The notes below the pieces were generated by a model. It saw only the letters and a list, made by a program, of their open reading frames with translations, had not been told where the DNA came from and ran no database searches. The translations under genes were made by a program, and so were the position numbers. Of a stretch of DNA of 64,000 bases, positions 1 through 64,000 are shown one piece after another. Each line of letters opens with the position of its first letter. The first letter of the stretch is position 1. The DNA is from an uncultured Flavobacteriaceae bacterium. Lineage in GTDB: Bacteria > Bacteroidota > Bacteroidia > Flavobacteriales > Flavobacteriaceae. The DNA is taken from assembly GCA_947501845.1 (NCBI GenBank), contig CANMXP010000005.1:186001-250000 (forward strand), in the 5' to 3' direction.

Positions 1-1
1 G

Positions 2-424
2 CTTCTTAAAAAAACACGAGACTTTCATTATAAAATAATTGGTTATGATAAAGCGCCGAGTGCGGTTGCTAAAACCCGAGATAATGCGAAAAATGCCCAA
101 TTGGAAGATTTTATTGAGGTTAAGCATGAGGATTTCTTTAAAACTCAAAAAGGAGGAGAGGGGAAGTTACATATGGTATTTAACCCACCGTACGGTGAAC
201 GTTTAAATATTGATATGGAGGAGTTTTATAAGGATATTGGTAATACCCTAAAACGAAATTATCCTGGGACTGATGCTTGGTTTATTACGTCTAATTTAGA
301 TGCTTTAAAGCATGTTGGGTTAAGGCCTTCGCGAAAAATACAGTTATTTAATGCCAAGCTAGAATCACGTTTGGTTAAATATGTGATGTATGAGGGTAGC
401 AAGAAAGGGAAGTATATGAAGTAG
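2..424 (+). CDS. Class I SAM-dependent RNA methyltransferase, C-terminal part (RlmL-like)
   Basis: This is the last 140 or so codons of a gene that enters from the left edge; the frame is open from base 2, so the first methionine-like codon at 101 is not the real start. The key motif is NPPYGERL near base 185, the N-P-P-Y signature of methyltransferases that modify a base exocyclic amine. The following residues (DAWFITSNLDALKHVGLRPSR) fit the C-terminal end of the THUMP-domain RlmL/YcbY family, which makes m2G2445 in 23S rRNA. The THUMP domain and the SAM-binding loop lie outside the window, so the exact substrate is inferred from family. Confidence 0.75.
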   Translation, partial: LLKKTRDFHYKIIGYDKAPSAVAKTRDNAKNAQLEDFIEVKHEDFFKTQKGGEGKLHMVFNPPYGERLNIDMEEFYKDIGNTLKRNYPGTDAWFITSNLDALKHVGLRPSRKIQLFNAKLESRLVKYVMYEGSKKGKYMK

Positions 425-787
425 TTGATTTCTTTGACTTGAACTGAGCTTGTTTTAGTAAGACAGAAATGTGTTTATTATGACTTGAAATTAGATAAAA
501 ATGCGTTCTGTTTTATTATCAAACGGACTGAAATCTTTTGACGTTTTAGAACTAAAAATCCATAAAAAACTACACTCTATTAATTTAAAATATGGCTTCG
601 TTTGTTTTATGACTTACTCGATATGGTACTCGTCATAGACGAAGCGCTAGCTCATATGAGGACTAGCTGGGGACTATAAATCAATCAATTAACTTTTTAC
701 TAAGCATCAAAATATTAGTTTACTGATTTTTAATGAGTTACAAAATTGTGTTTTTATGCCGTTCTTGCAGCCAAAAAGGCATAAAAA

Positions 788-811
788 AACCACAACTTTT
801 ACATTGTGGTT
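788..811. terminator. Hairpin, copy 1 of a duplicated terminator-like sequence
   Basis: AACCACAA (788-795) pairs perfectly with TTGTGGTT (804-811). An A-run precedes it. Its loop (CTTTTACA) resembles that of the copy at 1036-1061. Confidence 0.5.
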
Positions 812-1032
812 CTTAATTTCTATTCGCTTACTCATACTCGCCACTAGTTTTAAAAACTAGCGGTAGCCATACTAGGGAAGAGTGGGGGAAGGGCAACTTT
901 CCAGTTATGACAGGGAAGTTTGCCACTTAAGTTAATTTATATTTTATTTGTTTTTACCATAGAATACGGGGGTTATTGTGAATATAGTTTCTTTTTTGTC
1001 TTATAAGCTTATTCGTCGAACATAAAAACTAG

Positions 1033-1063
1033 AAAAAACCACAGCCTTTACATTGTGGTTTTT
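1033..1063 (-). terminator. Terminator of the RHS locus
   Basis: AAACCACA (1036-1043) pairs with TGTGGTTT (1054-1061) around a 10-base loop. The A-run at 1033-1038 becomes a U-run on the minus strand. It lies 31 bases past the stop codon of the last minus-strand gene. Confidence 0.7.
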
Positions 1064-1093
1064 ATTTGTCTTTTCACGGATTGTAAGTCCTCG

Positions 1094-1834
1094 CTATCGG
1101 GTGTGATCCTTCCATTCCATTGACGATAACACAAAATCAATTTCGTCTTGTGTGAAGCTTTTGAATACAAAAATCCATTCTTCTTCTTCTTTAAAAATAG
1201 TTATCGTAACGGTTTTACAGCTATTATCAGGAGAACAGAATTGAAAACCTTTATAATTGGCATTATAAATCCTAAAAATATTCTTATCTCCCCCATTCGG
1301 AAGAGTTATTGCTTTTAATTTTGTTAATCTCAAATTATATTTAATGTCGTCATAATTATCCAACAACAAATTCATTTTAGGAACATGTGAATATATCTTA
1401 TTATATAATTCGTAATTATTTTCAATTCTAATTCCTTTATTAATCTTTGCGACTTCATCTTTCAAATTTTCTATTACCATATCAGACTTGCTAGTTAAAT
1501 GAAATAATATTCCTTTATTTTGTTTGTTGCCTTCAATAGTTCCTCCTACCAAAGCATTATCTTTGGAAATCAAATGAATGCTATCTTTAGCAGAGTTAAA
1601 AGGTAATTTGAACTTTATATGCAATAATGAAGTATCTATATGAGTAAACATACAGTCTCTATTTAATTTTCTATTAACAGGATAAAGCATTACATAATCT
1701 TTCTCGGAATCATATCCAGTGAAGGATGATGAATAATAAGCATCTTCTTGTACATAATAATAAACATATTTGGATCCCATGTAAACTAAAAAAACTATAA
1801 AGAATGATACTACTATAATTATTTTCTTTTTCAT
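1094..1834 (-). CDS. Membrane-anchored hypothetical protein, candidate RHS immunity protein
   Basis: I do not recognise a family for this 246-residue protein. It begins with a lysine-rich start and one hydrophobic segment (about residues 4-24), so it is probably anchored in the inner membrane with the rest outside the cytoplasm, or exported. The body has no visible catalytic motif; two cysteines (FCSPDNSC) could form a disulfide. It starts only 5 bases after the stop of the 1942-residue RHS gene on the same strand, and the terminator follows it. In polymorphic toxin systems the gene directly after the toxin encodes its immunity protein, so that role is inferred from position only. It could also be an unrelated envelope protein. 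Confidence 0.6.
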   Translation of the reverse strand: MKKKIIIVVSFFIVFLVYMGSKYVYYYVQEDAYYSSSFTGYDSEKDYVMLYPVNRKLNRDCMFTHIDTSLLHIKFKLPFNSAKDSIHLISKDNALVGGTIEGNKQNKGILFHLTSKSDMVIENLKDEVAKINKGIRIENNYELYNKIYSHVPKMNLLLDNYDDIKYNLRLTKLKAITLPNGGDKNIFRIYNANYKGFQFCSPDNSCKTVTITIFKEEEEWIFVFKSFTQDEIDFVLSSMEWKDHTR

Positions 1835-1839
1835 AAATA

Positions 1840-4800
1840 TTAGTTTTGAACTTTTTGACCTCCATAAAGCATTTTCTCTAAGGCTTCAAAATTTGACATA
1901 AAATACTCAGCCGTCTGATAATCTAAAGCAGAACCATCGCCTCTTAGGGCAGAATATACTTTAAAAGGACCTTTAGCTGCTTGATACATTGATGGAATAG
2001 TTTGTCCCGTTGTAAATTGTATAATTTTTTGGTACTCATAAACAAAATTAATGACCTTATTATTTATTTTAACTAAATTCCCTCCGTTACCAGTTTCTCG
2101 CGCTAGTTTGATTTGTTGCATATACCTATAAACATGAGCTCCACCTGCAAAAGCTCCTATTTGATGAAAATGTCCATCACTCAATGGATTTTGTAAATCT
2201 AACTGATTAATAACTAGCGATCTCTGTCTTAATCCTTGCTCAACTATTTTTAGTTGATAGTTAACCATTGCTAAATAAGTATCATAATATTGCGCAAAGA
2301 TTTTAAAAGAAACACTTCTTGGTAGTAATCCTCCTAAGGAATTATAAACATTTTGTAGTGCTTTTGTTTGGTCTTGTGATGTTGCACCTGCTCCTAAAGA
2401 ATAAAAGCCATCTAGCGCATTAAAAGCCTTATCGAATTTCTTTCCTGTCTTTCTAAGACCTTTTAAGGTTTTTCTTGTTTCTTTCACTACTTCTCTAGGA
2501 TCGGGATCTTGATTATCTTCACTGCTTCCAGAATTTCCCTTAAGTATTTTGAAAGCATCTATAGCATCTTGACCTGTAAAAGTAACGTTATTGCCTCCAT
2601 CTTTTATTATTACATCCGCACCACTTGGATCTGCAAAAACAATAGGGTTGTTATCGTAACCATTATATGGACTTAGATTATGATGAGTAACAGGGTCAAT
2701 AGAAGTCCATCTTGCAATTGCAGGATCATATCTTCTTATATCCATTTCGTATATGTTTAATCCAAATGATTCTTCATATTCTTTTCCATTATACTTGAAC
2801 TTGGAAGCTATACTATTTGTATTAGCCAATACTACTTTGTTATACCCCTTATGTTTGAGCCCAAAGGGATAGTAATTATTCTCCTCCAGTATTTCAGTTG
2901 TAGCTGTAATACTTCCATTGCCATCAGTATCGCTATAGCTCAACCTGATATTCCCCAAATGGTCTTTGTATTGGTATACATAATCCCCCTCTAGCTCCCC
3001 CGAAGTGGGAGGATTTGTTACATCAAAATAACCCTCTGGGTGGTTAAAGAATTTCAAAGAACCATTTTCGTATACGTGATTGCCTGCATACTCGGTTGTT
3101 GCTCCTGTGCTCACTATCTTCTTAAGCTTAACACCTGTAGCGTCGTAAATGTAAGAAATATTTCCGCCTCCCAAAACAACTTGGGTAGGTAAATTTAAAT
3201 GGTTGTATGTTATATTCGTTGAAATACCTTTGTTGGCATCGGTAAGCATATTGCCGTTGGCATCGTAGGTATATTCGGTAGCGGTATTGGCACCGTCCTT
3301 AAACCCGTAGATGCTGTTGCTGTTGTCCTGCACCTTAACAAGCTTGTTGCTATTGTTGAGATAGGTATATACCAGATTGTCCATGGTGTCAAAGGACGTT
3401 GCAGCACTGTTGGTATGCCCACGTCTTTCCAGACTGGTAATGTTTCCGTTCTTGTCGTAGGCTACCGATTTTAGGTTATAATTTGTATCGGTGGCGTTAA
3501 TGGCGCTTGTAATTCTATTTAAAGCGTCGTAGTTGTAGGTATACCATTTTAGACCGTTATCGCTGTTGGCTGTTTTCCACTCGGTCTCTGAAATATTACC
3601 ATTAAACAATGTGGTACCACTGTGGTCGACAGTATTATAATTAATTTTAAAGCCAAAAAGATCGGTTCCTAATGTTATGGGATTGTTTATTTGTTTTAAC
3701 CAACCCCGAATGTTATAGGTGTAATCTATATTTTGCAGTCTGCCCTGGGTCGTTTTACCACCAACACCTTTGTTGGTAAGTTGGCCTAGTTCGTCATAGG
3801 TGTTTTCGGTAATGACCTCAAGTATGTTGGTGTTATTTAATTCTTGTGTTTGCTTTTTTAACCTGCCACTATGATCGTAGGTAAAAAGGTCTTCGGTAAC
3901 AATGTTAGTTGTTCCTTTAGTATGGGAGGCGACCGTTTTATTGATTGCACCCGAAAAATCAAGGGTGTTTTCTATAATATCTGTAGTTCCCAAATAATCA
4001 TTCTCACTTTTTACGTAGATGGGGCGTCCTTTTATATCGTATCCCGTTGTGGTAGTAATCCAATCATCTTCACCTAAAACCCTTACTTTACTACATGTGC
4101 TAAGCCCCTTGGTAAGTAATGGATCTGTATTGTCATTATTTATAATGTTTTGTCCACCAGAACTGCTCGGTAAGTTACTAAACCCGTTAAAAGTATAATT
4201 ATCGTAATAATTAATGGTATGTATTTCTGAAATCCCAGTTGTTGGATACACACTACTATCGTTACTATAATATAAAGTAGTTCCAGAAACAGTGTTAGGC
4301 GATGCGCTTTTAGTAACATATTGTGCACTGGTACTATTCGCTAAATTTTGCAATGTTATCCTATTACTGTTTGAACTCATTAACCCCGTGTAGGCCACCC
4401 TGCCAAATACATCGTATTTGGTAAACAACCACTTATTTTGGGTGCTTAAGTTGGCATCTTGCGTTAAAATAGGCTGGTCTAATTTATTATAGACAATAGA
4501 CTCCCAGCCTTTTCCTGGAATTTTCTTTTCTACCAATCGGTTTTTATTATCATATTTATATTGATAACATAGTTCTGCCAGTTCTGTAGCATCTGGCAAA
4601 GCAGTATGAGGTTCCGCTTTAGGCGGTAATACGTAACTTAAATTTCCGTACGTATCGTATACATAATAGGTGTCATGGGCGATACTGCTGTTATATGTAC
4701 GTTTTAATATTACACGCCCTTGCTTGTCTTTAAACTCTTCGGTACTGTGGTTATTGCCACTGGTCCAGTTTTCATCTTTGGTAACCGTTTTAAAAAGTGT

Positions 4801-7668
4801 TCCTGCGGCATAATAATTAGTACCTCCAGTTAAAGTTGGGGCATAGGTGTTATTGGCCAAGCTTAAGCTGACTTCAAATATTTTAACCTCATTGGCCGTA
4901 TTGCTAGCATATTCAAATTTTATGGTATGATCGGTATCGCTTGTTTTATTAAGTAGCCAATCATTACCAGGAGCTCCTTGTTCTAATACACGATTTAAAG
5001 GTGAGTTTTCTAAATGTTTTTCTGAATACGGATTGGTGGTATTCTCATATTTCGCCGTATTATAAAAATTGTTGGTTGTTGTTAGGGCATTGTTTTTATA
5101 TAAACCACTGTTTACTGCTAGTGCATGCGGTAAATAGTCTTTGCTTTGCCTGCCAAAGGCATCATAATCAATATGGGTAATGATATCTTCTTTGTTGCCT
5201 CCCGTTCGAATAGCAATATTTTGCATAGGCCTGCCCAATCCGTCAAAATAAGTAACCGTTTCTATTTTATTGGAGTTGGTGAGCGTGGTACTGTTGGTTG
5301 TAGCAATTCTAGGGGTGATATTGTATATGTAGTTTTCATTACTAAGTACGGTCTGTAAGGGACAACCATTGTTGGCAGCTGTTCCAGAGGAAGCTGGACA
5401 TTGGTCACTATTATCTGTAACATAGCCGTTAGGTGCTACACTATAAAAAACACTTACTGTTGGATCTCCAAAGCCATCACCATCGCTATCTTGATAAAAA
5501 TTCTGTGGTGCTATATTGGTAATATTCACATTGGTATCGTCCAAATCACTGTTATTGCTCACATAATTTGTAGGCGCACTACATGTTGATGTAGATACTG
5601 ATGCATTGCCATAACCATCGTTATCGGTATCGGCATACCAAGTTGTGGGTAGCGCAACAGTATAGTTGACTGTTCTAGCAGTACTCCAACATAAGGAGGT
5701 ATTATGTCTGGCTCTTAAATAATAAACAGTACCAGAGGTTCTGGTCATACTGCTTGCCGAATTACTGGTGCTGGTTCCCGAACTGCTACTTTGCCAGTAC
5801 CAGGTAACCCCACTAGGCGCCGAGCCTTTGGTAAGTACTGTATTGCCACAATTACTGGTAATGGTGGGAGCACTTGGCGTAGTTGGTGCGGTTTTTACGG
5901 TGTAGTTGACTGTTCTAGTGGCACTCCAACATAAGGAGGTATTATGTCTGGCTCTTAAATAATAAACAGTGCCAGAGGTTCTGGTCATACTGCTTGCCGA
6001 ATTGCTAGTACTGGTCCCTGTACTGCTACTTTGCCAGTACCAGGTAACCCCACTAGGCGCAGAACCTTTGGTAAGTACTGTATTGCCACAATTATTGGTA
6101 ATGGTGGGAGCACTCGGGGTTGTTGGTGCAGCTTTTACAGTATAGTTAACTGTTCTAGCGGCACTCCAACATAGGGAGGTATTATGTCTGGCTCTTAAAT
6201 AATAAACAGTACCAGAGGTTCTGGTCATGCTGCTTGCCGAATTACTGGTACTTGTGCCCGAACTACTACTTTGCCAGTACCAAGTAACCCCACTAGGAGA
6301 AGAACCTTTGGTAAGTACGGTATTGCCGCAATTACTGGTAATGGTGGGAGCACTTGGCGTAGTTGGTGCGGCTTTTACGGTATAATTGACCGTTCTAGCG
6401 GCACTCCAACATGAGGAACTGTTATGTCTGGCTCTTAAATAATATACGGTACCAGAAGTTCTTGTCATACTGTTTGCCGAATTGCTAGTACTGGTTCCCG
6501 AACTGCTACTTTGCCAGTACCAGGTAACCCCGCTAGGCGCCGAGCCTTTGGTAAGTACGGTATTCCCACAATTATTGGTAATGGTGGGAGCGCTAGGAAC
6601 TCCTGCTGTATTAACACTATAGTTCACGGTTCTGGCAGCTCCCCAACAACCTGTATTATTGTCCCTAGATCGTAAATAATATACAGTGCCACTAGTAAGC
6701 GTAATATGATTACTTGAATTAGCTGCTCCTGTAGATGTTCCCGTTGGACTACTTTGCCAATAAAATGTTTCTGAACTATTTAAAGAACCACTATGAAAAA
6801 TTACTGTGTGTCCACATGAATTGGACATGGTTATATTTGTTAAAGGTAAATCTGGTATGGTTTTTATGGCATAGTTTACCGAGCGAGCGGTACTCCAACA
6901 TTGTGTCGTGTTATTTCGCGACCTTAAATAATAAACAGAACCATTTGTTAATGTAATTTGGCTTGAGGAATTACTTGTACTGGTTCCTGATGCACTACTT
7001 TGCCAATACCAAGTTTCCCCACTTGGTATTGATGTACTTCTTGTTAACACACTATTTCCACAATTATTAACTACTGACGGGTGTGCAGGAGTATTAGGCA
7101 TCGTTTTTATACTGTAATTCACAGTACGTGCACTGCTCCAAACGGATGACGAGTTATTCCTTGATCGTAAATAATACACATTACCACTTGTTAATGTCAT
7201 ACTGCTTGCCGAATTACTAGTGCTGGTTCCTGTTGGACTACTCTGCCAATACCAAGTTTCCCCACTTGGTGGATTTCCTCGGGTTAGGACACTATTACCG
7301 CAATTATTAACTACGGTTGGAGCTGTTGGTGTACTGGGTAAAGGTGCAATAGCGACATTTAGTGTTTCTAATATGGTTGATCCTTTTTTAAAATTAACAG
7401 TTCCAACCCCTGAGCCTCCCCACTGTATAGTTACATGGAATACAGTATTCCCATTTGCGCTACTAGAAGTTATAGTTCCTCCTGTTACGCTCCAACTTGT
7501 TCTAATATGTGGTGAACCATTAAAAAAAGCATAATCATGCGTGCTATTTGGTGTTACGGAATTTGGGCCTTCTATATTTTGGCTAAAACTAAATTGGAAA
7601 AATGTAAAAATGACTAATAGACCAATAGCCTGTTTTTTATATTTAGATATATTGAATAGTAATGTCAT
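1840..7668 (-). CDS. Large secreted RHS/YD-repeat protein with Ig-like modules and unknown C-terminal domain
   Basis: This 1942-residue protein has, in order: a signal peptide ending near residue 30; a PKD-like domain (about 31-108); seven tandem modules of about 80 residues (about 110-673), each with NCGN, a WYWQSS core, YYLR and usually CW, giving one likely disulfide per module; aspartate-rich calcium-binding-like loops (about 673-770, DSDGDGFGD); a DUF6443-like start of the RHS part (FDGLGRPMQN); many YD repeats; the RHS core signature RRYDPAIARWTSIDP near 1650; and about 265 residues after DPSGAD that match nothing I know. Module 1 has Val where the second Cys is expected. No T9SS sorting domain is visible at the C-terminus. 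RHS proteins form a shell around a variable C-terminal cargo, often a toxin; that function is inferred here. It is the middle gene of a three-gene operon. Confidence 0.85.
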   Translation of the reverse strand: MTLLFNISKYKKQAIGLLVIFTFFQFSFSQNIEGPNSVTPNSTHDYAFFNGSPHIRTSWSVTGGTITSSSANGNTVFHVTIQWGGSGVGTVNFKKGSTILETLNVAIAPLPSTPTAPTVVNNCGNSVLTRGNPPSGETWYWQSSPTGTSTSNSASSMTLTSGNVYYLRSRNNSSSVWSSARTVNYSIKTMPNTPAHPSVVNNCGNSVLTRSTSIPSGETWYWQSSASGTSTSNSSSQITLTNGSVYYLRSRNNTTQCWSTARSVNYAIKTIPDLPLTNITMSNSCGHTVIFHSGSLNSSETFYWQSSPTGTSTGAANSSNHITLTSGTVYYLRSRDNNTGCWGAARTVNYSVNTAGVPSAPTITNNCGNTVLTKGSAPSGVTWYWQSSSSGTSTSNSANSMTRTSGTVYYLRARHNSSSCWSAARTVNYTVKAAPTTPSAPTITSNCGNTVLTKGSSPSGVTWYWQSSSSGTSTSNSASSMTRTSGTVYYLRARHNTSLCWSAARTVNYTVKAAPTTPSAPTITNNCGNTVLTKGSAPSGVTWYWQSSSTGTSTSNSASSMTRTSGTVYYLRARHNTSLCWSATRTVNYTVKTAPTTPSAPTITSNCGNTVLTKGSAPSGVTWYWQSSSSGTSTSNSASSMTRTSGTVYYLRARHNTSLCWSTARTVNYTVALPTTWYADTDNDGYGNASVSTSTCSAPTNYVSNNSDLDDTNVNITNIAPQNFYQDSDGDGFGDPTVSVFYSVAPNGYVTDNSDQCPASSGTAANNGCPLQTVLSNENYIYNITPRIATTNSTTLTNSNKIETVTYFDGLGRPMQNIAIRTGGNKEDIITHIDYDAFGRQSKDYLPHALAVNSGLYKNNALTTTNNFYNTAKYENTTNPYSEKHLENSPLNRVLEQGAPGNDWLLNKTSDTDHTIKFEYASNTANEVKIFEVSLSLANNTYAPTLTGGTNYYAAGTLFKTVTKDENWTSGNNHSTEEFKDKQGRVILKRTYNSSIAHDTYYVYDTYGNLSYVLPPKAEPHTALPDATELAELCYQYKYDNKNRLVEKKIPGKGWESIVYNKLDQPILTQDANLSTQNKWLFTKYDVFGRVAYTGLMSSNSNRITLQNLANSTSAQYVTKSASPNTVSGTTLYYSNDSSVYPTTGISEIHTINYYDNYTFNGFSNLPSSSGGQNIINNDNTDPLLTKGLSTCSKVRVLGEDDWITTTTGYDIKGRPIYVKSENDYLGTTDIIENTLDFSGAINKTVASHTKGTTNIVTEDLFTYDHSGRLKKQTQELNNTNILEVITENTYDELGQLTNKGVGGKTTQGRLQNIDYTYNIRGWLKQINNPITLGTDLFGFKINYNTVDHSGTTLFNGNISETEWKTANSDNGLKWYTYNYDALNRITSAINATDTNYNLKSVAYDKNGNITSLERRGHTNSAATSFDTMDNLVYTYLNNSNKLVKVQDNSNSIYGFKDGANTATEYTYDANGNMLTDANKGISTNITYNHLNLPTQVVLGGGNISYIYDATGVKLKKIVSTGATTEYAGNHVYENGSLKFFNHPEGYFDVTNPPTSGELEGDYVYQYKDHLGNIRLSYSDTDGNGSITATTEILEENNYYPFGLKHKGYNKVVLANTNSIASKFKYNGKEYEESFGLNIYEMDIRRYDPAIARWTSIDPVTHHNLSPYNGYDNNPIVFADPSGADVIIKDGGNNVTFTGQDAIDAFKILKGNSGSSEDNQDPDPREVVKETRKTLKGLRKTGKKFDKAFNALDGFYSLGAGATSQDQTKALQNVYNSLGGLLPRSVSFKIFAQYYDTYLAMVNYQLKIVEQGLRQRSLVINQLDLQNPLSDGHFHQIGAFAGGAHVYRYMQQIKLARETGNGGNLVKINNKVINFVYEYQKIIQFTTGQTIPSMYQAAKGPFKVYSALRGDGSALDYQTAEYFMSNFEALEKMLYGGQKVQN
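5650..6610. repeat. Four near-identical 240-bp tandem repeats inside the RHS gene
   Basis: The same landmark (ATTATGTCTGGCTCTTAAAT) recurs at 5701, 5941, 6181 and, with one change, 6421, an exact 240-bp period. These encode modules 7 to 4 of the RHS protein. Modules 1-3 (about 6610-7350) are diverged. The near identity at DNA level suggests recent amplification or gene conversion. Confidence 0.95.
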
Positions 7669-7691
7669 AACTATAAATATTATTTTGTTGA

Positions 7692-10600
7692 TTATTGTTG
7701 AGGTATTTGCAGGTTTTTATAATGGTACTTATTGGCTGATAAAATGTTGCCCTCTGCATCTTTTACAAATTCCAATCGATTAAAGGCGTCGTACTCATAA
7801 TTGGTGATATAGCCCTTGGGGTCTGTCATACTGGTAACCCCAACCAAGGGATTGTAGGTATAGGTAGTGACCATGGCATTGGGCAGCCCAGCCCTGATCT
7901 TGTCTAGGGTCGTTATCATGGTATTTTGATTATAGCTTCCATCTTTAATTGCTGTTAGTTCTGCAGATGTAAGAGTTGCTATAACAGCTGCATAGGTGGC
8001 ATTCTCTATTTTGGCCACAGGATATGCTTCATCATAACCCCAGATAATACTTGTAGTTGCTCCATTCTCAATATGATATTGTGTAATATTTCCATTCTCA
8101 TAGCTATCAAAAGTATACTTGCGGTCATCGTTATTGTTAACATCAACTAGTGCCCCTTTTTTACTGAATACTTTTTGGGGTAAGTGCAAACCATTAAAGG
8201 CAGCATATTGGACTTTGGAATGACTAACAATTTGACTGTCTTCTAAAATTTTAGTTTCTAGAGGCACTGAAATCTCATTGCTCGTAATTAAAGGGGTATC
8301 ATTTAAATCTTGGGCATACTTATAACTGGTTTCTAAAACAACACCTTTAGAGTTTGTCATTGTCGTTTTTTGAACCTCCTGATTTAGGCTATTATATACA
8401 TAATTGGTAGATGTAAGCAATTCGTTGATTAAAGTGCCGCTAGCATCATAAAAATATTGTGTCAAATCTGTTTGATCTTTTTTATACCAATAAATAGGGA
8501 TGCTGGATTCTAATAATTCTTTGGTCTCTCCTAAAGTAAATGGAGGGGTTATACAACCTGGGTGATCAAGTAAGTTTGAACTGCCATGGCTATACATTTT
8601 AAAGTCTGCTCTGGTATTGCTAACATTTAGATTTTGTGAATATAAATGACTTTCTTTTGTTAAAATCTTGTTTTGTTCATTATAAACTTCTTTTGAAAGC
8701 AACTGACCGCGTTCATGGCCTGAATTAACTCGAATAGAACCGTTATTATCATCGGCTATGATGTTCGGGGTGGTGGTATATTTATAATCGGTACGACCAT
8801 TGGTATTGCCTAGCTCATCTTTGTTTAATTCAGTTACATACTCATAAGTAATCCCATTACCTTCAAAGCCTGATCGGGATGAAGATCCATATGTATAAGT
8901 ATAAGTTGTTGTGTCTGACCCCGGTGAAGGCAAACAACTCCCTTGATTATAGTAAACGAAATCTGTAAAGCGATCATATTTAAAATTCGTATTAACTAGT
9001 TTTCCACTAGAATTACTTGTGCCTGGACTATTATAGAGGTACTCTTTTTGATTTATAAAGGTATCATCATGATTAAAATTGGTAATATTCTTTATACGCA
9101 AACCAAACCCCTGTACATTTTCATTGGGCAAATTACCTAATTTATTAAGGTAAGAAGCTTGGATATGTGCTTCTACAAGGCTTCCATAAACTTCTAAAAC
9201 AACAGTAATTGTTCCAGCACTTAAGGTTGGAGTACTAAGATAATCATTACTATATCCTCTAAAATTCAGTGTTTCTGAACTATTATTTAAGACCCTTATA
9301 TTGGCATAGGCGTGTTTAGCATTCGTATCATCGCAGCCTGTACAGGTTAGACTTCCTGTAAGAATTAATGTAGTTGCCTCATTTAAATTAAAACTAAAAA
9401 CTTCGGTTTGAATATCGGGATCTTCTATTGGAGAGGGAATGTTGTTTCCATTACCTGTACCTATTATATCCAATGTTTCTGTTACTGTTGTATTCTTTAA
9501 AAAAATGTTTTTGCCATAAAATGAATTGGGTTCGTAAGTAAACGTTGTATACCCTTTGGTTGGATATTTAATTTTTGTAAGCATTCCAGCCTGCATTTTA
9601 GTAAGATCGATAGATCGGTCGGCAGCACCAATCTGATAAAAAGTACCTAAATTTTGTACTATAATGTCTCGTTTTGGTATTAAATTGGTATTGGACTTTC
9701 CATTATAATTACCAAAATAATCCATTGAAAAGGATCTTAAATGCGGGAGTTGCTCCAATGAGTATTCTAAACTAACCACTTCTTTTTCATCAATTGTCCC
9801 ATAAGTTTCGTAAACCCGATCTAACTTAAAACGGTATTTGTCAACTCCCAAATAATTTGTAAGATCACCTGTTGTACTGTATTCAAAATGTATGGTCTTC
9901 ATTTCAGTATAACCAGATGCAACGTTGCCTTCTTCAATGATGATTTTATCCAGATAAACACCATTGACACCATCACCCCCTGCATATTGTGTATTACTAG
10001 TTGTTATAAAACGTACCCGCCCATTAGGAAATGAAATTTCTTGTAATTTATTTGCAAATGTTAGAGAGGTAGAACTATTACTGATCCATCCAAACATTTG
10101 GGATGTTTCAAATAGCTCACTCTGATTTCTTCCTTTGGAATAAGTATATTTTTGAGAATGGCTTTCTCCAGACGAAAAACTAGTATATTGAGTCCCATAG
10201 CTATAAGTTAAAACATCACCCTTGGTATTGGTTATTTTATTGAGTAACCATGCCGATTTGTATGGTGTATTATGTATATGGGTGCCACCACCACTTGTTG
10301 GTTTGTTTAATTGGCTTTGCTCATAATCTACAAATTCGTATTGAATCCCTTGTTTGTCAATAATTTTATATAGATATGGATTGTGCACATTAACTGTTTT
10401 ATGTCTGTATATTTTAAATTGATCTGGCGGAAACTTGGTTGTTACTTCGCCATCGTTATCTGAATCAAGAAAAAAGGTTCCGTTCACCGTAGGCAGGCTA
10501 ATTTGATAAGCATCTTTAACCCATGAGTATTTTTCGGCATTAAGAACATCTGGAACTTGATAGTCGTAGGGGTTGGCACCTATAGTATTTGTTAAAGCGG

Positions 10601-10964
10601 TTACATTTGGAATGGTATAAGGATCTGACTCTAACTCATCTGGCGTGTCTCTGGTTTCTAAACTTATCAAACCACCTGTATCCATTGCCCAGCCTAGTCC
10701 AACCCATGAGGGTACTTGATTTACTTTAATACCCGAAGCATGGTATTTTAATTTAATAGGAATCTGTATATCGCCAGACACAACCGTATATAAGGGAATT
10801 TCTATATTAGGCAAGCCTGAAGCAAGGTTAACGGGATAGGCCCCATATGTACCTAGTTCTGAAGCTGTAGGGGCTGGTGGAAATATATCAGGTAATTTTT
10901 CCTGACCTGAAACAATATTAATAGAAAATAAGGCTAAAACTAAAAACGATAAAGGTGTTTTCAT
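7692..10964 (-). CDS. Secreted RHS/YD-repeat-like protein, first gene of the RHS locus
   Basis: This 1090-residue protein starts with a clear signal peptide (MKTPLSFLVLALFSINIVSG). Residues 25-110 carry the segment typical of RHS/SpvB-like shells in this phylum (YPVNLASGLPNIEIPLYTV, then WVGLGWAMDTGG). The middle is beta-rich with many YxY and YD patterns. The last 60 residues form a clean YD repeat (GYITNYEYDAFNRLEFVKDAEGN). It has no RHS core signature and no variable C-terminal tip, so it looks like the shell-forming partner of the downstream 1942-residue protein, 23 bases away on the same strand. Whether the two assemble together is inference. The gene heads the operon, but I see no convincing TAnnTTTG promoter before it. 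Confidence 0.8.
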   Translation of the reverse strand: MKTPLSFLVLALFSINIVSGQEKLPDIFPPAPTASELGTYGAYPVNLASGLPNIEIPLYTVVSGDIQIPIKLKYHASGIKVNQVPSWVGLGWAMDTGGLISLETRDTPDELESDPYTIPNVTALTNTIGANPYDYQVPDVLNAEKYSWVKDAYQISLPTVNGTFFLDSDNDGEVTTKFPPDQFKIYRHKTVNVHNPYLYKIIDKQGIQYEFVDYEQSQLNKPTSGGGTHIHNTPYKSAWLLNKITNTKGDVLTYSYGTQYTSFSSGESHSQKYTYSKGRNQSELFETSQMFGWISNSSTSLTFANKLQEISFPNGRVRFITTSNTQYAGGDGVNGVYLDKIIIEEGNVASGYTEMKTIHFEYSTTGDLTNYLGVDKYRFKLDRVYETYGTIDEKEVVSLEYSLEQLPHLRSFSMDYFGNYNGKSNTNLIPKRDIIVQNLGTFYQIGAADRSIDLTKMQAGMLTKIKYPTKGYTTFTYEPNSFYGKNIFLKNTTVTETLDIIGTGNGNNIPSPIEDPDIQTEVFSFNLNEATTLILTGSLTCTGCDDTNAKHAYANIRVLNNSSETLNFRGYSNDYLSTPTLSAGTITVVLEVYGSLVEAHIQASYLNKLGNLPNENVQGFGLRIKNITNFNHDDTFINQKEYLYNSPGTSNSSGKLVNTNFKYDRFTDFVYYNQGSCLPSPGSDTTTYTYTYGSSSRSGFEGNGITYEYVTELNKDELGNTNGRTDYKYTTTPNIIADDNNGSIRVNSGHERGQLLSKEVYNEQNKILTKESHLYSQNLNVSNTRADFKMYSHGSSNLLDHPGCITPPFTLGETKELLESSIPIYWYKKDQTDLTQYFYDASGTLINELLTSTNYVYNSLNQEVQKTTMTNSKGVVLETSYKYAQDLNDTPLITSNEISVPLETKILEDSQIVSHSKVQYAAFNGLHLPQKVFSKKGALVDVNNNDDRKYTFDSYENGNITQYHIENGATTSIIWGYDEAYPVAKIENATYAAVIATLTSAELTAIKDGSYNQNTMITTLDKIRAGLPNAMVTTYTYNPLVGVTSMTDPKGYITNYEYDAFNRLEFVKDAEGNILSANKYHYKNLQIPQQ

Positions 10965-11191
10965 TTGGTTTGAGATTATAATGAAATTTGGATTAAATAT
11001 TTTGTGGTAAAAGTATGGATGTTGTAGGAATAAAAAGTAGGGTTTTACCTTACTTTTTGTAAGGTTTTTAAAAAAAATATAATTTTAAGGAATAATTATT
11101 TATGTACAGGCGACCAATAACTGTGTTATAGACGTTATAAAACAGCAAATTGATTTAAAAATTTATTTTGTAATGTAGGATGTATTAATTT

Positions 11192-12607
11192 TTATAAATC
11201 AAGAACCTCCACAATATCCCCTATAAATTTCATGGCTTCTGCTTCGAGGTGCTGGTATAATGTATTAAAATTATTGAGATTGGGACGCTCCATTAATATA
11301 TGCTCAACAATTGAAAACCCTTCCAGATTGTTTGGTATATGATATTTGTTCCAATCGCTGTTTCTAAATATATCCCAATATTTTTTTTGTATTTGCCTAT
11401 TTTGTCCAGCCAGACAAATTCCAAACTGCATTTTATTATAGCTAAAGATGATGACAATTTTAAGTTTTTGGTTCTTCAATGAAATTGGGGTAAACGGAAA
11501 GTATGAAAAATTTATATTTCCTTGATAAATGCTTCCTGTTTTATAGTCAATAGGATAGGTCTTTTTTAAATACGTTCTTAATCCTTTTATGCAGGCGAGT
11601 AATTTTTTGTAGTCTTTTTGTATACGATCTTCTTCACTTTGTTTTCCGCAAGGTATTAAGTTATCATTATCTGTTCGCTCGCTTTTTTTACTAGAATGCC
11701 TGTTTTTAGTATTTGGCTTTTTAGTGGGGATACAAATATCAACTATGAATTTATGCTCAGGGTGTGTGCTATGGTCATTATGATATAACTCAAAATAATG
11801 ACCATCTTCAAATTCGTAACCATTTTCCAATACCCACACGCATGTACTATCCCAGGCTTTAGAAAAAGAGTCAGGTGCTATTTCAAAAGTACCTACAGCA
11901 TAATACCCTTCTTTAATGAGAACCTTTTTTACAGGGCTTTCAACTGGTACATCTTCATGTGCTGTAAAGCAAGTACTTAGTCTTACTTTAGATGGATCTG
12001 TCACTTTGGGGTTGTCGTGATATACGGTTACTGCTTTTAGATTTGGAACATTTAGCAAGTCTTTAGTTGTCATCCATTTTATTAACTTTTCGTAACTGTC
12101 TCCAACCTTATTAAATTCACCAATATGGGTTATTCCAATAAGCGTCATTTCAGAAAGCTTTTTTATTTCTATTTGTCCATTCATTTTAATCCAATCTAAG
12201 GCATTATCGATTTGACAAATATATTTTTCAATCGATTTTGAGTCTACACCAATCTTGCTAATTTTATTTTTAGACTTAAATGCCGTAGGGGATATGCCGT
12301 AAAAATTTTTAAATGCTCTTGAAAAAGCATTACCACTACTAAAACCATATCTAAAAGCCAGTTCGGTTATAGACGCATTGGTTCCAACTAGTAAAATAGC
12401 GGCGATTCTTTCAATTCTTTTTCTACTAATAAATTCATTGATAGGCTCACCAGTTATAAATTTAAAAAGCCTGTGAAAATGAAATGGCGAGTAGCAGGCT
12501 TTTTTAGACAATCCTTCAAGTGATAACTCTTTGGCTAAATTATTTTCGATATAGTCAATGACTATATTAATTCTTTTTATATAGGCTTTTTCCGTATTGT
12601 CATTCAT
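11192..12607 (-). CDS. AraC-family regulator fused to a GyrI-like domain and an extra C-terminal domain
   Basis: Residues about 12-115 form two AraC helix-turn-helix motifs (LSLEGLSKKACYSPFHFHRL and ITELAFRYGFSSGNAFSRAF), a DNA-binding regulator. Residues about 145-300 match the GyrI-like effector-binding fold (IGITHIGEF near its start, EGYYAVGTFEI later). Residues about 325-471 form a further domain (GSIYQGNINFSYFPFTPISL, then KYWDIFRNSDWNKYHIPN) that I recall as DUF7000-like; normally it is a separate protein. AraC-GyrI proteins sense small hydrophobic or cationic ligands, but the target genes here are unknown. The gene is single, divergent from the ThuA-like gene, with about 208 bases between them. 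Confidence 0.85.
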   Translation of the reverse strand: MNDNTEKAYIKRINIVIDYIENNLAKELSLEGLSKKACYSPFHFHRLFKFITGEPINEFISRKRIERIAAILLVGTNASITELAFRYGFSSGNAFSRAFKNFYGISPTAFKSKNKISKIGVDSKSIEKYICQIDNALDWIKMNGQIEIKKLSEMTLIGITHIGEFNKVGDSYEKLIKWMTTKDLLNVPNLKAVTVYHDNPKVTDPSKVRLSTCFTAHEDVPVESPVKKVLIKEGYYAVGTFEIAPDSFSKAWDSTCVWVLENGYEFEDGHYFELYHNDHSTHPEHKFIVDICIPTKKPNTKNRHSSKKSERTDNDNLIPCGKQSEEDRIQKDYKKLLACIKGLRTYLKKTYPIDYKTGSIYQGNINFSYFPFTPISLKNQKLKIVIIFSYNKMQFGICLAGQNRQIQKKYWDIFRNSDWNKYHIPNNLEGFSIVEHILMERPNLNNFNTLYQHLEAEAMKFIGDIVEVLDL

Positions 12608-12815
12608 TCTTAAAGTATTACTGGTCGATTAGAATGTTATAATTGAAATTGTATTTGAGGTTTAATGGAATTGATTTTCAAACATAACTAAAAACTTGGT
12701 GTTTTGTGAGAAAAAATTACGGCTTTTATTTTGTCATTCTTCTTTATTTAAATTGGGACGGTGTTTTATTTAAGAATTGTATATTTAGCTAAAATTATAT
12801 TTAATCATTATTATA

Positions 12816-13856
12816 ATGTTCAAAATTCAAAAACCTTTCCTATTATCAGTTTTAGCCCTTATGCTTTTAACTAGCCTACAAAGTTGTGGAACACCTCAAA
12901 AAGCAAAATTAAAAGCTTTGATTATTGATGGTCAAAATAATCATGGTGTATGGCCAAAAACAAGCATCATGATGAAAAGTTATTTAGAGGAAACAGGCTT
13001 GTTTGAAGTGGATATACAACGTACCAATTATATGTGGATAGGCCCTCATTTTAATAAAATAGAAGGTGTTGAGAAAATAGAAGAGTTATTGGAAATATAT
13101 CCGATTGATGAAGAAAAGAGAACCTTGGTTGATAAGCCAAAGTCAGACCCCGATTTTAGCCCTAACTTTGAAGCTTATGATCTGGTTATTTCAAATTTTG
13201 GGTGGAAAACAGCTAATTGGAATGATGCTACTAAAAAGAATTTTGAAAGTTATATGCGCAATGGTGGTGGATTTGTTCTTATTCATGCAGCTAATAATGC
13301 CTGGGGGGATTGGGATGCCTTTAATGAAATTATTGGACTAGGCGGCTGGGGCGGTAGGAATACCGAAAGTGGCCCGTATGTGTACTATGATGCGAATAAT
13401 AAATTAAATCATGATACTTCTGATGGGCCTTGTGCGAGCCACGGACCTCAGTTGGAATATCAATTAAAGACGCGTGCTCCAGAGCATCCAATAATGAAAG
13501 GGCTTCCTGACACTTGGTTACATACTAAAGATGAATTGTACGAGCGCCTACGTGGACCAGCTAAAAATATGACCGTATTGGCAACAGCATTTTCTGGAAC
13601 AGATGCAGATGTATCTAAAGCAGATAAAAATAAAGGGCGTACAGGTAGACATGAGCCGCTATTAATGGCTGTTGAGTATGGCAAGGGACGCATCTTTCAT
13701 TCGGCTTTAGGTCACATGGATTACTCTATGGAATGTGTTGGGTTTATAACAACACTACAGCGTGGTGCAGAATGGGCTGCTACTGGTAAGGTGACTCAAA
13801 GTATTCCTGAAGATTTTCCTACTGCCGATGCTATAAGTGCAAGAAAATTTAAGTAA
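12816..13856 (+). CDS. ThuA-like domain lipoprotein
   Basis: The first 24 residues are a lipoprotein signal ending in LQSC, so the mature protein is probably lipid-anchored in the envelope. The rest is one ThuA-like domain, related to class I glutamine amidotransferase folds and common in sugar-related loci of this phylum. Visible family features are LIIDGQNNHGVWPKT near the start, the FVLIHAANNAW segment, and GKGRIFHSALGHMDYSM near the end. The function of ThuA-like domains is only partly known; a link to carbohydrate metabolism is family knowledge and nothing around this gene adds to it. It is monocistronic and converges on the DUF6048 gene. Confidence 0.85.
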   Translation: MFKIQKPFLLSVLALMLLTSLQSCGTPQKAKLKALIIDGQNNHGVWPKTSIMMKSYLEETGLFEVDIQRTNYMWIGPHFNKIEGVEKIEELLEIYPIDEEKRTLVDKPKSDPDFSPNFEAYDLVISNFGWKTANWNDATKKNFESYMRNGGGFVLIHAANNAWGDWDAFNEIIGLGGWGGRNTESGPYVYYDANNKLNHDTSDGPCASHGPQLEYQLKTRAPEHPIMKGLPDTWLHTKDELYERLRGPAKNMTVLATAFSGTDADVSKADKNKGRTGRHEPLLMAVEYGKGRIFHSALGHMDYSMECVGFITTLQRGAEWAATGKVTQSIPEDFPTADAISARKFK

Positions 13857-13912
13857 TAGTTTATGTTGTCATTGTACTTGTTGGTATGCTAATACTAACC
13901 AAAGTTTAACGG

Positions 13913-14644
13913 TTATTTATCTTTCTTGAAAAGCGGAATTCGATAAGAGAGTGTATAACTATAACCTGTACCAATACCACTACTGTCAAAGGTTTTGTTG
14001 AATCCAGGGATGTAAACATTTTCAAAATTATCGGGAACGGTTTCACTGGCCAATATTTTAAGTTGTGCATTCAGCCCCAAGTATAGATTATTAAATAATT
14101 CTACTTTTATACCTAAAATAATCTCCGCCCATATAGCTGTTAAACCACTAAATTCTTGTTTTTCATTCGAAGAAAATTGTGGTGCCCAATATTGGTTTGT
14201 ACTGTAAACAGTAAAACTATTTAAATCATGACTAAACGAACTTGCCCCTATACGAAAACCAGAATAGATCATATTATCCATATTCAACCAATTTTGATAC
14301 ATATTAAAGTCAATACCGCCTTTAATGTATGAGCCTTTACTTGTAACATCTAAATACTCACTAACTGTTTTTTTTTCTTCAATACCAATTTCACCAGCAA
14401 TGTATAGGCGCTTTTTTAGTCTGTAATCTGCCGAAATTTCAAATCCGCTATATTCTTCATCTACAAATGAACGGATCAATTTACCTATATCGCCACCTAC
14501 ACGAAGTCCATATTTCAATTTTACTTTTATAGTATCATTTGAAGTGCTAGGAATACTGTCATTTTGTGCGTTTACAGATACACACAAAAAGAGTAGGCAT
14601 ACTAAGCTACTAATGAGACATTGAAAAGTGCGCTGCTGTTTCAT
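13913..14644 (-). CDS. DUF6048 family protein, secreted beta-barrel-like
   Basis: This 243-residue protein has a signal peptide ending near residue 26 (CVSVNAQ) and a body of alternating hydrophobic strands (GLRVGGDIGKLI, YIAGEIGIEEK, GSYIKGGIDFNMY), ending in a phenylalanine-rich strand close to the C-terminus. That pattern suggests a small outer-membrane barrel. It overlaps the DUF6452 gene upstream by 35 bases, which implies translational coupling. In flavobacteria this pair usually sits next to rlmD, as here, which is why I use the DUF6048 name. Its role is unknown. Confidence 0.75.
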   Translation of the reverse strand: MKQQRTFQCLISSLVCLLFLCVSVNAQNDSIPSTSNDTIKVKLKYGLRVGGDIGKLIRSFVDEEYSGFEISADYRLKKRLYIAGEIGIEEKKTVSEYLDVTSKGSYIKGGIDFNMYQNWLNMDNMIYSGFRIGASSFSHDLNSFTVYSTNQYWAPQFSSNEKQEFSGLTAIWAEIILGIKVELFNNLYLGLNAQLKILASETVPDNFENVYIPGFNKTFDSSGIGTGYSYTLSYRIPLFKKDK

Positions 14645-15155
14645 CTTCTATAGATTGGTTATCGGTTAAGGATTGTCTAGATATTATCCATTGATCTGGG
14701 TCACTTTCATCCAAGTCCAGAGTTACATTCCTAAAAATAGTTTTATAGCCACAAGCCCTAGATACATAAACCTCCTCGCGTGTATAATTTATGGTAATAA
14801 TATCTTGATTACCATCAATAAAATCATCAGAAGTATCATCAGGCGTGCCAGCGTCATTAATACTAGCTTCCTTTATAAGTATATACTGTGTTGTATTCTC
14901 ATCTGTCCTTAATGGCAGCACAAGATTATCTGTATCATTAAAATTATAATCGGGTAAAACAAATTCATTATCAACACCAATGGCTACCAAATCAAAAACA
15001 TTTTTTTTGTTATCAGAGTTTGTATCGTCTAAAAGATCAATAACTAATCTTGGTGTGGTAGGGGTACTGTCTGGACAGATATCATCACGTTCACAACTTA
15101 TTGATATGATAGCTACCAAAAGGAGTGGGATTACTAAAATTTTAAAATACTTCAT
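14610..15155 (-). CDS. DUF6452 family lipoprotein
   Basis: This 181-residue protein starts with a lipoprotein signal (LLLVAIISISC, Cys at about 21), so it is probably an envelope lipoprotein. The body is acidic with no enzymatic motif (LVIDLLDDTNSDNKKNV, then LPLRTDENTTQYIL). It overlaps the next gene (DUF6048) by 35 bases and lies 57 bases downstream of rlmD. The DUF6452 name rests on this conserved neighbourhood and length. A paired role with the barrel-like DUF6048 protein in the outer membrane is an inference from the overlap. Confidence 0.75.
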   Translation of the reverse strand: MKYFKILVIPLLLVAIISISCERDDICPDSTPTTPRLVIDLLDDTNSDNKKNVFDLVAIGVDNEFVLPDYNFNDTDNLVLPLRTDENTTQYILIKEASINDAGTPDDTSDDFIDGNQDIITINYTREEVYVSRACGYKTIFRNVTLDLDESDPDQWIISRQSLTDNQSIEDETAAHFSMSH

Positions 15156-15212
15156 TTTTATATAAATTCTTTAACAAGCACAGAACGATATTTTATTCTT
15201 ATTGATATCCAA

Positions 15213-16625
15213 TTATCGGCGTTCCAAAAGTACAACATTTTCAACATGAAACGTTTGAGGAAACATATCTACTGCTTGTGTTTTTGTTACTTTATATGTG
15301 GCATCCATTAATGCTAGGTCTCTTGCCTGAGTAGCACTATTGCAACTTACGTAAACAACCTTTTTTGGTGCTATGTTCAATATTTGTTGCACGACATCTT
15401 TGTGCATACCATCACGTGGCGGATCGGTTATAATAACATCTGGTTGCCCATGCGTTTCTATAAAATCATCATTAAAAACATGCTTCATATCACCAACATA
15501 AAACTCAACGTTATTTATATTATTTAATTGTGCATTTTCTTTGGCTGCAATTATGGCGTCTGGAACAGATTCAACACCTATAACCTTATTCGCTTCTTTA
15601 GCAACAAATTGAGCAATGGTGCCAGTGCCGGTGTATAAATCGTAAACCAGTTCGTTTCCTGTTAATTCAGCAAAATTTCTTGTTATTTTATATAGCTCAA
15701 AAGCTTGATCTGAATTTGTTTGATAAAATGATTTAGCATTAATTTTAAACTTTAAGCCTTCCATGTTTTCAAAAATGTGATCTGTTCCTTTATAACAAAC
15801 AACATCTTGATCGTATAATGTATCGTTTGCTTTACCGTTAATTACATACTGTAATGAGGTTATTTGTGGAAATGTATCAGCAATATAATCTAACAATAAT
15901 TCACGTTTTACCTTATCTTCTTTAAAAAACTGAACCAATACCATAATATCGCCTGTACTGGATGTACGAATCATCATGGTTCTTAATAAACCTGTTTGAT
16001 TTCGAGTATTGAAAAACTCTAACCCGTTTTCAATAGCAAATTGTTTAACAGCATTTCTAATAGCATTGGATGGATCTGCTTGTAAATGGCATTTTTTAAT
16101 ATCCAGAATTTTATCCCACATACCTGGAATATGAAATCCCAAGGCATTTCTATCTCCTAAATCTTCATCAGACTGAACTTCCTCTACAGTTAGCCAACGA
16201 CTATCACTAAAAGAAAATTCCATTTTATTTCTATAGAAGTATTGATTTGAAGACCCCAGAATAGGAGTTATTTCTGGAAGTTCAATATGGCCAATACGTG
16301 TTAAATTATTGGTCACTTCTTTTTGTTTATAAAACAATTGGTGCTCATAAGCCATGTTTTGCCATTTACAGCCCCCACAGGTTCCAAAATGCTCACATTC
16401 AGGCTTTGCTCTTTTATCTGATAATTTATGAAATACAGTGGCCTTACCTTCATAATAGGCCTTTCGTTTTTTAAAAGTTTGCACATCAATAATATCACCA
16501 GGCACAGCATTTGGTAGGAAAATGACTTTTCCATCTGGTGCTTTTGCTATGGTTTTACCTTTAGCACCAGCATCAATGACTTCTATTTGCTCAAAAACTT
16601 GTTTTTTTGCTTTTCTTCTAGACAT
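15213..16625 (-). CDS. rlmD: 23S rRNA (uracil-C5)-methyltransferase RlmD
   Basis: The enzyme transfers a methyl group from SAM to C5 of U1939 in 23S rRNA. I start it at 16625 (MSRRKAKKQ, 470 residues); the frame stays open 39 codons further upstream, but that stretch is Cys/Tyr-rich and unlike the family. A TRAM RNA-binding domain occupies about residues 10-65. The iron-sulfur cluster cysteines follow (CEHFGTCGGC, with the fourth in IKKCHLQ). The C-terminal half is the SAM fold (YDLYTGTGTIAQF), the DPPRDGMH motif and the catalytic cysteine in VYVSCNS. It is the first gene before DUF6452 and DUF6048 on the same strand. Confidence 0.93.
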   Translation of the reverse strand: MSRRKAKKQVFEQIEVIDAGAKGKTIAKAPDGKVIFLPNAVPGDIIDVQTFKKRKAYYEGKATVFHKLSDKRAKPECEHFGTCGGCKWQNMAYEHQLFYKQKEVTNNLTRIGHIELPEITPILGSSNQYFYRNKMEFSFSDSRWLTVEEVQSDEDLGDRNALGFHIPGMWDKILDIKKCHLQADPSNAIRNAVKQFAIENGLEFFNTRNQTGLLRTMMIRTSSTGDIMVLVQFFKEDKVKRELLLDYIADTFPQITSLQYVINGKANDTLYDQDVVCYKGTDHIFENMEGLKFKINAKSFYQTNSDQAFELYKITRNFAELTGNELVYDLYTGTGTIAQFVAKEANKVIGVESVPDAIIAAKENAQLNNINNVEFYVGDMKHVFNDDFIETHGQPDVIITDPPRDGMHKDVVQQILNIAPKKVVYVSCNSATQARDLALMDATYKVTKTQAVDMFPQTFHVENVVLLERR

Positions 16626-16808
16626 CCTGCAAAAATAATAATAGCAACAAATAAATATGGTTTTATTTCCATTAACTTTAAGAGATTTTAAAGAAAGTTT
16701 ATTTTGAATCTTTCTATTGGGACTAAGAGAGATTATGCCCATAGATAAAAAATAAAATGAACCTTTTTTATCTTTTAGAGTCTTTATAGTATAAGCTGCC
16801 TAATAAGG

Positions 16809-17348
16809 ATGGATAGTGAACAACGAAAAATTGATAAACAACTCGTTTTAGAGTATCAATCTGGTAATAAAAAAGCACTTGTGTTTTTAGTAAAACGCTG
16901 GCATAAATTATTTTGCGAAAAAGCTTTTTATGTTTTAAAAGATGCAGATGCTGCAAAAGATATTACCCAAGATTGTTGGCATATTATTATGGACAAGATC
17001 TGTAATTTGAAACAACCTGAAAGTTTTGGGAGCTGGGGAATGCGCATCGTTTACACAAAGTCTTTAGACGCTGTTAAAGCAAAAAACAGAAGACAAGATG
17101 AGTTAACGCATTATAAATACGAACAGGATCTTTTAGATGTAAAAGAAGATGATAAGGAACAGTTAAAAAATAAGCTTTTACAAACGGTAAAAAAACTCCC
17201 CGAAAACCAGCAAACCGTAATTAGGTTGTTTTATGTGGAAGATTATTCATTAAAAGAAATTAGCAATATTCTAAACATATCTGTAGGTACCACAAAGTCA
17301 AGGTTATTTCATGCCAGGGAAAAATTAAAATTAATATTGAAAAGATAA
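16809..17348 (+). CDS. ECF-type RNA polymerase sigma factor
   Basis: This 179-residue protein has only sigma regions 2 and 4, as in the ECF group. Region 2 lies at about 20-95 (KDADAAKDITQDCWHIIMDK binds core polymerase and the -10 element). Region 4 lies at about 120-175 (PENQQTVIRLFYVEDYSLKE followed by ISNILNISVGTTKSRLFHAR, the helix-turn-helix for -35 recognition). It is followed 96 bases later by a small two-helix membrane protein that may control it. The regulon cannot be seen from the sequence. Confidence 0.92.
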   Translation: MDSEQRKIDKQLVLEYQSGNKKALVFLVKRWHKLFCEKAFYVLKDADAAKDITQDCWHIIMDKICNLKQPESFGSWGMRIVYTKSLDAVKAKNRRQDELTHYKYEQDLLDVKEDDKEQLKNKLLQTVKKLPENQQTVIRLFYVEDYSLKEISNILNISVGTTKSRLFHAREKLKLILKR

Positions 17349-17444
17349 ATAATTACAGAGAAGTCAAAATAGAGTTTAAGCTATTTTATTAAGGTTTTGG
17401 ACTTAATAAAATGAACATTAGATTAACAATAAAATATATAACGG

Positions 17445-17831
17445 ATGAAAACAAATATGGAAGACATAGACAAGCTCATTAAAGAAACATTAACTGAAGA
17501 GGAAGCAAAATTTTATGAAGAATTAGATGAACAAAGCATTTTTGGGATGCTTGGAGGTTTGTTTATGGGCAAGTTTAAATGGATGATTATTTTAATAAAC
17601 ATTATAAGCATTTTTGCTTTTGTGGCATTTATATATTGCGCCATTCAATTTTTTAATACCGAAGTTACTAACGAACTTATAAAGTGGGCTGTTTTAGGCG
17701 TACTTAGTGTGATGTTGGTTAGTATGTTGAAATTATTTGTTTGGATGCAGATGGACAAAAATGCTATAATTAGAGAGATTAAGCGTTTGGAGTTACAGGT
17801 CTCATCACTCTCGGGTAGAATCTCTGAATAG
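17445..17831 (+). CDS. Small two-TM membrane protein, DUF6768-like, possible sigma-factor partner
   Basis: The 128-residue protein begins with an acidic amphipathic segment (DIDKLIKETLTEEEAKFYEE), then has two transmembrane helices (about 44-66 and 78-98) and a short basic/heptad-like tail (IREIKRLELQVSSLSG). I recall DUF6768 proteins with this layout beside ECF sigma factors. Placement directly after the sigma gene on the same strand suggests an anti-sigma or sensor role, but no known anti-sigma domain is visible, so this is only an inference. Confidence 0.7.
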   Translation: MKTNMEDIDKLIKETLTEEEAKFYEELDEQSIFGMLGGLFMGKFKWMIILINIISIFAFVAFIYCAIQFFNTEVTNELIKWAVLGVLSVMLVSMLKLFVWMQMDKNAIIREIKRLELQVSSLSGRISE

Positions 17832-17969
17832 GGTTTTATAATACAATTAATATTTATTAACTTGCGACTCTATCCAGGGATGATTTCTCTCCCACGCTGA
17901 ATTTTCGTTTCTTCGAAAGAATAAAGGTACAGTAGGAATTGCATATTTTTTTATTTAAACTTTTTTAAA

Positions 17970-19214
17970 ATGGCAATTTTAGAAGAACAAACGTCGCAAC
18001 AATTAATTGAATTAGAAAACAAGTATGGAGCTCATAACTATCACCCGTTACCCGTCGTATTAAATAAAGGGGAAGGTGTTCATGTATGGGATGTGGATGG
18101 AAAACAATATTATGATTTTCTTTCTGCATATTCTGCTGTCAATCAAGGGCATTGTCACCCCAAAATAGTTAATGCTATGGTGCAACAAGCACAAACATTA
18201 ACCTTAACTTCGAGGGCATTTTATAATGATATGCTTGGTAAATATGAGAAATTTGCTTGCGAATTTTTCGGGTTTGATAAATTATTACCAATGAATACAG
18301 GAGCTGAAGCTGTAGAAACAGCTTTGAAGCTATGTAGAAAATGGGCATATGAAGTAAAAGGGATTGACGAAAATAAAGCAGAAATTATTGTATGTGATAA
18401 CAATTTTCATGGACGTACTACCACCATCATTTCGTTCTCGAATGATCCTGTTGCACGTCAAAATTTTGGACCATTTACCAATGGATTTATTAAAATAGAA
18501 TACGATAATCTTCATGCACTAGAAGCTGCTTTACAAAGTAACCCAAATGTTGCTGGTTTTTTAGTAGAACCTATACAAGGAGAAGCAGGAGTTTATGTCC
18601 CTAGCGCGGGATACTTGGCTAAAGCAAAATCATTATGTGAGAAATACAACGTTCTTTTTATAGCAGACGAAGTACAAACAGGTATTGCTAGAACAGGAAA
18701 GCTATTAGCAGTTCATCATGAAAATGTTATCCCAGATATCTTAATTTTAGGAAAAGCCTTAAGTGGAGGGGTTTACCCAGTGTCTGCCGTACTGGCTAAT
18801 AACGCTGTTATGAATGTTATAAAACCTGGTAACCATGGAAGTACTTTTGGAGGAAATCCTATAGCAGCAGCAGTAGCTATAGCAGCACTTGAAGTAGTAA
18901 GAGATGAAGCATTGGCAGAAAATGCTGAAGTATTAGGTAATATATTTAGAAGTGAATTAAATAAATATATTGAAACCAGTCATATAGCAAGTCTGGTTAG
19001 GGGAAAAGGTTTACTTAATGCTATTCTTATAAATGATGAAGAAGATAGTGATACAGCTTGGAACATCTGTCTGGCATTAAGAGATAACGGATTGTTGGCA
19101 AAACCTACGCATGGAAATATTATACGTTTTGCGCCACCATTGGTAATGAATGAATCGCAATTACTAGATTGCGTTAATATCATTATAAAAACACTTAAAC
19201 AATTTGAGGAGTAG
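17970..19214 (+). CDS. rocD: Ornithine aminotransferase (ornithine--oxo-acid transaminase)
   Basis: A class III PLP-dependent aminotransferase of 414 residues. It moves the delta-amino group of ornithine to 2-oxoglutarate, giving glutamate semialdehyde, a step linking arginine and proline metabolism. Seen in the sequence: [16 protein letters not shown] near the start, typical of this subfamily; [18 protein letters not shown] for cofactor phosphate contacts; the [15 protein letters not shown] motif with the Asp that contacts PLP; and the Schiff-base lysine K262 in [14 protein letters not shown]. Length and motifs are normal for RocD. It is monocistronic and ends at a strong terminator. Confidence 0.93.
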
Positions 19215-19246
19215 ATATATTTAATTTAGAAGTGTATTTAATCAAT

Positions 19247-19274
19247 AAAAAAAGCGCCATTTGGCGCTTTTTTT
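19247..19274. terminator. Bidirectional terminator after rocD
   Basis: AGCGCCA (19253-19259) pairs with TGGCGCT (19262-19268), flanked by an A-run and a T-run. It serves rocD on the plus strand and the CCC-motif operon on the minus strand. Confidence 0.9.
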
Positions 19275-19290
19275 ATTTTTGTAATTAATG

Positions 19291-19620
19291 TTATTGATTT
19301 TTTTGCATTTGATCCATCATTTCTTGAGACCGCTGCATTATTTCATCCCAGCCTACAGTAGATATTGTATATAATGTATATACAAAATATAGAATATTTA
19401 TTATTAATATAACCAAGGCTACTATTTTAGCCGTGTTCATAGCTTTAATACTGTTAGGGTCGTAGTTTTCGGGGTTAAGTTTAGCCTTGTTTAGGTTACT
19501 GTTAGCAATTATAAATGCAATACCTGCAAGAATAAATCCTAATCCTCCAATACAGCAACATAAAAAGCCTAAAATAGCCAGTACATAAACAAGTGTTGGG
19601 TTGAGTTTTTGTTGTTCCAT
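19291..19620 (-). CDS. CCC-motif small membrane protein
   Basis: This 109-residue protein has two transmembrane helices (about 9-38 and 66-90). The first carries the CCC motif (GFLCCCIGGLGFILAG) that gives the NCBI family name 'CCC motif membrane protein'. The loop SNLNKAKLNPENYDPNS follows, and the C-terminal tail is Met/Gln-rich (QRSQEMMDQMQKN). It is the last gene of a tight four-gene operon with two DUF2752 proteins and a CD225-like protein, starting 9 bases after its neighbour. Function is unknown. Confidence 0.8.
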   Translation of the reverse strand: MEQQKLNPTLVYVLAILGFLCCCIGGLGFILAGIAFIIANSNLNKAKLNPENYDPNSIKAMNTAKIVALVILIINILYFVYTLYTISTVGWDEIMQRSQEMMDQMQKNQ

Positions 19621-19629
19621 CTGTGAATT

Positions 19630-19914
19630 TTAATTGATTGTTTTAATGATATAACTTATTATAATAGTGGCTACTGTTAGTATGGCCAATCCGCCAATAA
19701 TTTTATTGGAGTGCTTAAATTTAAAGAAAATATTTATGCCTATAAACAGAAAAAGAATAATTAGGCTATAAATTGCAGGATACATGTGAAAAGCTTCGGC
19801 AAACTCACCTTTTAAGACTAAAGCCATAGATCTTTGTAAGCCACACCCCATACACTCTACTCCAAAAAGTTTTTTGTTTAAACATGGTAACATATAATCA
19901 TCCAAAGCCTGCAT
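19630..19914 (-). CDS. DUF2752 membrane protein (second copy)
   Basis: A 94-residue protein with the DUF2752 signature FGVECMGCGLQRSM (Cys-X2-Cys-Gly then Arg), followed by ALVLKGEFAEAFHMYPA and two transmembrane helices. DUF2752 proteins are widespread and of unknown function; the Cys pair could bind metal or undergo redox change, which is a guess. It lies 16 bases after the larger DUF2752 gene and 9 bases before the CCC-motif gene, so all are probably one transcript. Confidence 0.85.
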   Translation of the reverse strand: MQALDDYMLPCLNKKLFGVECMGCGLQRSMALVLKGEFAEAFHMYPAIYSLIILFLFIGINIFFKFKHSNKIIGGLAILTVATIIISYIIKTIN

Positions 19915-19930
19915 GCGTAGTAAATGGTTT

Positions 19931-20350
19931 TTATGGAGCTAAAATAGTAAAAGGATATGAATTGATATTTCTTAATATCCAAAATAAAAGGACCACTATG
20001 AGTATCGTAAAAGTAGTTTTTGAGTTATGCAAAAGGTTCTTAAAAGTCCTATTAAAAATTATTTTGGACAATTTAATAGAAGTGTCATATAATAAAACGA
20101 CAATTAATAAAACAATTAAGAAATTGTACTTGAAGCCATCAATAATATGTCCTTGGAGTAATTGATGTACTGCTCTTTGACTTCCACAACCTGGGCAATA
20201 TATACCAGTGAAAGAATACAAGGGACATTTTGGGAAAATTTTATACTCCAAAGGGTTGTAGTTATAAAACAAATATGAAATAAAAGCCAATGTAATTGCA
20301 ATTACGATAACAATAAAGGGCTTTATTTTATTGAGCACTTCCAATGGCAC
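19931..20350 (-). CDS. DUF2752 membrane protein (first copy)
   Basis: A 139-residue protein with an N-terminal transmembrane helix (about 12-30), then the DUF2752 signature TGIYCPGCGSQRAVHQLLQG, and further helices (about 76-90 and 117-130). It overlaps the upstream CD225-like gene by 23 bases, which suggests coupled translation. Compared with the second copy it has an added N-terminal helix before the Cys motif. The function of the family is unknown. Confidence 0.85.
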   Translation of the reverse strand: MPLEVLNKIKPFIVIVIAITLAFISYLFYNYNPLEYKIFPKCPLYSFTGIYCPGCGSQRAVHQLLQGHIIDGFKYNFLIVLLIVVLLYDTSIKLSKIIFNRTFKNLLHNSKTTFTILIVVLLFWILRNINSYPFTILAP

Positions 20351-20600
20351 CTAAAAATGCTATTCCAAAAATAAGTATATAGATTACCCAGCCAAATAGA
20401 GCTATTCCAATAGAAACCAAACCCCATGTTTTAGCATTTTTTGAGGCCTTATTTGCTTCTTCGTATTTTCCATCCTCATAATTGCTATTAACTTTAGTAG
20501 CATAAATAATGCTAACAATTCCTGTAGGTAAACAGCACAAAATAGTACTTATAATTGCCAAGGCTAAATAACTGTTGGGTCTTGGTGGTTTGTTTTCCAT
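20328..20600 (-). CDS. CD225/dispanin-like small membrane protein
   Basis: This 90-residue protein has the CD225 layout: a proline-containing N-terminus, a first helix with ILCCLPTGIVSIIYATKV, the loop SNYEDGKYEEANKASKNAKT, and a second transmembrane helix (WGLVSIGIALFGWVIYILI). Eukaryotic relatives are interferon-induced transmembrane proteins that alter membranes; in bacteria the role is unknown. It is the first gene of the four-gene operon ending at 19291. Confidence 0.85.
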   Translation of the reverse strand: MENKPPRPNSYLALAIISTILCCLPTGIVSIIYATKVNSNYEDGKYEEANKASKNAKTWGLVSIGIALFGWVIYILIFGIAFLGAIGSAQ

Positions 20601-20681
20601 AATATTTAATATTAGATATTGGTATTAAATATATGAAAAATGATTAAAATTGAAATATATAGAAAGTAAGGGAGGATTATT

Positions 20682-22442
20682 CTATTTATTGGCCACTATA
20701 ATTTTTTTGTTAAATACCTGATTATTCTTCAAGCTTATTTGGACAACATATACACCATCATTAAGTAATTTTGTAGAGTATGTATATGCCTTTTTTAAAT
20801 TTAAAACCCTTTCATTCTGGATTTTTTTACCTGTGACATCGAATAAGTCAATAGCTTTTATATTCAAAGAATTTGGGTTTAAGATTTTCAATTCAGAAAT
20901 ATTATTATTTTGAAATACTTTTATATCATCAAGATTAGTTTCAATAGTGTTTAAAGTGTTTTCACTGAAAACAATTTGAAATCGATCTTTATAGTTATTG
21001 GCATCAAGATTAATATTAAAATCTTGAGTTTTTAAATTAACAAATGTATTGCTTTCGGTATCATGTATATAAATAGGTTGCTCATTTTCAAAATTTTGAA
21101 TATCTGTGATTCTAATTCTAATTTGAGATTCTCCGTTTACTCTAAGAGCTAAAGGAATACTTAAAGCATTATCAAAAGGCAATGCTTCACTGAGGTAAGG
21201 TTTTCCGTCAACTAGCAAATGCGCATCTGAAGCCAAAATATCGCTTTCATGTATATTGGATTCTAATCCATAATCAAAACCATGTGTAGCTGAGTTATGA
21301 AATGTTTCAACCAATTGTCTGGTATAAGTATCATTAAAATCAACATTTAGTCTAAAACGTTTATAATCATTCGGGACTTTTGAAAACCCATTTATATTTT
21401 TTGAAATTTTCCTTTTCGTATTTTTAAAAAACTCAGTAGAATCTGTTGCTATTGATTCCCTTTTATAAACACGATGACTATTTTTAGCTTTTACTGTTCC
21501 AGTTGCAGTTCCTTCAACCATGAAACCTTGTCCGATAGGGATATAGCGTCTAGGGCGTTTCCCACTAGGACTTCCACTTCCTGCTCCATTAATAGCACCA
21601 TTGCCATTATAAGTACTAAAAGTTGCAGGTGTGTAAGTTTCAACCAATCCATCGGCACTAATAGTATATGTGGCATAGCCGCCGTCGTAATGTTTAATGT
21701 GATGTGAGTTTACACTAGGGTTTTGTTCCCAAAAATGTAAAGTACCTGTAATTACAGTAGCATTTTCAGGGTCATGAATATAAGCTAATGCATCTAGAGC
21801 AGAGGGGTATGGATTTCCTGTTAATGTAAATTGAGTATCTAAAACACTTACGCTTATAGTGCCATTGTTGGGCTTGCCTCTAAAATCGTATTGCTGTGCA
21901 CCACCAGATCCGCTAGTCCCTTTCATTGTAAAGCCTTCGCCAGGGTTTAAGGTGGTAGCTCCTTGTACATGTATCCAATCAGAATATGAGTCTGAGGCTA
22001 CAAACTTCCAAACCCAATACGGCTCAATAGTTAAAGGGACAGCAGTACTATTATAACCAGCTACATGAGCTATAGTAGCAGGTGTAGAAGATATAAGACC
22101 TGTAACATCATTAAGAAGTGTAATTCCAAAAGGATTGTTTACAGAATTACTGGTTTTAGTACCAATGGGTGAACACCAATAATTGTATTCGTATGCATCT
22201 ACATTAGCCTCTTGGTAAAGACTTAACTCTCCAACGCCAGAATTTCCAGTAGTTCCAGAGCCTTGAACAACTTGGGCTTCATCACGTAAATAGATGGTAC
22301 TGTTTGCTTCGTTTAGATTTATATCGTCTTCAACAAAGACAACTTCATCATTTACAAAAAGATAAGCATCATTTCTTACTGATAATTGAGAGAATGATAA
22401 GTTGCTAATTAATAGCAAAAAAAGGGCGCATCTACTGAACAT
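20682..22442 (-). CDS. Secreted protein with T9SS type A sorting domain
   Basis: This 586-residue protein has a signal peptide (about 1-18) and a long beta-rich body. Residues about 90-330 resemble large surface proteins of this phylum (GEGFTMKGTSGSGG, then YIPIGQGFMVEGTATGTVK). The last 70 residues are a type A T9SS sorting domain (IDLFDVTGKKIQNE, LLNDGVYVVQISL, ending KKIIVANK). It is therefore likely to cross the outer membrane by T9SS and be attached to the surface or released. No catalytic motif is visible, so the cargo function is unknown. A TATATTTG promoter element lies about 30 bases upstream. Confidence 0.9.
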   Translation of the reverse strand: MFSRCALFLLLISNLSFSQLSVRNDAYLFVNDEVVFVEDDINLNEANSTIYLRDEAQVVQGSGTTGNSGVGELSLYQEANVDAYEYNYWCSPIGTKTSNSVNNPFGITLLNDVTGLISSTPATIAHVAGYNSTAVPLTIEPYWVWKFVASDSYSDWIHVQGATTLNPGEGFTMKGTSGSGGAQQYDFRGKPNNGTISVSVLDTQFTLTGNPYPSALDALAYIHDPENATVITGTLHFWEQNPSVNSHHIKHYDGGYATYTISADGLVETYTPATFSTYNGNGAINGAGSGSPSGKRPRRYIPIGQGFMVEGTATGTVKAKNSHRVYKRESIATDSTEFFKNTKRKISKNINGFSKVPNDYKRFRLNVDFNDTYTRQLVETFHNSATHGFDYGLESNIHESDILASDAHLLVDGKPYLSEALPFDNALSIPLALRVNGESQIRIRITDIQNFENEQPIYIHDTESNTFVNLKTQDFNINLDANNYKDRFQIVFSENTLNTIETNLDDIKVFQNNNISELKILNPNSLNIKAIDLFDVTGKKIQNERVLNLKKAYTYSTKLLNDGVYVVQISLKNNQVFNKKIIVANK

Positions 22443-22472
22443 TGCTTAATAGGTTATGTACATTTGGGATAA

Positions 22473-22480
22473 CAAATATA
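22473..22480 (-). promoter_or_regulatory. Candidate -7 promoter element for the T9SS cargo gene
   Basis: Minus-strand TATATTTG (plus-strand CAAATATA) fits the Bacteroidota TAnnTTTG element 31 bases before the start codon. No TTG is seen at the expected -33 spacing. Confidence 0.5.
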
Positions 22481-22623
22481 TATTTTTTTCTATAAAAACT
22501 ATTATTTCATCGGTAAAAAATGTATTTAAACGGAATTACACATGATAAAACCCCGTTGAAATGCTTATCTAAAAATCTAAATTTTTAATAGTAATTTGCA
22601 GACGATAAAAAGAACGATTACTA

Positions 22624-22818
22624 ATGAAGTATTTTAATTACATTTTGATTATTATAGGAGCTATTGTTGCTGTTTATGCTAAATATGACACAGAGCAAAA
22701 TGAATATATTCTAATGGGCGGTATAGTTATACTTATGCTTGGAATTTATAGAATATCTAGAAGTATACCTAGTAAGCATGACAGAGAAGAAGATACTAAT
22801 AACCTTGAAAATGAGTAG
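22624..22818 (+). CDS. Small two-TM hypothetical protein
   Basis: A 64-residue protein with two predicted membrane helices (about 4-19 and 29-44), separated by KYDTEQNEYI, and a charged tail (SKHDREEDTNNLENE). No family is recognised. Its stop is two bases before the start of the Smr-like gene, so the pair is almost certainly co-transcribed and translationally linked. Confidence 0.75.
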   Translation: MKYFNYILIIIGAIVAVYAKYDTEQNEYILMGGIVILMLGIYRISRSIPSKHDREEDTNNLENE

Positions 22819-22820
22819 CT

Positions 22821-23384
22821 ATGCCTTTTAAATTAGGTGATTTTGTATTGGTTATAGATGAAGACCTGTCTGGGGTTATAAAGCAAATTTCTGGAGATAC
22901 CATTTCAGTTGAAACAACTGATGGTTTTTTACTAGATTTTAAAAGTGATGAGCTGGTTATAGATAAAGCTAGTAGTGCTCTTGACAAAGAATTGTTTTCG
23001 CAAACTACTTTTAGCGATGTTGTTTCAGAAAAAGAACAACCTACAAAAAGAAAACAAGTTAAAATGAGGGTAAAAGATAGATATGAGCCCACTATGGAGG
23101 TTGATTTACATATTAGTAAATTGATTAAATCTTCAAAGGGAATGTCTAAATATGATATACTGACTCTTCAATTGGATACGGCTAAGCGCCAATTAGATTT
23201 TGCTATTAGAAAACGCATTCAAAAAATAGTGTTTATTCACGGTGTAGGTGAAGGCGTTTTAAAAGTAGAATTAGAGTATTTATTTGGGCGCTACAATAAT
23301 GTAAAATTCTACGATGCTAATTATCAGAAATACGGATTAGGAGCTACCGAGGTATATATTTATCAGAATGTTATACCTAATTAA
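22821..23384 (+). CDS. Smr-domain protein with N-terminal SH3-like segment
   Basis: A 187-residue protein. Residues 1-50 look like a small beta-barrel (GDFVLVIDEDLSGVIKQI). A charged linker follows. The C-terminal about 85 residues are an Smr domain (EVDLHISKLIKSSKGMSK, then VFIHGVGEGVLKVEL with the HGxG motif). Smr domains are often nucleases acting on branched DNA or on stalled-ribosome mRNA; the Bacteroidota form here has not been assigned a role that I know. The final 8 bases overlap the convergent lipoprotein gene. Confidence 0.85.
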   Translation: MPFKLGDFVLVIDEDLSGVIKQISGDTISVETTDGFLLDFKSDELVIDKASSALDKELFSQTTFSDVVSEKEQPTKRKQVKMRVKDRYEPTMEVDLHISKLIKSSKGMSKYDILTLQLDTAKRQLDFAIRKRIQKIVFIHGVGEGVLKVELEYLFGRYNNVKFYDANYQKYGLGATEVYIYQNVIPN

Positions 23385-24300
23385 AAACGGGGTCTCCCTT
23401 TCTCGTTTTTGTTAATTTGGAGTCTTGCAAGTTTCCAAAATCAAATTCATCTAAGGAGATTAGTGTTAAATCAAAATTAGAAATCTTAAGGGTTACGGTA
23501 TAAGTTTGAGTAATATTATGATCTCTATATTCTGTTGCTACTACTTCAGTAGATACATCGGGGTTTAAATAATCATTAAGATCACCACTAGTAGTATCAT
23601 CTCTAGGGTTTTGGTTTTGCGAGTCATTTTCTTCATCACGCGTATCAACACCATCGCCATCATCGTCGGTATCTAAATAATCAGGTGTGCCATCTCCATC
23701 TGAATCTAGCGCATCACTTAAATTACCGTCACCATCTGGATCTGGGTCTTCATCTATAGTTAAAACATTATCACCATCATCATCAGCATCAATGTAATTA
23801 GGTATGCCATCATTATCAGTATCGTCATCTTCTAAATTTCCATTACCATTTCTGTCTTCCAATTCTGCAGGAATACCATCATTGTCGTCTTCGGTTAAAA
23901 CAGCTTTTATTGCAGCTGTCCCATCTGTACTTTCTATATCTTGAGTTATTATTATATCAGACGGTGGGATATCATTACAAAATAAATCATTAGGCAATTT
24001 GGTATTACTATATGTTCTGTAGTTAAATGGGTTGGTAGTGCTTATATTGAAATTTTCTTCATAAATTTTAGTTGTTTCATCTATCCCATTAAGAATCTCA
24101 TCAAGAGTAAGTCCAGCAATTTTTAAAGATAACGATTCAGAAGGGTCGTCTTTCGTTTTGTAAAAGACTAAACTAGATACACCTTGACAAGCTTTAAAAG
24201 TTTCTTCAAAGTCTAATTCAACAGTAATTACATCACCATCATCACAAGAGTATATATATAATAAACCTATAGATATTAGAACTAAAAATAATTTACGCAT
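23377..24300 (-). CDS. Lipoprotein with thrombospondin type 3-like calcium-binding repeats
   Basis: A 307-residue protein with a lipoprotein-like signal ending in IYSC (Cys at about 19). Residues about 135-245 hold repeated aspartate-rich loops (TDNDGIPNYIDADDDGD, DSDGDGTPDYLDTDDDGD), the thrombospondin type 3 pattern that binds calcium. The flanking parts have no recognised domain. A surface or periplasmic structural role is inferred. Its 3' end overlaps the Smr gene by 8 bases. An upstream TATTTTTG element (24319-24326 on the minus strand) may be its promoter. Confidence 0.8.
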   Translation of the reverse strand: MRKLFLVLISIGLLYIYSCDDGDVITVELDFEETFKACQGVSSLVFYKTKDDPSESLSLKIAGLTLDEILNGIDETTKIYEENFNISTTNPFNYRTYSNTKLPNDLFCNDIPPSDIIITQDIESTDGTAAIKAVLTEDDNDGIPAELEDRNGNGNLEDDDTDNDGIPNYIDADDDGDNVLTIDEDPDPDGDGNLSDALDSDGDGTPDYLDTDDDGDGVDTRDEENDSQNQNPRDDTTSGDLNDYLNPDVSTEVVATEYRDHNITQTYTVTLKISNFDLTLISLDEFDFGNLQDSKLTKTRKGDPVFN

Positions 24301-24354
24301 TGATTTTGGGTTTTAGGACAAAAATAAAGTAATTGTTATTTATAACGCAGCTTA

Positions 24355-24384
24355 TTGATAATAATTTTATTTCAAGTATTTTTG
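24355..24384 (+). promoter_or_regulatory. Bacteroidota-type promoter of the cysteine desulfurase gene
   Basis: TTG (24355-24357), 19 bases, then TATTTTTG (24377-24384) matches TTG-N19-TAnnTTTG well. The start codon lies 62 bases downstream. Confidence 0.7.
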
Positions 24385-24446
24385 ACCTTTGAAAGTTTAT
24401 TTGACTCCCAGATTATTGTTTTGAATTTTATAATGAATGGATTTTT

Positions 24447-25589
24447 ATGAAGCATGTTTATTTTGATAATGCAGCGACAACTCAAATAAGAGATGAGGTG
24501 ATAGTGTCTATGGCAGAAGTTATGAAAAAGCATTATGGAAATGCTTCATCATCGCATGGTTTTGGAAGATCATCTAAATCATTAATAGAACAATCAAGGA
24601 AAACCATTGCGAAATATTTAAATGTATCTGCTGGAGAAATTGTGTTCACTTCTGGAGGTACTGAAGCTGATAATTTGGTATTAAGGAGTGCCGTTAGAGA
24701 TTTAAATATAAAACATATTATTACTTCAAAAATTGAACATCATGCTGTTTTGCATACTGTTGAGCAACTTGAAAAAGAGTATGGTATATTGGTTAGTTAT
24801 GTTAATCTTGAAACTAATGGAGACATTGATTATTCCCATTTAGAAAGGTTATTACAAGTAGAAGGCAAAACACTAGTAAGTTTGATGCATATTAACAACG
24901 AAATAGGTAACATTTTAGATATAGAACGCGTTGCCAATTTATGCAAAGCTAATCAGGCTTTATTTCATAGTGATGCTGTCCAGTCTGTTGGCCATTATGA
25001 AATGGATTTGCAAAAATTACCAATTGATTTTTTAGCAGCAAGTGCCCATAAGTTTCACGGACCAAAAGGAGTAGGTTTTGCTTTTGTTAGGAAAAATTCA
25101 GGTTTACAACCATTAATTTTTGGAGGCGAGCAGGAGCGAGGGCTTAGGGCTGGTACTGAAAGCGTGCATAATATTATAGGTATGGAGGAAGCGTTAAAAA
25201 GCGCTTACAATAATTTAAGCAAAGAAGCCAATTACATTATGGGGCTAAAACGCTATTTTATTGATAAAATAACCGAAGAGATACCAGAAACCGCTTTTAA
25301 TGGCTACTCTAACGACTTAAATAAAGGTACTTACACGCTTGTTAATGTTTGTTTGCCCATACCTCCAAAAAAAGCTGCCATGTTATTATTTCAATTAGAT
25401 TTAAAAGGCATAGCATGTTCTAAAGGAAGTGCTTGCCAAAGTGGTAGTTCTCAAAAGTCACATGTTTTGACCGAAATTTTAAATGACACCGATTTACAGA
25501 AACCGTCCATTCGTTTTTCCTTTAGTTTATATAATACGAAAGAGGAAGTAGATCATGTCATAAATGTTTTAAAAGCGTTTCTTGAATAA
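24447..25589 (+). CDS. Cysteine desulfurase (NifS/IscS family)
   Basis: A PLP enzyme of 380 residues that removes sulfur from cysteine as a persulfide for iron-sulfur clusters, tRNA thiolation or cofactors. Seen: the N-terminal VYFDNAATTQIRDEV, ISTSKIEHHAVL-like region (HIITSKIEHHAVLHTVEQL), the PLP lysine K202 in SAHKFHGPKGVGF, and the catalytic cysteine C330 in the loop CSKGSACQSG. It stands alone, without iscU or suf genes next to it, so the acceptor is not known. The gene converges on the TonB receptor gene with only 4 bases between the stops and no obvious terminator hairpin. Confidence 0.92.
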   Translation: MKHVYFDNAATTQIRDEVIVSMAEVMKKHYGNASSSHGFGRSSKSLIEQSRKTIAKYLNVSAGEIVFTSGGTEADNLVLRSAVRDLNIKHIITSKIEHHAVLHTVEQLEKEYGILVSYVNLETNGDIDYSHLERLLQVEGKTLVSLMHINNEIGNILDIERVANLCKANQALFHSDAVQSVGHYEMDLQKLPIDFLAASAHKFHGPKGVGFAFVRKNSGLQPLIFGGEQERGLRAGTESVHNIIGMEEALKSAYNNLSKEANYIMGLKRYFIDKITEEIPETAFNGYSNDLNKGTYTLVNVCLPIPPKKAAMLLFQLDLKGIACSKGSACQSGSSQKSHVLTEILNDTDLQKPSIRFSFSLYNTKEEVDHVINVLKAFLE

Positions 25590-25593
25590 GCTT

Positions 25594-28074
25594 TTAAAAT
25601 TTCATGGTCGTTCTTATATTAAAGACTCTTGGTGTTAAATAATTAGGGATAGCGTATTGACGTTTACTAAATGCATCTCTTACCCAAGTATTAGTGATCG
25701 AGTTTTGTACATCAAACATATTATAAATTTCAAAACCAAAAGAAAGTGCTTTAAAAGGCTTTTTCCAACCTTGGTTAAATTGTTTTTTTTCATCAACAAG
25801 CACAAATTGTAAGCCTAAATCGGCACGCTTATATGCGGGTAACCTGTTTTGATATTCATAAGGATCTGCATAACTGGGGGACCCTCCTGGTAAACCTGTA
25901 TTATATACCAAATTCAAATACATTTTCATACTTGGAACATTAGGCACATAATCCTGAAATAATGCAGCAAATTTTAAACGTTGATCGGTCGGTCTGGATA
26001 TGTAACCCCTATTATCTATATTCTCTTCTGTTTTTAAATACCCAAAACTAAACCATGACTCAGTACCAGGAACAAATTCGCCATTTAGTCGCATATCTAA
26101 TCCATAGGCATAGGCTTTAGCATTATTGCTTGCCCTATATCGAATACGTACATTTTCTAATGTATAAGGGTTTACATCAGTCAAATTTTTATAATAAGCT
26201 TCTGTAGTTAACTTAAAAGGTCTGTCCCACATTTTAAAGCTATAATCATTGCCCAATACCAAATGAAAAGATTGCTGCGCTTTTGTATTAGGTTGAACGG
26301 TGCCATTGGCATCCCGAAGTTCCCGGTAAAAAGGAGGTTGATAATATAAACCTGCAGCCACTCTAAAAAGCATGTCTTTTTCCCACTTTGGTTTAATTGC
26401 AAATTGAGCTCTCGGACTGAATACTGTTTGAGATTTTTTTGAATCTGTACCAAGTGCTGCCGCAGCATCATCATTAACACTCCAGTTGTGTACCCTAACG
26501 CCTGCATTATACCACACATCACTGGTGCCAATTGTAGCACGTTTGCTCCATTGTAGATACGCCTGTAATCTGTTTATTTGGGTACCGTTAGTCGCTCTTA
26601 TATTTTGAAAAGCTTCTAATGGGCCACTGTAAGGCGTATAAGGTTGTTCGTTTGCGGGTAAAGTTTTAGGTGGTCTAATTGAGAATCCCGCCGAATCAAT
26701 AATTTCCCATTCTATTAAGCGATCCCGAATATCTTCATTGGTGTATTTTACAGACCATTCAATTCTATGATCATTAATATTAAAATCACCTTTATGTTCA
26801 ATGTTGGTTATTAGAGCATCTAAATCATTTCGTCCGTGGTTAAGTTGACTACCAATACCTTGGCTAAACTCAACTTCACCTAAATCTTCATCACCAATAT
26901 TGGTGTTTACTTCACCTAATCTGTATTGGGCCAGAATATCAAAATACTCCTCTTCAGTGGTATGATAGGTAGAGGTGATTAGTTTAAGCGTTAAATTGTC
27001 ATTTGCAAAATAAGTCCCTTTAAAAGCACCAAAAAGGGTTTGGTAACGATCTTTTTCTTGGCCTTGATAGAATACTAATAAGGCTATGGGGTCGCTTAAG
27101 GTACCAAAATTGGTTTGTCTTGTTTGCGGTTCATAATTGTATTTATTTATGGAAACATTCCCTAAAAAACTTAAATGAAATTTATTTGAAAACTTATAAG
27201 TAAAATATGCTTGCGCATCGGCAAACGTAGGATTGAAATTAGTTTCCGTCTCTTTTGCGTTTACCAATAAACTATTATCGCGATAGCGAACTCCTGTAAT
27301 TCCTGTGAATTTTGAATTCTTACTTATATTTTCGACAGATAGACTACCTCCTAATAAGCTTAAATCTGCATTTACTTCAAATTGATAAGGTGTTTTATAT
27401 GTAATATCAAGTACAGAAGAAAGCTTATCTCCATATTTAGCTTGAAATCCACCAGCAGAAAAATCAACGTTTTGTACCAAATCAGTATTTACAAAGCTTA
27501 AACCTTCTTGTTGTCCAGAGCGTACTAAAAAGGGGCGATAAACTTCTATATCATTTACATACACCAAATTTTCGTCGTAATTACCTCCACGTACCGAATA
27601 TTGTGTGCTTAATTCGTTGTTATTGCTTACTCCAGGCAGTGTTAATAATAGATTTTCTACGCCTGCATTGGCACCAGGTATTTTTCTTATGGTTTCTGGT
27701 TTTAAAGTAATTATGCCTTCAACTTCTTTATGTCTGTTGTTCGTCACAACAACTGTAGCAATTTGCTCAATAGAGTTGCTCATTACAGGGTTGAATTCGT
27801 ATGATTCACCACTTTTTAAATTAAAAGTGCTAACAATCTTTTTATGTGAAAGATGCGTGAATTCTATGGTTACATCTTGATTTGCATCGATTTTAAAAAT
27901 GTAAAAGCCATTTGAGTTCGTTACAGTACCTCTAGAACCTGCTTTAATATTTACTTTTTCAATAGGTTGGTTGTTTTCACCGAGTATAACTCCTTTTATT
28001 GTAGCTGTTTGGGAATAACCGATCGTGATTATGGAAAAAAACAGAAAAGAAATTAGAGATCGTTTTGCTTTCAA
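25594..28074 (-). CDS. TonB-dependent outer-membrane receptor
   Basis: About 826 residues. I place the start at the TTG at 28074: this gives MKAKRSLISFLFFSIITIGY, a proper signal peptide; the ATG at 28134 would add 20 residues inside the upstream gene. Next come a carboxypeptidase-regulatory-like domain (about 25-105, ATIKGVILGENNQPIEKVNI), the plug (about 115-230, VENLLLTLPGVSNNNELSTQ) and a beta-barrel ending in the aromatic strand FNIRTTMKF. It would import a ligand with energy from TonB/ExbBD. There is no SusD partner nearby, so the substrate is unknown. It lies directly behind the M23 peptidase gene. Confidence 0.88.
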   Translation of the reverse strand: MKAKRSLISFLFFSIITIGYSQTATIKGVILGENNQPIEKVNIKAGSRGTVTNSNGFYIFKIDANQDVTIEFTHLSHKKIVSTFNLKSGESYEFNPVMSNSIEQIATVVVTNNRHKEVEGIITLKPETIRKIPGANAGVENLLLTLPGVSNNNELSTQYSVRGGNYDENLVYVNDIEVYRPFLVRSGQQEGLSFVNTDLVQNVDFSAGGFQAKYGDKLSSVLDITYKTPYQFEVNADLSLLGGSLSVENISKNSKFTGITGVRYRDNSLLVNAKETETNFNPTFADAQAYFTYKFSNKFHLSFLGNVSINKYNYEPQTRQTNFGTLSDPIALLVFYQGQEKDRYQTLFGAFKGTYFANDNLTLKLITSTYHTTEEEYFDILAQYRLGEVNTNIGDEDLGEVEFSQGIGSQLNHGRNDLDALITNIEHKGDFNINDHRIEWSVKYTNEDIRDRLIEWEIIDSAGFSIRPPKTLPANEQPYTPYSGPLEAFQNIRATNGTQINRLQAYLQWSKRATIGTSDVWYNAGVRVHNWSVNDDAAAALGTDSKKSQTVFSPRAQFAIKPKWEKDMLFRVAAGLYYQPPFYRELRDANGTVQPNTKAQQSFHLVLGNDYSFKMWDRPFKLTTEAYYKNLTDVNPYTLENVRIRYRASNNAKAYAYGLDMRLNGEFVPGTESWFSFGYLKTEENIDNRGYISRPTDQRLKFAALFQDYVPNVPSMKMYLNLVYNTGLPGGSPSYADPYEYQNRLPAYKRADLGLQFVLVDEKKQFNQGWKKPFKALSFGFEIYNMFDVQNSITNTWVRDAFSKRQYAIPNYLTPRVFNIRTTMKF

Positions 28075-28087
28075 AAGTATGTAAAGT

Positions 28088-29776
28088 TTATTTTCGGTAA
28101 AATAACGCTTCAAAAGTAGAATTATTTCCAACATTATCAGTAACGATTACCTTTAAATTATTTTTGGTCTCTGTAATAACCCCATCATTAAAGTCATGGG
28201 TCAATGTTTTTGTTTTGTAATCGTATTCCATTAAGATCCATTTTCCATTTACTGTGGCTCTATATTTAGAAACTCCAGAAAAATCATCTTCAATCTTAAT
28301 TTTTAAATAACGGTATTTACTTAACCACTGTCCTTTTTTAAAATTAGCAGGAGTAATTTCAGGTTTTATAGAGTCTGTAGCTAGCGTAAAAGTGCCTAAA
28401 GTTTTTGTTCTTGCAACTAAGAGATTCCCTTTTCTTTTAGTAGATGCGTAAACAGGTCTTTTTTTATAGCCTATTAAGCGTGCTATACACAATTTAGATT
28501 TATCCGCATCGGTATATGAGCTTATATCATAGGTTATGTTGAATCTTTTTTTAGCTGGAATTACATTTTTATGCAAGGTAAGTGTATCGTTTTTCACTTC
28601 AAAGTCCATATAAAAATCATCATAAAACGTATCCTTGTAAAAATCAACAGAAACATTACCTTCCTTTAAGTTGGTATTTTTATTAGTTTTAATATAATGG
28701 GGCGTTGTATGGCTTTTTCCTGGTTTAGAAATGCTGTTTTTAGAGCCTTTTATGTTTATGGTTACCCAAGCTTCATTTTTTTTATAGTCGGAAACTCTAA
28801 TTTTATAAACTGAATAGGTGCTATCCTCAATAGATAAATAACCATTTTTTACAATGTCTTTATATAAGCTTAACGGATTATTTTTTTTGAATAATTTTTG
28901 AACCCGTTTTTTCTTAGTAGCGTAATGCTCATAATCAATAAGCTGATTGATATGTTTTGATTCGCTAAATGAAAACCTTCTAAAATCTAATTCAAAATTT
29001 CTTCTACCATTTAAAAAGGTTTGAATATTGTATACGCCATTAATGTTTGCGGCCAAATCTTGTCTGTCTATAGTCTCAATACCAAATCCAATATTACCAT
29101 AAGCTTCAATGTTTTTTATGGTGTAATCTCCATTTTTAAGGGGAATTAAGCGTAATTTTTGTTTTGTGTTGGCTTTGTTTATAAATGAGTTCTCATCTAA
29201 AGGATAGGCGTAAATCGATTTTATTATAGGAATTGTGGAATCCTTTATATCAAGACCAAACAGCATAGGGTTTATAGGTCTTTCTTTATTATCACGAATT
29301 TCATAATGTAAATGTGGTCCTCCCGAACCTCCTGTATTTCCACTATATGCTATAATACTGTTTTTTGCTACAGGCAAAACTTCTGCACTAGGGAATAACT
29401 CAATCTCATACGATTCTTTTTCATATTGATGTTTTTTGATATAAGCTTGAATTTCTGGGGCAAATTTCTGTAAATGTGCATAAACCGTTGTATAACCGTT
29501 AGGATGTGTTATGTATAGTGCTTTTCCGTAACCGTAATGAGATACTTTTATTCGGCTTACGTACCCATTGGCAGATGCTTTTACCTTTAAGCCAGTACGC
29601 TGTTGCGTTTTTATATCCAGACCTGAATGAAAATGGTTAGAACGTAATTCTGCAAACGTACCAGACAATATTAAAGGAACCTCTAAGGGATTGGAAAAAT
29701 AATCTTGGGGATAATTATTTTGTTGGGCATTTAATAAAAATGAAGCTGTAAAAAATAGGAACAGTATGAATCGCAT
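28088..29776 (-). CDS. M23 family metallopeptidase (LytM-like)
   Basis: A 562-residue exported protein with a signal peptide (RFILFLFFTASFLLNA). The LytM/M23 fold is at about residues 40-175, with the zinc ligands H50 and D54 (SNHFHSGLDIKT) and the HxH motif (GPHLHYEIRD). These enzymes cleave peptidoglycan cross-bridges or act as regulators. The remaining roughly 380 residues are beta-rich with no known domain, and include an Ig-like end (DDFSGVSKYRATVNGKW, then VTDNVGNNSTFEALF). The zinc ligands look intact. It is followed 13 bases later by the TonB receptor gene if the TTG start is used. Confidence 0.9.
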   Translation of the reverse strand: MRFILFLFFTASFLLNAQQNNYPQDYFSNPLEVPLILSGTFAELRSNHFHSGLDIKTQQRTGLKVKASANGYVSRIKVSHYGYGKALYITHPNGYTTVYAHLQKFAPEIQAYIKKHQYEKESYEIELFPSAEVLPVAKNSIIAYSGNTGGSGGPHLHYEIRDNKERPINPMLFGLDIKDSTIPIIKSIYAYPLDENSFINKANTKQKLRLIPLKNGDYTIKNIEAYGNIGFGIETIDRQDLAANINGVYNIQTFLNGRRNFELDFRRFSFSESKHINQLIDYEHYATKKKRVQKLFKKNNPLSLYKDIVKNGYLSIEDSTYSVYKIRVSDYKKNEAWVTINIKGSKNSISKPGKSHTTPHYIKTNKNTNLKEGNVSVDFYKDTFYDDFYMDFEVKNDTLTLHKNVIPAKKRFNITYDISSYTDADKSKLCIARLIGYKKRPVYASTKRKGNLLVARTKTLGTFTLATDSIKPEITPANFKKGQWLSKYRYLKIKIEDDFSGVSKYRATVNGKWILMEYDYKTKTLTHDFNDGVITETKNNLKVIVTDNVGNNSTFEALFYRK

Positions 29777-29909
29777 AGAAAAGTATTATGGCTAAAATAT
29801 TAATTTGAAATGAATATGCAAAGAATAAAACAATAATCGAACCATAGTTTAATGCATCGTTCTGATTATGAGTAATATTAACAGATTTTAAAATTTTATA
29901 AGAAAACAA

Positions 29910-29940
29910 TTGTAATTTATAAGCAGGTATGTTAACTTTG
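29910..29940 (+). promoter_or_regulatory. Bacteroidota-type promoter of the zapA operon
   Basis: TTG (29910-29912), 20 bases, then TAACTTTG (29933-29940) fits TTG-N20-TAnnTTTG. It lies 25 bases before the first start codon of the operon. Confidence 0.65.
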
Positions 29941-29964
29941 TGTTATAAGTATTGAAATTTGTAA

Positions 29965-30255
29965 ATGGGTAATATTGAAGATATTGTAGATTCTTTAGAA
30001 AACAAAATTAGTAAGGTATTACACAAATTAGAGCTTTTAAAGCTTGCTAATTCCAAATTAACTGAAGAATTAGAAGTTTCGAAAAAAGAAATTCAAAACC
30101 AAAAATTGCATATAGCAAGTTGGGAAGAAAAATATGAAGCTTTAAAAATGGCAAATGCAATGCTTGGTAGTGACGATAATAAAAGAGAAACTAAGCTTAA
30201 AATAAACGCTCTAATAAGAGAAATAGATCATTGCATAACGCAACTATCAGATTAG
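29965..30255 (+). CDS. Small coiled-coil protein upstream of zapA
   Basis: A 96-residue protein made almost wholly of heptad-like helix (IVDSLENKISKVLHKLELLK, then SKLTEELEVSKKEIQNQKL). It has no signal or membrane segment, so it is probably cytosolic. It lies 16 bases before zapA on the same strand with a promoter in front. A ZapB-like role, cross-linking ZapA at the division ring, is suggested by size, coiled coil and position, but the sequence alone cannot show it. Confidence 0.75.
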   Translation: MGNIEDIVDSLENKISKVLHKLELLKLANSKLTEELEVSKKEIQNQKLHIASWEEKYEALKMANAMLGSDDNKRETKLKINALIREIDHCITQLSD

Positions 30256-30271
30256 GGTTATATAAAATTCG

Positions 30272-30565
30272 ATGTCAGAAAAGCTTAAAATAAAGCTGTC
30301 TATAGCTAATAGGGTATACCCTTTAACAATTGAAGCAAGTCAAGAGGAAGGGTTGCGCAAATCGGCTAAGAATATTGAAGCGATGATAAAGCAATTTGAG
30401 CAAAGTTATTCTGTTAGAGATAAGCAAGATGTATTGGCCATGTGTGCGTTACAGTTTGCATCTCAAGAAGAGCAGAAATCTATTGATAAAGAGAATGTAA
30501 ATGAGCATGTAGAAGAAAAACTAAATGCACTTAATGATTTGTTACATTCTTATTTAGTCTCTTAA
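30272..30565 (+). CDS. zapA: Cell division protein ZapA
   Basis: A 97-residue cytosolic protein that bundles FtsZ filaments and promotes Z-ring assembly. The N-terminal globular part is typical (KIKLSIANRVYPLTIEASQE, then EGLRKSAKNIEAMIKQFEQ) and is followed by the LAMCALQFASQEEQKS segment and a C-terminal helix. Length is normal. It is co-transcribed with the coiled-coil gene 16 bases upstream; the 6S-like RNA and rny follow. Confidence 0.9.
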   Translation: MSEKLKIKLSIANRVYPLTIEASQEEGLRKSAKNIEAMIKQFEQSYSVRDKQDVLAMCALQFASQEEQKSIDKENVNEHVEEKLNALNDLLHSYLVS

Positions 30566-30594
30566 CGTTCTTTAAAATAAACTAAAAAGTTACT

Positions 30595-30786
30595 GCCTAC
30601 ATTGGTTATTTTTTTTGATAAACTCAACGTTAATTCTTTAAAAAGGGTGAGTTTAAGTTGTAAAAGCATGCTGCTAGTGCCGAATTTATTTTGGTATCTT
30701 GAGCAGACCCTTGATCAGCTTGTTAGCCCTAAACTTGTTTTTAAGGAGTTTATACAAAACTTTATACCGATGTAGGCTTTTTTTAT
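30595..30786 (+). ncRNA. ssrS: 6S-like RNA (6S-Flavo type candidate)
   Basis: Between zapA and rny, GCCTACATTGGT (30595-30606) pairs with ACCGATGTAGGC (30766-30777), including one G-U pair, closing a domain of about 180 nt; a T-run follows (30778-30784). Inside are a second stem, TAAACTCA (30619-30626) with TGAGTTTA (30648-30655), and a third, CTGCT (30671-30675) with AGCAG (30702-30706). A long closed rod with a weak centre, located beside zapA, is the form of 6S RNA, which binds the sigma-70 holoenzyme; in proteobacteria ssrS is also next to zapA. A match to the Rfam 6S-Flavo model was not tested. Confidence 0.7.
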
Positions 30787-30809
30787 ATATACAAACTAAC
30801 TAAATACCG

Positions 30810-32384
30810 ATGGAAAACTCAATTATATTTGCAGTAGGGGGTGTTATTTTAGGACTTATAATAGGTTTTATTATAACAAAGAGGCTTGAAAAGAATAATG
30901 CTTCGAAACTAGTAAAGGAAGCAAAGAAAAATGCAGAATTAATACTCAAAGAAGCAAAAGTCGAAGGGGAAAGACTTAAAAAAGATAAAATTCTTCAGGC
31001 TAAAGAAAAATTTATTGAACTTAAATCTGAACATGAAAAAGTCATTTTATCTAGAGATAAGAAAATGGCTGAAGCTGAAAAGCGTACGAGAGATAAAGAA
31101 TCTCAGATATCCAACGAACTTTCAAAAGGAAAAAAGCTTAATGAAAATTTAGAAAGAAAAACGAAGGACTACAATCACAGGCTTGATGTGCTTGAAAAGA
31201 AGCAAGAAGCCTTAGATAAATTACATAAAAATCAAGTACAACAATTAGAGGTAATTTCGAGCCTATCTGCTGAAGAAGCTAAAGAGCAATTAGTGGAATC
31301 TTTAAAAGGAGAAGCGAAGAATGATGCCATGGCTTTCATTCAAAGTGCTTTAGAAGAAGCTAAATTAACTGCGGAGCAAGAGGCTAAAAAGGTTATTATT
31401 AATACCATACAGCGTATAGGGACAGAAGAGGCGGTAGATAATTGTGTATCTGTATTTAATATAGAATCGGATGATGTTAAAGGACGTATTATAGGTAGAG
31501 AAGGTAGAAATATTCGTGCTATTGAAGCTGCTACAGGTGTTGAGATTATTGTTGATGATACGCCTGAAGCTATTATATTGTCTTGCTTTGATTCTGTAAG
31601 AAGAGAAATCGCTAGATTGTCATTGCACAAGCTGGTTACAGATGGTAGAATCCACCCAGCTCGTATTGAAGAAATTGTAAAGAAAACCAAGAAACAAATA
31701 GAACAAGAAATTATTGAGGTAGGAAAACGTACGGTTATTGATCTTGGAATTCATAATTTAAATCCAGAGCTTATTAAAATGGTAGGACGCATGAAATACC
31801 GTTCTTCTTATGGGCAAAACCTATTGCAACACTCTCGTGAAGTGGCAAAACTTTGTGGTGTTATGGCTGCAGAATTGGGGCTTAATCCTAAATTAGCTAA
31901 ACGTGCTGGATTATTACACGATATAGGAAAAGTACCAGATGCAGAAGCAGATATGGAAACACCACACGCTATTCTGGGGATGCAATGGGCCGAGAAGTAT
32001 GGAGAAAAAGAAGATGTATGCAATGCCATAGGAGCGCATCACGATGAGATTGAAATGAAATCCCTATTAGCACCTATTATACAAGTTTGTGATGCTATTT
32101 CGGGGGCACGCCCAGGAGCACGCCGCCAAGTTCTTGATAGCTATATTCAACGTTTAAAGGATCTAGAAGATATCGCTTTCGGATTTACAGGCGTAAAGAA
32201 AGCTTATGCTATTCAGGCAGGTAGAGAGTTGAGGGTTATTGTTGAAAGTGAAAAAGTAGATGATCAAAAAGCTGCAGATTTATCATTCAGTATATCACAA
32301 AAGGTACAGACAGATATGACTTACCCTGGTCAAGTTAAAGTTACTGTAATTAGAGAAACGAGGGCAGTTAATATTGCTAAATAA
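30810..32384 (+). CDS. rny: Ribonuclease Y
   Basis: A membrane-anchored endoribonuclease of 524 residues that starts mRNA decay. It has an N-terminal transmembrane helix (about 5-25, [20 protein letters not shown]), a long charged coiled coil (about 26-200), a KH RNA-binding domain (about 215-275, [20 protein letters not shown]) and an HD metal-dependent phosphohydrolase domain (about 340-430, with [14 protein letters not shown] at about 369). Length and order are normal for the family. A terminator hairpin lies about 40 bases after the stop codon. Confidence 0.95.
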
Positions 32385-32420
32385 ATTCTTGATAAGTCAA
32401 GGATCTTATAAATTGAAAAT

Positions 32421-32450
32421 AAAAAAATCCAGCATTAGCTGGATTTTTTA
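32421..32450 (+). terminator. Terminator of rny
   Basis: ATCCAGC (32427-32433) pairs with GCTGGAT (32438-32444) around ATTA, with A- and T-runs on both sides. Confidence 0.9.
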
Positions 32451-32529
32451 TTAGATTTGAATGTAGTCTATAACAGTATTCTATAAGTTTTCTTATAATT
32501 TAAAACTTTAGTACTTCAAGCTATGTAGA

Positions 32530-32578
32530 AACGAGTCTTAGTTCTTGATTCTAACAGCGAAACGGTCTTAATTCTTTT
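32530..32578 (+). repeat. Dispersed copy of the 39-kb intergenic repeat
   Basis: These 49 bases match 39484-39532 at 44 of 49 positions with no gap, including the shared core TTCTAACAGCGAA. Both copies end within about 15 bases of the stop codon of a minus-strand gene. Confidence 0.85.
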
Positions 32579-32591
32579 AAAATGATCTATT

Positions 32592-33488
32592 TCATTTCCT
32601 AGGATGATACTTTTCCACCACTTCGGTGAGATGACTTTTGTCTATATGTACATAAATCTCGGTGGTAGTTATACTTTCATGACCAAGCATTAACTGTATA
32701 GACCTGAGATCTGCATCATTTTTTAATAAATGTGTAGCAAACGAATGTCTGAACGTATGCGGGGAGATATTTTTTTTAAGCCCGATTTTTTCTGCCAACC
32801 TTTTAATAATTGTAAAGATCATCGCTCTGGTAAGCTGTTTACCTCTTCTGTTTAAAAAAAGGGTGTCCTCATGGCCAGCTTGGATATTTAAATGATTTCG
32901 AATCTCATTTTTATAGATATTGATATACTTTTGGGTAATTTCTATGATAGGAACAAAACGCTGTTTGTCCCCTTTTCCTGTGACTTTTATAAAGCCCTCA
33001 TCAAAAAACAGATCAGAAATCTTAAGGTTAACGAGTTCACTAACACGTAACCCGCACCCATAAAGTGTTTCCAGCATAGCACGATTACGCTCTCCTTCTG
33101 GCTTACTTAAATCTATGGCGTTAATAATGGTATCAATCTCGTCTTCACTTAATGTATCGGGTAATTTTCTACCAATTTTTGGAGATTCAATAAGCTCTAA
33201 AGGATTTGAAGCTCTGTAATCTTCAAATATTAAATAACTAAAAAAGCTTCGCAAACCAGAAATTAAACGTGACTGTGAACGTGCATTCACATTTTTGGCT
33301 GCTTCATATATAAAACCTTGAACTATTTCTGTGGTAATCGTAATTGGGGATTCATTAATCTTATGATGCTCTAAATAGTTAATTAGCTTTTCAACATCAT
33401 GTGAATAGTTTTCAATAGAATTTTGAGATAAGCCACGCTCTATCTTTAAGTAAAGCTGATAATCTTTAAGTGCATTTTTCCATTTCAT
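32592..33488 (-). CDS. xerD: Tyrosine recombinase XerD-like
   Basis: A 298-residue recombinase expected to resolve chromosome dimers at the dif site during division. An N-terminal SAM-like DNA-binding domain (about 1-90, LKIERGLSQNSIENYSHDVE) precedes the catalytic domain with all the usual residues: Arg in GCGLRVSEL, Lys in TGKGDKQRFVPI, the HTFRHSFATHLL box, His in LGHES and the nucleophile Tyr in TTEIYVHI. Length and motifs fit the housekeeping XerD type and no other mobile-element gene is near. XerC versus XerD cannot be settled from sequence alone. Confidence 0.88.
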   Translation of the reverse strand: MKWKNALKDYQLYLKIERGLSQNSIENYSHDVEKLINYLEHHKINESPITITTEIVQGFIYEAAKNVNARSQSRLISGLRSFFSYLIFEDYRASNPLELIESPKIGRKLPDTLSEDEIDTIINAIDLSKPEGERNRAMLETLYGCGLRVSELVNLKISDLFFDEGFIKVTGKGDKQRFVPIIEITQKYINIYKNEIRNHLNIQAGHEDTLFLNRRGKQLTRAMIFTIIKRLAEKIGLKKNISPHTFRHSFATHLLKNDADLRSIQLMLGHESITTTEIYVHIDKSHLTEVVEKYHPRK

Positions 33489-33650
33489 GTTATGTAAAAA
33501 TAAAGTAAATCTTTGGATTGTACTTTTATAAATTTAGATAAGTAATTCTATAGGATTATAAATTATTTCACTTTTTAGATAGCCTTTTTTTTATGCACAA
33601 AAAAGAGCTAAAGGCAAGCTTCTATGCTTGGTTCCTTATATTTTGAATCA

Positions 33651-33692
33651 TCGACAAAAAGCTTATTTGTTCGACAAAAAGCAATATTTTTG
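33651..33692 (+). promoter_or_regulatory. Direct-repeat operator candidate plus -7 element upstream of the OMP gene
   Basis: TCGACAAAAAGC occurs at 33651-33662 and again at 33671-33682, exactly 20 bp apart, about two helical turns. TATTTTTG (33685-33692), a TAnnTTTG -7 element, follows at once. A regulator bound here would cover the promoter of the barrel gene at 33768. The regulator is not known. Confidence 0.5.
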
Positions 33693-33767
33693 TTAATTTT
33701 CTTTTGCTATTAAGAATAAATAGACTTTATTTGTTGCAATCAAAAACTAAAAAACAATTTTAATCTT

Positions 33768-34280
33768 ATGAAAAAATTATTACTTTTTGCTGCTATTGCA
33801 GTATTCGGATTATCAAACATGAATGCCCAAGAAACTAAATTTGGTGTAAAAGCTGGTGTTGATTTTGCGTCAGCAAAAGCTAAAGTACAAGGGTTTAGTA
33901 TTACTGTTTCTGAAACAGGTTTTTATGTAGGTGGTTTTGCTGAGGTTGGTGTCTCTGACGCTTTTACTTTCCAACCAGAAGTTCTTTATGTTTCAATAAA
34001 CGATTTTGACCAGATAAGTATTCCACTTATGGCGAAATTTGGAGTATCTGAAAAAATAGATGTACTTGCAGGACCTGCTTTAGGTTTCTTACTTGATAGT
34101 GTTGATGGACAAAAGTCTTTTAACTATGGTATAGAAGCAGGTGCGGCTTATGATATTACTGAAGAGTTATTTGTTGAAGCTAGATACAATATTGGTTTAG
34201 CAAATTTAATTGAGAATGCGCCTAGTGGTGTTTCTACAAAATTAAGTGGATTTTTTGTTGGTTTAGGATATAAACTTTAA
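33768..34280 (+). CDS. Small outer-membrane beta-barrel protein
   Basis: A 170-residue protein with a signal peptide (MKKLLLFAAIAVFGLSNMNA) and alternating strands typical of 8-strand barrels (FGVKAGVDFASAKAK, TGFYVGGFAEVGV, DVLAGPALGFLLDS, YDITEELFVEARYNIGL) ending in GFFVGLGYKL with an aromatic-aliphatic final strand. It is probably an outer-membrane barrel of the porin/opacity group. The next gene has a nearly identical signal peptide but a different body. Function is unknown; a 20-bp-spaced direct repeat lies at its promoter. Confidence 0.85.
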   Translation: MKKLLLFAAIAVFGLSNMNAQETKFGVKAGVDFASAKAKVQGFSITVSETGFYVGGFAEVGVSDAFTFQPEVLYVSINDFDQISIPLMAKFGVSEKIDVLAGPALGFLLDSVDGQKSFNYGIEAGAAYDITEELFVEARYNIGLANLIENAPSGVSTKLSGFFVGLGYKL

Positions 34281-34303
34281 TAAGAAACAAACTATATATT
34301 ATT

Positions 34304-34334
34304 AAAAAGGAAGCCGACTGGCTTCCTTTTTTTA
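34304..34334 (+). terminator. Terminator of the first barrel gene
   Basis: AAAGGAAGCC (34306-34315) pairs with GGCTTCCTTT (34320-34329) around GACT, with a T-run after it. Confidence 0.9.
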
Positions 34335-34462
34335 TGCTATAAAATTAGCAATCAGATAGTAAGAAAAAAGTGTTGAAAATTATAAGATTTTTCTTTTTCG
34401 CTTAAGCACTTGTGGCATTGGTTTTGATTACTGCTTGCAAATAATTAAAACTAAAATCTATT

Positions 34463-35014
34463 ATGAAAAAATTATTATTATGTGCTGCTTTTGCAGGATT
34501 TGGATTGTCGAACATGAATGCCCAGGAGAATGTAATCAAAGTAAACCCTTTAGCTGTTTTAGGAGGTACCGATTTAGTGTCTTATGAACGCGTTTTAGGG
34601 GAACATACTTCTGGTATTATTAGTGCTGCTATTGGTGGTTTTAAACTTGGAGATGTTAAATATTCTTCATTTGGAGCAGGGCTTCAGTACAGATATTATT
34701 TTGAGGAGGTATTAGACGGTTGGTACGGTGGTGCCATTGTTTCTTATCAAAATGGTAAAACAGAAATTGATAACGGCATATTTGGAGGTTCTTCTAATGA
34801 TGACGAATTTGATTTTACCTCAATTGGTGGTGGCTTAAAAGTTGGACACCAATGGGTATGGGATAGCGGATTCTCTTTAGATTTAAACATTGGAGCTAGC
34901 TACAAGTCATTTGACTATGATTTTACAGATGGTACATCGGCTACAACACAAGATTTATTTAAGGCCAGTGGTACATTGCCAACCTTTGGATTTGGTGTTG
35001 GTTACGCCTGGTAA
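34463..35014 (+). CDS. Small outer-membrane beta-barrel protein (second)
   Basis: A 183-residue protein whose signal peptide (MKKLLLCAAFAGFGLSNMNA) differs from that of the previous gene at only four positions, while the mature part is different (VIKVNPLAVLGGTDLVSYER, then FGAGLQYRYYFEE). It ends in GFGVGYAW with a C-terminal aromatic. Alternating strands suggest a small barrel of another type, similar in start to DUF3575-like proteins. The function is unknown. Its own terminator follows. Confidence 0.82.
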   Translation: MKKLLLCAAFAGFGLSNMNAQENVIKVNPLAVLGGTDLVSYERVLGEHTSGIISAAIGGFKLGDVKYSSFGAGLQYRYYFEEVLDGWYGGAIVSYQNGKTEIDNGIFGGSSNDDEFDFTSIGGGLKVGHQWVWDSGFSLDLNIGASYKSFDYDFTDGTSATTQDLFKASGTLPTFGFGVGYAW

Positions 35015-35036
35015 CAAACAAAAATAATTATAAAAG

Positions 35037-35063
35037 ACCGAAGTATTTAGCTTCGGTTTTTTT
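35037..35063 (+). terminator. Terminator of the second barrel gene
   Basis: ACCGAAG (35037-35043) pairs with CTTCGGT (35051-35057), then a T-run. It also comes just before aroQ. Confidence 0.85.
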
Positions 35064-35091
35064 ATGCCCAATTTTTTAATATTTTTACCTC

Positions 35092-35508
35092 ATGAAGAAA
35101 TTGATCATCATTAACGGACCAAACCTAAACTTGTTGGGAAAAAGAGAGCCTAATATTTATGGAAGTTTATCGTTCACCGAATTTTTAGAAGAGATTAAGC
35201 AAAAATATACCAATGTAGAGATTGATTATTTTCAATCTAATATAGAAGGCGAACTCATAGATAAATTGCATGAAGTAGGTTTTAACCATGATGGCGTTAT
35301 TTTAAACGCTGCTGCTTACACGCATACATCAGTAGGTATTGGTGATGCTATTAAAGCTATTGAAACTCCTGTCATAGAGGTGCATATTTCAAATACTTTT
35401 GGTAGAGAAGAGTTTCGTCATCAATCTTACATCTCTCCAAATGCAAGAGGCGTTATTTTAGGTTTTGGCTTGCAAAGCTATGAATTGGCGATTCAGAGTT
35501 TTCTTTAA
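35092..35508 (+). CDS. aroQ: 3-dehydroquinate dehydratase, type II
   Basis: A 138-residue enzyme that dehydrates 3-dehydroquinate to 3-dehydroshikimate in the shikimate pathway. Family motifs are intact: INGPNLNLLGKREPNIYGS (with the catalytic Tyr), INAAAY-like LNAAAYTHTSVGIGDAI, and EVHISNTFGREEFRHQS (His and Arg for substrate). Length is normal for the type II dodecamer form. It stands alone, with terminators on its upstream side. Confidence 0.95.
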   Translation: MKKLIIINGPNLNLLGKREPNIYGSLSFTEFLEEIKQKYTNVEIDYFQSNIEGELIDKLHEVGFNHDGVILNAAAYTHTSVGIGDAIKAIETPVIEVHISNTFGREEFRHQSYISPNARGVILGFGLQSYELAIQSFL

Positions 35509-35613
35509 GTCTTGTCGTAAATTTAACAATTGCCAAGTGAATTTTATGACTTGATTATGATAATTGCCTAATCTTATAATATAGATTTGTAATTAACCTT
35601 TAAATAATCGGTC

Positions 35614-36114
35614 ATGAAAAATAAATTATTTGTTGTTATTTGCTTTTTCATAGTTTCACAGCCCATTATATGCCAAGAGAAAAGAAAAACAGATTCTTTT
35701 CTTATCACAGACGAAGTACAAATAAGTGATGTCCCAGTATCTTATTCTAATTATTTTTCTGAATTTAATCTTAATAAAAAGGACTTGCTCATTAGATATG
35801 GTAAGGAAGAAATAAGTACAATAGCATTTACAGATAGTTATACCATTACAGAATATCCAATATTGGCTAAATATTTTGTGAATGATAAGTTCAGCGTTTT
35901 ATTTGGACCTAAAGTTGGGTTTTTAAGAAAAAACGGAATTATGGTAACTGAGGGGACATCATTGTTCTCAACTTTTGGCTTTCAATATGATATCACAGAA
36001 AAGTTTTCTATTGAAGGGCGAATAAATCATATGCTAACAAAAAAAGATCCTACGGTAGACTATTCGGTAGGAAATAATATGATTTATAAATTGGGTACGC
36101 GATTTAAGTTTTAA
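35614..36114 (+). CDS. Diverged secreted protein related to the first barrel gene
   Basis: A 166-residue exported protein (signal KLFVVICFFIVSQPIICQ). Its second half matches the barrel protein at 33768: YPILAKYFVNDKFSVLFGPK against PLMAKFGVSEKIDVLAGPA, and FQYDITEKFSIEGRIN against AAYDITEELFVEARYN, ending KLGTRFKF. The first half is more polar and lacks the early strands. It may be an older, diverged paralog or a barrel with a changed N-terminal half. The function is unknown. Confidence 0.75.
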   Translation: MKNKLFVVICFFIVSQPIICQEKRKTDSFLITDEVQISDVPVSYSNYFSEFNLNKKDLLIRYGKEEISTIAFTDSYTITEYPILAKYFVNDKFSVLFGPKVGFLRKNGIMVTEGTSLFSTFGFQYDITEKFSIEGRINHMLTKKDPTVDYSVGNNMIYKLGTRFKF

Positions 36115-36155
36115 AACATAAAGCATTTTATTTATAGAAATATAGATTGTAAATA

Positions 36156-36185
36156 AAAAAGTTCCAGAAATTTCTGGAACTTTTT
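36156..36185. terminator. Bidirectional terminator between the barrel gene and lpd
   Basis: A perfect palindrome: 15 bases (36156-36170, AAAAAGTTCCAGAAA) pair with the next 15 (36171-36185). It serves both converging genes. Confidence 0.9.
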
Positions 36186-36222
36186 GTCTAATATCTATGT
36201 TCTTTAATCTCTTATCTAAAGA

Positions 36223-37599
36223 CTAAAGGTGTATTACTTCATCATAAGCATCAGCAACGGCTTCCATAACAGCTTCACTCATAGTAGGGTGAGGGTGCAC
36301 AGCTTTTAATACCTCATGACCAGTGGTTTCTAGTTTCCTACCTAAAACAGCTTCTGCTATCATATCGGTAACACCAGCACCAATCATATGGCAACCTAGC
36401 CACTCGCCATATTTTGCATCAAAAATTACTTTTACAAAGCCATCAGATGCCCCACCTGCTTTAGCTTTACCTGAGGCCGAGAATGGAAATTTACCAACTT
36501 TTATATCTAAGCCTTTTTCTTTAGCCTGTTTTTCGGTTAAACCTACACTGGCAACTTCTGGTGAGCAATATGTACAACCAGGAATATTGCCATAGTCTAA
36601 AGCTTCTACATGCTGACCAGCCAATTTCTCAACACATAAGATACCTTCTGCAGAAGCAACATGTGCCAAGGCTTGACCAGGTGTTACATCACCTATAGCA
36701 TAATAACCAGGAATGTTAGTTTGGTAAAAATCGTTAACAATAATCTTATCTCTATCTACAACAATGCCAACATCTTCCAGTCCAATATTTTCAATATTTG
36801 TTTTAATACCTACAGCAGATAAAATAATATCGGCTTCAAGAACTTCTTCGCCTTTTTTGGTTTTCACGGTTGCTTTTACACCTTCTCCAGATGTATCAAC
36901 AGAAGTCACTTCGGCAGAAGTCTTAATTTTTATACCACTTTTCTTAAACGAGCGCTCCAATTGTTTAGAAACATCTTCGTCTTCAACAGGCACTATATTG
37001 GGTAAGTATTCAACAACGGTTACCTCTGTACCCATAGAATTGTAAAAATATGCAAACTCAACACCAATAGCACCAGACCCAACAACGATCATTTTCTTTG
37101 GTTGTTTTGGTAAACTCATGGCTTCTCTATATCCAATAACCTTTTTACCGTCTTGAGGTAAACTAGGCAGCTCACGAGATCGAGCACCAGTTGCTATAAT
37201 GATGTTATCGGCACTATATTCGGTTCCATCTACATCAACCTTTTTACCAGGTTTCAGTTTTCCAAAACCATTAATGACGTCAATTTTATTCTTTTTCATT
37301 AAAAACTGAACACCTTTACTCATGCCTTCAGCAACACCACGACTACGTTTTACCACAGCATCAAAATCTTTGTCAAAATCTTTAACTGTAAGTCCATAAT
37401 CTCCAGCATGTTTAAGATATTCAAATACCTGGGCAGATTTCAATAAAGCTTTCGTTGGGATACATCCCCAATTCAAGCATACACCTCCAAGATTTTCTTT
37501 TTCAACAATCGCAGTTTTAAAACCTAATTGAGATGCTCTAATAGCTGTAACATAACCACCAGGACCGCTTCCAAGAACTATAATATCGTATTTACTCAT
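36223..37599 (-). CDS. lpdA: Dihydrolipoyl dehydrogenase
   Basis: The E3 flavoenzyme of 2-oxoacid dehydrogenase and glycine cleavage complexes; it reoxidises dihydrolipoamide with NAD. Seen in 458 residues: FAD motif GSGPGGYVTAIRASQLG, the redox disulfide CLNWGC in GGVCLNWGCIPTKALL, the NAD motif GSGAIGVEFAYFYNSMG, a second FAD site (GYYAIGDVTPG) and the catalytic His-Glu pair in VHPHPTMSEAV. All are intact. No E1 or E2 genes are near, so which complex it serves is open. Confidence 0.93.
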   Translation of the reverse strand: MSKYDIIVLGSGPGGYVTAIRASQLGFKTAIVEKENLGGVCLNWGCIPTKALLKSAQVFEYLKHAGDYGLTVKDFDKDFDAVVKRSRGVAEGMSKGVQFLMKKNKIDVINGFGKLKPGKKVDVDGTEYSADNIIIATGARSRELPSLPQDGKKVIGYREAMSLPKQPKKMIVVGSGAIGVEFAYFYNSMGTEVTVVEYLPNIVPVEDEDVSKQLERSFKKSGIKIKTSAEVTSVDTSGEGVKATVKTKKGEEVLEADIILSAVGIKTNIENIGLEDVGIVVDRDKIIVNDFYQTNIPGYYAIGDVTPGQALAHVASAEGILCVEKLAGQHVEALDYGNIPGCTYCSPEVASVGLTEKQAKEKGLDIKVGKFPFSASGKAKAGGASDGFVKVIFDAKYGEWLGCHMIGAGVTDMIAEAVLGRKLETTGHEVLKAVHPHPTMSEAVMEAVADAYDEVIHL

Positions 37600-37771
37600 G
37601 TGTTAAATTTTAGGGTACGAATTTACGAAATCGAATTTGAATAAAGAATATTGAAGGCTTTAAATTTGCATCTTTGTGTTACCTTTGTCCCGCAAGTATT
37701 TATATGTGAAATTAGCATAGTTAAAATTATGTAAATCATATAAAATCTATTAAAAAAATAAGAACTTGCTT

Positions 37772-39052
37772 ATGAATATAAAAAGAACAAGTTTCCCTCG
37801 TGTTGTTATTGTAGGTGGTGGTTTTGCTGGAGTTGCTTTGGCCAAGAAATTATCGAAACAAGATCTTCAAGTTGTTTTATTGGATAAGAATAACTATCAT
37901 ACGTTTCAACCACTGTTATACCAAGTGTCTACAGGTGGATTAGAACCAGATTCCATTGCTTACCCTATAAGAAAAATATTAAAAAACTTTCCCAATTTCC
38001 ATTTTAGATTGGCTCATGTTGAAGAAATCGATACAGAAAAAAATAAAGTCATTACCAATATTGGTGAGCTTAATTTCGATTATCTCGTGATAGCATCAGG
38101 TTCTACAACCAATTATTTTGGAAATAAAGCTATAGAAAAATATAGCATGGCCATGAAAACCATACCGCAGTCCCTTAATTTAAGAAGTCTGATTTTAGAG
38201 AATTTTGAGGATGCATTGCTTACTTCAGATTTAAATGAGCGGAATGCACTTATGAATTTTGTAATTGTTGGTGGCGGACCAACAGGCGTGGAGTTAGCTG
38301 GTGCTCTGGCTGAAATTAAAAAAGGTATTTTACCAAAAGATTATCCAGATTTAGATACCCGATTGGCACAAATTCATGTTATTCAATCTGGTAATTGTAT
38401 TCTAAAAGGGATGAGTGCCAAGGCTTCTGAAAGCGCTGAAGAATTTTTAGAGAAATTAGGGGTTAATGTATGGAAAAATGTTAGAGTAACTAACTACGAT
38501 GGTAGGACAGTCACGACTAACACCGACTTAACTTTCGAAACAGCTACTTTAATTTGGGCAGCAGGTGTAAAGGGTAAAACGATAAAAGGTTTAGATGCCG
38601 AAAATTTTGTGACCAGAGGCAATAGGCTTATTGTCAATGAATTTAATCAGGTTAAAGAATTCGATCATATTTTTGCGATAGGCGATGTAGCTTGTATGGT
38701 AACAGAAGCGTATCCTAATGGGTTGCCAATGATGGCGCAACCAGCTATTCAGCAGGGAGATCAGTTAGGAGACAATATTTTGCGATTAATTGAAGAACAA
38801 CCTATGCAACCTTTTATTTATAAAGATAAAGGTACTATGGCGACAATAGGAAGAAACAAAGCCGTAGTAGATTTAAGAAAATTTAAGTTTCAAGGTGTTT
38901 TTGCTTGGTACATTTGGATGTTTGTCCACCTCTTTTTTTTAATAGGCTTTAGAAACCGCATGGTCGTTTTTATAAACTGGGTGTATAATTATGTGAGGTT
39001 TGATAGAGAAGCTCGCTTAATTATTAGGCCTTTTAAGAAGACTTTAAAATAA
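37772..39052 (+). CDS. NDH-2-like NAD(P)H dehydrogenase (FAD-dependent)
   Basis: A 426-residue flavoprotein. I start it at the ATG at 37772 (MNIKRTSFPRVVIVGGG) rather than a TTG six bases earlier. The FAD motif VVIVGGGFAGVALAKKL and the NADH motif FVIVGGGPTGVELAGALAE are typical. FQPLLYQVSTGGL and the C-terminal hydrophobic part (WYIWMFVHLFFLIGF, then FINWVYNYVRF) match type II NADH:quinone dehydrogenases that sit on the inner membrane and pass electrons to quinone without pumping protons. Upstream TACCTTTG (37680-37687) may be its -7 element. Confidence 0.88.
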   Translation: MNIKRTSFPRVVIVGGGFAGVALAKKLSKQDLQVVLLDKNNYHTFQPLLYQVSTGGLEPDSIAYPIRKILKNFPNFHFRLAHVEEIDTEKNKVITNIGELNFDYLVIASGSTTNYFGNKAIEKYSMAMKTIPQSLNLRSLILENFEDALLTSDLNERNALMNFVIVGGGPTGVELAGALAEIKKGILPKDYPDLDTRLAQIHVIQSGNCILKGMSAKASESAEEFLEKLGVNVWKNVRVTNYDGRTVTTNTDLTFETATLIWAAGVKGKTIKGLDAENFVTRGNRLIVNEFNQVKEFDHIFAIGDVACMVTEAYPNGLPMMAQPAIQQGDQLGDNILRLIEEQPMQPFIYKDKGTMATIGRNKAVVDLRKFKFQGVFAWYIWMFVHLFFLIGFRNRMVVFINWVYNYVRFDREARLIIRPFKKTLK

Positions 39053-39060
39053 TACTTTTG

Positions 39061-39535
39061 ATATCTGGAGTTATGAGTTGGAATGCTTCTGCCTAACTAG
39101 AGGTAAGTCTATATTCTTTTTTCTTGATCTCGCTAAGACGCAAAGTGATATTGTACAATGCTTTTTATGAATTATGAGTTGTCAAGTTTCAGGCTAACTA
39201 AAAACAAGTCTATATTCTTAGTTCTAACAGCGAAGCAGTCTTAAATCTTTTTTCTTGATCTCGCAAAGACGCAAAGTCGCAAAGGAATATTGTACAATGC
39301 TTTTTATGAATTATGGGTTGTCAAGTTTCAACCTACCTAACTAAAAACAAGTCTATATTTTTAATTCTAACAGCGAAGCGGTCTTAATTCTTTTTCTTGA
39401 TCTCGCAAAGCCGCAAAGTCGCAAAGCAATATTGTACAATGCTTTTTATGAATTATGAGTTGCCAAGTTTCAACCTAACTAAAAACAAGTCTTTGTTCTT
39501 AATTCTAACAGCGAAGCGATCTTAATTCTTTTGAA
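39061..39535 (+). repeat. Tandem intergenic repeat array (about 131-142 bp units)
   Basis: Three near-complete units start at TTCTTGATCTCGC (39121, 39252 and 39394), with spacings of 131 and 142 bases, after a partial unit from 39061. Each has a CGCAAAG-rich start, ATTGTACAATGC, GAATTATG, AACTAAAAACAAGTC and ends in CTAACAGCGAAGC...TTAATTCTTTT. No open reading frame spans the array. A 49-base fragment recurs at 32530-32578. No transposase is near. Confidence 0.92.
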
Positions 39536-39539
39536 CAAA

Positions 39540-40094
39540 CTACAGATCATCTGTGAAATGACGTCTGCCTTTTTCTTTACTAAACTTTTCTGCATTGTAT
39601 TTTGAAGAATCTCCTTTTGGAATGGATAAAGATTGCCAGTTCTTACCTTTTAACAGTTTTCCAAGAAAAACGATTTGTCCCATATGATAAGCATAATGGG
39701 CCAATTGCCTGTTGATAGCTTCGGTAACCGTATGTCCTTGGTTTCGGATATAAATTATAGATTCTAAATCAGATTCAGATAATGGCGTAATAGCTTCAAA
39801 TAAGCAATGCCATCCCTTGTTCCAGTCTTCTATAAGTTCTTTTTTTGAAGTATAAGTATCTTCAAATTCTAAATCGCGATGCCTCCATACTTTTTCACCA
39901 TCTTCAGTTAAGAAATTGGTCCATCTGCTTAACATATTACCAACCAGATGCTTTGCAACAATAGTAATAGGATTGGAGTCTTCTACAAATTCTTTTTGGA
40001 GTTCTTCAAAGCTGAGTTGTTGAAAGGTTTTATCACCTAAACTTTTATAATATTCAAATTGTTTAATGATACTAGGTAGGTAGGATGTTTGCAT
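39540..40094 (-). CDS. DinB/DUF1572-like protein
   Basis: A 184-residue cytosolic protein of the DinB-like four-helix bundle type, close to DUF1572. It has QFEYYKSLGDKTFQQLSFEE at the start, KHLVGNMLSRWTNFLTEDGE with a likely metal-binding His, and HYAYHMGQIVFLGKLL with the second His cluster. DinB-like proteins bind a divalent metal and some act as thiol-dependent S-transferases; the substrate is unknown. Its stop codon lies a few bases after the 39-kb repeat array. Confidence 0.85.
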   Translation of the reverse strand: MQTSYLPSIIKQFEYYKSLGDKTFQQLSFEELQKEFVEDSNPITIVAKHLVGNMLSRWTNFLTEDGEKVWRHRDLEFEDTYTSKKELIEDWNKGWHCLFEAITPLSESDLESIIYIRNQGHTVTEAINRQLAHYAYHMGQIVFLGKLLKGKNWQSLSIPKGDSSKYNAEKFSKEKGRRHFTDDL

Positions 40095-40161
40095 ACCTTA
40101 AAAGTAACCCATCAATTTTTAAAGTCCAAATTTGAAATTCGTTTTTTGAAAATTTTATAGT

Positions 40162-40635
40162 CTATTTTTTAGGAATAAATTTTAAAGCTATTCCATTAAT
40201 ACAATGACGTTTACCTGTAGTCTCTTTGGGGCCATCATTAAAAACATGACCTAAATGTCCGCCACATGTAGCACAGTGTTCTTCATCGCGCGAATACCCT
40301 AATTTATTATCGGAACCAAAAGCAACATTCCCTTTAATTTCTCTGTCAAAACTAGGCCACCCAGTACCAGAATCAAATTTATGCTCACTTTTAAATAGAG
40401 GTGTATTACATGCTGCACAGGCGTAAATACCTGCTTTGTAATTTTTATTTAAAGGACTTGAAAAAGGGCGTTCCGTTCCAGCTTCCCTAAGCACATAATA
40501 TTCCATATCGGATAATTGTGCTTTCCATTCGGCATTGGTTTTAGAAACCTCATAGACTTTTTGCTCTTTTTTCTGGGCATTACTATTACAATTTAATAAT
40601 GTTATTGTTAAACACAATAGTATTAGCTTCTTCAT
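40162..40635 (-). CDS. msrB: Peptide-methionine (R)-S-oxide reductase MsrB, lipoprotein form
   Basis: The enzyme reduces methionine-R-sulfoxide in damaged proteins. It has a lipoprotein-like signal ending LLNC (C16), so it probably works in the envelope. The SelR domain is complete in 157 residues: zinc cysteines in YACAACNTP (C73, C76) and HCATCGG (C121, C124), the substrate motif FDSGTGWPSF and the catalytic Cys145 in GKRHCINGIAL. It is divergent from the M48 peptidase gene, itself a lipoprotein. Confidence 0.93.
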   Translation of the reverse strand: MKKLILLCLTITLLNCNSNAQKKEQKVYEVSKTNAEWKAQLSDMEYYVLREAGTERPFSSPLNKNYKAGIYACAACNTPLFKSEHKFDSGTGWPSFDREIKGNVAFGSDNKLGYSRDEEHCATCGGHLGHVFNDGPKETTGKRHCINGIALKFIPKK

Positions 40636-40794
40636 AATTATTTGAGTTGTTTTTTATATGTGTCGTACCTATTGGTGATACATGACATTTTTAATGCCAT
40701 ATTTTTTTCTGTGTGATGTGACCAATAAAAACCAATGGTGTCTAAACTATTAAGATACAAATTTTGTACTTTTATAAAATATTATAAACCTTAT

Positions 40795-41613
40795 ATGATG
40801 AAATTAAAAAAAGCACTTTTAGTATTTGGGATGGTAGTATTCATATTATCATGTGCTACAAATCCATTTACTGGTAAAAAGACCATGGCATTAGTGCCTA
40901 ATTCTCAATTGTTTCCAACAGCTTTTGCTCAATATGACCAGTTTTTAACAGACAATAAAGTTGTTAAAGGGACAAAAGATGCTGCTATGATAACCAGAGT
41001 AGGGCAGCGTATCGCTGTAGCTGCAGAACGCTGGTTAAATGCAAATGGCCATCAAGGCTATTTAAAAGATTATAAGTGGGAATATAATTTGGTAGATGAT
41101 AAAACAGTTAATGCCTGGTGTATGCCTGGAGGTAAAATAGTATTCTATACGGGTATTTTGCCAATTGCGGATGGAGAAACAGGAGTGGCTGCTATTATGG
41201 GGCACGAAGTAGCACACGCACTGGCAAATCATGGACAACAGCGTATGAGTGCAGCTTATGTTCAACAAGGGCTAGCTGTAGCTGGGAATATTGCGATTAA
41301 AGACGAAAAATCCAGAAATGCTTTTAATCAATATTATGGTGTTGGATCTCAAGTAGGCGTGATGTTACCTTTTAGCAGAAGTCATGAAACAGAAGCAGAT
41401 AAAATAGGTCTGTATCTAATGGCAATTGCTGGTTATAACCCAGATGAAGCATCAGAATTATGGAAGCGTATGAAAGCGAACAGCGGCGGAAATGCGCCAC
41501 CAGAAATTTTAAGTACGCACCCATCGAACGATTCTCGTATTGCAAATCTAAAAGCATTAGCTCCTACAGCCAAAGCGGAAGCTAAAAAATTTGGTGTTAC
41601 TAAATTTAAATAA
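40795..41613 (+). CDS. M48 family metallopeptidase lipoprotein
   Basis: I start at the ATG at 40795 (MMKLKKALLVFGMVVFILSC), which gives a lipoprotein signal with Cys20; the frame is open 20 codons earlier but that stretch is not signal-like. The zinc motif is HEVAH (IMGHEVAHALANHG, H137/E138/H141), and the third ligand is the Glu of SRSHETEADKIGL. This is the Ste24/HtpX-like M48 fold, in a periplasmic or membrane-attached form as in LoiP and BepA of enterobacteria. It probably takes part in outer-membrane quality control, by family inference. A hairpin follows just before the next gene. Confidence 0.9.
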   Translation: MMKLKKALLVFGMVVFILSCATNPFTGKKTMALVPNSQLFPTAFAQYDQFLTDNKVVKGTKDAAMITRVGQRIAVAAERWLNANGHQGYLKDYKWEYNLVDDKTVNAWCMPGGKIVFYTGILPIADGETGVAAIMGHEVAHALANHGQQRMSAAYVQQGLAVAGNIAIKDEKSRNAFNQYYGVGSQVGVMLPFSRSHETEADKIGLYLMAIAGYNPDEASELWKRMKANSGGNAPPEILSTHPSNDSRIANLKALAPTAKAEAKKFGVTKFK

Positions 41614-41707
41614 TGAAGTTTTAAACTTTTTGTTTTAATCAAAGAAAAGTTTAAAATCACTTCATACTATTTTAATGTAGAAATAAAAATATTTGATTAT
41701 TTTAGTG

Positions 41708-41734
41708 AGCTGCTCATAAAAGAGCAGCTTTTTT
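41708..41734 (+). terminator. Hairpin with T-run ending at the UMF1 start codon
   Basis: AGCTGCTC (41708-41715) pairs with GAGCAGCT (41722-41729), then a T-run (to 41734). The start codon of the next gene is at 41738, only three bases on. It looks like a terminator for the M48 gene or an attenuator for the transporter. Confidence 0.75.
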
Positions 41735-41737
41735 ATT

Positions 41738-43135
41738 ATGGCAGTACTAGAAAAAGGGAGTAAAAAACTCTTAAACGCCTGGGCATTTTACGATTGGGCA
41801 AATTCGGTTTATACCTTAACAATCACATCATCTATATTTCCGATATTTTATTCGGCGTTATTTCTTTCGGAAATTAAAACTGTTTCGGCTTTTGGAACCG
41901 AGTTTAAAAGCACTGCTCTTATAACATTTGTTACGGCTTTTACCTTCTTAATAGTCGCTTTTATGTCTCCAATATTATCTGGTATAGCCGATTACATTGG
42001 TAATAAAAAGAACTTTTTAAAGTTCTTTTGTTATGTAGGAAGTGCAGGTTGTATAGGATTGTATTGGTTTAGCTTAGACCAGATCCATCTAAGTTTATTA
42101 TTCTATTTTATGGGTTTAATAGGCTATTGGGGGAGCTTGGTTTTTTATAACTCTTATTTGCCAGATATTGCATATGAAGAACAACAAGATAGCATTAGCG
42201 CCAAAGGCTTTTCAATGGGGTATCTGGGAAGTGTCATTTTATTGATTTTGAACTTATTGATGGTTATGTTTCCGCAGTGGTTCGGTTTTGATATTAGTAT
42301 ATCAGATTCTTTAAGAGAAACTGGGACTGAGGCAGAAATCAATGCAGCCTTAAAAACAGCAAAAGATGTAGCTTCTTTAGAGGCTATGAAGATATCATTT
42401 ATTACAGTGGGTGTTTGGTGGGCATTATTTAGTCAATATTCATTTCATTATTTACCAAAGGGAACATCATCAGGGCACAAAGTAACACGTGCGATTGTTT
42501 TTAATGGTTTAAAAGAATTGAGACAAGTATGGAAACAATTAAAGCAAGATTTAAGATTGAAACGTTATTTGTATGCCTTTTTTGTGTTTAGTATGGCGGT
42601 GCAGACCATTATGCTAGTGGCGGCTTATTTTGGAGAAGAAGAAATTGCTTGGGGAGGTGATTCAGATAAGACAATAGGATTAATAGGAAGTATTTTACTT
42701 ATTCAACTCGTAGCAGTACTTGGTGCTTTTTTAACATCAAGAGCTTCTTCAAAATTTGGAAATATTAAAACTTTGATTGCCATTAATTTTATTTGGATGG
42801 CATTGTGTTTTTATGCCTTTTTTATGGAAACGCCTTTACAATTTTATATTGCAGCATCCGTAGTTGGTTTGGTTATGGGGGGAATTCAATCTTTAGCCAG
42901 ATCTACTTATTCAAAATTTTTACCAGAAACAGAAGACACAACCTCGTTTTTTAGCTTTTATGATGTTGCCGAAAAAATAGGCATCGTTATTGGTATGGGG
43001 ATTTTTGCAACCATAGATCAGGTTACGGGGAGTATGCGAAATGCCATTCTGTTTTTATTTGTTTTCTTTTTAGCAGGAATTATCATGCTGTTTAGAGTCC
43101 CTAAAATTAAACTAGAATTAAACAAGGCTGGGTAA
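41738..43135 (+). CDS. MFS transporter of the UMF1/Atg22-like family
   Basis: A 465-residue inner-membrane protein with about 12 predicted helices. The start is supported by KGSKKLLNAWAFYDWANSVY, the signature of the UMF1/Atg22-like group; the YDWANS motif is present at about 18. The long loop near 190-230 and FFSFYDVAEKIGIVIGMGIF near 415 are also typical. Members export amino acids or other small molecules; the substrate here is not known. The start codon touches a hairpin and T-run, see findings. Confidence 0.88.
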   Translation: MAVLEKGSKKLLNAWAFYDWANSVYTLTITSSIFPIFYSALFLSEIKTVSAFGTEFKSTALITFVTAFTFLIVAFMSPILSGIADYIGNKKNFLKFFCYVGSAGCIGLYWFSLDQIHLSLLFYFMGLIGYWGSLVFYNSYLPDIAYEEQQDSISAKGFSMGYLGSVILLILNLLMVMFPQWFGFDISISDSLRETGTEAEINAALKTAKDVASLEAMKISFITVGVWWALFSQYSFHYLPKGTSSGHKVTRAIVFNGLKELRQVWKQLKQDLRLKRYLYAFFVFSMAVQTIMLVAAYFGEEEIAWGGDSDKTIGLIGSILLIQLVAVLGAFLTSRASSKFGNIKTLIAINFIWMALCFYAFFMETPLQFYIAASVVGLVMGGIQSLARSTYSKFLPETEDTTSFFSFYDVAEKIGIVIGMGIFATIDQVTGSMRNAILFLFVFFLAGIIMLFRVPKIKLELNKAG

Positions 43136-43176
43136 ACAACTACTTTAATGGCAAGATGATAGCCATTTAAAATAAA

Positions 43177-43205
43177 AAAGGTAGCAATTTTAAATTACTA
43201 CCTTT
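43177..43205. terminator. Bidirectional terminator between transporter and astacin genes
   Basis: AAAGGTAG (43177-43184) pairs with CTACCTTT (43198-43205) around AATTTTAAATT, with an A-run before it. It lies between the stops of two converging genes. Confidence 0.8.
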
Positions 43206-43258
43206 ATATATAAGAATATGTCTAATTAATCCACTGTTATAAGTAGGTTATTGATATA

Positions 43259-44290
43259 TTAATTATTACCGCATCTGGCTATTCGATTCCATCTGGTAAA
43301 ATCGCGTTCAAATAGATATCCTGCATAAGTTACTTTATCCCCAACAAAATACCTTTTAGATCTGCTCCAAGCTTCAACGCCCTCACATGGATCGTTTGTT
43401 GGGTCTGGAGGCGTCGTGCTAGAAAGATAAATACTATTAGTTCCTTCAATGTCTAATGCAGATAATTGAGCGCGTCTTCTGGGAAGCACATTACCACTAA
43501 GGTCGGTAATTGTTGGTCTTCCGTTTTTGCTAAAAGTATAACTACCGTACATCATCGTTGAATTGATATCAAAATCTCTTGTTAAAAGAGTGGCAGAATT
43601 GCTTTTAAAGAATTGATCTTCTGCGCCATCTCTAATATTTTCATAATTAATTATGATGTGATTGTCTCTATCTGAACGATTTTGCTCATGGATATAGCCT
43701 AATGTATGTCCAATTTCATGAATAATTACTAAGGCAGTTGTTGCTGTTCCTAATCTAATATAACCTCTAGATCCATTAGCGCCTAAAGTGGCAACACCGC
43801 AATTGCAAGAATCACCATTGCTGCTTATAGTAACATAAATAGACTCATTAGTACGTTCTTTAAACCGTATGTTTGTTTTGCTTTCCCATTCGTCTATAGA
43901 TTTTTGAAGTTCATTTTTTACTGACTCACTTAAACCTTGAACAACATATACAACCGTACTATTGGGCCATTTACGAACGCCATTGGCTATAGCTAACTTA
44001 CCCTTATTGGTAAGTTCAGGATTTGGAGGTTCATTATTGTTAAACGTAATTTCGGTATCCGTAAGTTGTTCTTCAAACAACCTAATATCGGTACCTTGAA
44101 GTGAGAAAGTACCATCTTCTTCTTTTTTTACTTTAACACGTTCACCAAGAAAATATTTTTCGATAAATTCTTGATCTTTTGTTGGAGCTTCATTAACAGG
44201 TTCTGTACTTTCTCCATCTTCGCATGAAGCAAAAATTAGTACAAAAGCAAATAGGCTAATTTTAAATTTTTTAAAAATTGTTGTTTTCAT
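43259..44290 (-). CDS. Astacin-like M12A metallopeptidase lipoprotein
   Basis: A 343-residue protein with a lipoprotein signal (FAFVLIFASC, Cys23). The astacin zinc motif is complete: HEIGHTLGYIHEQNRSDRD near residue 190, with three His ligands, the catalytic Glu and the Arg-Asp that follow. The Met-turn STMMYGSYTF follows at about 247. The last 45 residues (WSRSKRYFVGDKVTYAGYLF) look like a small carbohydrate-binding domain of the chitin-binding type 3 kind. Astacins are endopeptidases; here it is probably displayed on the cell surface and may target peptides or glycoproteins attached to chitin-like material. The last point is inference. Confidence 0.9.
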   Translation of the reverse strand: MKTTIFKKFKISLFAFVLIFASCEDGESTEPVNEAPTKDQEFIEKYFLGERVKVKKEEDGTFSLQGTDIRLFEEQLTDTEITFNNNEPPNPELTNKGKLAIANGVRKWPNSTVVYVVQGLSESVKNELQKSIDEWESKTNIRFKERTNESIYVTISSNGDSCNCGVATLGANGSRGYIRLGTATTALVIIHEIGHTLGYIHEQNRSDRDNHIIINYENIRDGAEDQFFKSNSATLLTRDFDINSTMMYGSYTFSKNGRPTITDLSGNVLPRRRAQLSALDIEGTNSIYLSSTTPPDPTNDPCEGVEAWSRSKRYFVGDKVTYAGYLFERDFTRWNRIARCGNN

Positions 44291-44401
44291 TAATTTCAGG
44301 TTTTTGGGACTATAGAATAATTCTTACATGTTAATGAAAACTAAAAATTTGCTTGAAATATTGCTAACGAATATGTTAATGAAATGTTAAATATTCAAAA
44401 T

Positions 44402-44557
44402 ATGTGGATTAAACCATGGATTATTTTAGCAATAGTAGTTGTGATATTCTTAAATGAAGACGTAGTTAATATAGCACACCGAAACGTTCTGAAAGCTAAC
44501 AAGCGATTAAGAATAGTATTAATTCTATTTTTAATCGCTTGTTTTTTAATTATTTAA
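44402..44557 (+). CDS. Possible small two-helix membrane protein
   Basis: A 51-codon frame starts at ATG 44402 in the otherwise gene-free gap between two minus-strand genes. It encodes a hydrophobic stretch (WIILAIVVVIFL), a charged loop (NEDVVNIAHRNVLKANKRLR) and a second hydrophobic stretch (IVLILFLIACFLII). It could be a real small membrane protein. The second half overlaps a strong hairpin, so coding could also be accidental. No family is recognised. Confidence 0.35.
   Translation: MWIKPWIILAIVVVIFLNEDVVNIAHRNVLKANKRLRIVLILFLIACFLII
44498..44547 (+). terminator. Strong hairpin between two minus-strand genes
   Basis: AACAAGCGATTAA (44498-44510) pairs with TTAATCGCTTGTT (44531-44543), and GAATAG (44511-44516) further pairs with CTATTT (44525-44530), giving a stem of about 19 bp with a T-rich tail. 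On the plus strand it has no known upstream gene apart from the 51-codon frame. Confidence 0.6.
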
Positions 44558-44633
44558 AATGTGTTGTCTAGACTTTTTCCTGAGAAAATATTTTTTGTGT
44601 ACAGACGGTTATTGATTGACCAAATTTAAGTTC

Positions 44634-45368
44634 TTAATTATTAGTAATACTTCCAGAGCCTGCAACTTTAGTGTCCATAGTAGGATTGCCTTTATAAACA
44701 ATATCACCAGAGCCCGCTACTCTTGCTTTTAATGTTGCATTACTAACCACCTTGGCATCACCAGAGCCTGCCACAGAAACTTCTGTGTTGTTGGCTTGTA
44801 AATCGAAACCATGAAAGTCACCAGACCCAGCCACCTTGGCTACTAAACTATTAGTGTCTCCTTTTAATTTAAGATCGCCAGATCCTGCTATGGAAGCCTT
44901 GGTAGATGATGCTTTTATATCAAGAATGATATCTCCAGAACCAGCTAAGGAAACATCCAAATGGTTTGCTGTTATAATATCTTCGTTCCATAAATCACCA
45001 GACCCAGCAAGAGAGACATTACTAATATCTTTAAATGGAATTGTGATTTTTATAGTTTTATTTCTACTAGGTTTTATATTAGAGCCTTTTTTTGTCCTTA
45101 CAATTAAATTATTGTTTTTAACCTCTGTAATGATATAGTCTAATAAATTTTCTTCTCCTTCAATTTTAATATTTCCTTCGTTGCCATTAACAATAACAAA
45201 ATCCATGCTTCCAGCACATTTTATACCATCATATTCTGAAGTTGTTCTGGTTATGGTGGTTACATTTCCATTTCCCTTTACAGATTTACCCCATTGGGCA
45301 TACGATGTAGTTGCTAAAAGTAAAGTGGCAATAATTAAGACTGTTTGTTTTTTGATTAATTTTTTCAT
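44634..45368 (-). CDS. Head GIN domain-like protein (DUF2807)
   Basis: A 244-residue exported protein with a signal peptide (about 1-24). The body is a DUF2807-like beta-solenoid with regularly spaced AGSGD turns (LAGSGDLWNEDI, LAGSGDIILDI, IAGSGDLKLKG, VAGSGDFHGFD, VAGSGDAKVVS, VAGSGDIVYKG), ending in VAGSGSITNN. DUF2807 is called a putative autotransporter-adhesin head GIN domain. It is likely a periplasmic or surface protein. It is the last gene of an operon that begins with an ECF sigma factor. Confidence 0.88.
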   Translation of the reverse strand: MKKLIKKQTVLIIATLLLATTSYAQWGKSVKGNGNVTTITRTTSEYDGIKCAGSMDFVIVNGNEGNIKIEGEENLLDYIITEVKNNNLIVRTKKGSNIKPSRNKTIKITIPFKDISNVSLAGSGDLWNEDIITANHLDVSLAGSGDIILDIKASSTKASIAGSGDLKLKGDTNSLVAKVAGSGDFHGFDLQANNTEVSVAGSGDAKVVSNATLKARVAGSGDIVYKGNPTMDTKVAGSGSITNN

Positions 45369-45395
45369 GTGATTTAAAGATTTATTATTGATGAA

Positions 45396-46481
45396 TTAAT
45401 TTTTATAAAGTGATATACTTCCGTATTCAGATTCAATATTGATGGTATTGCTAGAGGTTTTGTTACCATAATAGCCTGCGTAGAACTTGTCTGTTGTTTT
45501 TATGATTTTTTTTGTAAACTCTAACCCTTCAGAATTTAAAGACCCATATTGTAAATCAATATTAAAATTAAAATGATAAGCAGGAACATACCCTATTTTT
45601 ATGCCAACGTAATCAGATTTAATATTTACATTTCCAGCATTTTCAGTCATCCTTTTTATCTTTATAGAACCATAGTCAGCTTTAAGAGTTATATTTTTAT
45701 AAACATCACCAATAATAGTTGTTAAATAGTCACCATTTCCATTAATATTGTTTGCTTTGTCAATATTTATATGACCATAATCGCAATTATAATTAACATC
45801 TTCTGCTATTTCAACTTTAGAGTGTGTGTAGTCTGCATTAATATCTAACTTATTTGTTTTGGATACAGTGAAACCACTATAATCGGCATTTATTTTCCCG
45901 CTTTTTATATATTCAAAGTAGCAGTTTTTTGTATAATCGAAATTAATACTATTATTATCGGCCATTAATTCTTTAGTAGTAATTTTACCGTAGTCGCAAT
46001 TTATTTTTGCTTGTCCTTCAAGTTTGTCTACATTAATGCTTCCGTAATCATTATTTAAATCGATATTGTTTGTAGTAGGAATTTTGATCAGATAATTAAT
46101 TTTCATACTTACTTTATCGTTTTTTTTCCAATTCCACCAGGAATTAGATTTTCCTTCTCCAAATTTCGTTTTTGCAGAAACATGGTTGGAAGAAGCTTCA
46201 AAATGAACTGTTATAGCATCTAGTTTTTCTTGAACTTTTTCTTCATTATTTCCAGTGGTCGTAATAGTAATTTCAAAAACAACCCTATTTTCATTCCATG
46301 TGATAATATCGACATTTCCATAGCTATTATCTACACTTAACATCGCATTGGATGCTACAGAGTATGCCTTGTTGATGGTCTTCTTTTTTGTATACTTACC
46401 CTTATCCTCTGTTGATGCCCAAGTAAACAGCGGTAGTATTAATAATAAGATTAGCGTTTTAAATTGTAATGCTCGTTTCAT
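45396..46481 (-). CDS. Repetitive beta-solenoid-like protein with DYG motifs
   Basis: A 361-residue exported protein (signal up to about 22). From about residue 45 the sequence repeats short DYG/EYG strands (NDYGSINVDK, CDYGKITTKE, ADYGSIKIKR, SEYGSISLYK), typical of a DUF4097/GIN-like beta-helix. WWNWKKNDKVSMKINYLIKI near 110 is a separate beta segment. Function unknown; it lies between the anti-sigma-like gene and the GSGD protein, so both repeat proteins probably belong to the same regulated set. Confidence 0.82.
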   Translation of the reverse strand: MKRALQFKTLILLLILPLFTWASTEDKGKYTKKKTINKAYSVASNAMLSVDNSYGNVDIITWNENRVVFEITITTTGNNEEKVQEKLDAITVHFEASSNHVSAKTKFGEGKSNSWWNWKKNDKVSMKINYLIKIPTTNNIDLNNDYGSINVDKLEGQAKINCDYGKITTKELMADNNSINFDYTKNCYFEYIKSGKINADYSGFTVSKTNKLDINADYTHSKVEIAEDVNYNCDYGHINIDKANNINGNGDYLTTIIGDVYKNITLKADYGSIKIKRMTENAGNVNIKSDYVGIKIGYVPAYHFNFNIDLQYGSLNSEGLEFTKKIIKTTDKFYAGYYGNKTSSNTINIESEYGSISLYKN

Positions 46482-46568
46482 GTGCTCGTTTTTTATTGTT
46501 TCTTAATGGTCATCTTCGACTATACGCAGTACAGTTATCATATCATTTACTAATGATTATTAAAATCA

Positions 46569-47138
46569 TTAAATATTGATGTCCGACATTTCATGTGACT
46601 GACCATTTAATTGTTTAATTCTTTCTATTTGCTCTAAAGTATTTTGCAATATGTCTATTCTGTTTTGGAAGTTGGAAATCATAGCGTATATAACACGACT
46701 GTCGTCTCCGCTTTCGGTTAAATCTTTTTTTAGTGATATATAATTCTCTTCTAATGCCTTTATGCGCGCCATTGTATCTTGAATGAGTACTTGAACTTCG
46801 GGGGCATTTTCATTCTCAATCTTGCTTAATTCTTCTGCTATTGTAGACGTAAAAAAATCTTCTGTTTCGGCCATTTTAGGCGATACGTTAGCTAGTTCTC
46901 TATAGCTTTCGTCTTGTTGAGAACCGATAAAAAGTGCTATTAATAGCATAACAGAAGCGGCTACACCAATTAAAGGTTTCCATAAACGACGCCTTTGTTT
47001 ATCAACTTTAACCAGTTGTAGCTCGCCTTGTTTATTTAATTTGTTTAAAAAACGTTCTGTATGATTTAATCCAGGGCTTTCTATATCGAAATCATTTTTA
47101 TGTTTTTCAAACAGTTTGTCTATACTATCTTTACTCAT
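46569..47138 (-). CDS. Membrane anti-sigma-like protein
   Basis: A 189-residue protein with a cytosolic N-terminal part (about 1-50, IDKLFEKHKNDFDIESPG), one transmembrane helix (about 52-68, PLIGVAASVMLLIALFIG) and a helical outer part (KIENENAPEVQVLIQDTMAR, then ISNFQNRIDILQNTLEQIER). Its start overlaps the ECF sigma gene by 8 bases, the usual layout of sigma/anti-sigma pairs. There is no zinc-binding HxxxCxxC motif. Anti-sigma function is inferred from topology and position. Confidence 0.8.
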   Translation of the reverse strand: MSKDSIDKLFEKHKNDFDIESPGLNHTERFLNKLNKQGELQLVKVDKQRRRLWKPLIGVAASVMLLIALFIGSQQDESYRELANVSPKMAETEDFFTSTIAEELSKIENENAPEVQVLIQDTMARIKALEENYISLKKDLTESGDDSRVIYAMISNFQNRIDILQNTLEQIERIKQLNGQSHEMSDINI

Positions 47139-47691
47139 AAGCTACTTGTAATTTTGCTCTTAAACTTTCCTTGGCTCTAGAAATGATAGTTCTACAATTT
47201 GCATTGGAAATGTTTAAAATATTACTAATTTCTTCATAATCGTAACCTTCAATTAAATTTAAGGTTAAAGCAATTCTATAATTATCTTTTAATAATTTCA
47301 TGGTATTTAAAATTTGCTTCACTTTTACGTTTGAAAATTCGTAGTCGCTATCAATACCATGATTATCATCTTCTAATTTGTATAGCATATCATCTAAAGG
47401 GACTTCCTTGTTTTTGCTATTCTTTTTATAGTGATAAATACTATTATTTATAACAATTCGTTTTAACCACACTCCAAATATTTTTGATTCTTTAAGGCTG
47501 TCTAATTTTGTAAATGCCATTAAAAACGAATCTTGCATAATATCTTCAGCCTCAAAACTGTCTTTCACGATTCTAAAAGAAGCATTGTACATGGCTTTAT
47601 AATATCTGTTATACATTTCCAATTGTGCAGATTGGTTTCCAGATTTACAAAGCTCAACAAGCTGTTCGATATTTAATTTAGTTGGCGTCAA
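47131..47691 (-). CDS. ECF-type RNA polymerase sigma factor (second)
   Basis: A 186-residue sigma factor with region 2 (about 20-95, RYYKAMYNASFRIVKDSFEA, then AEDIMQDSFLMAFTKL) and region 4 (about 120-180, DYEEISNILNISNANCRTII). It is the first gene of an operon with an overlapping membrane partner and two beta-solenoid-like proteins, so it most likely controls that set and its own synthesis in response to an envelope signal. That last point is inference. Confidence 0.92.
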   Translation of the reverse strand: MTPTKLNIEQLVELCKSGNQSAQLEMYNRYYKAMYNASFRIVKDSFEAEDIMQDSFLMAFTKLDSLKESKIFGVWLKRIVINNSIYHYKKNSKNKEVPLDDMLYKLEDDNHGIDSDYEFSNVKVKQILNTMKLLKDNYRIALTLNLIEGYDYEEISNILNISNANCRTIISRAKESLRAKLQVAYE

Positions 47692-47746
47692 AAAAACAAA
47701 TTGTTATAATATAGATTTGTATTGTTATGTTTTGTTACAGTTTTGT

Positions 47747-47782
47747 AAAAAAAAATCCCATATTCAGTAAGAATATAGGATT
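47747..47782 (-). terminator. Terminator of metE
   Basis: AATCC-ATATTC pairs with GAATAT-GGATT (about 47754-47782, one mismatch). The A-run (47747-47755) is a U-run on the minus strand, after the metE stop. Confidence 0.75.
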
Positions 47783-47823
47783 TTAATATGATTAAAGGAA
47801 ATGTTGTTATTTTAAAAATAAAA

Positions 47824-50136
47824 TTAAACGGCTTCCATTTTTATCTCTCTTTGTTGTATAGCTGCTTTCACCATATTTTCCAAAGCTGTTTTTGTTTCTG
47901 GCCAGTCTCTGGTTTTTAGTCCGCAATCAGGATTTACCCAGATATGCTCTTTTGGTAAAACGTTTTTTGCTTTTAAAAGTAAGTGCTCAATTTCTTTTAC
48001 TGAAGGCACTCTGGGAGAATGAATATCATAAACACCAGGACCAATTTCATTGGGGTATTTAAAATCAACAAAAGCATCTAATAATTCCATTTCAGATCTG
48101 GAGGTCTCAATGGTAATAACATCTGCATCCATAGCGGCGATGCTGTTAATAATATCATTAAATTCAGAATAGCACATATGGGTATGAATTTGTGTCTCAT
48201 CTTTTACGCCACAAGCAGAAATTCGAAATGCTCTTACAGCCCAGTCTAAATAATCTTCCCAAGCTTCTTTTCTTAAGGGTAAACCTTCTCGAATAGCAGG
48301 TTCGTCAATTTGAATGATTTTTATCCCATTACTTTCTAAGTCAACAACTTCGTCCCTAATAGCTAATGCTATTTGGTTGCATGTTATTTGTCTGGGTTGG
48401 TCATTTCTAACAAAAGACCATTGTAAAATGGTTACTGGTCCTGTAAGCATTCCTTTTACAGGTAAGTCCGTTAGGGACTGTGCGTAAGCAGACCACTTAA
48501 CCGTCATGGCGCTTTCGCGAGATACATCGCCAAATAGAATAGGGGGTTTTACACATCTACTACCATAACTTTGTACCCAACCAAAGCTACTAAAAGCAAA
48601 TCCCTTTAGTCTTTCACCAAAATATTCAACCATATCATTTCGCTCAAATTCTCCATGAACTAAAACGTCGATACCAATGTCTTCTTGAAAACGGATAGAC
48701 TCTTTAGTTTCCTCGGCAATTAGTGAATCGTATTCTGATGGGGATAAAATTCCTTTTTTGAACTTCGATCTCCAACTTCTAACGTCTTTAGTTTGTGGAA
48801 ATGACCCAATAGTGGTTGTAGGGAATAATGGTAAATTTAGTGCTGTTTTTTGTTTTGCTTGTCTATTCTTAAATGTGCTTTTTCTTTGGCTATAGCTATC
48901 ATTTAAGGCGAGCACTCTGTCTTTTACATGGTTATTATGTATGAGTACCGATGTCTTTCTATTAGCATTTGCCAGTTTATTTTCCTTGAATTCTTTTTCA
49001 AACTCATTATAGTTAGAAGAGGCTAGCCCTTTTAGGGTTCTAATTTCTTGTAATTTTTGTTTTGCAAATGCCAACCATTGCTTTATTTCTGGAGCTAAGT
49101 TCTTTTCATTGGTTTCTAAATCTAAATCATATGGACAGTGGAGTAGAGAACATGATGAGGATATCCAGACATTTTCTTCTCCAATTTTAGAAACTACTAA
49201 TTCTATAGTTTTTAGGGAATCATCAAAATCATTTTTCCAAATATTCCTTCCGTCAACTAAACCTAAGGACAATTTTGTATTTGTATTAAAGTTTTTAGAT
49301 TCTAGGATGTCTTTTAATTGTAATTGGCACCTCACTAAATCTAAATGCAAAGTATCTATAGGTAGCTGTAATGCAGTGCCTAAATTATCGCCATAACAAT
49401 CAAAGTAGTTTGCTAAAAAGATTTTTAAATCAGGGAAGTTGGCATTTATTTTTTCATAAGTAGATTTAATAGCCTGTTTTTCTTGTCCATTTAAATCTAG
49501 GGCTAGACAAGGTTCGTCAAATTGTATGTATTCAACACCTAGTAAAGTCAATTGAGAAATAATTTCAAAATAGACAGGCAATAGTTTTTCTAATAAACTT
49601 AGTCTATGAAAACCTGCTTCTTTTTCTTTTCCTAATAAAAGAAATGTTACAGGTCCAATGAGTACAGGTTTGGTTTTAATACCTAACTCTAGTGCTTCTT
49701 TGTATTCATCAATTATTTTTGTTGAGAAAAATTCAAAACTTTGTTCTTTTTCAAATTCAGGGACAATATAATGGTAGTTGGTGTCAAACCATTTGGTCAT
49801 TTCCATGGCGGTACAGTCAATGTCCTCATTCTGTATCCCTCTTGCCATAGCAAAGTATAAATCTAACTGGTTTTCGTGTTTTAGTTTGTTATAGCGTTTA
49901 GGGATGCATCCCACACTTAAGCAGGTATCGAGCACCTGGTCGTAAAAAGAGAAATCGTTTGAAGGGATATAATCTATTCCTATATTTTTTTGAAGTAGCC
50001 AGTTTTCTTTTCTAATATGGCCCCCTGTTTTTAAAAGTTCTTTTTGGTCGGTCTTTCCTGACCAATAAGCCTCGTTTGCTTTTTTTAGTTCTCTTTGACT
50101 TCCGATTCTCGGATATCCTAAAATTGTAGTTTTCAT
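47824..50136 (-). CDS. metE: Cobalamin-independent methionine synthase MetE
   Basis: The enzyme moves the methyl group of 5-methyltetrahydropteroyl-triglutamate to homocysteine, the last step of methionine synthesis without B12. It has 770 residues, the usual length. The N-terminal half starts with LGYPRIGSQRELKKANEAYW. In the C-terminal half the zinc ligands are seen in HTHMCYSEF (about 646-650) and the second Cys in NPDCGLKTR (about 737). IGSFPQTKDVRSWRS and HGEFERNDMVEYFGE match the family. It is divergent from an Lrp-type regulator. Confidence 0.95.
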   Translation of the reverse strand: MKTTILGYPRIGSQRELKKANEAYWSGKTDQKELLKTGGHIRKENWLLQKNIGIDYIPSNDFSFYDQVLDTCLSVGCIPKRYNKLKHENQLDLYFAMARGIQNEDIDCTAMEMTKWFDTNYHYIVPEFEKEQSFEFFSTKIIDEYKEALELGIKTKPVLIGPVTFLLLGKEKEAGFHRLSLLEKLLPVYFEIISQLTLLGVEYIQFDEPCLALDLNGQEKQAIKSTYEKINANFPDLKIFLANYFDCYGDNLGTALQLPIDTLHLDLVRCQLQLKDILESKNFNTNTKLSLGLVDGRNIWKNDFDDSLKTIELVVSKIGEENVWISSSCSLLHCPYDLDLETNEKNLAPEIKQWLAFAKQKLQEIRTLKGLASSNYNEFEKEFKENKLANANRKTSVLIHNNHVKDRVLALNDSYSQRKSTFKNRQAKQKTALNLPLFPTTTIGSFPQTKDVRSWRSKFKKGILSPSEYDSLIAEETKESIRFQEDIGIDVLVHGEFERNDMVEYFGERLKGFAFSSFGWVQSYGSRCVKPPILFGDVSRESAMTVKWSAYAQSLTDLPVKGMLTGPVTILQWSFVRNDQPRQITCNQIALAIRDEVVDLESNGIKIIQIDEPAIREGLPLRKEAWEDYLDWAVRAFRISACGVKDETQIHTHMCYSEFNDIINSIAAMDADVITIETSRSEMELLDAFVDFKYPNEIGPGVYDIHSPRVPSVKEIEHLLLKAKNVLPKEHIWVNPDCGLKTRDWPETKTALENMVKAAIQQREIKMEAV

Positions 50137-50162
50137 AAAATCATTATTGCTTTATATCTGTA

Positions 50163-50232
50163 CAAAATTAGTTTTATGGATTTTTTATATCGTTAAAAAT
50201 GATTTATTTGGATGTAATTACTATTTTTGGAT
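50163..50232. promoter_or_regulatory. metE/lrp divergent control region
   Basis: TAATTTTG on the minus strand (50163-50170) could be the metE -7 element, and TATTTTTG on the plus strand (50222-50229) that of the Lrp gene. The heptamer TTTGGAT is repeated at 50207-50213 and 50226-50232, 19 bases apart, a possible regulator contact. No riboswitch fold is visible. Confidence 0.45.
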
Positions 50233-50294
50233 AAATTAATAGTTTTTTAATCTTTCAATTGAGGGTTAAGACAAGTTAAACAGAAAATCATTCT

Positions 50295-50756
50295 ATGATG
50301 TTATTAGACAAGATAGACTTACGCATATTAAACATACTTCAACATAATTCTAATTTAACCACTAAAGAATTGGCGGCCAAGGTAAATTTATCCACAACAC
50401 CTGTTTTTGAAAGGGTAAAGAAATTGGAAAAGGAAGGTTATATTAAAAAGTATAAGGCCATATTAGATGCCGAAAAATTGGACAGGGGACTTATGGTATT
50501 TTGTAATATAAGGCTGAAAGAGCATACCCGTAAAATTGGAAATCAGTTCGTAAAAGATATTCTTTCTTTAGATGAGGTTACCGAATGTTATAATATTTCT
50601 GGGGATTATGATTTTATATTGAAAGTTTTGGTAAAGGATATGAAGCACTATCAAAATTTTGTTTTAAATCATTTAGGCGAATTACAAAATATAGGAAGTG
50701 CGCACAGCACCTTCGTTATGGGAGAAATAAAAAATTCTTATTTGGTTCCTATTTAA
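50295..50756 (+). CDS. Lrp/AsnC family transcriptional regulator
   Basis: A 153-residue regulator with an N-terminal helix-turn-helix (about 8-60, NSNLTTKELAAKVNLSTTPV then FERVKKLEKEGYIKKYKA) and a C-terminal RAM/ligand domain (about 70-150, ITECYNISGDYDFILKV-like VTECYNISGDYDFILKVLV). It is divergent from metE. Lrp proteins sense amino acids, so control of metE by this regulator is likely but only inferred. A strong terminator follows. Confidence 0.92.
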   Translation: MMLLDKIDLRILNILQHNSNLTTKELAAKVNLSTTPVFERVKKLEKEGYIKKYKAILDAEKLDRGLMVFCNIRLKEHTRKIGNQFVKDILSLDEVTECYNISGDYDFILKVLVKDMKHYQNFVLNHLGELQNIGSAHSTFVMGEIKNSYLVPI

Positions 50757-50766
50757 TTTAAAAGCA

Positions 50767-50799
50767 AAAAAAACTCGAAAATTAATTTCGAGTTTTTTT
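50767..50799. terminator. Bidirectional terminator between lrp and clpC
   Basis: AACTCGAAA (50772-50780) pairs with TTTCGAGTT (50786-50794) with A- and T-runs on both sides. It serves two converging genes. Confidence 0.9.
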
Positions 50800-50807
50800 A
50801 TGGTTTT

Positions 50808-53357
50808 TTATGATTCTGTGGGGTTTTCAGCTTTTTCTATTGAGATACTCAATTCCTGAGTTACTTTATCTAAATCAATTTTAATTTTATCACCTTCTTC
50901 AAGATGGGAGGCAACAATTTCTTCAGCTAAAGCATCTTCAATATATTTTTGTATGGCTCTTTTTAAAGGTCTAGCGCCATATTGTTTATCGAAACCTTTT
51001 TCGGCAATATAATCTTTAGCACTTTTGCTAAGTTTTAAGATATAGCCCAAGCCTTTAATTCTTGCTAAAAGCTTTTCTAATTCAATATCAATAATTTTGT
51101 TGATGTCTTCTTTCTCTAAAGCATTGAAGACTACAACATCGTCAATTCTATTTAAAAACTCAGGAGCAAAAGATTTTTTCAATGCGTTTTCGATAACACT
51201 TCTGGCATTGGCATCTTCTTGTGCTTTTTGTGATGCCGTTCCGAAACCTATACCTGTTCCAAAATCTTTAAGTCTTCTGGCACCAATATTAGAGGTCATA
51301 ATGATAATCGTATTTCTAAAATCGATTTTTCTTCCTAAACTATCGGTCAAGTAACCATCATCAAGTACTTGAAGTAACATATTGAAAACATCAGGATGTG
51401 CTTTTTCGATTTCATCTAGCAATATAACGGCATACGGTTTACGTCTAACTTTTTCGGTTAATTGTCCGCCTTCTTCATAACCAACATATCCTGGAGGTGC
51501 TCCAATTAATCTGGAAATAGCAAATTTTTCCATATATTCACTCATATCTATTCTAACGAGTGAGTCTTCACTATCAAACAATTCTCTAGATAATACTTTT
51601 GCCAACTGTGTTTTACCTACACCTGTTTGTCCTAAAAAGATAAATGAACCGATAGGTTTGTTTGGATCTTTAAGACCAGCACGATTACGTTGAATGGCTT
51701 TTACTACTTTGGCAACGGCGTCATCTTGCCCGATTACTTTTCCTTTAATAAGGTTGGGCAGTTCGGCAAGCCTGTTGATTTCAGTCTGTGCAATTCTGTT
51801 TACAGGCACGCCTGTCATCATAGAGACTACATCTGCAACATTATCTTCGGTAACAATTTCTCTATGTTGTTTTGTATCCTCTTCCCATTTTTCCTGAGCA
51901 ATTACCAATTCTTTTTCAATGCGTTTTTCGTCATCTCTAAGTTTAGCAGCTTCTTCATATTTTTGCTTCCTTACAACGGCATTTTTAGATTCCTTAATGT
52001 CTTCCAGTTGTTTTTCAAGTTCTAATATTTGTTGCGGAACATCAATATTGGTTATATGTACACGAGATCCAGCTTCATCTAAAGCGTCAATAGCTTTGTC
52101 TGGTAAAAAACGTTCTGTCATGTACCTATTGGTTAACTTAACACAAGCTTCTATTGCTTCTGGAGTGTAATCAACATTATGGTGTTCTTCGTATTTTCCT
52201 TTTATATTATTAAGGATTTCAATCGTTTCTTCTACCGAAGTAGGTTCTACGATTACTTTTTGAAAACGACGTTCTAAAGCACCATCTTTTTCAATATATT
52301 GCCTGTATTCGTCTAAGGTTGTTGCACCTATACATTGAATTTCACCACGTGCCAATGCCGGTTTAAACATATTTGAAGCGTCTAAACTTCCTGTTGCACC
52401 ACCAGCCCCCACTATGGTATGGATTTCATCAATAAATAAGATAACATCATCATTCTTTTCGAGTTCGTTCATCACTGCTTTCATGCGTTCTTCAAACTGG
52501 CCTCTATATTTTGTTCCAGCAACTAAGCTTGCTAAATCTAGAGTGACAACACGTTTATTGAATAAAATACGTGATACCTTTCGTTTTACAATTCTAAGTG
52601 CCAAACCTTCGGCAATGGCAGATTTACCAACACCAGGTTCACCAATTAAAAGCGGATTGTTTTTTTTGCGTCTACTTAAAATCTGTGACACACGTTGTAT
52701 TTCCTTTTCACGTCCAACAACAGGATCAAGCTTGCCTTCTTCTGCTAACGCAGTTAAATCACGTCCAAAATTATCTAAAACGGGTGTTTTAGACTTCTTA
52801 TTTGTTTTTCCAGCAGGCGTATTAAAAATATTGTCCTTTGAAGCATCACCTTCGGCATTCATATCGTCATCTTGAAAAGATTCAGATTTGGGTTCTATAT
52901 AGTTATTATCGCTTGTTATCATAAGCTTAAATTGTTCTTTAACATTATCATAGTCGACTTTTAGTTTATTTAAAAGCTTTGTAGTTGGGTCATTTTCATT
53001 CCTCAAGATACACAGCAGTAAATGTGCTGTATTTATTGAAGTGCTTTGAAATAACTTGGCTTCTAAAAACGTGGTTTTTAAAGCACGTTCTGCTTGTCTG
53101 GTAAGGTGTAAATTCTTCTTTTGATTAGAAGTTACAGCAATATTAGGGTTTGCAGGGCTTAATATTTCGACTTTCCGTCTTAAATGATTTAAGTCAATAT
53201 CTAAAGCGTTCAATATGTTAATAGCTTTGCCATTACCATCTCGCAAAAGCCCAAGCATCAAATGTTCGGTGCCAATAAAATCATGGCCTAACCTTAGTGC
53301 TTCTTCTTTGCTATAAGCAATTACATCTTTTACTCTTGGGGAAAAATTATCATCCAT
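50808..53357 (-). CDS. clpC: ATP-dependent chaperone/unfoldase ClpC
   Basis: A class I Clp/Hsp100 of 849 residues that unfolds substrates and feeds them to ClpP. Clp_N repeats are at about 1-150. The first AAA module has Walker A GEPGVGKS (239-246) and Walker B ILFIDE (306-311). A UVR-like coiled segment (about 450-485, KQKYEEAAKLRDDEKRI) separates it from the second module with Walker A GQTGVGKT (576-583) and IGAPPGYVGYEEGGQ. The presence of a UVR/M-like segment and Clp_N places it as ClpC rather than ClpA or ClpB. Confidence 0.93.
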   Translation of the reverse strand: MDDNFSPRVKDVIAYSKEEALRLGHDFIGTEHLMLGLLRDGNGKAINILNALDIDLNHLRRKVEILSPANPNIAVTSNQKKNLHLTRQAERALKTTFLEAKLFQSTSINTAHLLLCILRNENDPTTKLLNKLKVDYDNVKEQFKLMITSDNNYIEPKSESFQDDDMNAEGDASKDNIFNTPAGKTNKKSKTPVLDNFGRDLTALAEEGKLDPVVGREKEIQRVSQILSRRKKNNPLLIGEPGVGKSAIAEGLALRIVKRKVSRILFNKRVVTLDLASLVAGTKYRGQFEERMKAVMNELEKNDDVILFIDEIHTIVGAGGATGSLDASNMFKPALARGEIQCIGATTLDEYRQYIEKDGALERRFQKVIVEPTSVEETIEILNNIKGKYEEHHNVDYTPEAIEACVKLTNRYMTERFLPDKAIDALDEAGSRVHITNIDVPQQILELEKQLEDIKESKNAVVRKQKYEEAAKLRDDEKRIEKELVIAQEKWEEDTKQHREIVTEDNVADVVSMMTGVPVNRIAQTEINRLAELPNLIKGKVIGQDDAVAKVVKAIQRNRAGLKDPNKPIGSFIFLGQTGVGKTQLAKVLSRELFDSEDSLVRIDMSEYMEKFAISRLIGAPPGYVGYEEGGQLTEKVRRKPYAVILLDEIEKAHPDVFNMLLQVLDDGYLTDSLGRKIDFRNTIIIMTSNIGARRLKDFGTGIGFGTASQKAQEDANARSVIENALKKSFAPEFLNRIDDVVVFNALEKEDINKIIDIELEKLLARIKGLGYILKLSKSAKDYIAEKGFDKQYGARPLKRAIQKYIEDALAEEIVASHLEEGDKIKIDLDKVTQELSISIEKAENPTES

Positions 53358-53618
53358 AATCGTGTCCTTTCTGCATTAAAAATACTAAAACATTTTACTA
53401 AAGGCAAAAACTGTACCTTAAATTGTCAGTAAGTTGCTAATTGACGAAAAAATCTTTATAAAATCAAAATTTTTTAAAGTATACTTATTAACTAAAAAAG
53501 GATGCAAAATTGTTAATAAAAAACACGAAAAAAATAGTGTGAAAACACTTAACATGACTGTTGAAATAGTTATATTAGCATGTTTTGAAATATAGATAAA
53601 ACTTAATTAAAATTATAT

Positions 53619-56186
53619 ATGGCAGAAGGAGAGAAATTGATCCCTATTAATATTGAAGATGAGATGAAATCGGCATACATTGATTATTCAATGTCGGTCA
53701 TTGTGTCACGTGCTTTACCAGATGTAAGGGACGGCTTGAAACCAGTTCATAGACGTGTACTTTATGGTATGCACGAGTTGGGTGTTAGAGCAAATTCAGC
53801 GCATAAAAAATCCGCAAGAATAGTTGGAGAAGTTTTAGGTAAATACCATCCACATGGTGATACGTCTGTTTATGATGCTATGGTACGTATGGCTCAAGAA
53901 TGGAGTTTACGTTATATGTTGGTTGATGGTCAAGGAAATTTTGGTTCTATAGATGGAGATAGTCCTGCAGCAATGCGTTATACGGAAGCACGTATGCGTA
54001 AAATATCTGAGGACATGTTGGCGGATATTGAAAAAGAAACTGTAGACCATAAATTGAATTTTGATGATACCTTGAAAGAACCGACGGTTCTTCCAACACG
54101 TATTCCAGGTCTTTTAGTTAATGGAGCATCAGGTATTGCGGTAGGTATGGCTACTAACATGCCGCCTCACAATTTAACTGAAGTGGTGAATGGTACAATT
54201 GCCTACATAGATAATCATGATATTGAAATAGACGAGCTTATTACACATATTAAAGCGCCAGATTTTCCAACAGGAGGGACTATTTATGGTTATGATGGTG
54301 TTAAGGAAGCTTTTCATACAGGTCGTGGTCGTATTGTCGTGCGAGGAAAAGCAAATATCGAGGAAGTAAATGGTCGTGAGTGTATTATAGTAGATGAAAT
54401 TCCTTATCAGGTTAATAAAGCAGACATGATTAAAAAGACTGCAGACTTGGTAAATGATAAGAAATTAGAGGGTATTTCTACCATTCGTGATGAATCCGAT
54501 AGAAACGGTATGCGTATTGTATACGTTTTAAAGCGTGATGCCATCCCTAATATTGTATTAAATAAATTATATAAGTATACAGCTTTACAATCATCTTTTA
54601 GTGTAAATAATATTGCATTAGTAGATGGTCGTCCGCGAATGTTAAACTTAAAAGAACTCATTCATTATTTCGTTGAGCATAGACATGAAGTTGTTGTAAG
54701 ACGTACTACTTATGAATTGCGGAAAGCGGAAGAACGTGCTCATATATTAGAAGGTTTAATTATTGCATCAGATAATATTGATGAGGTTATAGCCATTATT
54801 AGAGCTTCTTCAAATGCAGATGAAGCCAGAGAGAATTTAATCAAACGTTTTGAGCTTTCTGAGATTCAAGCCAAGGCTATCGTTGAAATGCGTTTGCGCC
54901 AATTAACGGGTCTGGAGCAAGACAAATTGCGTTCGGAGTATGAGGAGATTATGAAAACCATTGAAGACTTAAAAGATATCTTGGCTAGAAAAGAGCGCAG
55001 AATGGATATTATTAAGGAAGAACTGGAAGTTGTAAGAGATAAGTATGGTGATGAGCGTCGTTCGACTATTGAATATGCTGGAGGTGATTTGAGTATTGAA
55101 GATATGATTCCTGATGAAAAAGTGGTTATTACTATTTCGCATGCAGGTTATATCAAGCGTACATCGCTTACAGAATATAAAACACAAAATAGAGGAGGTG
55201 TTGGCCAAAAAGCATCAACGACTCGAAATGAAGATTTCTTAGAACATCTATTTGTGGGAACAAATCACCAATATATGTTGTTCTTTACGCAAAAGGGGAA
55301 ATGTTTCTGGATGCGTGTTTATGAGATTCCAGAAGGTAGTAAAACATCCAAAGGTAGAGCGATTCAAAACTTGATCAATATTGAACAGGATGATAAGGTA
55401 ATGGCCTTTATTTGTACTCAAGATTTAAAAGATGAAGATTATATTAATAGTCATTATGTTATTATGGCTACCAAGAACGGTCAGGTAAAGAAAACATCTT
55501 TAGAGCAATATTCACGTCCTCGAACAAATGGAATTAATGCGATTACCATTAAAGATAATGACGAGTTATTAGAAGCTAAGTTAACTACTGGTAATAGTCA
55601 AGTTATGCTGGCACTAAAATCAGGAAAAGCAATTCGTTTCGAAGAAGCGAAAACAAGACCTATGGGGCGTGGTGCTTCTGGTGTTAGGGGTATTAGACTT
55701 GCTCATGATAATGATGAAGTTATAGGTATGGTTACTATTGAAAACCCACAAGAAGAATCTGTGTTGGTAGTTTCTGAAAATGGTTATGGTAAACGTACTT
55801 ACATTGATGATCCTGAAGATGGAGAACCGGTTTACAGAATTACAAATAGAGGAGGAAAAGGTGTTAAAACCATTTCTATTACAGAGAAGACAGGTAATTT
55901 AGTGGCTATAAAGAGTGTAACAGACAACGATGATTTAATGATTATCAATAAATCTGGAATCGCTATACGCATGGTCATTGAAAATTTACGAGTTATGGGG
56001 AGGGCTACCCAAGGTGTGAAGCTCATTAATTTAAAAGGAAATGATTCCATAGCAGCAGTCGCTAAAGTTATGCATGATGAAGATGAGGTAGAAGATCCTG
56101 AAACTATTGAAAATATTAATAACTCTGAGGATGGCACAACTCTTGATAACAACAGTGCAGAAGATAATAATACTAAAAACAATTAA
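53619..56186 (+). CDS. gyrA: DNA gyrase subunit A
   Basis: The breakage-reunion subunit of gyrase, 855 residues; with GyrB it puts negative supercoils into DNA. The catalytic tyrosine is Tyr121 in RYTEARM. The quinolone region reads [16 protein letters not shown], with Thr where E. coli has Ser83; Thr is also reported as wild type in some Flavobacterium. The C-terminal half has the beta-propeller repeats and a GyrA box (QNRGGVGQ). The tail from about 810 is strongly acidic. The TPR gene begins 13 bases after the stop codon. Confidence 0.96.
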
Positions 56187-56199
56187 AATATTTTATAAA

Positions 56200-57459
56200 A
56201 TGAAAAAACAGTTAGTCATAGCTTTAGCCCTTTCTGTAAGTGCATTTACTTTTGCACAAAAAAAAGAATTGAAGACGGCAGAAAAAGCTATAAAAGGAAC
56301 GAAGTATGAAGAGGCAAAAGCAGCTTTGAAACAAGCTGAAACATTAATGCCTAGTATGGATGGTAAAACTAAATCAAAGTTTCATTATCTAAGTGGAAAA
56401 GCTTTTTATGCTGGTGGTGAATGTTCGTTAGCTGAAGCAGATCTTGCTCTAGTTAATTTAAAGAAAGTTGAAATTGGTTATTCAGCAGAAGTTAATTTAT
56501 TAAAGCAAGAAATAGCAAATAGTTTGTTGTTAAAAGGAAATGCTGCTTACGAGAAAAAAGAGTATTCTGATGCTTCAGTATATTTTGAAAAATCTTACAG
56601 AGTTATAGAAAGAGATACTGTATTTCTTTACTATGCTGCTGCTACAGCGGTTAACGTACAAGAGTATGACAGAGCTTTAGGATTATATGAAGAACTTAAA
56701 AAATTAGGTTATACGGGTATTGCAAAGCAATATTTTGCTACTAATGTTGAAACGCAGAAAGAAGAATCGTTTAACAACAAAGAAATGCGTGATATTTCTA
56801 TTAAAGCTAAGACGCATATTAAGCCCGTTGAGCGTATGTCAGAATCAAAGAAGCCAGAGATTGTAAAAAATGTGGCTCTTATATATGTAAACAGAGGCGA
56901 TAATGAAAAAGCAATTGCCGCCATGAAAGAGGCAAGAGCAGAAAGTCCTAATGACGTTAATTTAATACTATCAGAAGCGAACGTTCATTATAAAATGGGG
57001 AATACAGAGGAGTTTAAAAACCTACTTCAAAAAGCGACGCAAATGGATCCAACTAACCCTGAATTACAATACAACTTAGGGGTAATAGCTGCGGAATCTG
57101 ATCAGGTTGAAGAAGCAAAAGGATATTATGAAAAAGCTATAGAACTAGATCCACAATATATAAATGCCTATATTAATTTAGCGGCTTTAGTTCTTAAAAA
57201 AGAAGAATCCATAATCGAAGAAATGAATGGTTTAGGGACATCTAGAGCTGATAACAAGCGTTATGATGAGTTAAGAGAAGAGCGTCAAAACCTTTATAGA
57301 AATGCGATACCTTATTTAACAAAAGCCATTGAGATTGATTCTAAGAGTCTTAGTGCAGCAAAAACATTGATGAATATTTATAGCATCCTTGGAGAAACCG
57401 ATAAGCATAAAAGTATGAAAGAAAAAGTTGCAGCTCTTGAAGCTGAAGGAGCCAACTAA
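56200..57459 (+). CDS. Secreted tetratricopeptide-repeat protein
   Basis: I use the ATG at 56200 (419 residues), which gives the signal peptide MKKQLVIALALSVSAFTFAQ; the same frame is open upstream only because it runs inside gyrA in another frame. The mature part carries about six TPR units (ALKQAETLMPSMDGKTKSKF, ASVYFEKSYRVIERDTVFLY, LYEELKKLGYTGIAKQYFAT, NPELQYNLGVIAAESDQVEE, AIELDPQYINAYINLAALVL). It is likely a periplasmic scaffold. It may be co-transcribed with gyrA, 13 bases upstream, though the functions are unrelated. A strong terminator follows. Confidence 0.85.
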   Translation: MKKQLVIALALSVSAFTFAQKKELKTAEKAIKGTKYEEAKAALKQAETLMPSMDGKTKSKFHYLSGKAFYAGGECSLAEADLALVNLKKVEIGYSAEVNLLKQEIANSLLLKGNAAYEKKEYSDASVYFEKSYRVIERDTVFLYYAAATAVNVQEYDRALGLYEELKKLGYTGIAKQYFATNVETQKEESFNNKEMRDISIKAKTHIKPVERMSESKKPEIVKNVALIYVNRGDNEKAIAAMKEARAESPNDVNLILSEANVHYKMGNTEEFKNLLQKATQMDPTNPELQYNLGVIAAESDQVEEAKGYYEKAIELDPQYINAYINLAALVLKKEESIIEEMNGLGTSRADNKRYDELREERQNLYRNAIPYLTKAIEIDSKSLSAAKTLMNIYSILGETDKHKSMKEKVAALEAEGAN

Positions 57460-57481
57460 TTTAGAAAATACTAAATGATCT

Positions 57482-57518
57482 AAAAAAGGAGCAAATTAAA
57501 TTTTGCTCCTTTTTTTAT
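57482..57518. terminator. Bidirectional terminator after the TPR gene
   Basis: AAAGGAGCAAA (57485-57495) pairs with TTTGCTCCTTT (57502-57512) with A- and T-runs. It serves the TPR gene and the convergent NlpC/P60 gene. Confidence 0.9.
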
Positions 57519-58267
57519 TAGATTACTTTTTTTATGACACGTAGCTTATGTGTGTGCATTTTTTTGTCAACATTATAAATGCCTGAATGGTCTAATCTAT
57601 CAATTCTAACCTTGCCATGAGCATGTATAATGTAATTGTCTTTCATAATGATGCCTACATGCGTTATAATGCCTTCATGGTTATCAAAGAAAGCTAAATC
57701 ACCTGGTTCACTTTCTTCAATAAAACTTAGAGCTTCTCCTTGAGTTGCTTGCTGTGATGCGTCACGTAATAGTTTATAGCCGTTTAATTTATAAACCATT
57801 TGAGTCAAGCCCGAACAATCTATACCAAAAGGTGTTTTTCCTCCCCAAAGATAAGGCGTGTTTAAGTATAAGAATGCTGTTTGAACAATGTTATTTTTGG
57901 CTTCTTTTCCAGCTATGCAGTTACCTTCATGTTTATGACCTAAGTAAGATAGCCCATTTAAAGTAGATCCCAGCAAAATAGGGTGTAGCTGGCTATTGTT
58001 ATCTTCAATAAATTCGACTAAATCTGCAGAGAGCTTAGGGGTTTCTTTATTTAAAGATTTATAAGTCTCTTCTGTAATTTCAAGATATTGTTTGTTGTCA
58101 ACCCAGCCCTCGTAAGAATCAAATGCTAAACGAATTTTACTCCAGTTTTTGCGTTGTTCCAAGATTTTAAAAACTTCACCATAGATAACCTGTGACACAA
58201 GTTCGCTAGTATCTGTAGGTTCGTTTCTAAGGGGAACAATGCTTAAATTACAAATTCCGTATTGCAT
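57518..58267 (-). CDS. NlpC/P60 (C40) cell-wall peptidase
   Basis: A 249-residue enzyme of the NlpC/P60 type, which cuts peptide stems of peptidoglycan. Residues about 5-65 and 90-115 look like SH3-like binding segments (YGICNLSIVPLRNEP, SKIRLAFDSYEGWVDNKQY). The catalytic domain has the nucleophile Cys151 (FGIDCSGLTQMVYK) and the His of ITHVGIIM (H203), with a third His in IIHAHG. No N-terminal signal peptide is seen, so export may use another route or the enzyme may be cytosolic, for example in recycling. It lies 9 bases after the thiolase gene on the same strand. Confidence 0.88.
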   Translation of the reverse strand: MQYGICNLSIVPLRNEPTDTSELVSQVIYGEVFKILEQRKNWSKIRLAFDSYEGWVDNKQYLEITEETYKSLNKETPKLSADLVEFIEDNNSQLHPILLGSTLNGLSYLGHKHEGNCIAGKEAKNNIVQTAFLYLNTPYLWGGKTPFGIDCSGLTQMVYKLNGYKLLRDASQQATQGEALSFIEESEPGDLAFFDNHEGIITHVGIIMKDNYIIHAHGKVRIDRLDHSGIYNVDKKMHTHKLRVIKKVI

Positions 58268-58276
58268 TAAATAAGC

Positions 58277-59455
58277 TTAATTACGTTCTATAACAATTGC
58301 AGAAGCGCCGCCGCCGCCGTTACAAATAGCTGCCGCTCCAATTTTAGCATTGTTTTGTTCTAAAACATTTAAAAGTGTGATTATAATTCTAACACCAGAG
58401 CAACCTAGCGGATGCCCTAATGATACGGCACCTCCATTTACGTTTACATTACTATCATTTAATCCAAGAATTTTCATATTAGCTAAGCCAACTACAGAGA
58501 AGGCTTCATTAAACTCGAAATATTCTACATCACTAATTTTTATTCCAGCTTTATTTATGGCTTTTGGCAAAGCCTTAGCTGGAGCAGTTGTAAACCATTC
58601 AGGTTCGTGCGCAGCATCAGCATAACTTTTTATAGTTGCCAAAGGAGTTAGCCCTAATGCATCAGCTTTTTCTTTGCTCATTAAAACCATAGCGCCTGCA
58701 CCATCATTTATGGTTGAGGCATTAGCGGCTGTTACGGTTCCGTCTTTAGTGAATGCAGCCCTTAAATGCGGAATTTTATCCATTTTCACATTGGTATACT
58801 CTTCATCTTTACTAACTACAATAGGTTCTCCCCGACGCTGAGGCACTTCAACAGGTACCACTTCATTGTCAAATTTCCCTGTATCCCAAGCGGTTGTAGA
58901 ACGCTCATAAGATTGTATTGCAAAAGCATCTTGTTCTTCTCTCGAAAACTTATATTCAGTAGCACAAGCATCAGCACAAACACCCATGGCATTTTGGTCA
59001 TAAGCATCTACCAAGCCATCTTTTTGCATCCCATCAATTAATGAAGCAGGCCCAAATTTGTTGCCAGTACGAGCGTGTAAGTAATGCGGGATTAAACTCA
59101 TATTTTCCATCCCTCCAGCAACTACAATCTCGGCATCACCAAGCGTTATAGCTTGAGCAGCTTGCATAACCGCTTTCATTCCAGATGCACACACTTTGTT
59201 TATAGTCGTACACGGAACTGTATTTGAAATACCAGCATAAATAGCAGCTTGTCTTGCAGGGGCTTGACCCGTTCCTGCCTGAACCACATTGCCCATTAAC
59301 ACTTCTTCTACTAATTCTGGGCTTAAATTTATTTTATTTAAAGCTCCTTTTATAGCAATAGCTCCAAGTTTAGGAGCAGGAATTGTGGATAAAGCGCCTA
59401 AAAAACTACCTATTGGAGTTCTTGCAGCCGATACAATTACTACTTCTTTATTCAT
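58277..59455 (-). CDS. Thiolase (acetyl-CoA C-acyltransferase type)
   Basis: A 392-residue thiolase that joins or splits acyl-CoA and acetyl-CoA. All active-site residues are visible: the nucleophile Cys89 in INKVCASGMKAV, the His in GHPLGCSG and the second Cys in CNGGGGASA. NEAFSVVGLANMKILGL carries the NEAF motif. It is followed 9 bases later by the NlpC/P60 gene, probably in one transcript. Whether it works in fatty-acid oxidation or in acetoacetyl-CoA synthesis cannot be told here. Confidence 0.93.
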   Translation of the reverse strand: MNKEVVIVSAARTPIGSFLGALSTIPAPKLGAIAIKGALNKINLSPELVEEVLMGNVVQAGTGQAPARQAAIYAGISNTVPCTTINKVCASGMKAVMQAAQAITLGDAEIVVAGGMENMSLIPHYLHARTGNKFGPASLIDGMQKDGLVDAYDQNAMGVCADACATEYKFSREEQDAFAIQSYERSTTAWDTGKFDNEVVPVEVPQRRGEPIVVSKDEEYTNVKMDKIPHLRAAFTKDGTVTAANASTINDGAGAMVLMSKEKADALGLTPLATIKSYADAAHEPEWFTTAPAKALPKAINKAGIKISDVEYFEFNEAFSVVGLANMKILGLNDSNVNVNGGAVSLGHPLGCSGVRIIITLLNVLEQNNAKIGAAAICNGGGGASAIVIERN

Positions 59456-59555
59456 TAATTTGATGCTTTAGTTTATACTTGCGAAAATAACAATTTTTTA
59501 GTAGAAATATGAATGATTCATTTATTATAAAAATGGTGAAAGCTTATAATTTTAT

Positions 59556-59563
59556 TACATTTG
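59556..59563 (+). promoter_or_regulatory. Candidate -7 element of the PgpH-like gene
   Basis: TACATTTG fits TAnnTTTG 19 bases before the start codon at 59582. No TTG is seen at the usual -33 spacing. Confidence 0.45.
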
Positions 59564-59581
59564 AAACCATTACACTTTTGA

Positions 59582-61630
59582 ATGAAAGATTTTATAAATA
59601 AATTATATAAAAATCACTCCCTAATTTACAAGGGGCTGTTATTTATCTCGACCACTTTTTTTATTGTGTATTTATTTCCTAAAGGAGGGAAGTTTAAATA
59701 TAATTTTGAAAATGAAAAACCTTGGCAATCGGAAAATCTATATGCGCCTTTTGACTTTGCTATAAAAAAGACCGATACTGAGATTGCTTCCGAAAAGGAT
59801 GCTTTAACTAAGAATTCAACACTGTATTTTAAGCTAGATAATACCATAGAGGCTAAAGTAAAATCTTCATATAAAAACCAGTTTAAGAGTGTATTTCCAG
59901 ATTCTATTTCTAGAATTTTATCCAATAAGCTTTACAAAACGGGAGAAGAAATTATTGCTAGGCTGTATTTATTTGGGGTTTTAGGTGAGGACTATAATTT
60001 TTCAAATGATAAAGCTATAGTCGTACTTGATGGAAGGGTTGAAAAACAAAAAGGATCTTTTTCCAATTTAATAAGACAAGATGCTGTTTCAAAAGTCATT
60101 GATAATGCTTTGAGTAAACGAGAATTGAGACATTATAAAACAGATTTCACATCTTTATTTTTTGATTTAATTGAACCTAATCTAACGTTCAATAAGTCGT
60201 TTACAGATAAAGTTTTACAAGAAGAAATTAGTAAGATAGCCTATACCAGAGGGAGTATTGCTAAAGAGACCTTAATTGTTTCTAAAGGGGAAGTTGTTGA
60301 AGGAGATAAATATCAGATTTTAAAGTCATTACAATCTGAATATGAATCTCAAGTTTGGAGTAAATCTAGTTATATATGGGTGTTGTTTGCCTATACACTA
60401 CTGGTAGCATTGGCTTTATTGATGTTGCTTTTATTCTTGCAAAAATATAGAATGCGTGTATTTGAAAATAATACTAAAGTCACTTTTATTTTCTTTAATA
60501 TTTCTTTATTGATATTTATTACAACGATGGTTGTAAATTATAACTCGAAGTATATTTATATTGTTCCAATTTGCATTTTGCCTCTAATTTTTAAAGCATT
60601 TTTTGATGCTAGACTAGGATTGTTTGCACATGTGCTTACTGTGTTGTTAATAGGCTTTATAGTGCCTAATAGTTATGAGTATATGTTTCTTCAAATTATA
60701 GCAGGAATCGTAACTATATTAACTGTTTCAGAATTATATAAAAGAGCTAATTTGTTTATTTCGGTAGGACAAATTACCCTTATTTATATTATAGCCTATT
60801 TCGCATTTATTGTCATTCATGAAGGAAGTGTGAAGACCATTAAGTGGGAAACATTTATATGGTTTATTTTGAGTGGATTGGCTACGCTGTTCGTACAGCC
60901 TTTGATATATATTTATGAGAAACTTTTTGGTTTGGTATCAGATGTATCACTTTTAGAGCTGTCTGATACTAATTCAAAATTGCTTAAAGAATTATCAGAC
61001 AAAGCACCTGGAACATTTCACCATTCTTTAAATGTTGCCAATTTAGCCGAAGCTTCAGCCAATGAAATAGGGGCTAATGCCATGTTGGTAAGAGTAGGGG
61101 CATTATATCATGATATTGGTAAAATGAAAAACCCAACGTATTTCACCGAAAATCAGTCAACAGGAATTAACCCGCATGATGAATTATCATCCAAAGAGAG
61201 TGCTCGAATCATCATAGATCATGTTATAAATGGTATAGAGATAGCTAGAAAAAACAATTTACCAGATAGGGTTATCGATTTTATACGTACGCATCATGGT
61301 ACCAGTATCGTTTATTATTTTTACATGCAAGAAAAGAAAGATTTTGAAGAAGTTGATAAATTAGATTTTAGTTATCCTGGACCCAAACCATTTAGTAAGG
61401 AAACAGCCATATTGATGATGTGTGATAGTATAGAAGCTGCTTCAAAAAGTTTAAAGGAACCTACATCGACAAAGATTGATACTTTTGTTGAAAATATAAT
61501 AAATAAGCAAATTGAAGATGGCCAATTTTTGAATGCAAATATTACATTTAAAGAGATTGAGTCTATAAAAAAGGTGTTAAAGCACAAGCTTGCAAATATT
61601 TATCATTTACGTATAGAATACCCAGAATAA
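59582..61630 (+). CDS. 7TM-HD phosphodiesterase, PgpH-like (c-di-AMP)
   Basis: A 682-residue membrane protein. The first helix is at about 15-33, followed by a large extracytoplasmic part (about 34-260, the 7TMR-HDED-like segment) and six helices (about 265-440). The cytosolic HD domain starts near 470 and has LLKELSDKAPGTFHHSLNVA, the HD pair in GALYHDIGKMKNP (about 510) and IRTHHGTSIVYYFY. This layout is that of PgpH-type c-di-AMP phosphodiesterases, so hydrolysis of c-di-AMP is likely, by family. Its gene is the last before the tRNA pair. Confidence 0.9.
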   Translation: MKDFINKLYKNHSLIYKGLLFISTTFFIVYLFPKGGKFKYNFENEKPWQSENLYAPFDFAIKKTDTEIASEKDALTKNSTLYFKLDNTIEAKVKSSYKNQFKSVFPDSISRILSNKLYKTGEEIIARLYLFGVLGEDYNFSNDKAIVVLDGRVEKQKGSFSNLIRQDAVSKVIDNALSKRELRHYKTDFTSLFFDLIEPNLTFNKSFTDKVLQEEISKIAYTRGSIAKETLIVSKGEVVEGDKYQILKSLQSEYESQVWSKSSYIWVLFAYTLLVALALLMLLLFLQKYRMRVFENNTKVTFIFFNISLLIFITTMVVNYNSKYIYIVPICILPLIFKAFFDARLGLFAHVLTVLLIGFIVPNSYEYMFLQIIAGIVTILTVSELYKRANLFISVGQITLIYIIAYFAFIVIHEGSVKTIKWETFIWFILSGLATLFVQPLIYIYEKLFGLVSDVSLLELSDTNSKLLKELSDKAPGTFHHSLNVANLAEASANEIGANAMLVRVGALYHDIGKMKNPTYFTENQSTGINPHDELSSKESARIIIDHVINGIEIARKNNLPDRVIDFIRTHHGTSIVYYFYMQEKKDFEEVDKLDFSYPGPKPFSKETAILMMCDSIEAASKSLKEPTSTKIDTFVENIINKQIEDGQFLNANITFKEIESIKKVLKHKLANIYHLRIEYPE

Positions 61631-61725
61631 AAATTATAAAAAAGTCAATAAAATAGTTGCGTTATATCTAAGTATCTAGTACATTTGCCACCGCAATTTT
61701 ATTGCAAAGTTCTTATTAAAAATTA

Positions 61726-61809
61726 GGAGAGGTGCCAGAGTGGTAATGGAGCAGATTGCTAATCTGTCAACGCGTAAGTGTTGCCCGGGTTCGAATCCCG
61801 GTCTCTCCG
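61726..61809 (+). tRNA. tRNA-Ser (GCU)
   Basis: Acceptor GGAGAGG pairs with TCTCTCC (61802-61808). The anticodon loop TTGCTAA gives GCT, for AGC/AGU serine codons. A long variable arm (CAAC...GTTG) is present, as expected for Ser. The T-loop TTCGAAT is normal. CCA is not encoded. Confidence 0.95.
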
Positions 61810-61828
61810 CATTTTAAGATAACCAATT

Positions 61829-61903
61829 CGGGGTGTAGCGTAGCCCGGTTATCGCGCCGCGTTTGGGACGCGGAGGTCGCAGGTTCGAATCCTGCCACCC
61901 CGA
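61829..61903 (+). tRNA. tRNA-Pro (UGG)
   Basis: Acceptor CGGGGTG pairs with CACCCCG (61896-61902). The anticodon stem CGCGT/ACGCG holds loop TTTGGGA, giving TGG for proline. The T-loop TTCGAAT is normal. CCA is not encoded. An integrase gene starts 229 bases downstream in the same direction. Confidence 0.95.
61882..61903 (+). other. Candidate island attachment site (3' end of tRNA-Pro)
   Basis: Tyrosine integrases of this kind often recombine at the T-arm and acceptor 3' end of a tRNA gene. The segment from GGTTCGAATCC to the discriminator base is the natural left att site for the island that begins with the integrase. The right copy would lie outside the window, so this is an inference. Confidence 0.45.
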
Positions 61904-61926
61904 CGAACCTAGAAATAGGTAAAATC

Positions 61927-61964
61927 AAAACACTGTTAATTGTATGATTATCAGTGTTTTTTGT
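61927..61964 (+). terminator. Terminator after the tRNA pair
   Basis: AAAACACTG (61927-61935) pairs with CAGTGTTTT (61952-61960), extended by further bases with one mismatch, then a T-rich tail. Confidence 0.8.
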
Positions 61965-62005
61965 TTTTATGCATTTTATTTGATATCAAATAGAAGCATT
62001 TAAAC

Positions 62006-62052
62006 TCACTAAAAAGGTGTACAATTAGGTGTGCAATACTTCACTGAAAAAG
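62006..62052 (+). repeat. Nested direct repeats upstream of the integrase gene
   Basis: GGTGTACAATTA (62016-62027) is followed at once by GGTGTGCAATAC (62028-62039), and TCACTAAAAAG (62006-62016) recurs as TCACTGAAAAAG (62041-62052). A 12-bp palindrome, TTTGATATCAAA, lies at 61979-61990. These could be arm-type integrase or excisionase sites. Confidence 0.6.
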
Positions 62053-62131
62053 CACTAACTTTAAGAAGCTTTTAGGACATGATTTGACTTTCGTCTTTAC
62101 AGATTAATGTTTAACAAAAAGTCAATTTACC

Positions 62132-63385
62132 ATGAAAACAAAAAGCACTTTCGCAGTGATTTTCTATACCAGAAAATCAAGGAGCAAGACCAATCAACTT
62201 TCCATCTATGTTAGAACCACTGTAAACAGGAAACGCTCTGAGATAAGCCTAAAGCGGAATATTTTCCAAAAGGAGTGGGACAGCACTAAAAACAGGGGCA
62301 AGGGTAACTCAGAGAGAATAAGGGTTCTAAACGCCTATCTAGATCAAGCATACAATAAGCTATTAGAATGTCATAAAGAACTTATAGGGGAGGGCAAAAT
62401 AGTAACCGCCAATGCCATTAAGAATAGATATTTAGGGGAAGATGATAACAGCAAGACCCTAAAAGACTTAATAGCGTATCACAATGAAAATATGGTTCAT
62501 GTTCTAAAGGCTGGAACTATGAAAAACTATTACACTACAGAGCGTTACCTGAACAAGTTCTTGCAAAATAAAAACAAGATAGATGACATCTATCTAAAAC
62601 AATTAAACTTTAGGTTTATCACAGAATTTGAGCACTACCTGAGAATTTATAAAAACAAGAAGAAACAACCCATGTTATCTAATAACGGTGTGATGAAACA
62701 TTTAGAGCGTTTCAAGAAAATGGTTAACCTAGCTGCAAAGCTGGAATGGATATCAAAAAATCCATTTGACCAATTTCAATTAAAATTTGAAAAGTTTGAT
62801 AGACAATATCTGACAGAAAGGGAACTCAGTATAATAGAAAACACACAATACAAAAATGACCGACTGGAAAAGGTAAAGGATTGTTTTGTATTCTCATGTT
62901 ATACAGGGTTATCCTATGTAGATCTAAAAGAACTAACAATAGACCAAATTACAAGAGGCATTGACAATAACCATTGGATATATACCAAAAGGGAGAAGAC
63001 CAATGAAAAGGTAAAAGTGCCATTATTGCCAAAAGCATTAGAGATTATCAAAAAATACAAACAACATCAAAACCAAACATGCTCAAAAGCGGTTTTACCA
63101 ATAAACTCAAACCAGAAAACAAACAAATATCTAAAAGAGATAGCCAAAAGTTGTGGCATACATAAGAACATCACGTTCCATGTCGCCAGACATACCTTTG
63201 CAACCACGGTGATGCTATCCAATGGCGTACCCATAGAAACAGTGTCAAAACTATTGGGGCACACTAAGCTCTCAACAACACAAATATATGCAAGAGTCAT
63301 AGAGTCTAAAATAAGCGAGGACATTCAAAGTTTGCTCAAGCGAATGGAAACAAAAAAAGAGGAACAATTATTGACCGCAAAATAG
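62132..63385 (+). CDS. Tyrosine integrase (CTnDOT/IntDOT-like) of a tRNA-Pro island
   Basis: A 417-residue integrase with an N-terminal arm-binding domain (about 1-90, FYTRKSRSKTNQLSIYVRTT), a SAM-like core-binding domain (about 105-215) and a catalytic domain. The catalytic residues are H350 and R353 (HVARHTFATT), H377 (LLGHTKLSTTQIYARV) and the nucleophile Tyr386. Where the first Arg is normally found (GLR), there is Ser261 in TGLSYVDLKEL, the same change known for IntDOT of the Bacteroides element CTnDOT. It starts 229 bases after tRNA-Pro, as expected for an island integrase. Confidence 0.92.
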   Translation: MKTKSTFAVIFYTRKSRSKTNQLSIYVRTTVNRKRSEISLKRNIFQKEWDSTKNRGKGNSERIRVLNAYLDQAYNKLLECHKELIGEGKIVTANAIKNRYLGEDDNSKTLKDLIAYHNENMVHVLKAGTMKNYYTTERYLNKFLQNKNKIDDIYLKQLNFRFITEFEHYLRIYKNKKKQPMLSNNGVMKHLERFKKMVNLAAKLEWISKNPFDQFQLKFEKFDRQYLTERELSIIENTQYKNDRLEKVKDCFVFSCYTGLSYVDLKELTIDQITRGIDNNHWIYTKREKTNEKVKVPLLPKALEIIKKYKQHQNQTCSKAVLPINSNQKTNKYLKEIAKSCGIHKNITFHVARHTFATTVMLSNGVPIETVSKLLGHTKLSTTQIYARVIESKISEDIQSLLKRMETKKEEQLLTAK

Positions 63386-63391
63386 CATCCG

Positions 63392-63484
63392 TTTTTAAAG
63401 TATCGGATTTAGGGGCTGGATATATAAAAACGTTTTTCAAATAAATCCTAAATATCGGGTAAGGAGAATCCGATACTTTAAAAA
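63392..63484. repeat. 18-bp perfect inverted repeat after the integrase gene
   Basis: TTTTTAAAGTATCGGATT (63392-63409) is repeated inverted at 63467-63484, with 57 bases between. The spacer holds the palindrome AAAAACGTTTTT (63426-63437) and a shorter inner pair, ATTTAGG/CCTAAAT. It lies between the integrase stop and the mobilization-gene stop. It may be a bidirectional terminator, an att-related element or part of oriT. Confidence 0.85.
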
Positions 63485-63521
63485 TGAAACAAACTCGCCT
63501 AAAAGCGAGTGCGTTAGAAAA

Positions 63522-64000
63522 TTATATAAGACTTGTTTTCAACTGTTCAATTTCTTCTTCTGACATATCTAATTTATGATAGCTTTTACTGAAAGTGCTT
63601 TTAACATAAGATAACTTATTTAAGAGATGGCTAAATTCATTTTTTATATTAGTAAGTTCCCTTTTTGTTTTATCTAATTCGTCAGTGTAGAAGTCCAACA
63701 ATTTTTCATCTTCTGTTTTAGAAGCTTGAATTTCTTCCCATTTCTTTTCAACAAATTCAGGTTCTTCCTCTTCAATATTTTCAAATAGAGATTCTAGTTT
63801 TTCGCGTGTAGGTATTAATTGTGTTTTTTCAATATCCCTTAAAATACTCGTAAGAGCGTTTAATCTTTTATTTATAGAGCTAGTGAAAGATAAAACAGAA
63901 TGATTTATAGTATCATAAGGAGAAAGTCCGGTATCCTCAAAAAAGGTAATCATATAATCTAAAGTTTCGGAGTAGCTAGGACTGGTCTTTTTAGAATATG
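63522..64000 (-). CDS. BfmA/BtgA-like mobilization protein, partial
   Basis: The frame is open to the right edge beyond the Met at 63953, so this is the C-terminal part (about 159 codons) of a longer protein. I recall the pattern SYSETLDYMITFFEDTGLSP, then KRLNALTSILRDIEKTQLIP and the acidic coiled tail (EEEPEFVEKKWEEI), as typical of BfmA/BtgA mobilization proteins, DNA-binding accessory proteins that help a relaxase act at oriT of Bacteroidota mobilizable elements. Its place beside an integrase supports this. Without a search I keep this as likely, not certain. Confidence 0.6.
   Translation of the reverse strand, partial: YSKKTSPSYSETLDYMITFFEDTGLSPYDTINHSVLSFTSSINKRLNALTSILRDIEKTQLIPTREKLESLFENIEEEEPEFVEKKWEEIQASKTEDEKLLDFYTDELDKTKRELTNIKNEFSHLLNKLSYVKSTFSKSYHKLDMSEEEIEQLKTSLI

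What the first reader, a model, noticed from the sequence alone, without database searches (positions are those of the whole stretch)
1094..10964. RHS locus with an unknown C-terminal domain and a candidate immunity gene
Seen: two RHS/YD-repeat genes and a small membrane-anchored gene in one operon (gaps of 23 and 5 bases). The large protein ends, after the RHS core and DPSGAD, in about 265 residues I cannot assign. Known: RHS shells carry variable C-terminal toxins, with an immunity gene just downstream. Inference: the C-terminal domain is a new or rare effector and the 246-residue protein is its immunity partner, or the region is a surface-adhesion system.
Basis: partly seen in the sequence, partly recalled or inferred. 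Interest (0 to 1): 0.72.

Follow-up and report, generated by a model that had tools for sequence, protein, structure and literature searches.

The report
RHS toxin tip with immunity partner
A bacterium carries a large shell-protein gene ending in a rare, unnamed tip that travels with its own small membrane-anchored partner gene, the usual sign of a bacterial weapon and its antidote: an unnamed family of a well-known kind.

Summary
Observation confirmed: P0002 (1090 aa), P0001 (1942 aa) and P0003 (246 aa) lie in one operon, gaps 23 and 5 bases. The RHS core ends at residue 1683; the tail has no significant match in Pfam, NCBIfam, PHROGs, PADLOC or PDB sequences. Sequence supports the toxin/immunity reading. 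(1) The only other tail found (L009, uncultured Aquimarina; 59% identical from residue 1725) sits on a truncated RHS tip with an unrelated linker, followed 1 base later by a P0003 homologue. (2) The only further P0003 homologue (genome G328) keeps a 15-residue match to the tail's end just upstream. (3) The genome has six DUF6443 RHS loci, each with a P0002-like gene upstream; in the four whose ends are visible, core similarity stops within 14 residues of DP[SD]G, tails are unrelated, and a different small gene follows, one of them Imm26. The tail's activity is not shown: the AlphaFold model is unusable (pLDDT 44.5). P0003's N-terminal anchor and two conserved cysteines suggest protection outside the cytoplasm, so I infer an envelope target. 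New member of a known kind.

The parts
7692..10964 (-). P0002, first RHS gene (1090 aa): N-terminal hydrophobic stretch that reads like a Sec signal (by eye), YD/RHS repeat near the end (res 1043-1073), no tail domain seen
   Evidence: a similar gene lies upstream of each of the genome's other five DUF6443 genes, in the weakest case (C10) over 97 residues only
1840..7668 (-). P0001, second RHS gene (1942 aa): signal-like N-terminus (by eye), seven Ig_7 stretches, DUF6443, RHS repeat, RHS core, variable tail
4918..5322 (-). DUF6443 domain (PF20041)
2620..2874 (-). RHS-associated core (TIGR03696, res 1599-1683), ending in DPSG
   Evidence: similarity to the three paralogues with visible tails stops at residues 1684-1697
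2497..2619 (-). variable 41-residue linker between core and conserved tail domain (res 1684-1724)
   Evidence: 41 residues here, 74 in L009
1843..2496 (-). putative toxin domain, res 1725-1942 of P0001 (218 aa, no Cys, mostly helical in a low-confidence model)
   Evidence: 59% identical (128 of 217) to L009; no significant family match; model pLDDT 44.5
1094..1834 (-). P0003, putative immunity protein (246 aa): N-terminal membrane anchor, two cysteines invariant in three homologues (C200, C206; spacing C-x4/5-C), 27% GC
1034..1063 (.). terminator-like palindrome just behind P0003; could end the operon
   Evidence: 2 such sites in 400-1900 against a mean of 0.5 in shuffles; the tool lists it on the + strand, and it is flanked by an A-run that reads as a T-run on the - strand

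Best explanation
A polymorphic-toxin locus of the RHS kind. P0002 and P0001 are two parts of a Sec-exported RHS shell. The last ~218 residues of P0001 are the toxin, swappable at the DPSG boundary. P0003 is the cognate immunity protein, anchored in the producer's inner membrane with its body most likely in the periplasm, where it would bind and block toxin arriving from kin. The toxin most likely acts on the cell envelope (periplasm, cell wall or inner membrane) of competing bacteria rather than on cytoplasmic nucleic acid. Shown by sequence: modular swap, linked pair, association in the few cases found, hydrophobic anchor and cysteine pair. Inferred: toxicity, neutralisation, periplasmic site, that P0002 and P0001 form one shell, export across the outer membrane. 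The confidence given is for the toxin/immunity pairing; the envelope target taken alone is a little better than even.
For: Conserved pair: tail 59% identical from res 1725, P0003 homologue 43-44% identical, 1-base gap in L009. Module swap: in L009 the tail sits on a truncated tip with a 74-residue linker instead of 41, and P0001 finds no other RHS sequence in the 16.7 kb. Orphan small gene in G328 with a 15-residue match to the tail's C-terminus (9 identities with L009), score 46, reached by 3 of 3000 first-order random sequences even without requiring the right position. In-genome pattern: six loci with a P0002-like gene upstream; in 4 of 4 with visible ends the tails share no similarity at BLASTP E<=0.01 and neither do the downstream genes; one downstream gene is Imm26, E 4.5e-10, a listed partner of Tox-URI1 (passage of PMC3482391). 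P0003 at 27.1% GC lies below the 25 other window ORFs compared (29.1-40.1%). Envelope: anchor in all three P0003 homologues, two invariant cysteines; no invariant His or Cys between the two tails.
Against: No known toxin family or fold; the AlphaFold model is unusable (mean pLDDT 44.5). Only one other intact tail was found, so catalytic residues cannot be picked out, and 'one-to-one' rests on two outside cases. In G328 the remnant lies near a contig end. Topology of P0003 is inferred from hydropathy and N-terminal lysines. No known secretion tag: no PAAR, no T9SS sorting domain in P0001/P0002.
Confidence: 0.8

Rival explanations
1. A variant of the same pairing: toxin and immunity as above, but the toxin works in the cytoplasm (for example a metal-independent nuclease) and P0003's anchor merely places it at the membrane, perhaps with the body facing the cytoplasm.
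For: Many RHS-linked toxins in the passages seen of PMC3482391 are nucleases; the tail with its linker is basic, pI 9.2.
Against: No invariant His or Cys between the two tails. P0003's first lysines sit before the hydrophobic stretch, which predicts the body outside, and two cysteines are invariant. Only two tails and three P0003 sequences exist to judge by.
Confidence: 0.3
2. The tail is a structural or adhesive cap of a surface RHS protein and the small gene is an accessory anchor.
For: P0001 carries Ig-like repeats as surface proteins do.
Against: A structural cap should be shared by the paralogues; the four visible tails are unrelated and each has its own small gene, one of them Imm26. The tail was found in only 1 of 397 family genomes and 1 of 12 genus genomes, the window's own in both.
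Confidence: 0.06
3. The tail is an anti-eukaryotic effector and P0003 a chaperone.
For: PMC7073777 reports predicted anti-eukaryotic tails on signal-bearing polymorphic toxins of Bacteroidetes.
Against: P0003 persists in G328 where the tail is a remnant, as expected of an orphan immunity gene and not of a chaperone; a membrane-anchored chaperone would be unusual (general knowledge).
Confidence: 0.05

Closest known systems
Rhs-CT/RhsI orphan modules of Enterobacteriaceae (Salmonella LT2; PMC3967940, abstract and passages)
   Same: RHS gene with variable C-terminal toxin behind a DPxG boundary and linked immunity gene; truncated 'orphan' tip plus immunity gene, as the L009 copy looks.
   Different: Here two successive RHS genes with Sec-like signals and DUF6443; different tail and immunity sequences. 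That L009 has a full-length main gene was not shown.
TANFOR polymorphic toxins / BaCT-BaCTic of Bacteroidetes (PMC7073777, results section read)
   Same: Sec-type signals reported for ~87% of members, variable C-terminal toxin, immunity gene directly downstream, export route unsettled (T9SS speculated).
   Different: No TANFOR name among the NCBIfam matches of P0001/P0002; BaCT is a PD-(D/E)xK DNase, and no such family matched this tail.
TcB/TcC-type split RHS shells (recalled, nothing fetched)
   Same: Two proteins that together make one RHS shell, variable tail on the second.
   Different: Resemblance from memory only; no SpvB Pfam match in P0002, and no Tc comparison was made.

Membership tests
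RHS polymorphic toxin | RHS repeats and RHS-associated core ending in DPxG before the tail | tested here: met
   TIGR03696 at 1599-1683, E 1.6e-15; DPSG at its end
RHS polymorphic toxin | C-terminal region differs between otherwise similar proteins, switching at the core boundary | tested here: met
   Paralogues C27, C15 and C10 align to P0001 up to residues 1685, 1697 and 1684; 4 of 4 visible tails unrelated at E<=0.01 (window against C15 E 0.20). C3 and C32 end at contig ends, tails not seen
RHS polymorphic toxin | immunity gene immediately downstream, specific to the tail | tested here: met
   P0003 homologue follows the tail in L009; tail remnant precedes it in G328; other tails have other genes. 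Two outside cases only
RHS polymorphic toxin | tail is toxic and the partner neutralises it | not testable with these tools
   needs expression in laboratory E. coli
T6SS-delivered Rhs effector | N-terminal PAAR or VgrG linkage, no Sec signal (recalled definition) | tested here: not met
   no PAAR match in P0001/P0002; both start with signal-like N-termini (by eye). The genome does have a T6SS gene: TssC E 5.2e-241 on another contig
T9SS substrate | C-terminal sorting domain TIGR04183 / NF033708 | tested here: not met
   none in P0001/P0002, although the genome has SprA and the window a borderline TIGR04183 protein
TANFOR polymorphic toxin | N-terminal TANFOR domain | tested here: inconclusive
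   no such name among NCBIfam matches; whether that library holds a TANFOR model was not checked

The most novel reading that the evidence does not exclude
The tail and P0003 found a new toxin-immunity family that attacks the cell envelope, delivered by a split two-gene RHS shell that reaches the periplasm by Sec and crosses the outer membrane with neither PAAR/T6SS loading nor a T9SS sorting tail: a delivery route for RHS weapons in Bacteroidota that is not yet worked out.
Probability: 0.3. Interest if true: 0.6.

Novelty: new member of a known kind. Interest (0 to 1): 0.4.

Why it matters
It adds a toxin-immunity pair that no library used here names, with an independent second copy, an orphan immunity gene and an inferred envelope target. 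Six two-gene RHS loci in one genome make a tidy test case for how Sec-exported RHS weapons of this kind leave the cell, a question left open for the related TANFOR class in PMC7073777.

Tried and rejected
Fold of the tail (2-sequence alignment) and of P0003 (3 sequences): mean pLDDT 44.5 and 48.6, so no fold search was run. PDB sequence searches: one hit at E 0.43 (IL-10) for the tail; for the P0003 profile 31 sequences at E 0.015 to 2.6 (mainly vinculin and crystallins, also adiponectin), taken as chance. PHROGs: best E 0.13 for the tail and 0.022 for P0003; PADLOC none for either; Pfam at E<=10 none for the tail, E 0.26 for P0003. Rfam on window 1-14000: nothing.

More relatives of the tail: genome contigs (a pattern scan that reaches close relatives only) gave 1 relative among 31 pattern stretches; own genome only in 397 family, 12 genus and 395 phylum genomes; plasmids, phages and viral contigs none. 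In 395 order genomes 5 matched at E<=0.01: own plus G658, G516, G680 and G510 at 8.5e-5 to 0.002, 16-22 bits, each over 56-70 profile positions within 15-101. I dropped these four as chance matches of a charged helical stretch; they were not examined further (L023 of G510 was fetched but not read). The phylum draw's listed rows are mostly those of the order draw, so it adds little. P0003: 2 of 397 family genomes (own, G328), 2 of 391 relatives (own, and G559 at 7.9e-4 over profile positions 2-62 only, dropped as a hydrophobic chance match), none of 600 viral stretches.

L009:1-825 as another RHS tail: by eye only. Pfam found nothing, P0001 does not match it. It shares 35 residues (46%, E 0.003) with the linker of the L009 tip and 9 residues (E 0.006 for a single comparison) with the start of the C27 tail: suggestive, not proof.

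Papers: DUF6443 gave no paper. Other searches: only listings and starts of abstracts were seen, apart from the three papers cited; none of what I saw describes this two-gene layout. That is no proof that it is unpublished.

Full report
Observation. The three genes are as described, on the minus strand at 10964-7692, 7668-1840 and 1834-1094, with gaps of 23 and 5 bases. P0001 carries a signal-like N-terminus (by eye), Ig_7 repeats (7 stretches), DUF6443, an RHS repeat and the RHS-associated core ending at residue 1683. The 259 residues behind DPSG match nothing in Pfam even at E 10, nothing in PADLOC, nothing better than E 0.13 in PHROGs and no solved structure better than E 0.43. P0003 has no significant match either (best: PDB profile hit E 0.015, PHROG E 0.022, NCBIfam E 0.05, Pfam E 0.26). 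A terminator-like palindrome follows P0003 at 1034-1063.

The same tail elsewhere. One pattern scan of the species-genome collection (84,980 genomes by its description) returned one relative, L009, in an uncultured Aquimarina. There the tail ends a 382-codon frame whose RHS similarity begins only at core residue 1598; P0001 finds no further RHS sequence in that 16.7-kb locus, so the tip is truncated. Core-tip identity is 53% (43 of 81); the linker is 74 instead of 41 residues; from REVVK (residue 1725) identity is 59% (128 of 217). One base after its stop begins a 238-codon homologue of P0003, 43-44% identical. Upstream in L009 lie a cut-off frame (1-825) that I take by eye for another RHS tail, a small gene (832-1245) and a set with a repressor-like gene and two tyrosine recombinases; the supporting similarity for that first tail is weak. 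If so, this is the 'main plus orphan' arrangement described for Salmonella rhs (passages of PMC3967940). A main gene was not seen: it would lie beyond the stretch held, and could not reach it.

The partner without the tail. Of 397 family genomes, the window's own and G328 hold P0003. In G328 the gene starts at base 123 of a contig. Just upstream, in one frame, lies a stretch matching the tail's last 15 residues (9 identities with L009, score 46; 3 of 3000 first-order random sequences reach this anywhere in the 122 bases), and before it stops occur in all three frames. No tail was found in the family search that included G328. Because the contig begins there, an assembly fault cannot be wholly excluded.

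Paralogues in the same genome. DUF6443 marks six loci, five over the cut-off and C10 below it (25.6 against 27.8 bits). Each has a P0002-like gene upstream, in two of them (C27, C32) with a 144-150-codon gene between; in C10 the likeness to P0002 covers only 97 residues by BLASTP. Two loci (C3, C32) run into contig ends inside the core. For the other three (C27, C15, C10) similarity to P0001 ends at residues 1684-1697; the four visible tails (221-259 residues, window included) show no similarity to each other at E<=0.01, and the downstream genes (87-246 codons) none either. By eye, the window and C15 share a short DVIIK-x-GG stretch at the start of the linker. C27's downstream gene is Imm26 (E 4.5e-10); its tail shows, by eye, the Tox-URI1 pattern that the 2012 survey lists with Imm26 (passage), though no profile matched the tail. 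This is the pattern that defines polymorphic toxins. P0003 itself occurs once in the genome.

Mechanism. P0003 and both homologues begin with lysines and one hydrophobic stretch (Kyte-Doolittle maxima 2.1-2.8), have no lipobox by eye (the G328 copy has a Cys within the stretch), and share two invariant cysteines, C200 and C206 in P0003. This predicts an inner-membrane anchor with a periplasmic body. The tail is basic (pI 9.2 with its linker), without Cys, without a transmembrane-grade segment (maximum 0.72), mostly helical in a poor model, and the two copies share no His. I therefore favour an envelope target, at a little better than even odds; enzyme or membrane-active cannot be told. Export: Sec-like signals argue against direct T6SS loading, no PAAR was found, and no T9SS sorting domain, although genes of both machines are in the genome (TssC; SprA). 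That the host is a member of the Bacteroidota is my inference from these genes and from the Aquimarina relative; no call names it.

Composition. P0003 has 27.1% GC against 29.1-40.1% for 25 other ORFs of the window; the tail domain has 33.2%, the core 37.8%, the L009 pair 27.7%. This fits, without proving, import of the small gene; the tail domain itself is not unusual for the window (33.7%).

Verdict. A real, ordinary-in-kind but unnamed toxin/immunity pair on an RHS shell. Sequence evidence for the pairing is good though it rests on two outside cases and the in-genome pattern; the activity is open.

Noticed in passing
L009:1448-5324 and L018:202-4102 (own genome C27): A similar-looking four-gene set (HTH gene, 510-522-codon protein without Pfam match, two tyrosine recombinases) lies near an RHS locus in two different genomes; it may help shuffle tail cassettes (the HTH gene of L018 was seen by eye only).
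   Followed up: partly
L009:9816-10415, L010:1095-1658, L020:3581-4138: IS200-like (Y1_Tnp) transposase genes downstream of the small genes; profile-tested in L009 and L010, by eye in L020.
   Followed up: partly
L017 end and L021 start (own genome C3, C32): Both contigs break at the same RHS core sequence, which looks like an assembly break in a repeat, so two tails of this genome are unseen.
   Followed up: no
L018:9883-10335 and L021:3829-4263: A 144-150-codon gene with signal-like start (by eye) sits between the two RHS genes in two of six loci.
   Followed up: no
window 20682-22442: Protein with a borderline T9SS type A sorting domain (23.2 bits, cut-off 23).
   Followed up: no
window 788-811 and 1034-1063: Two similar palindromic terminator-like repeats (ACCACA...TGTGGTT) in the gap behind the operon.
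   Followed up: no
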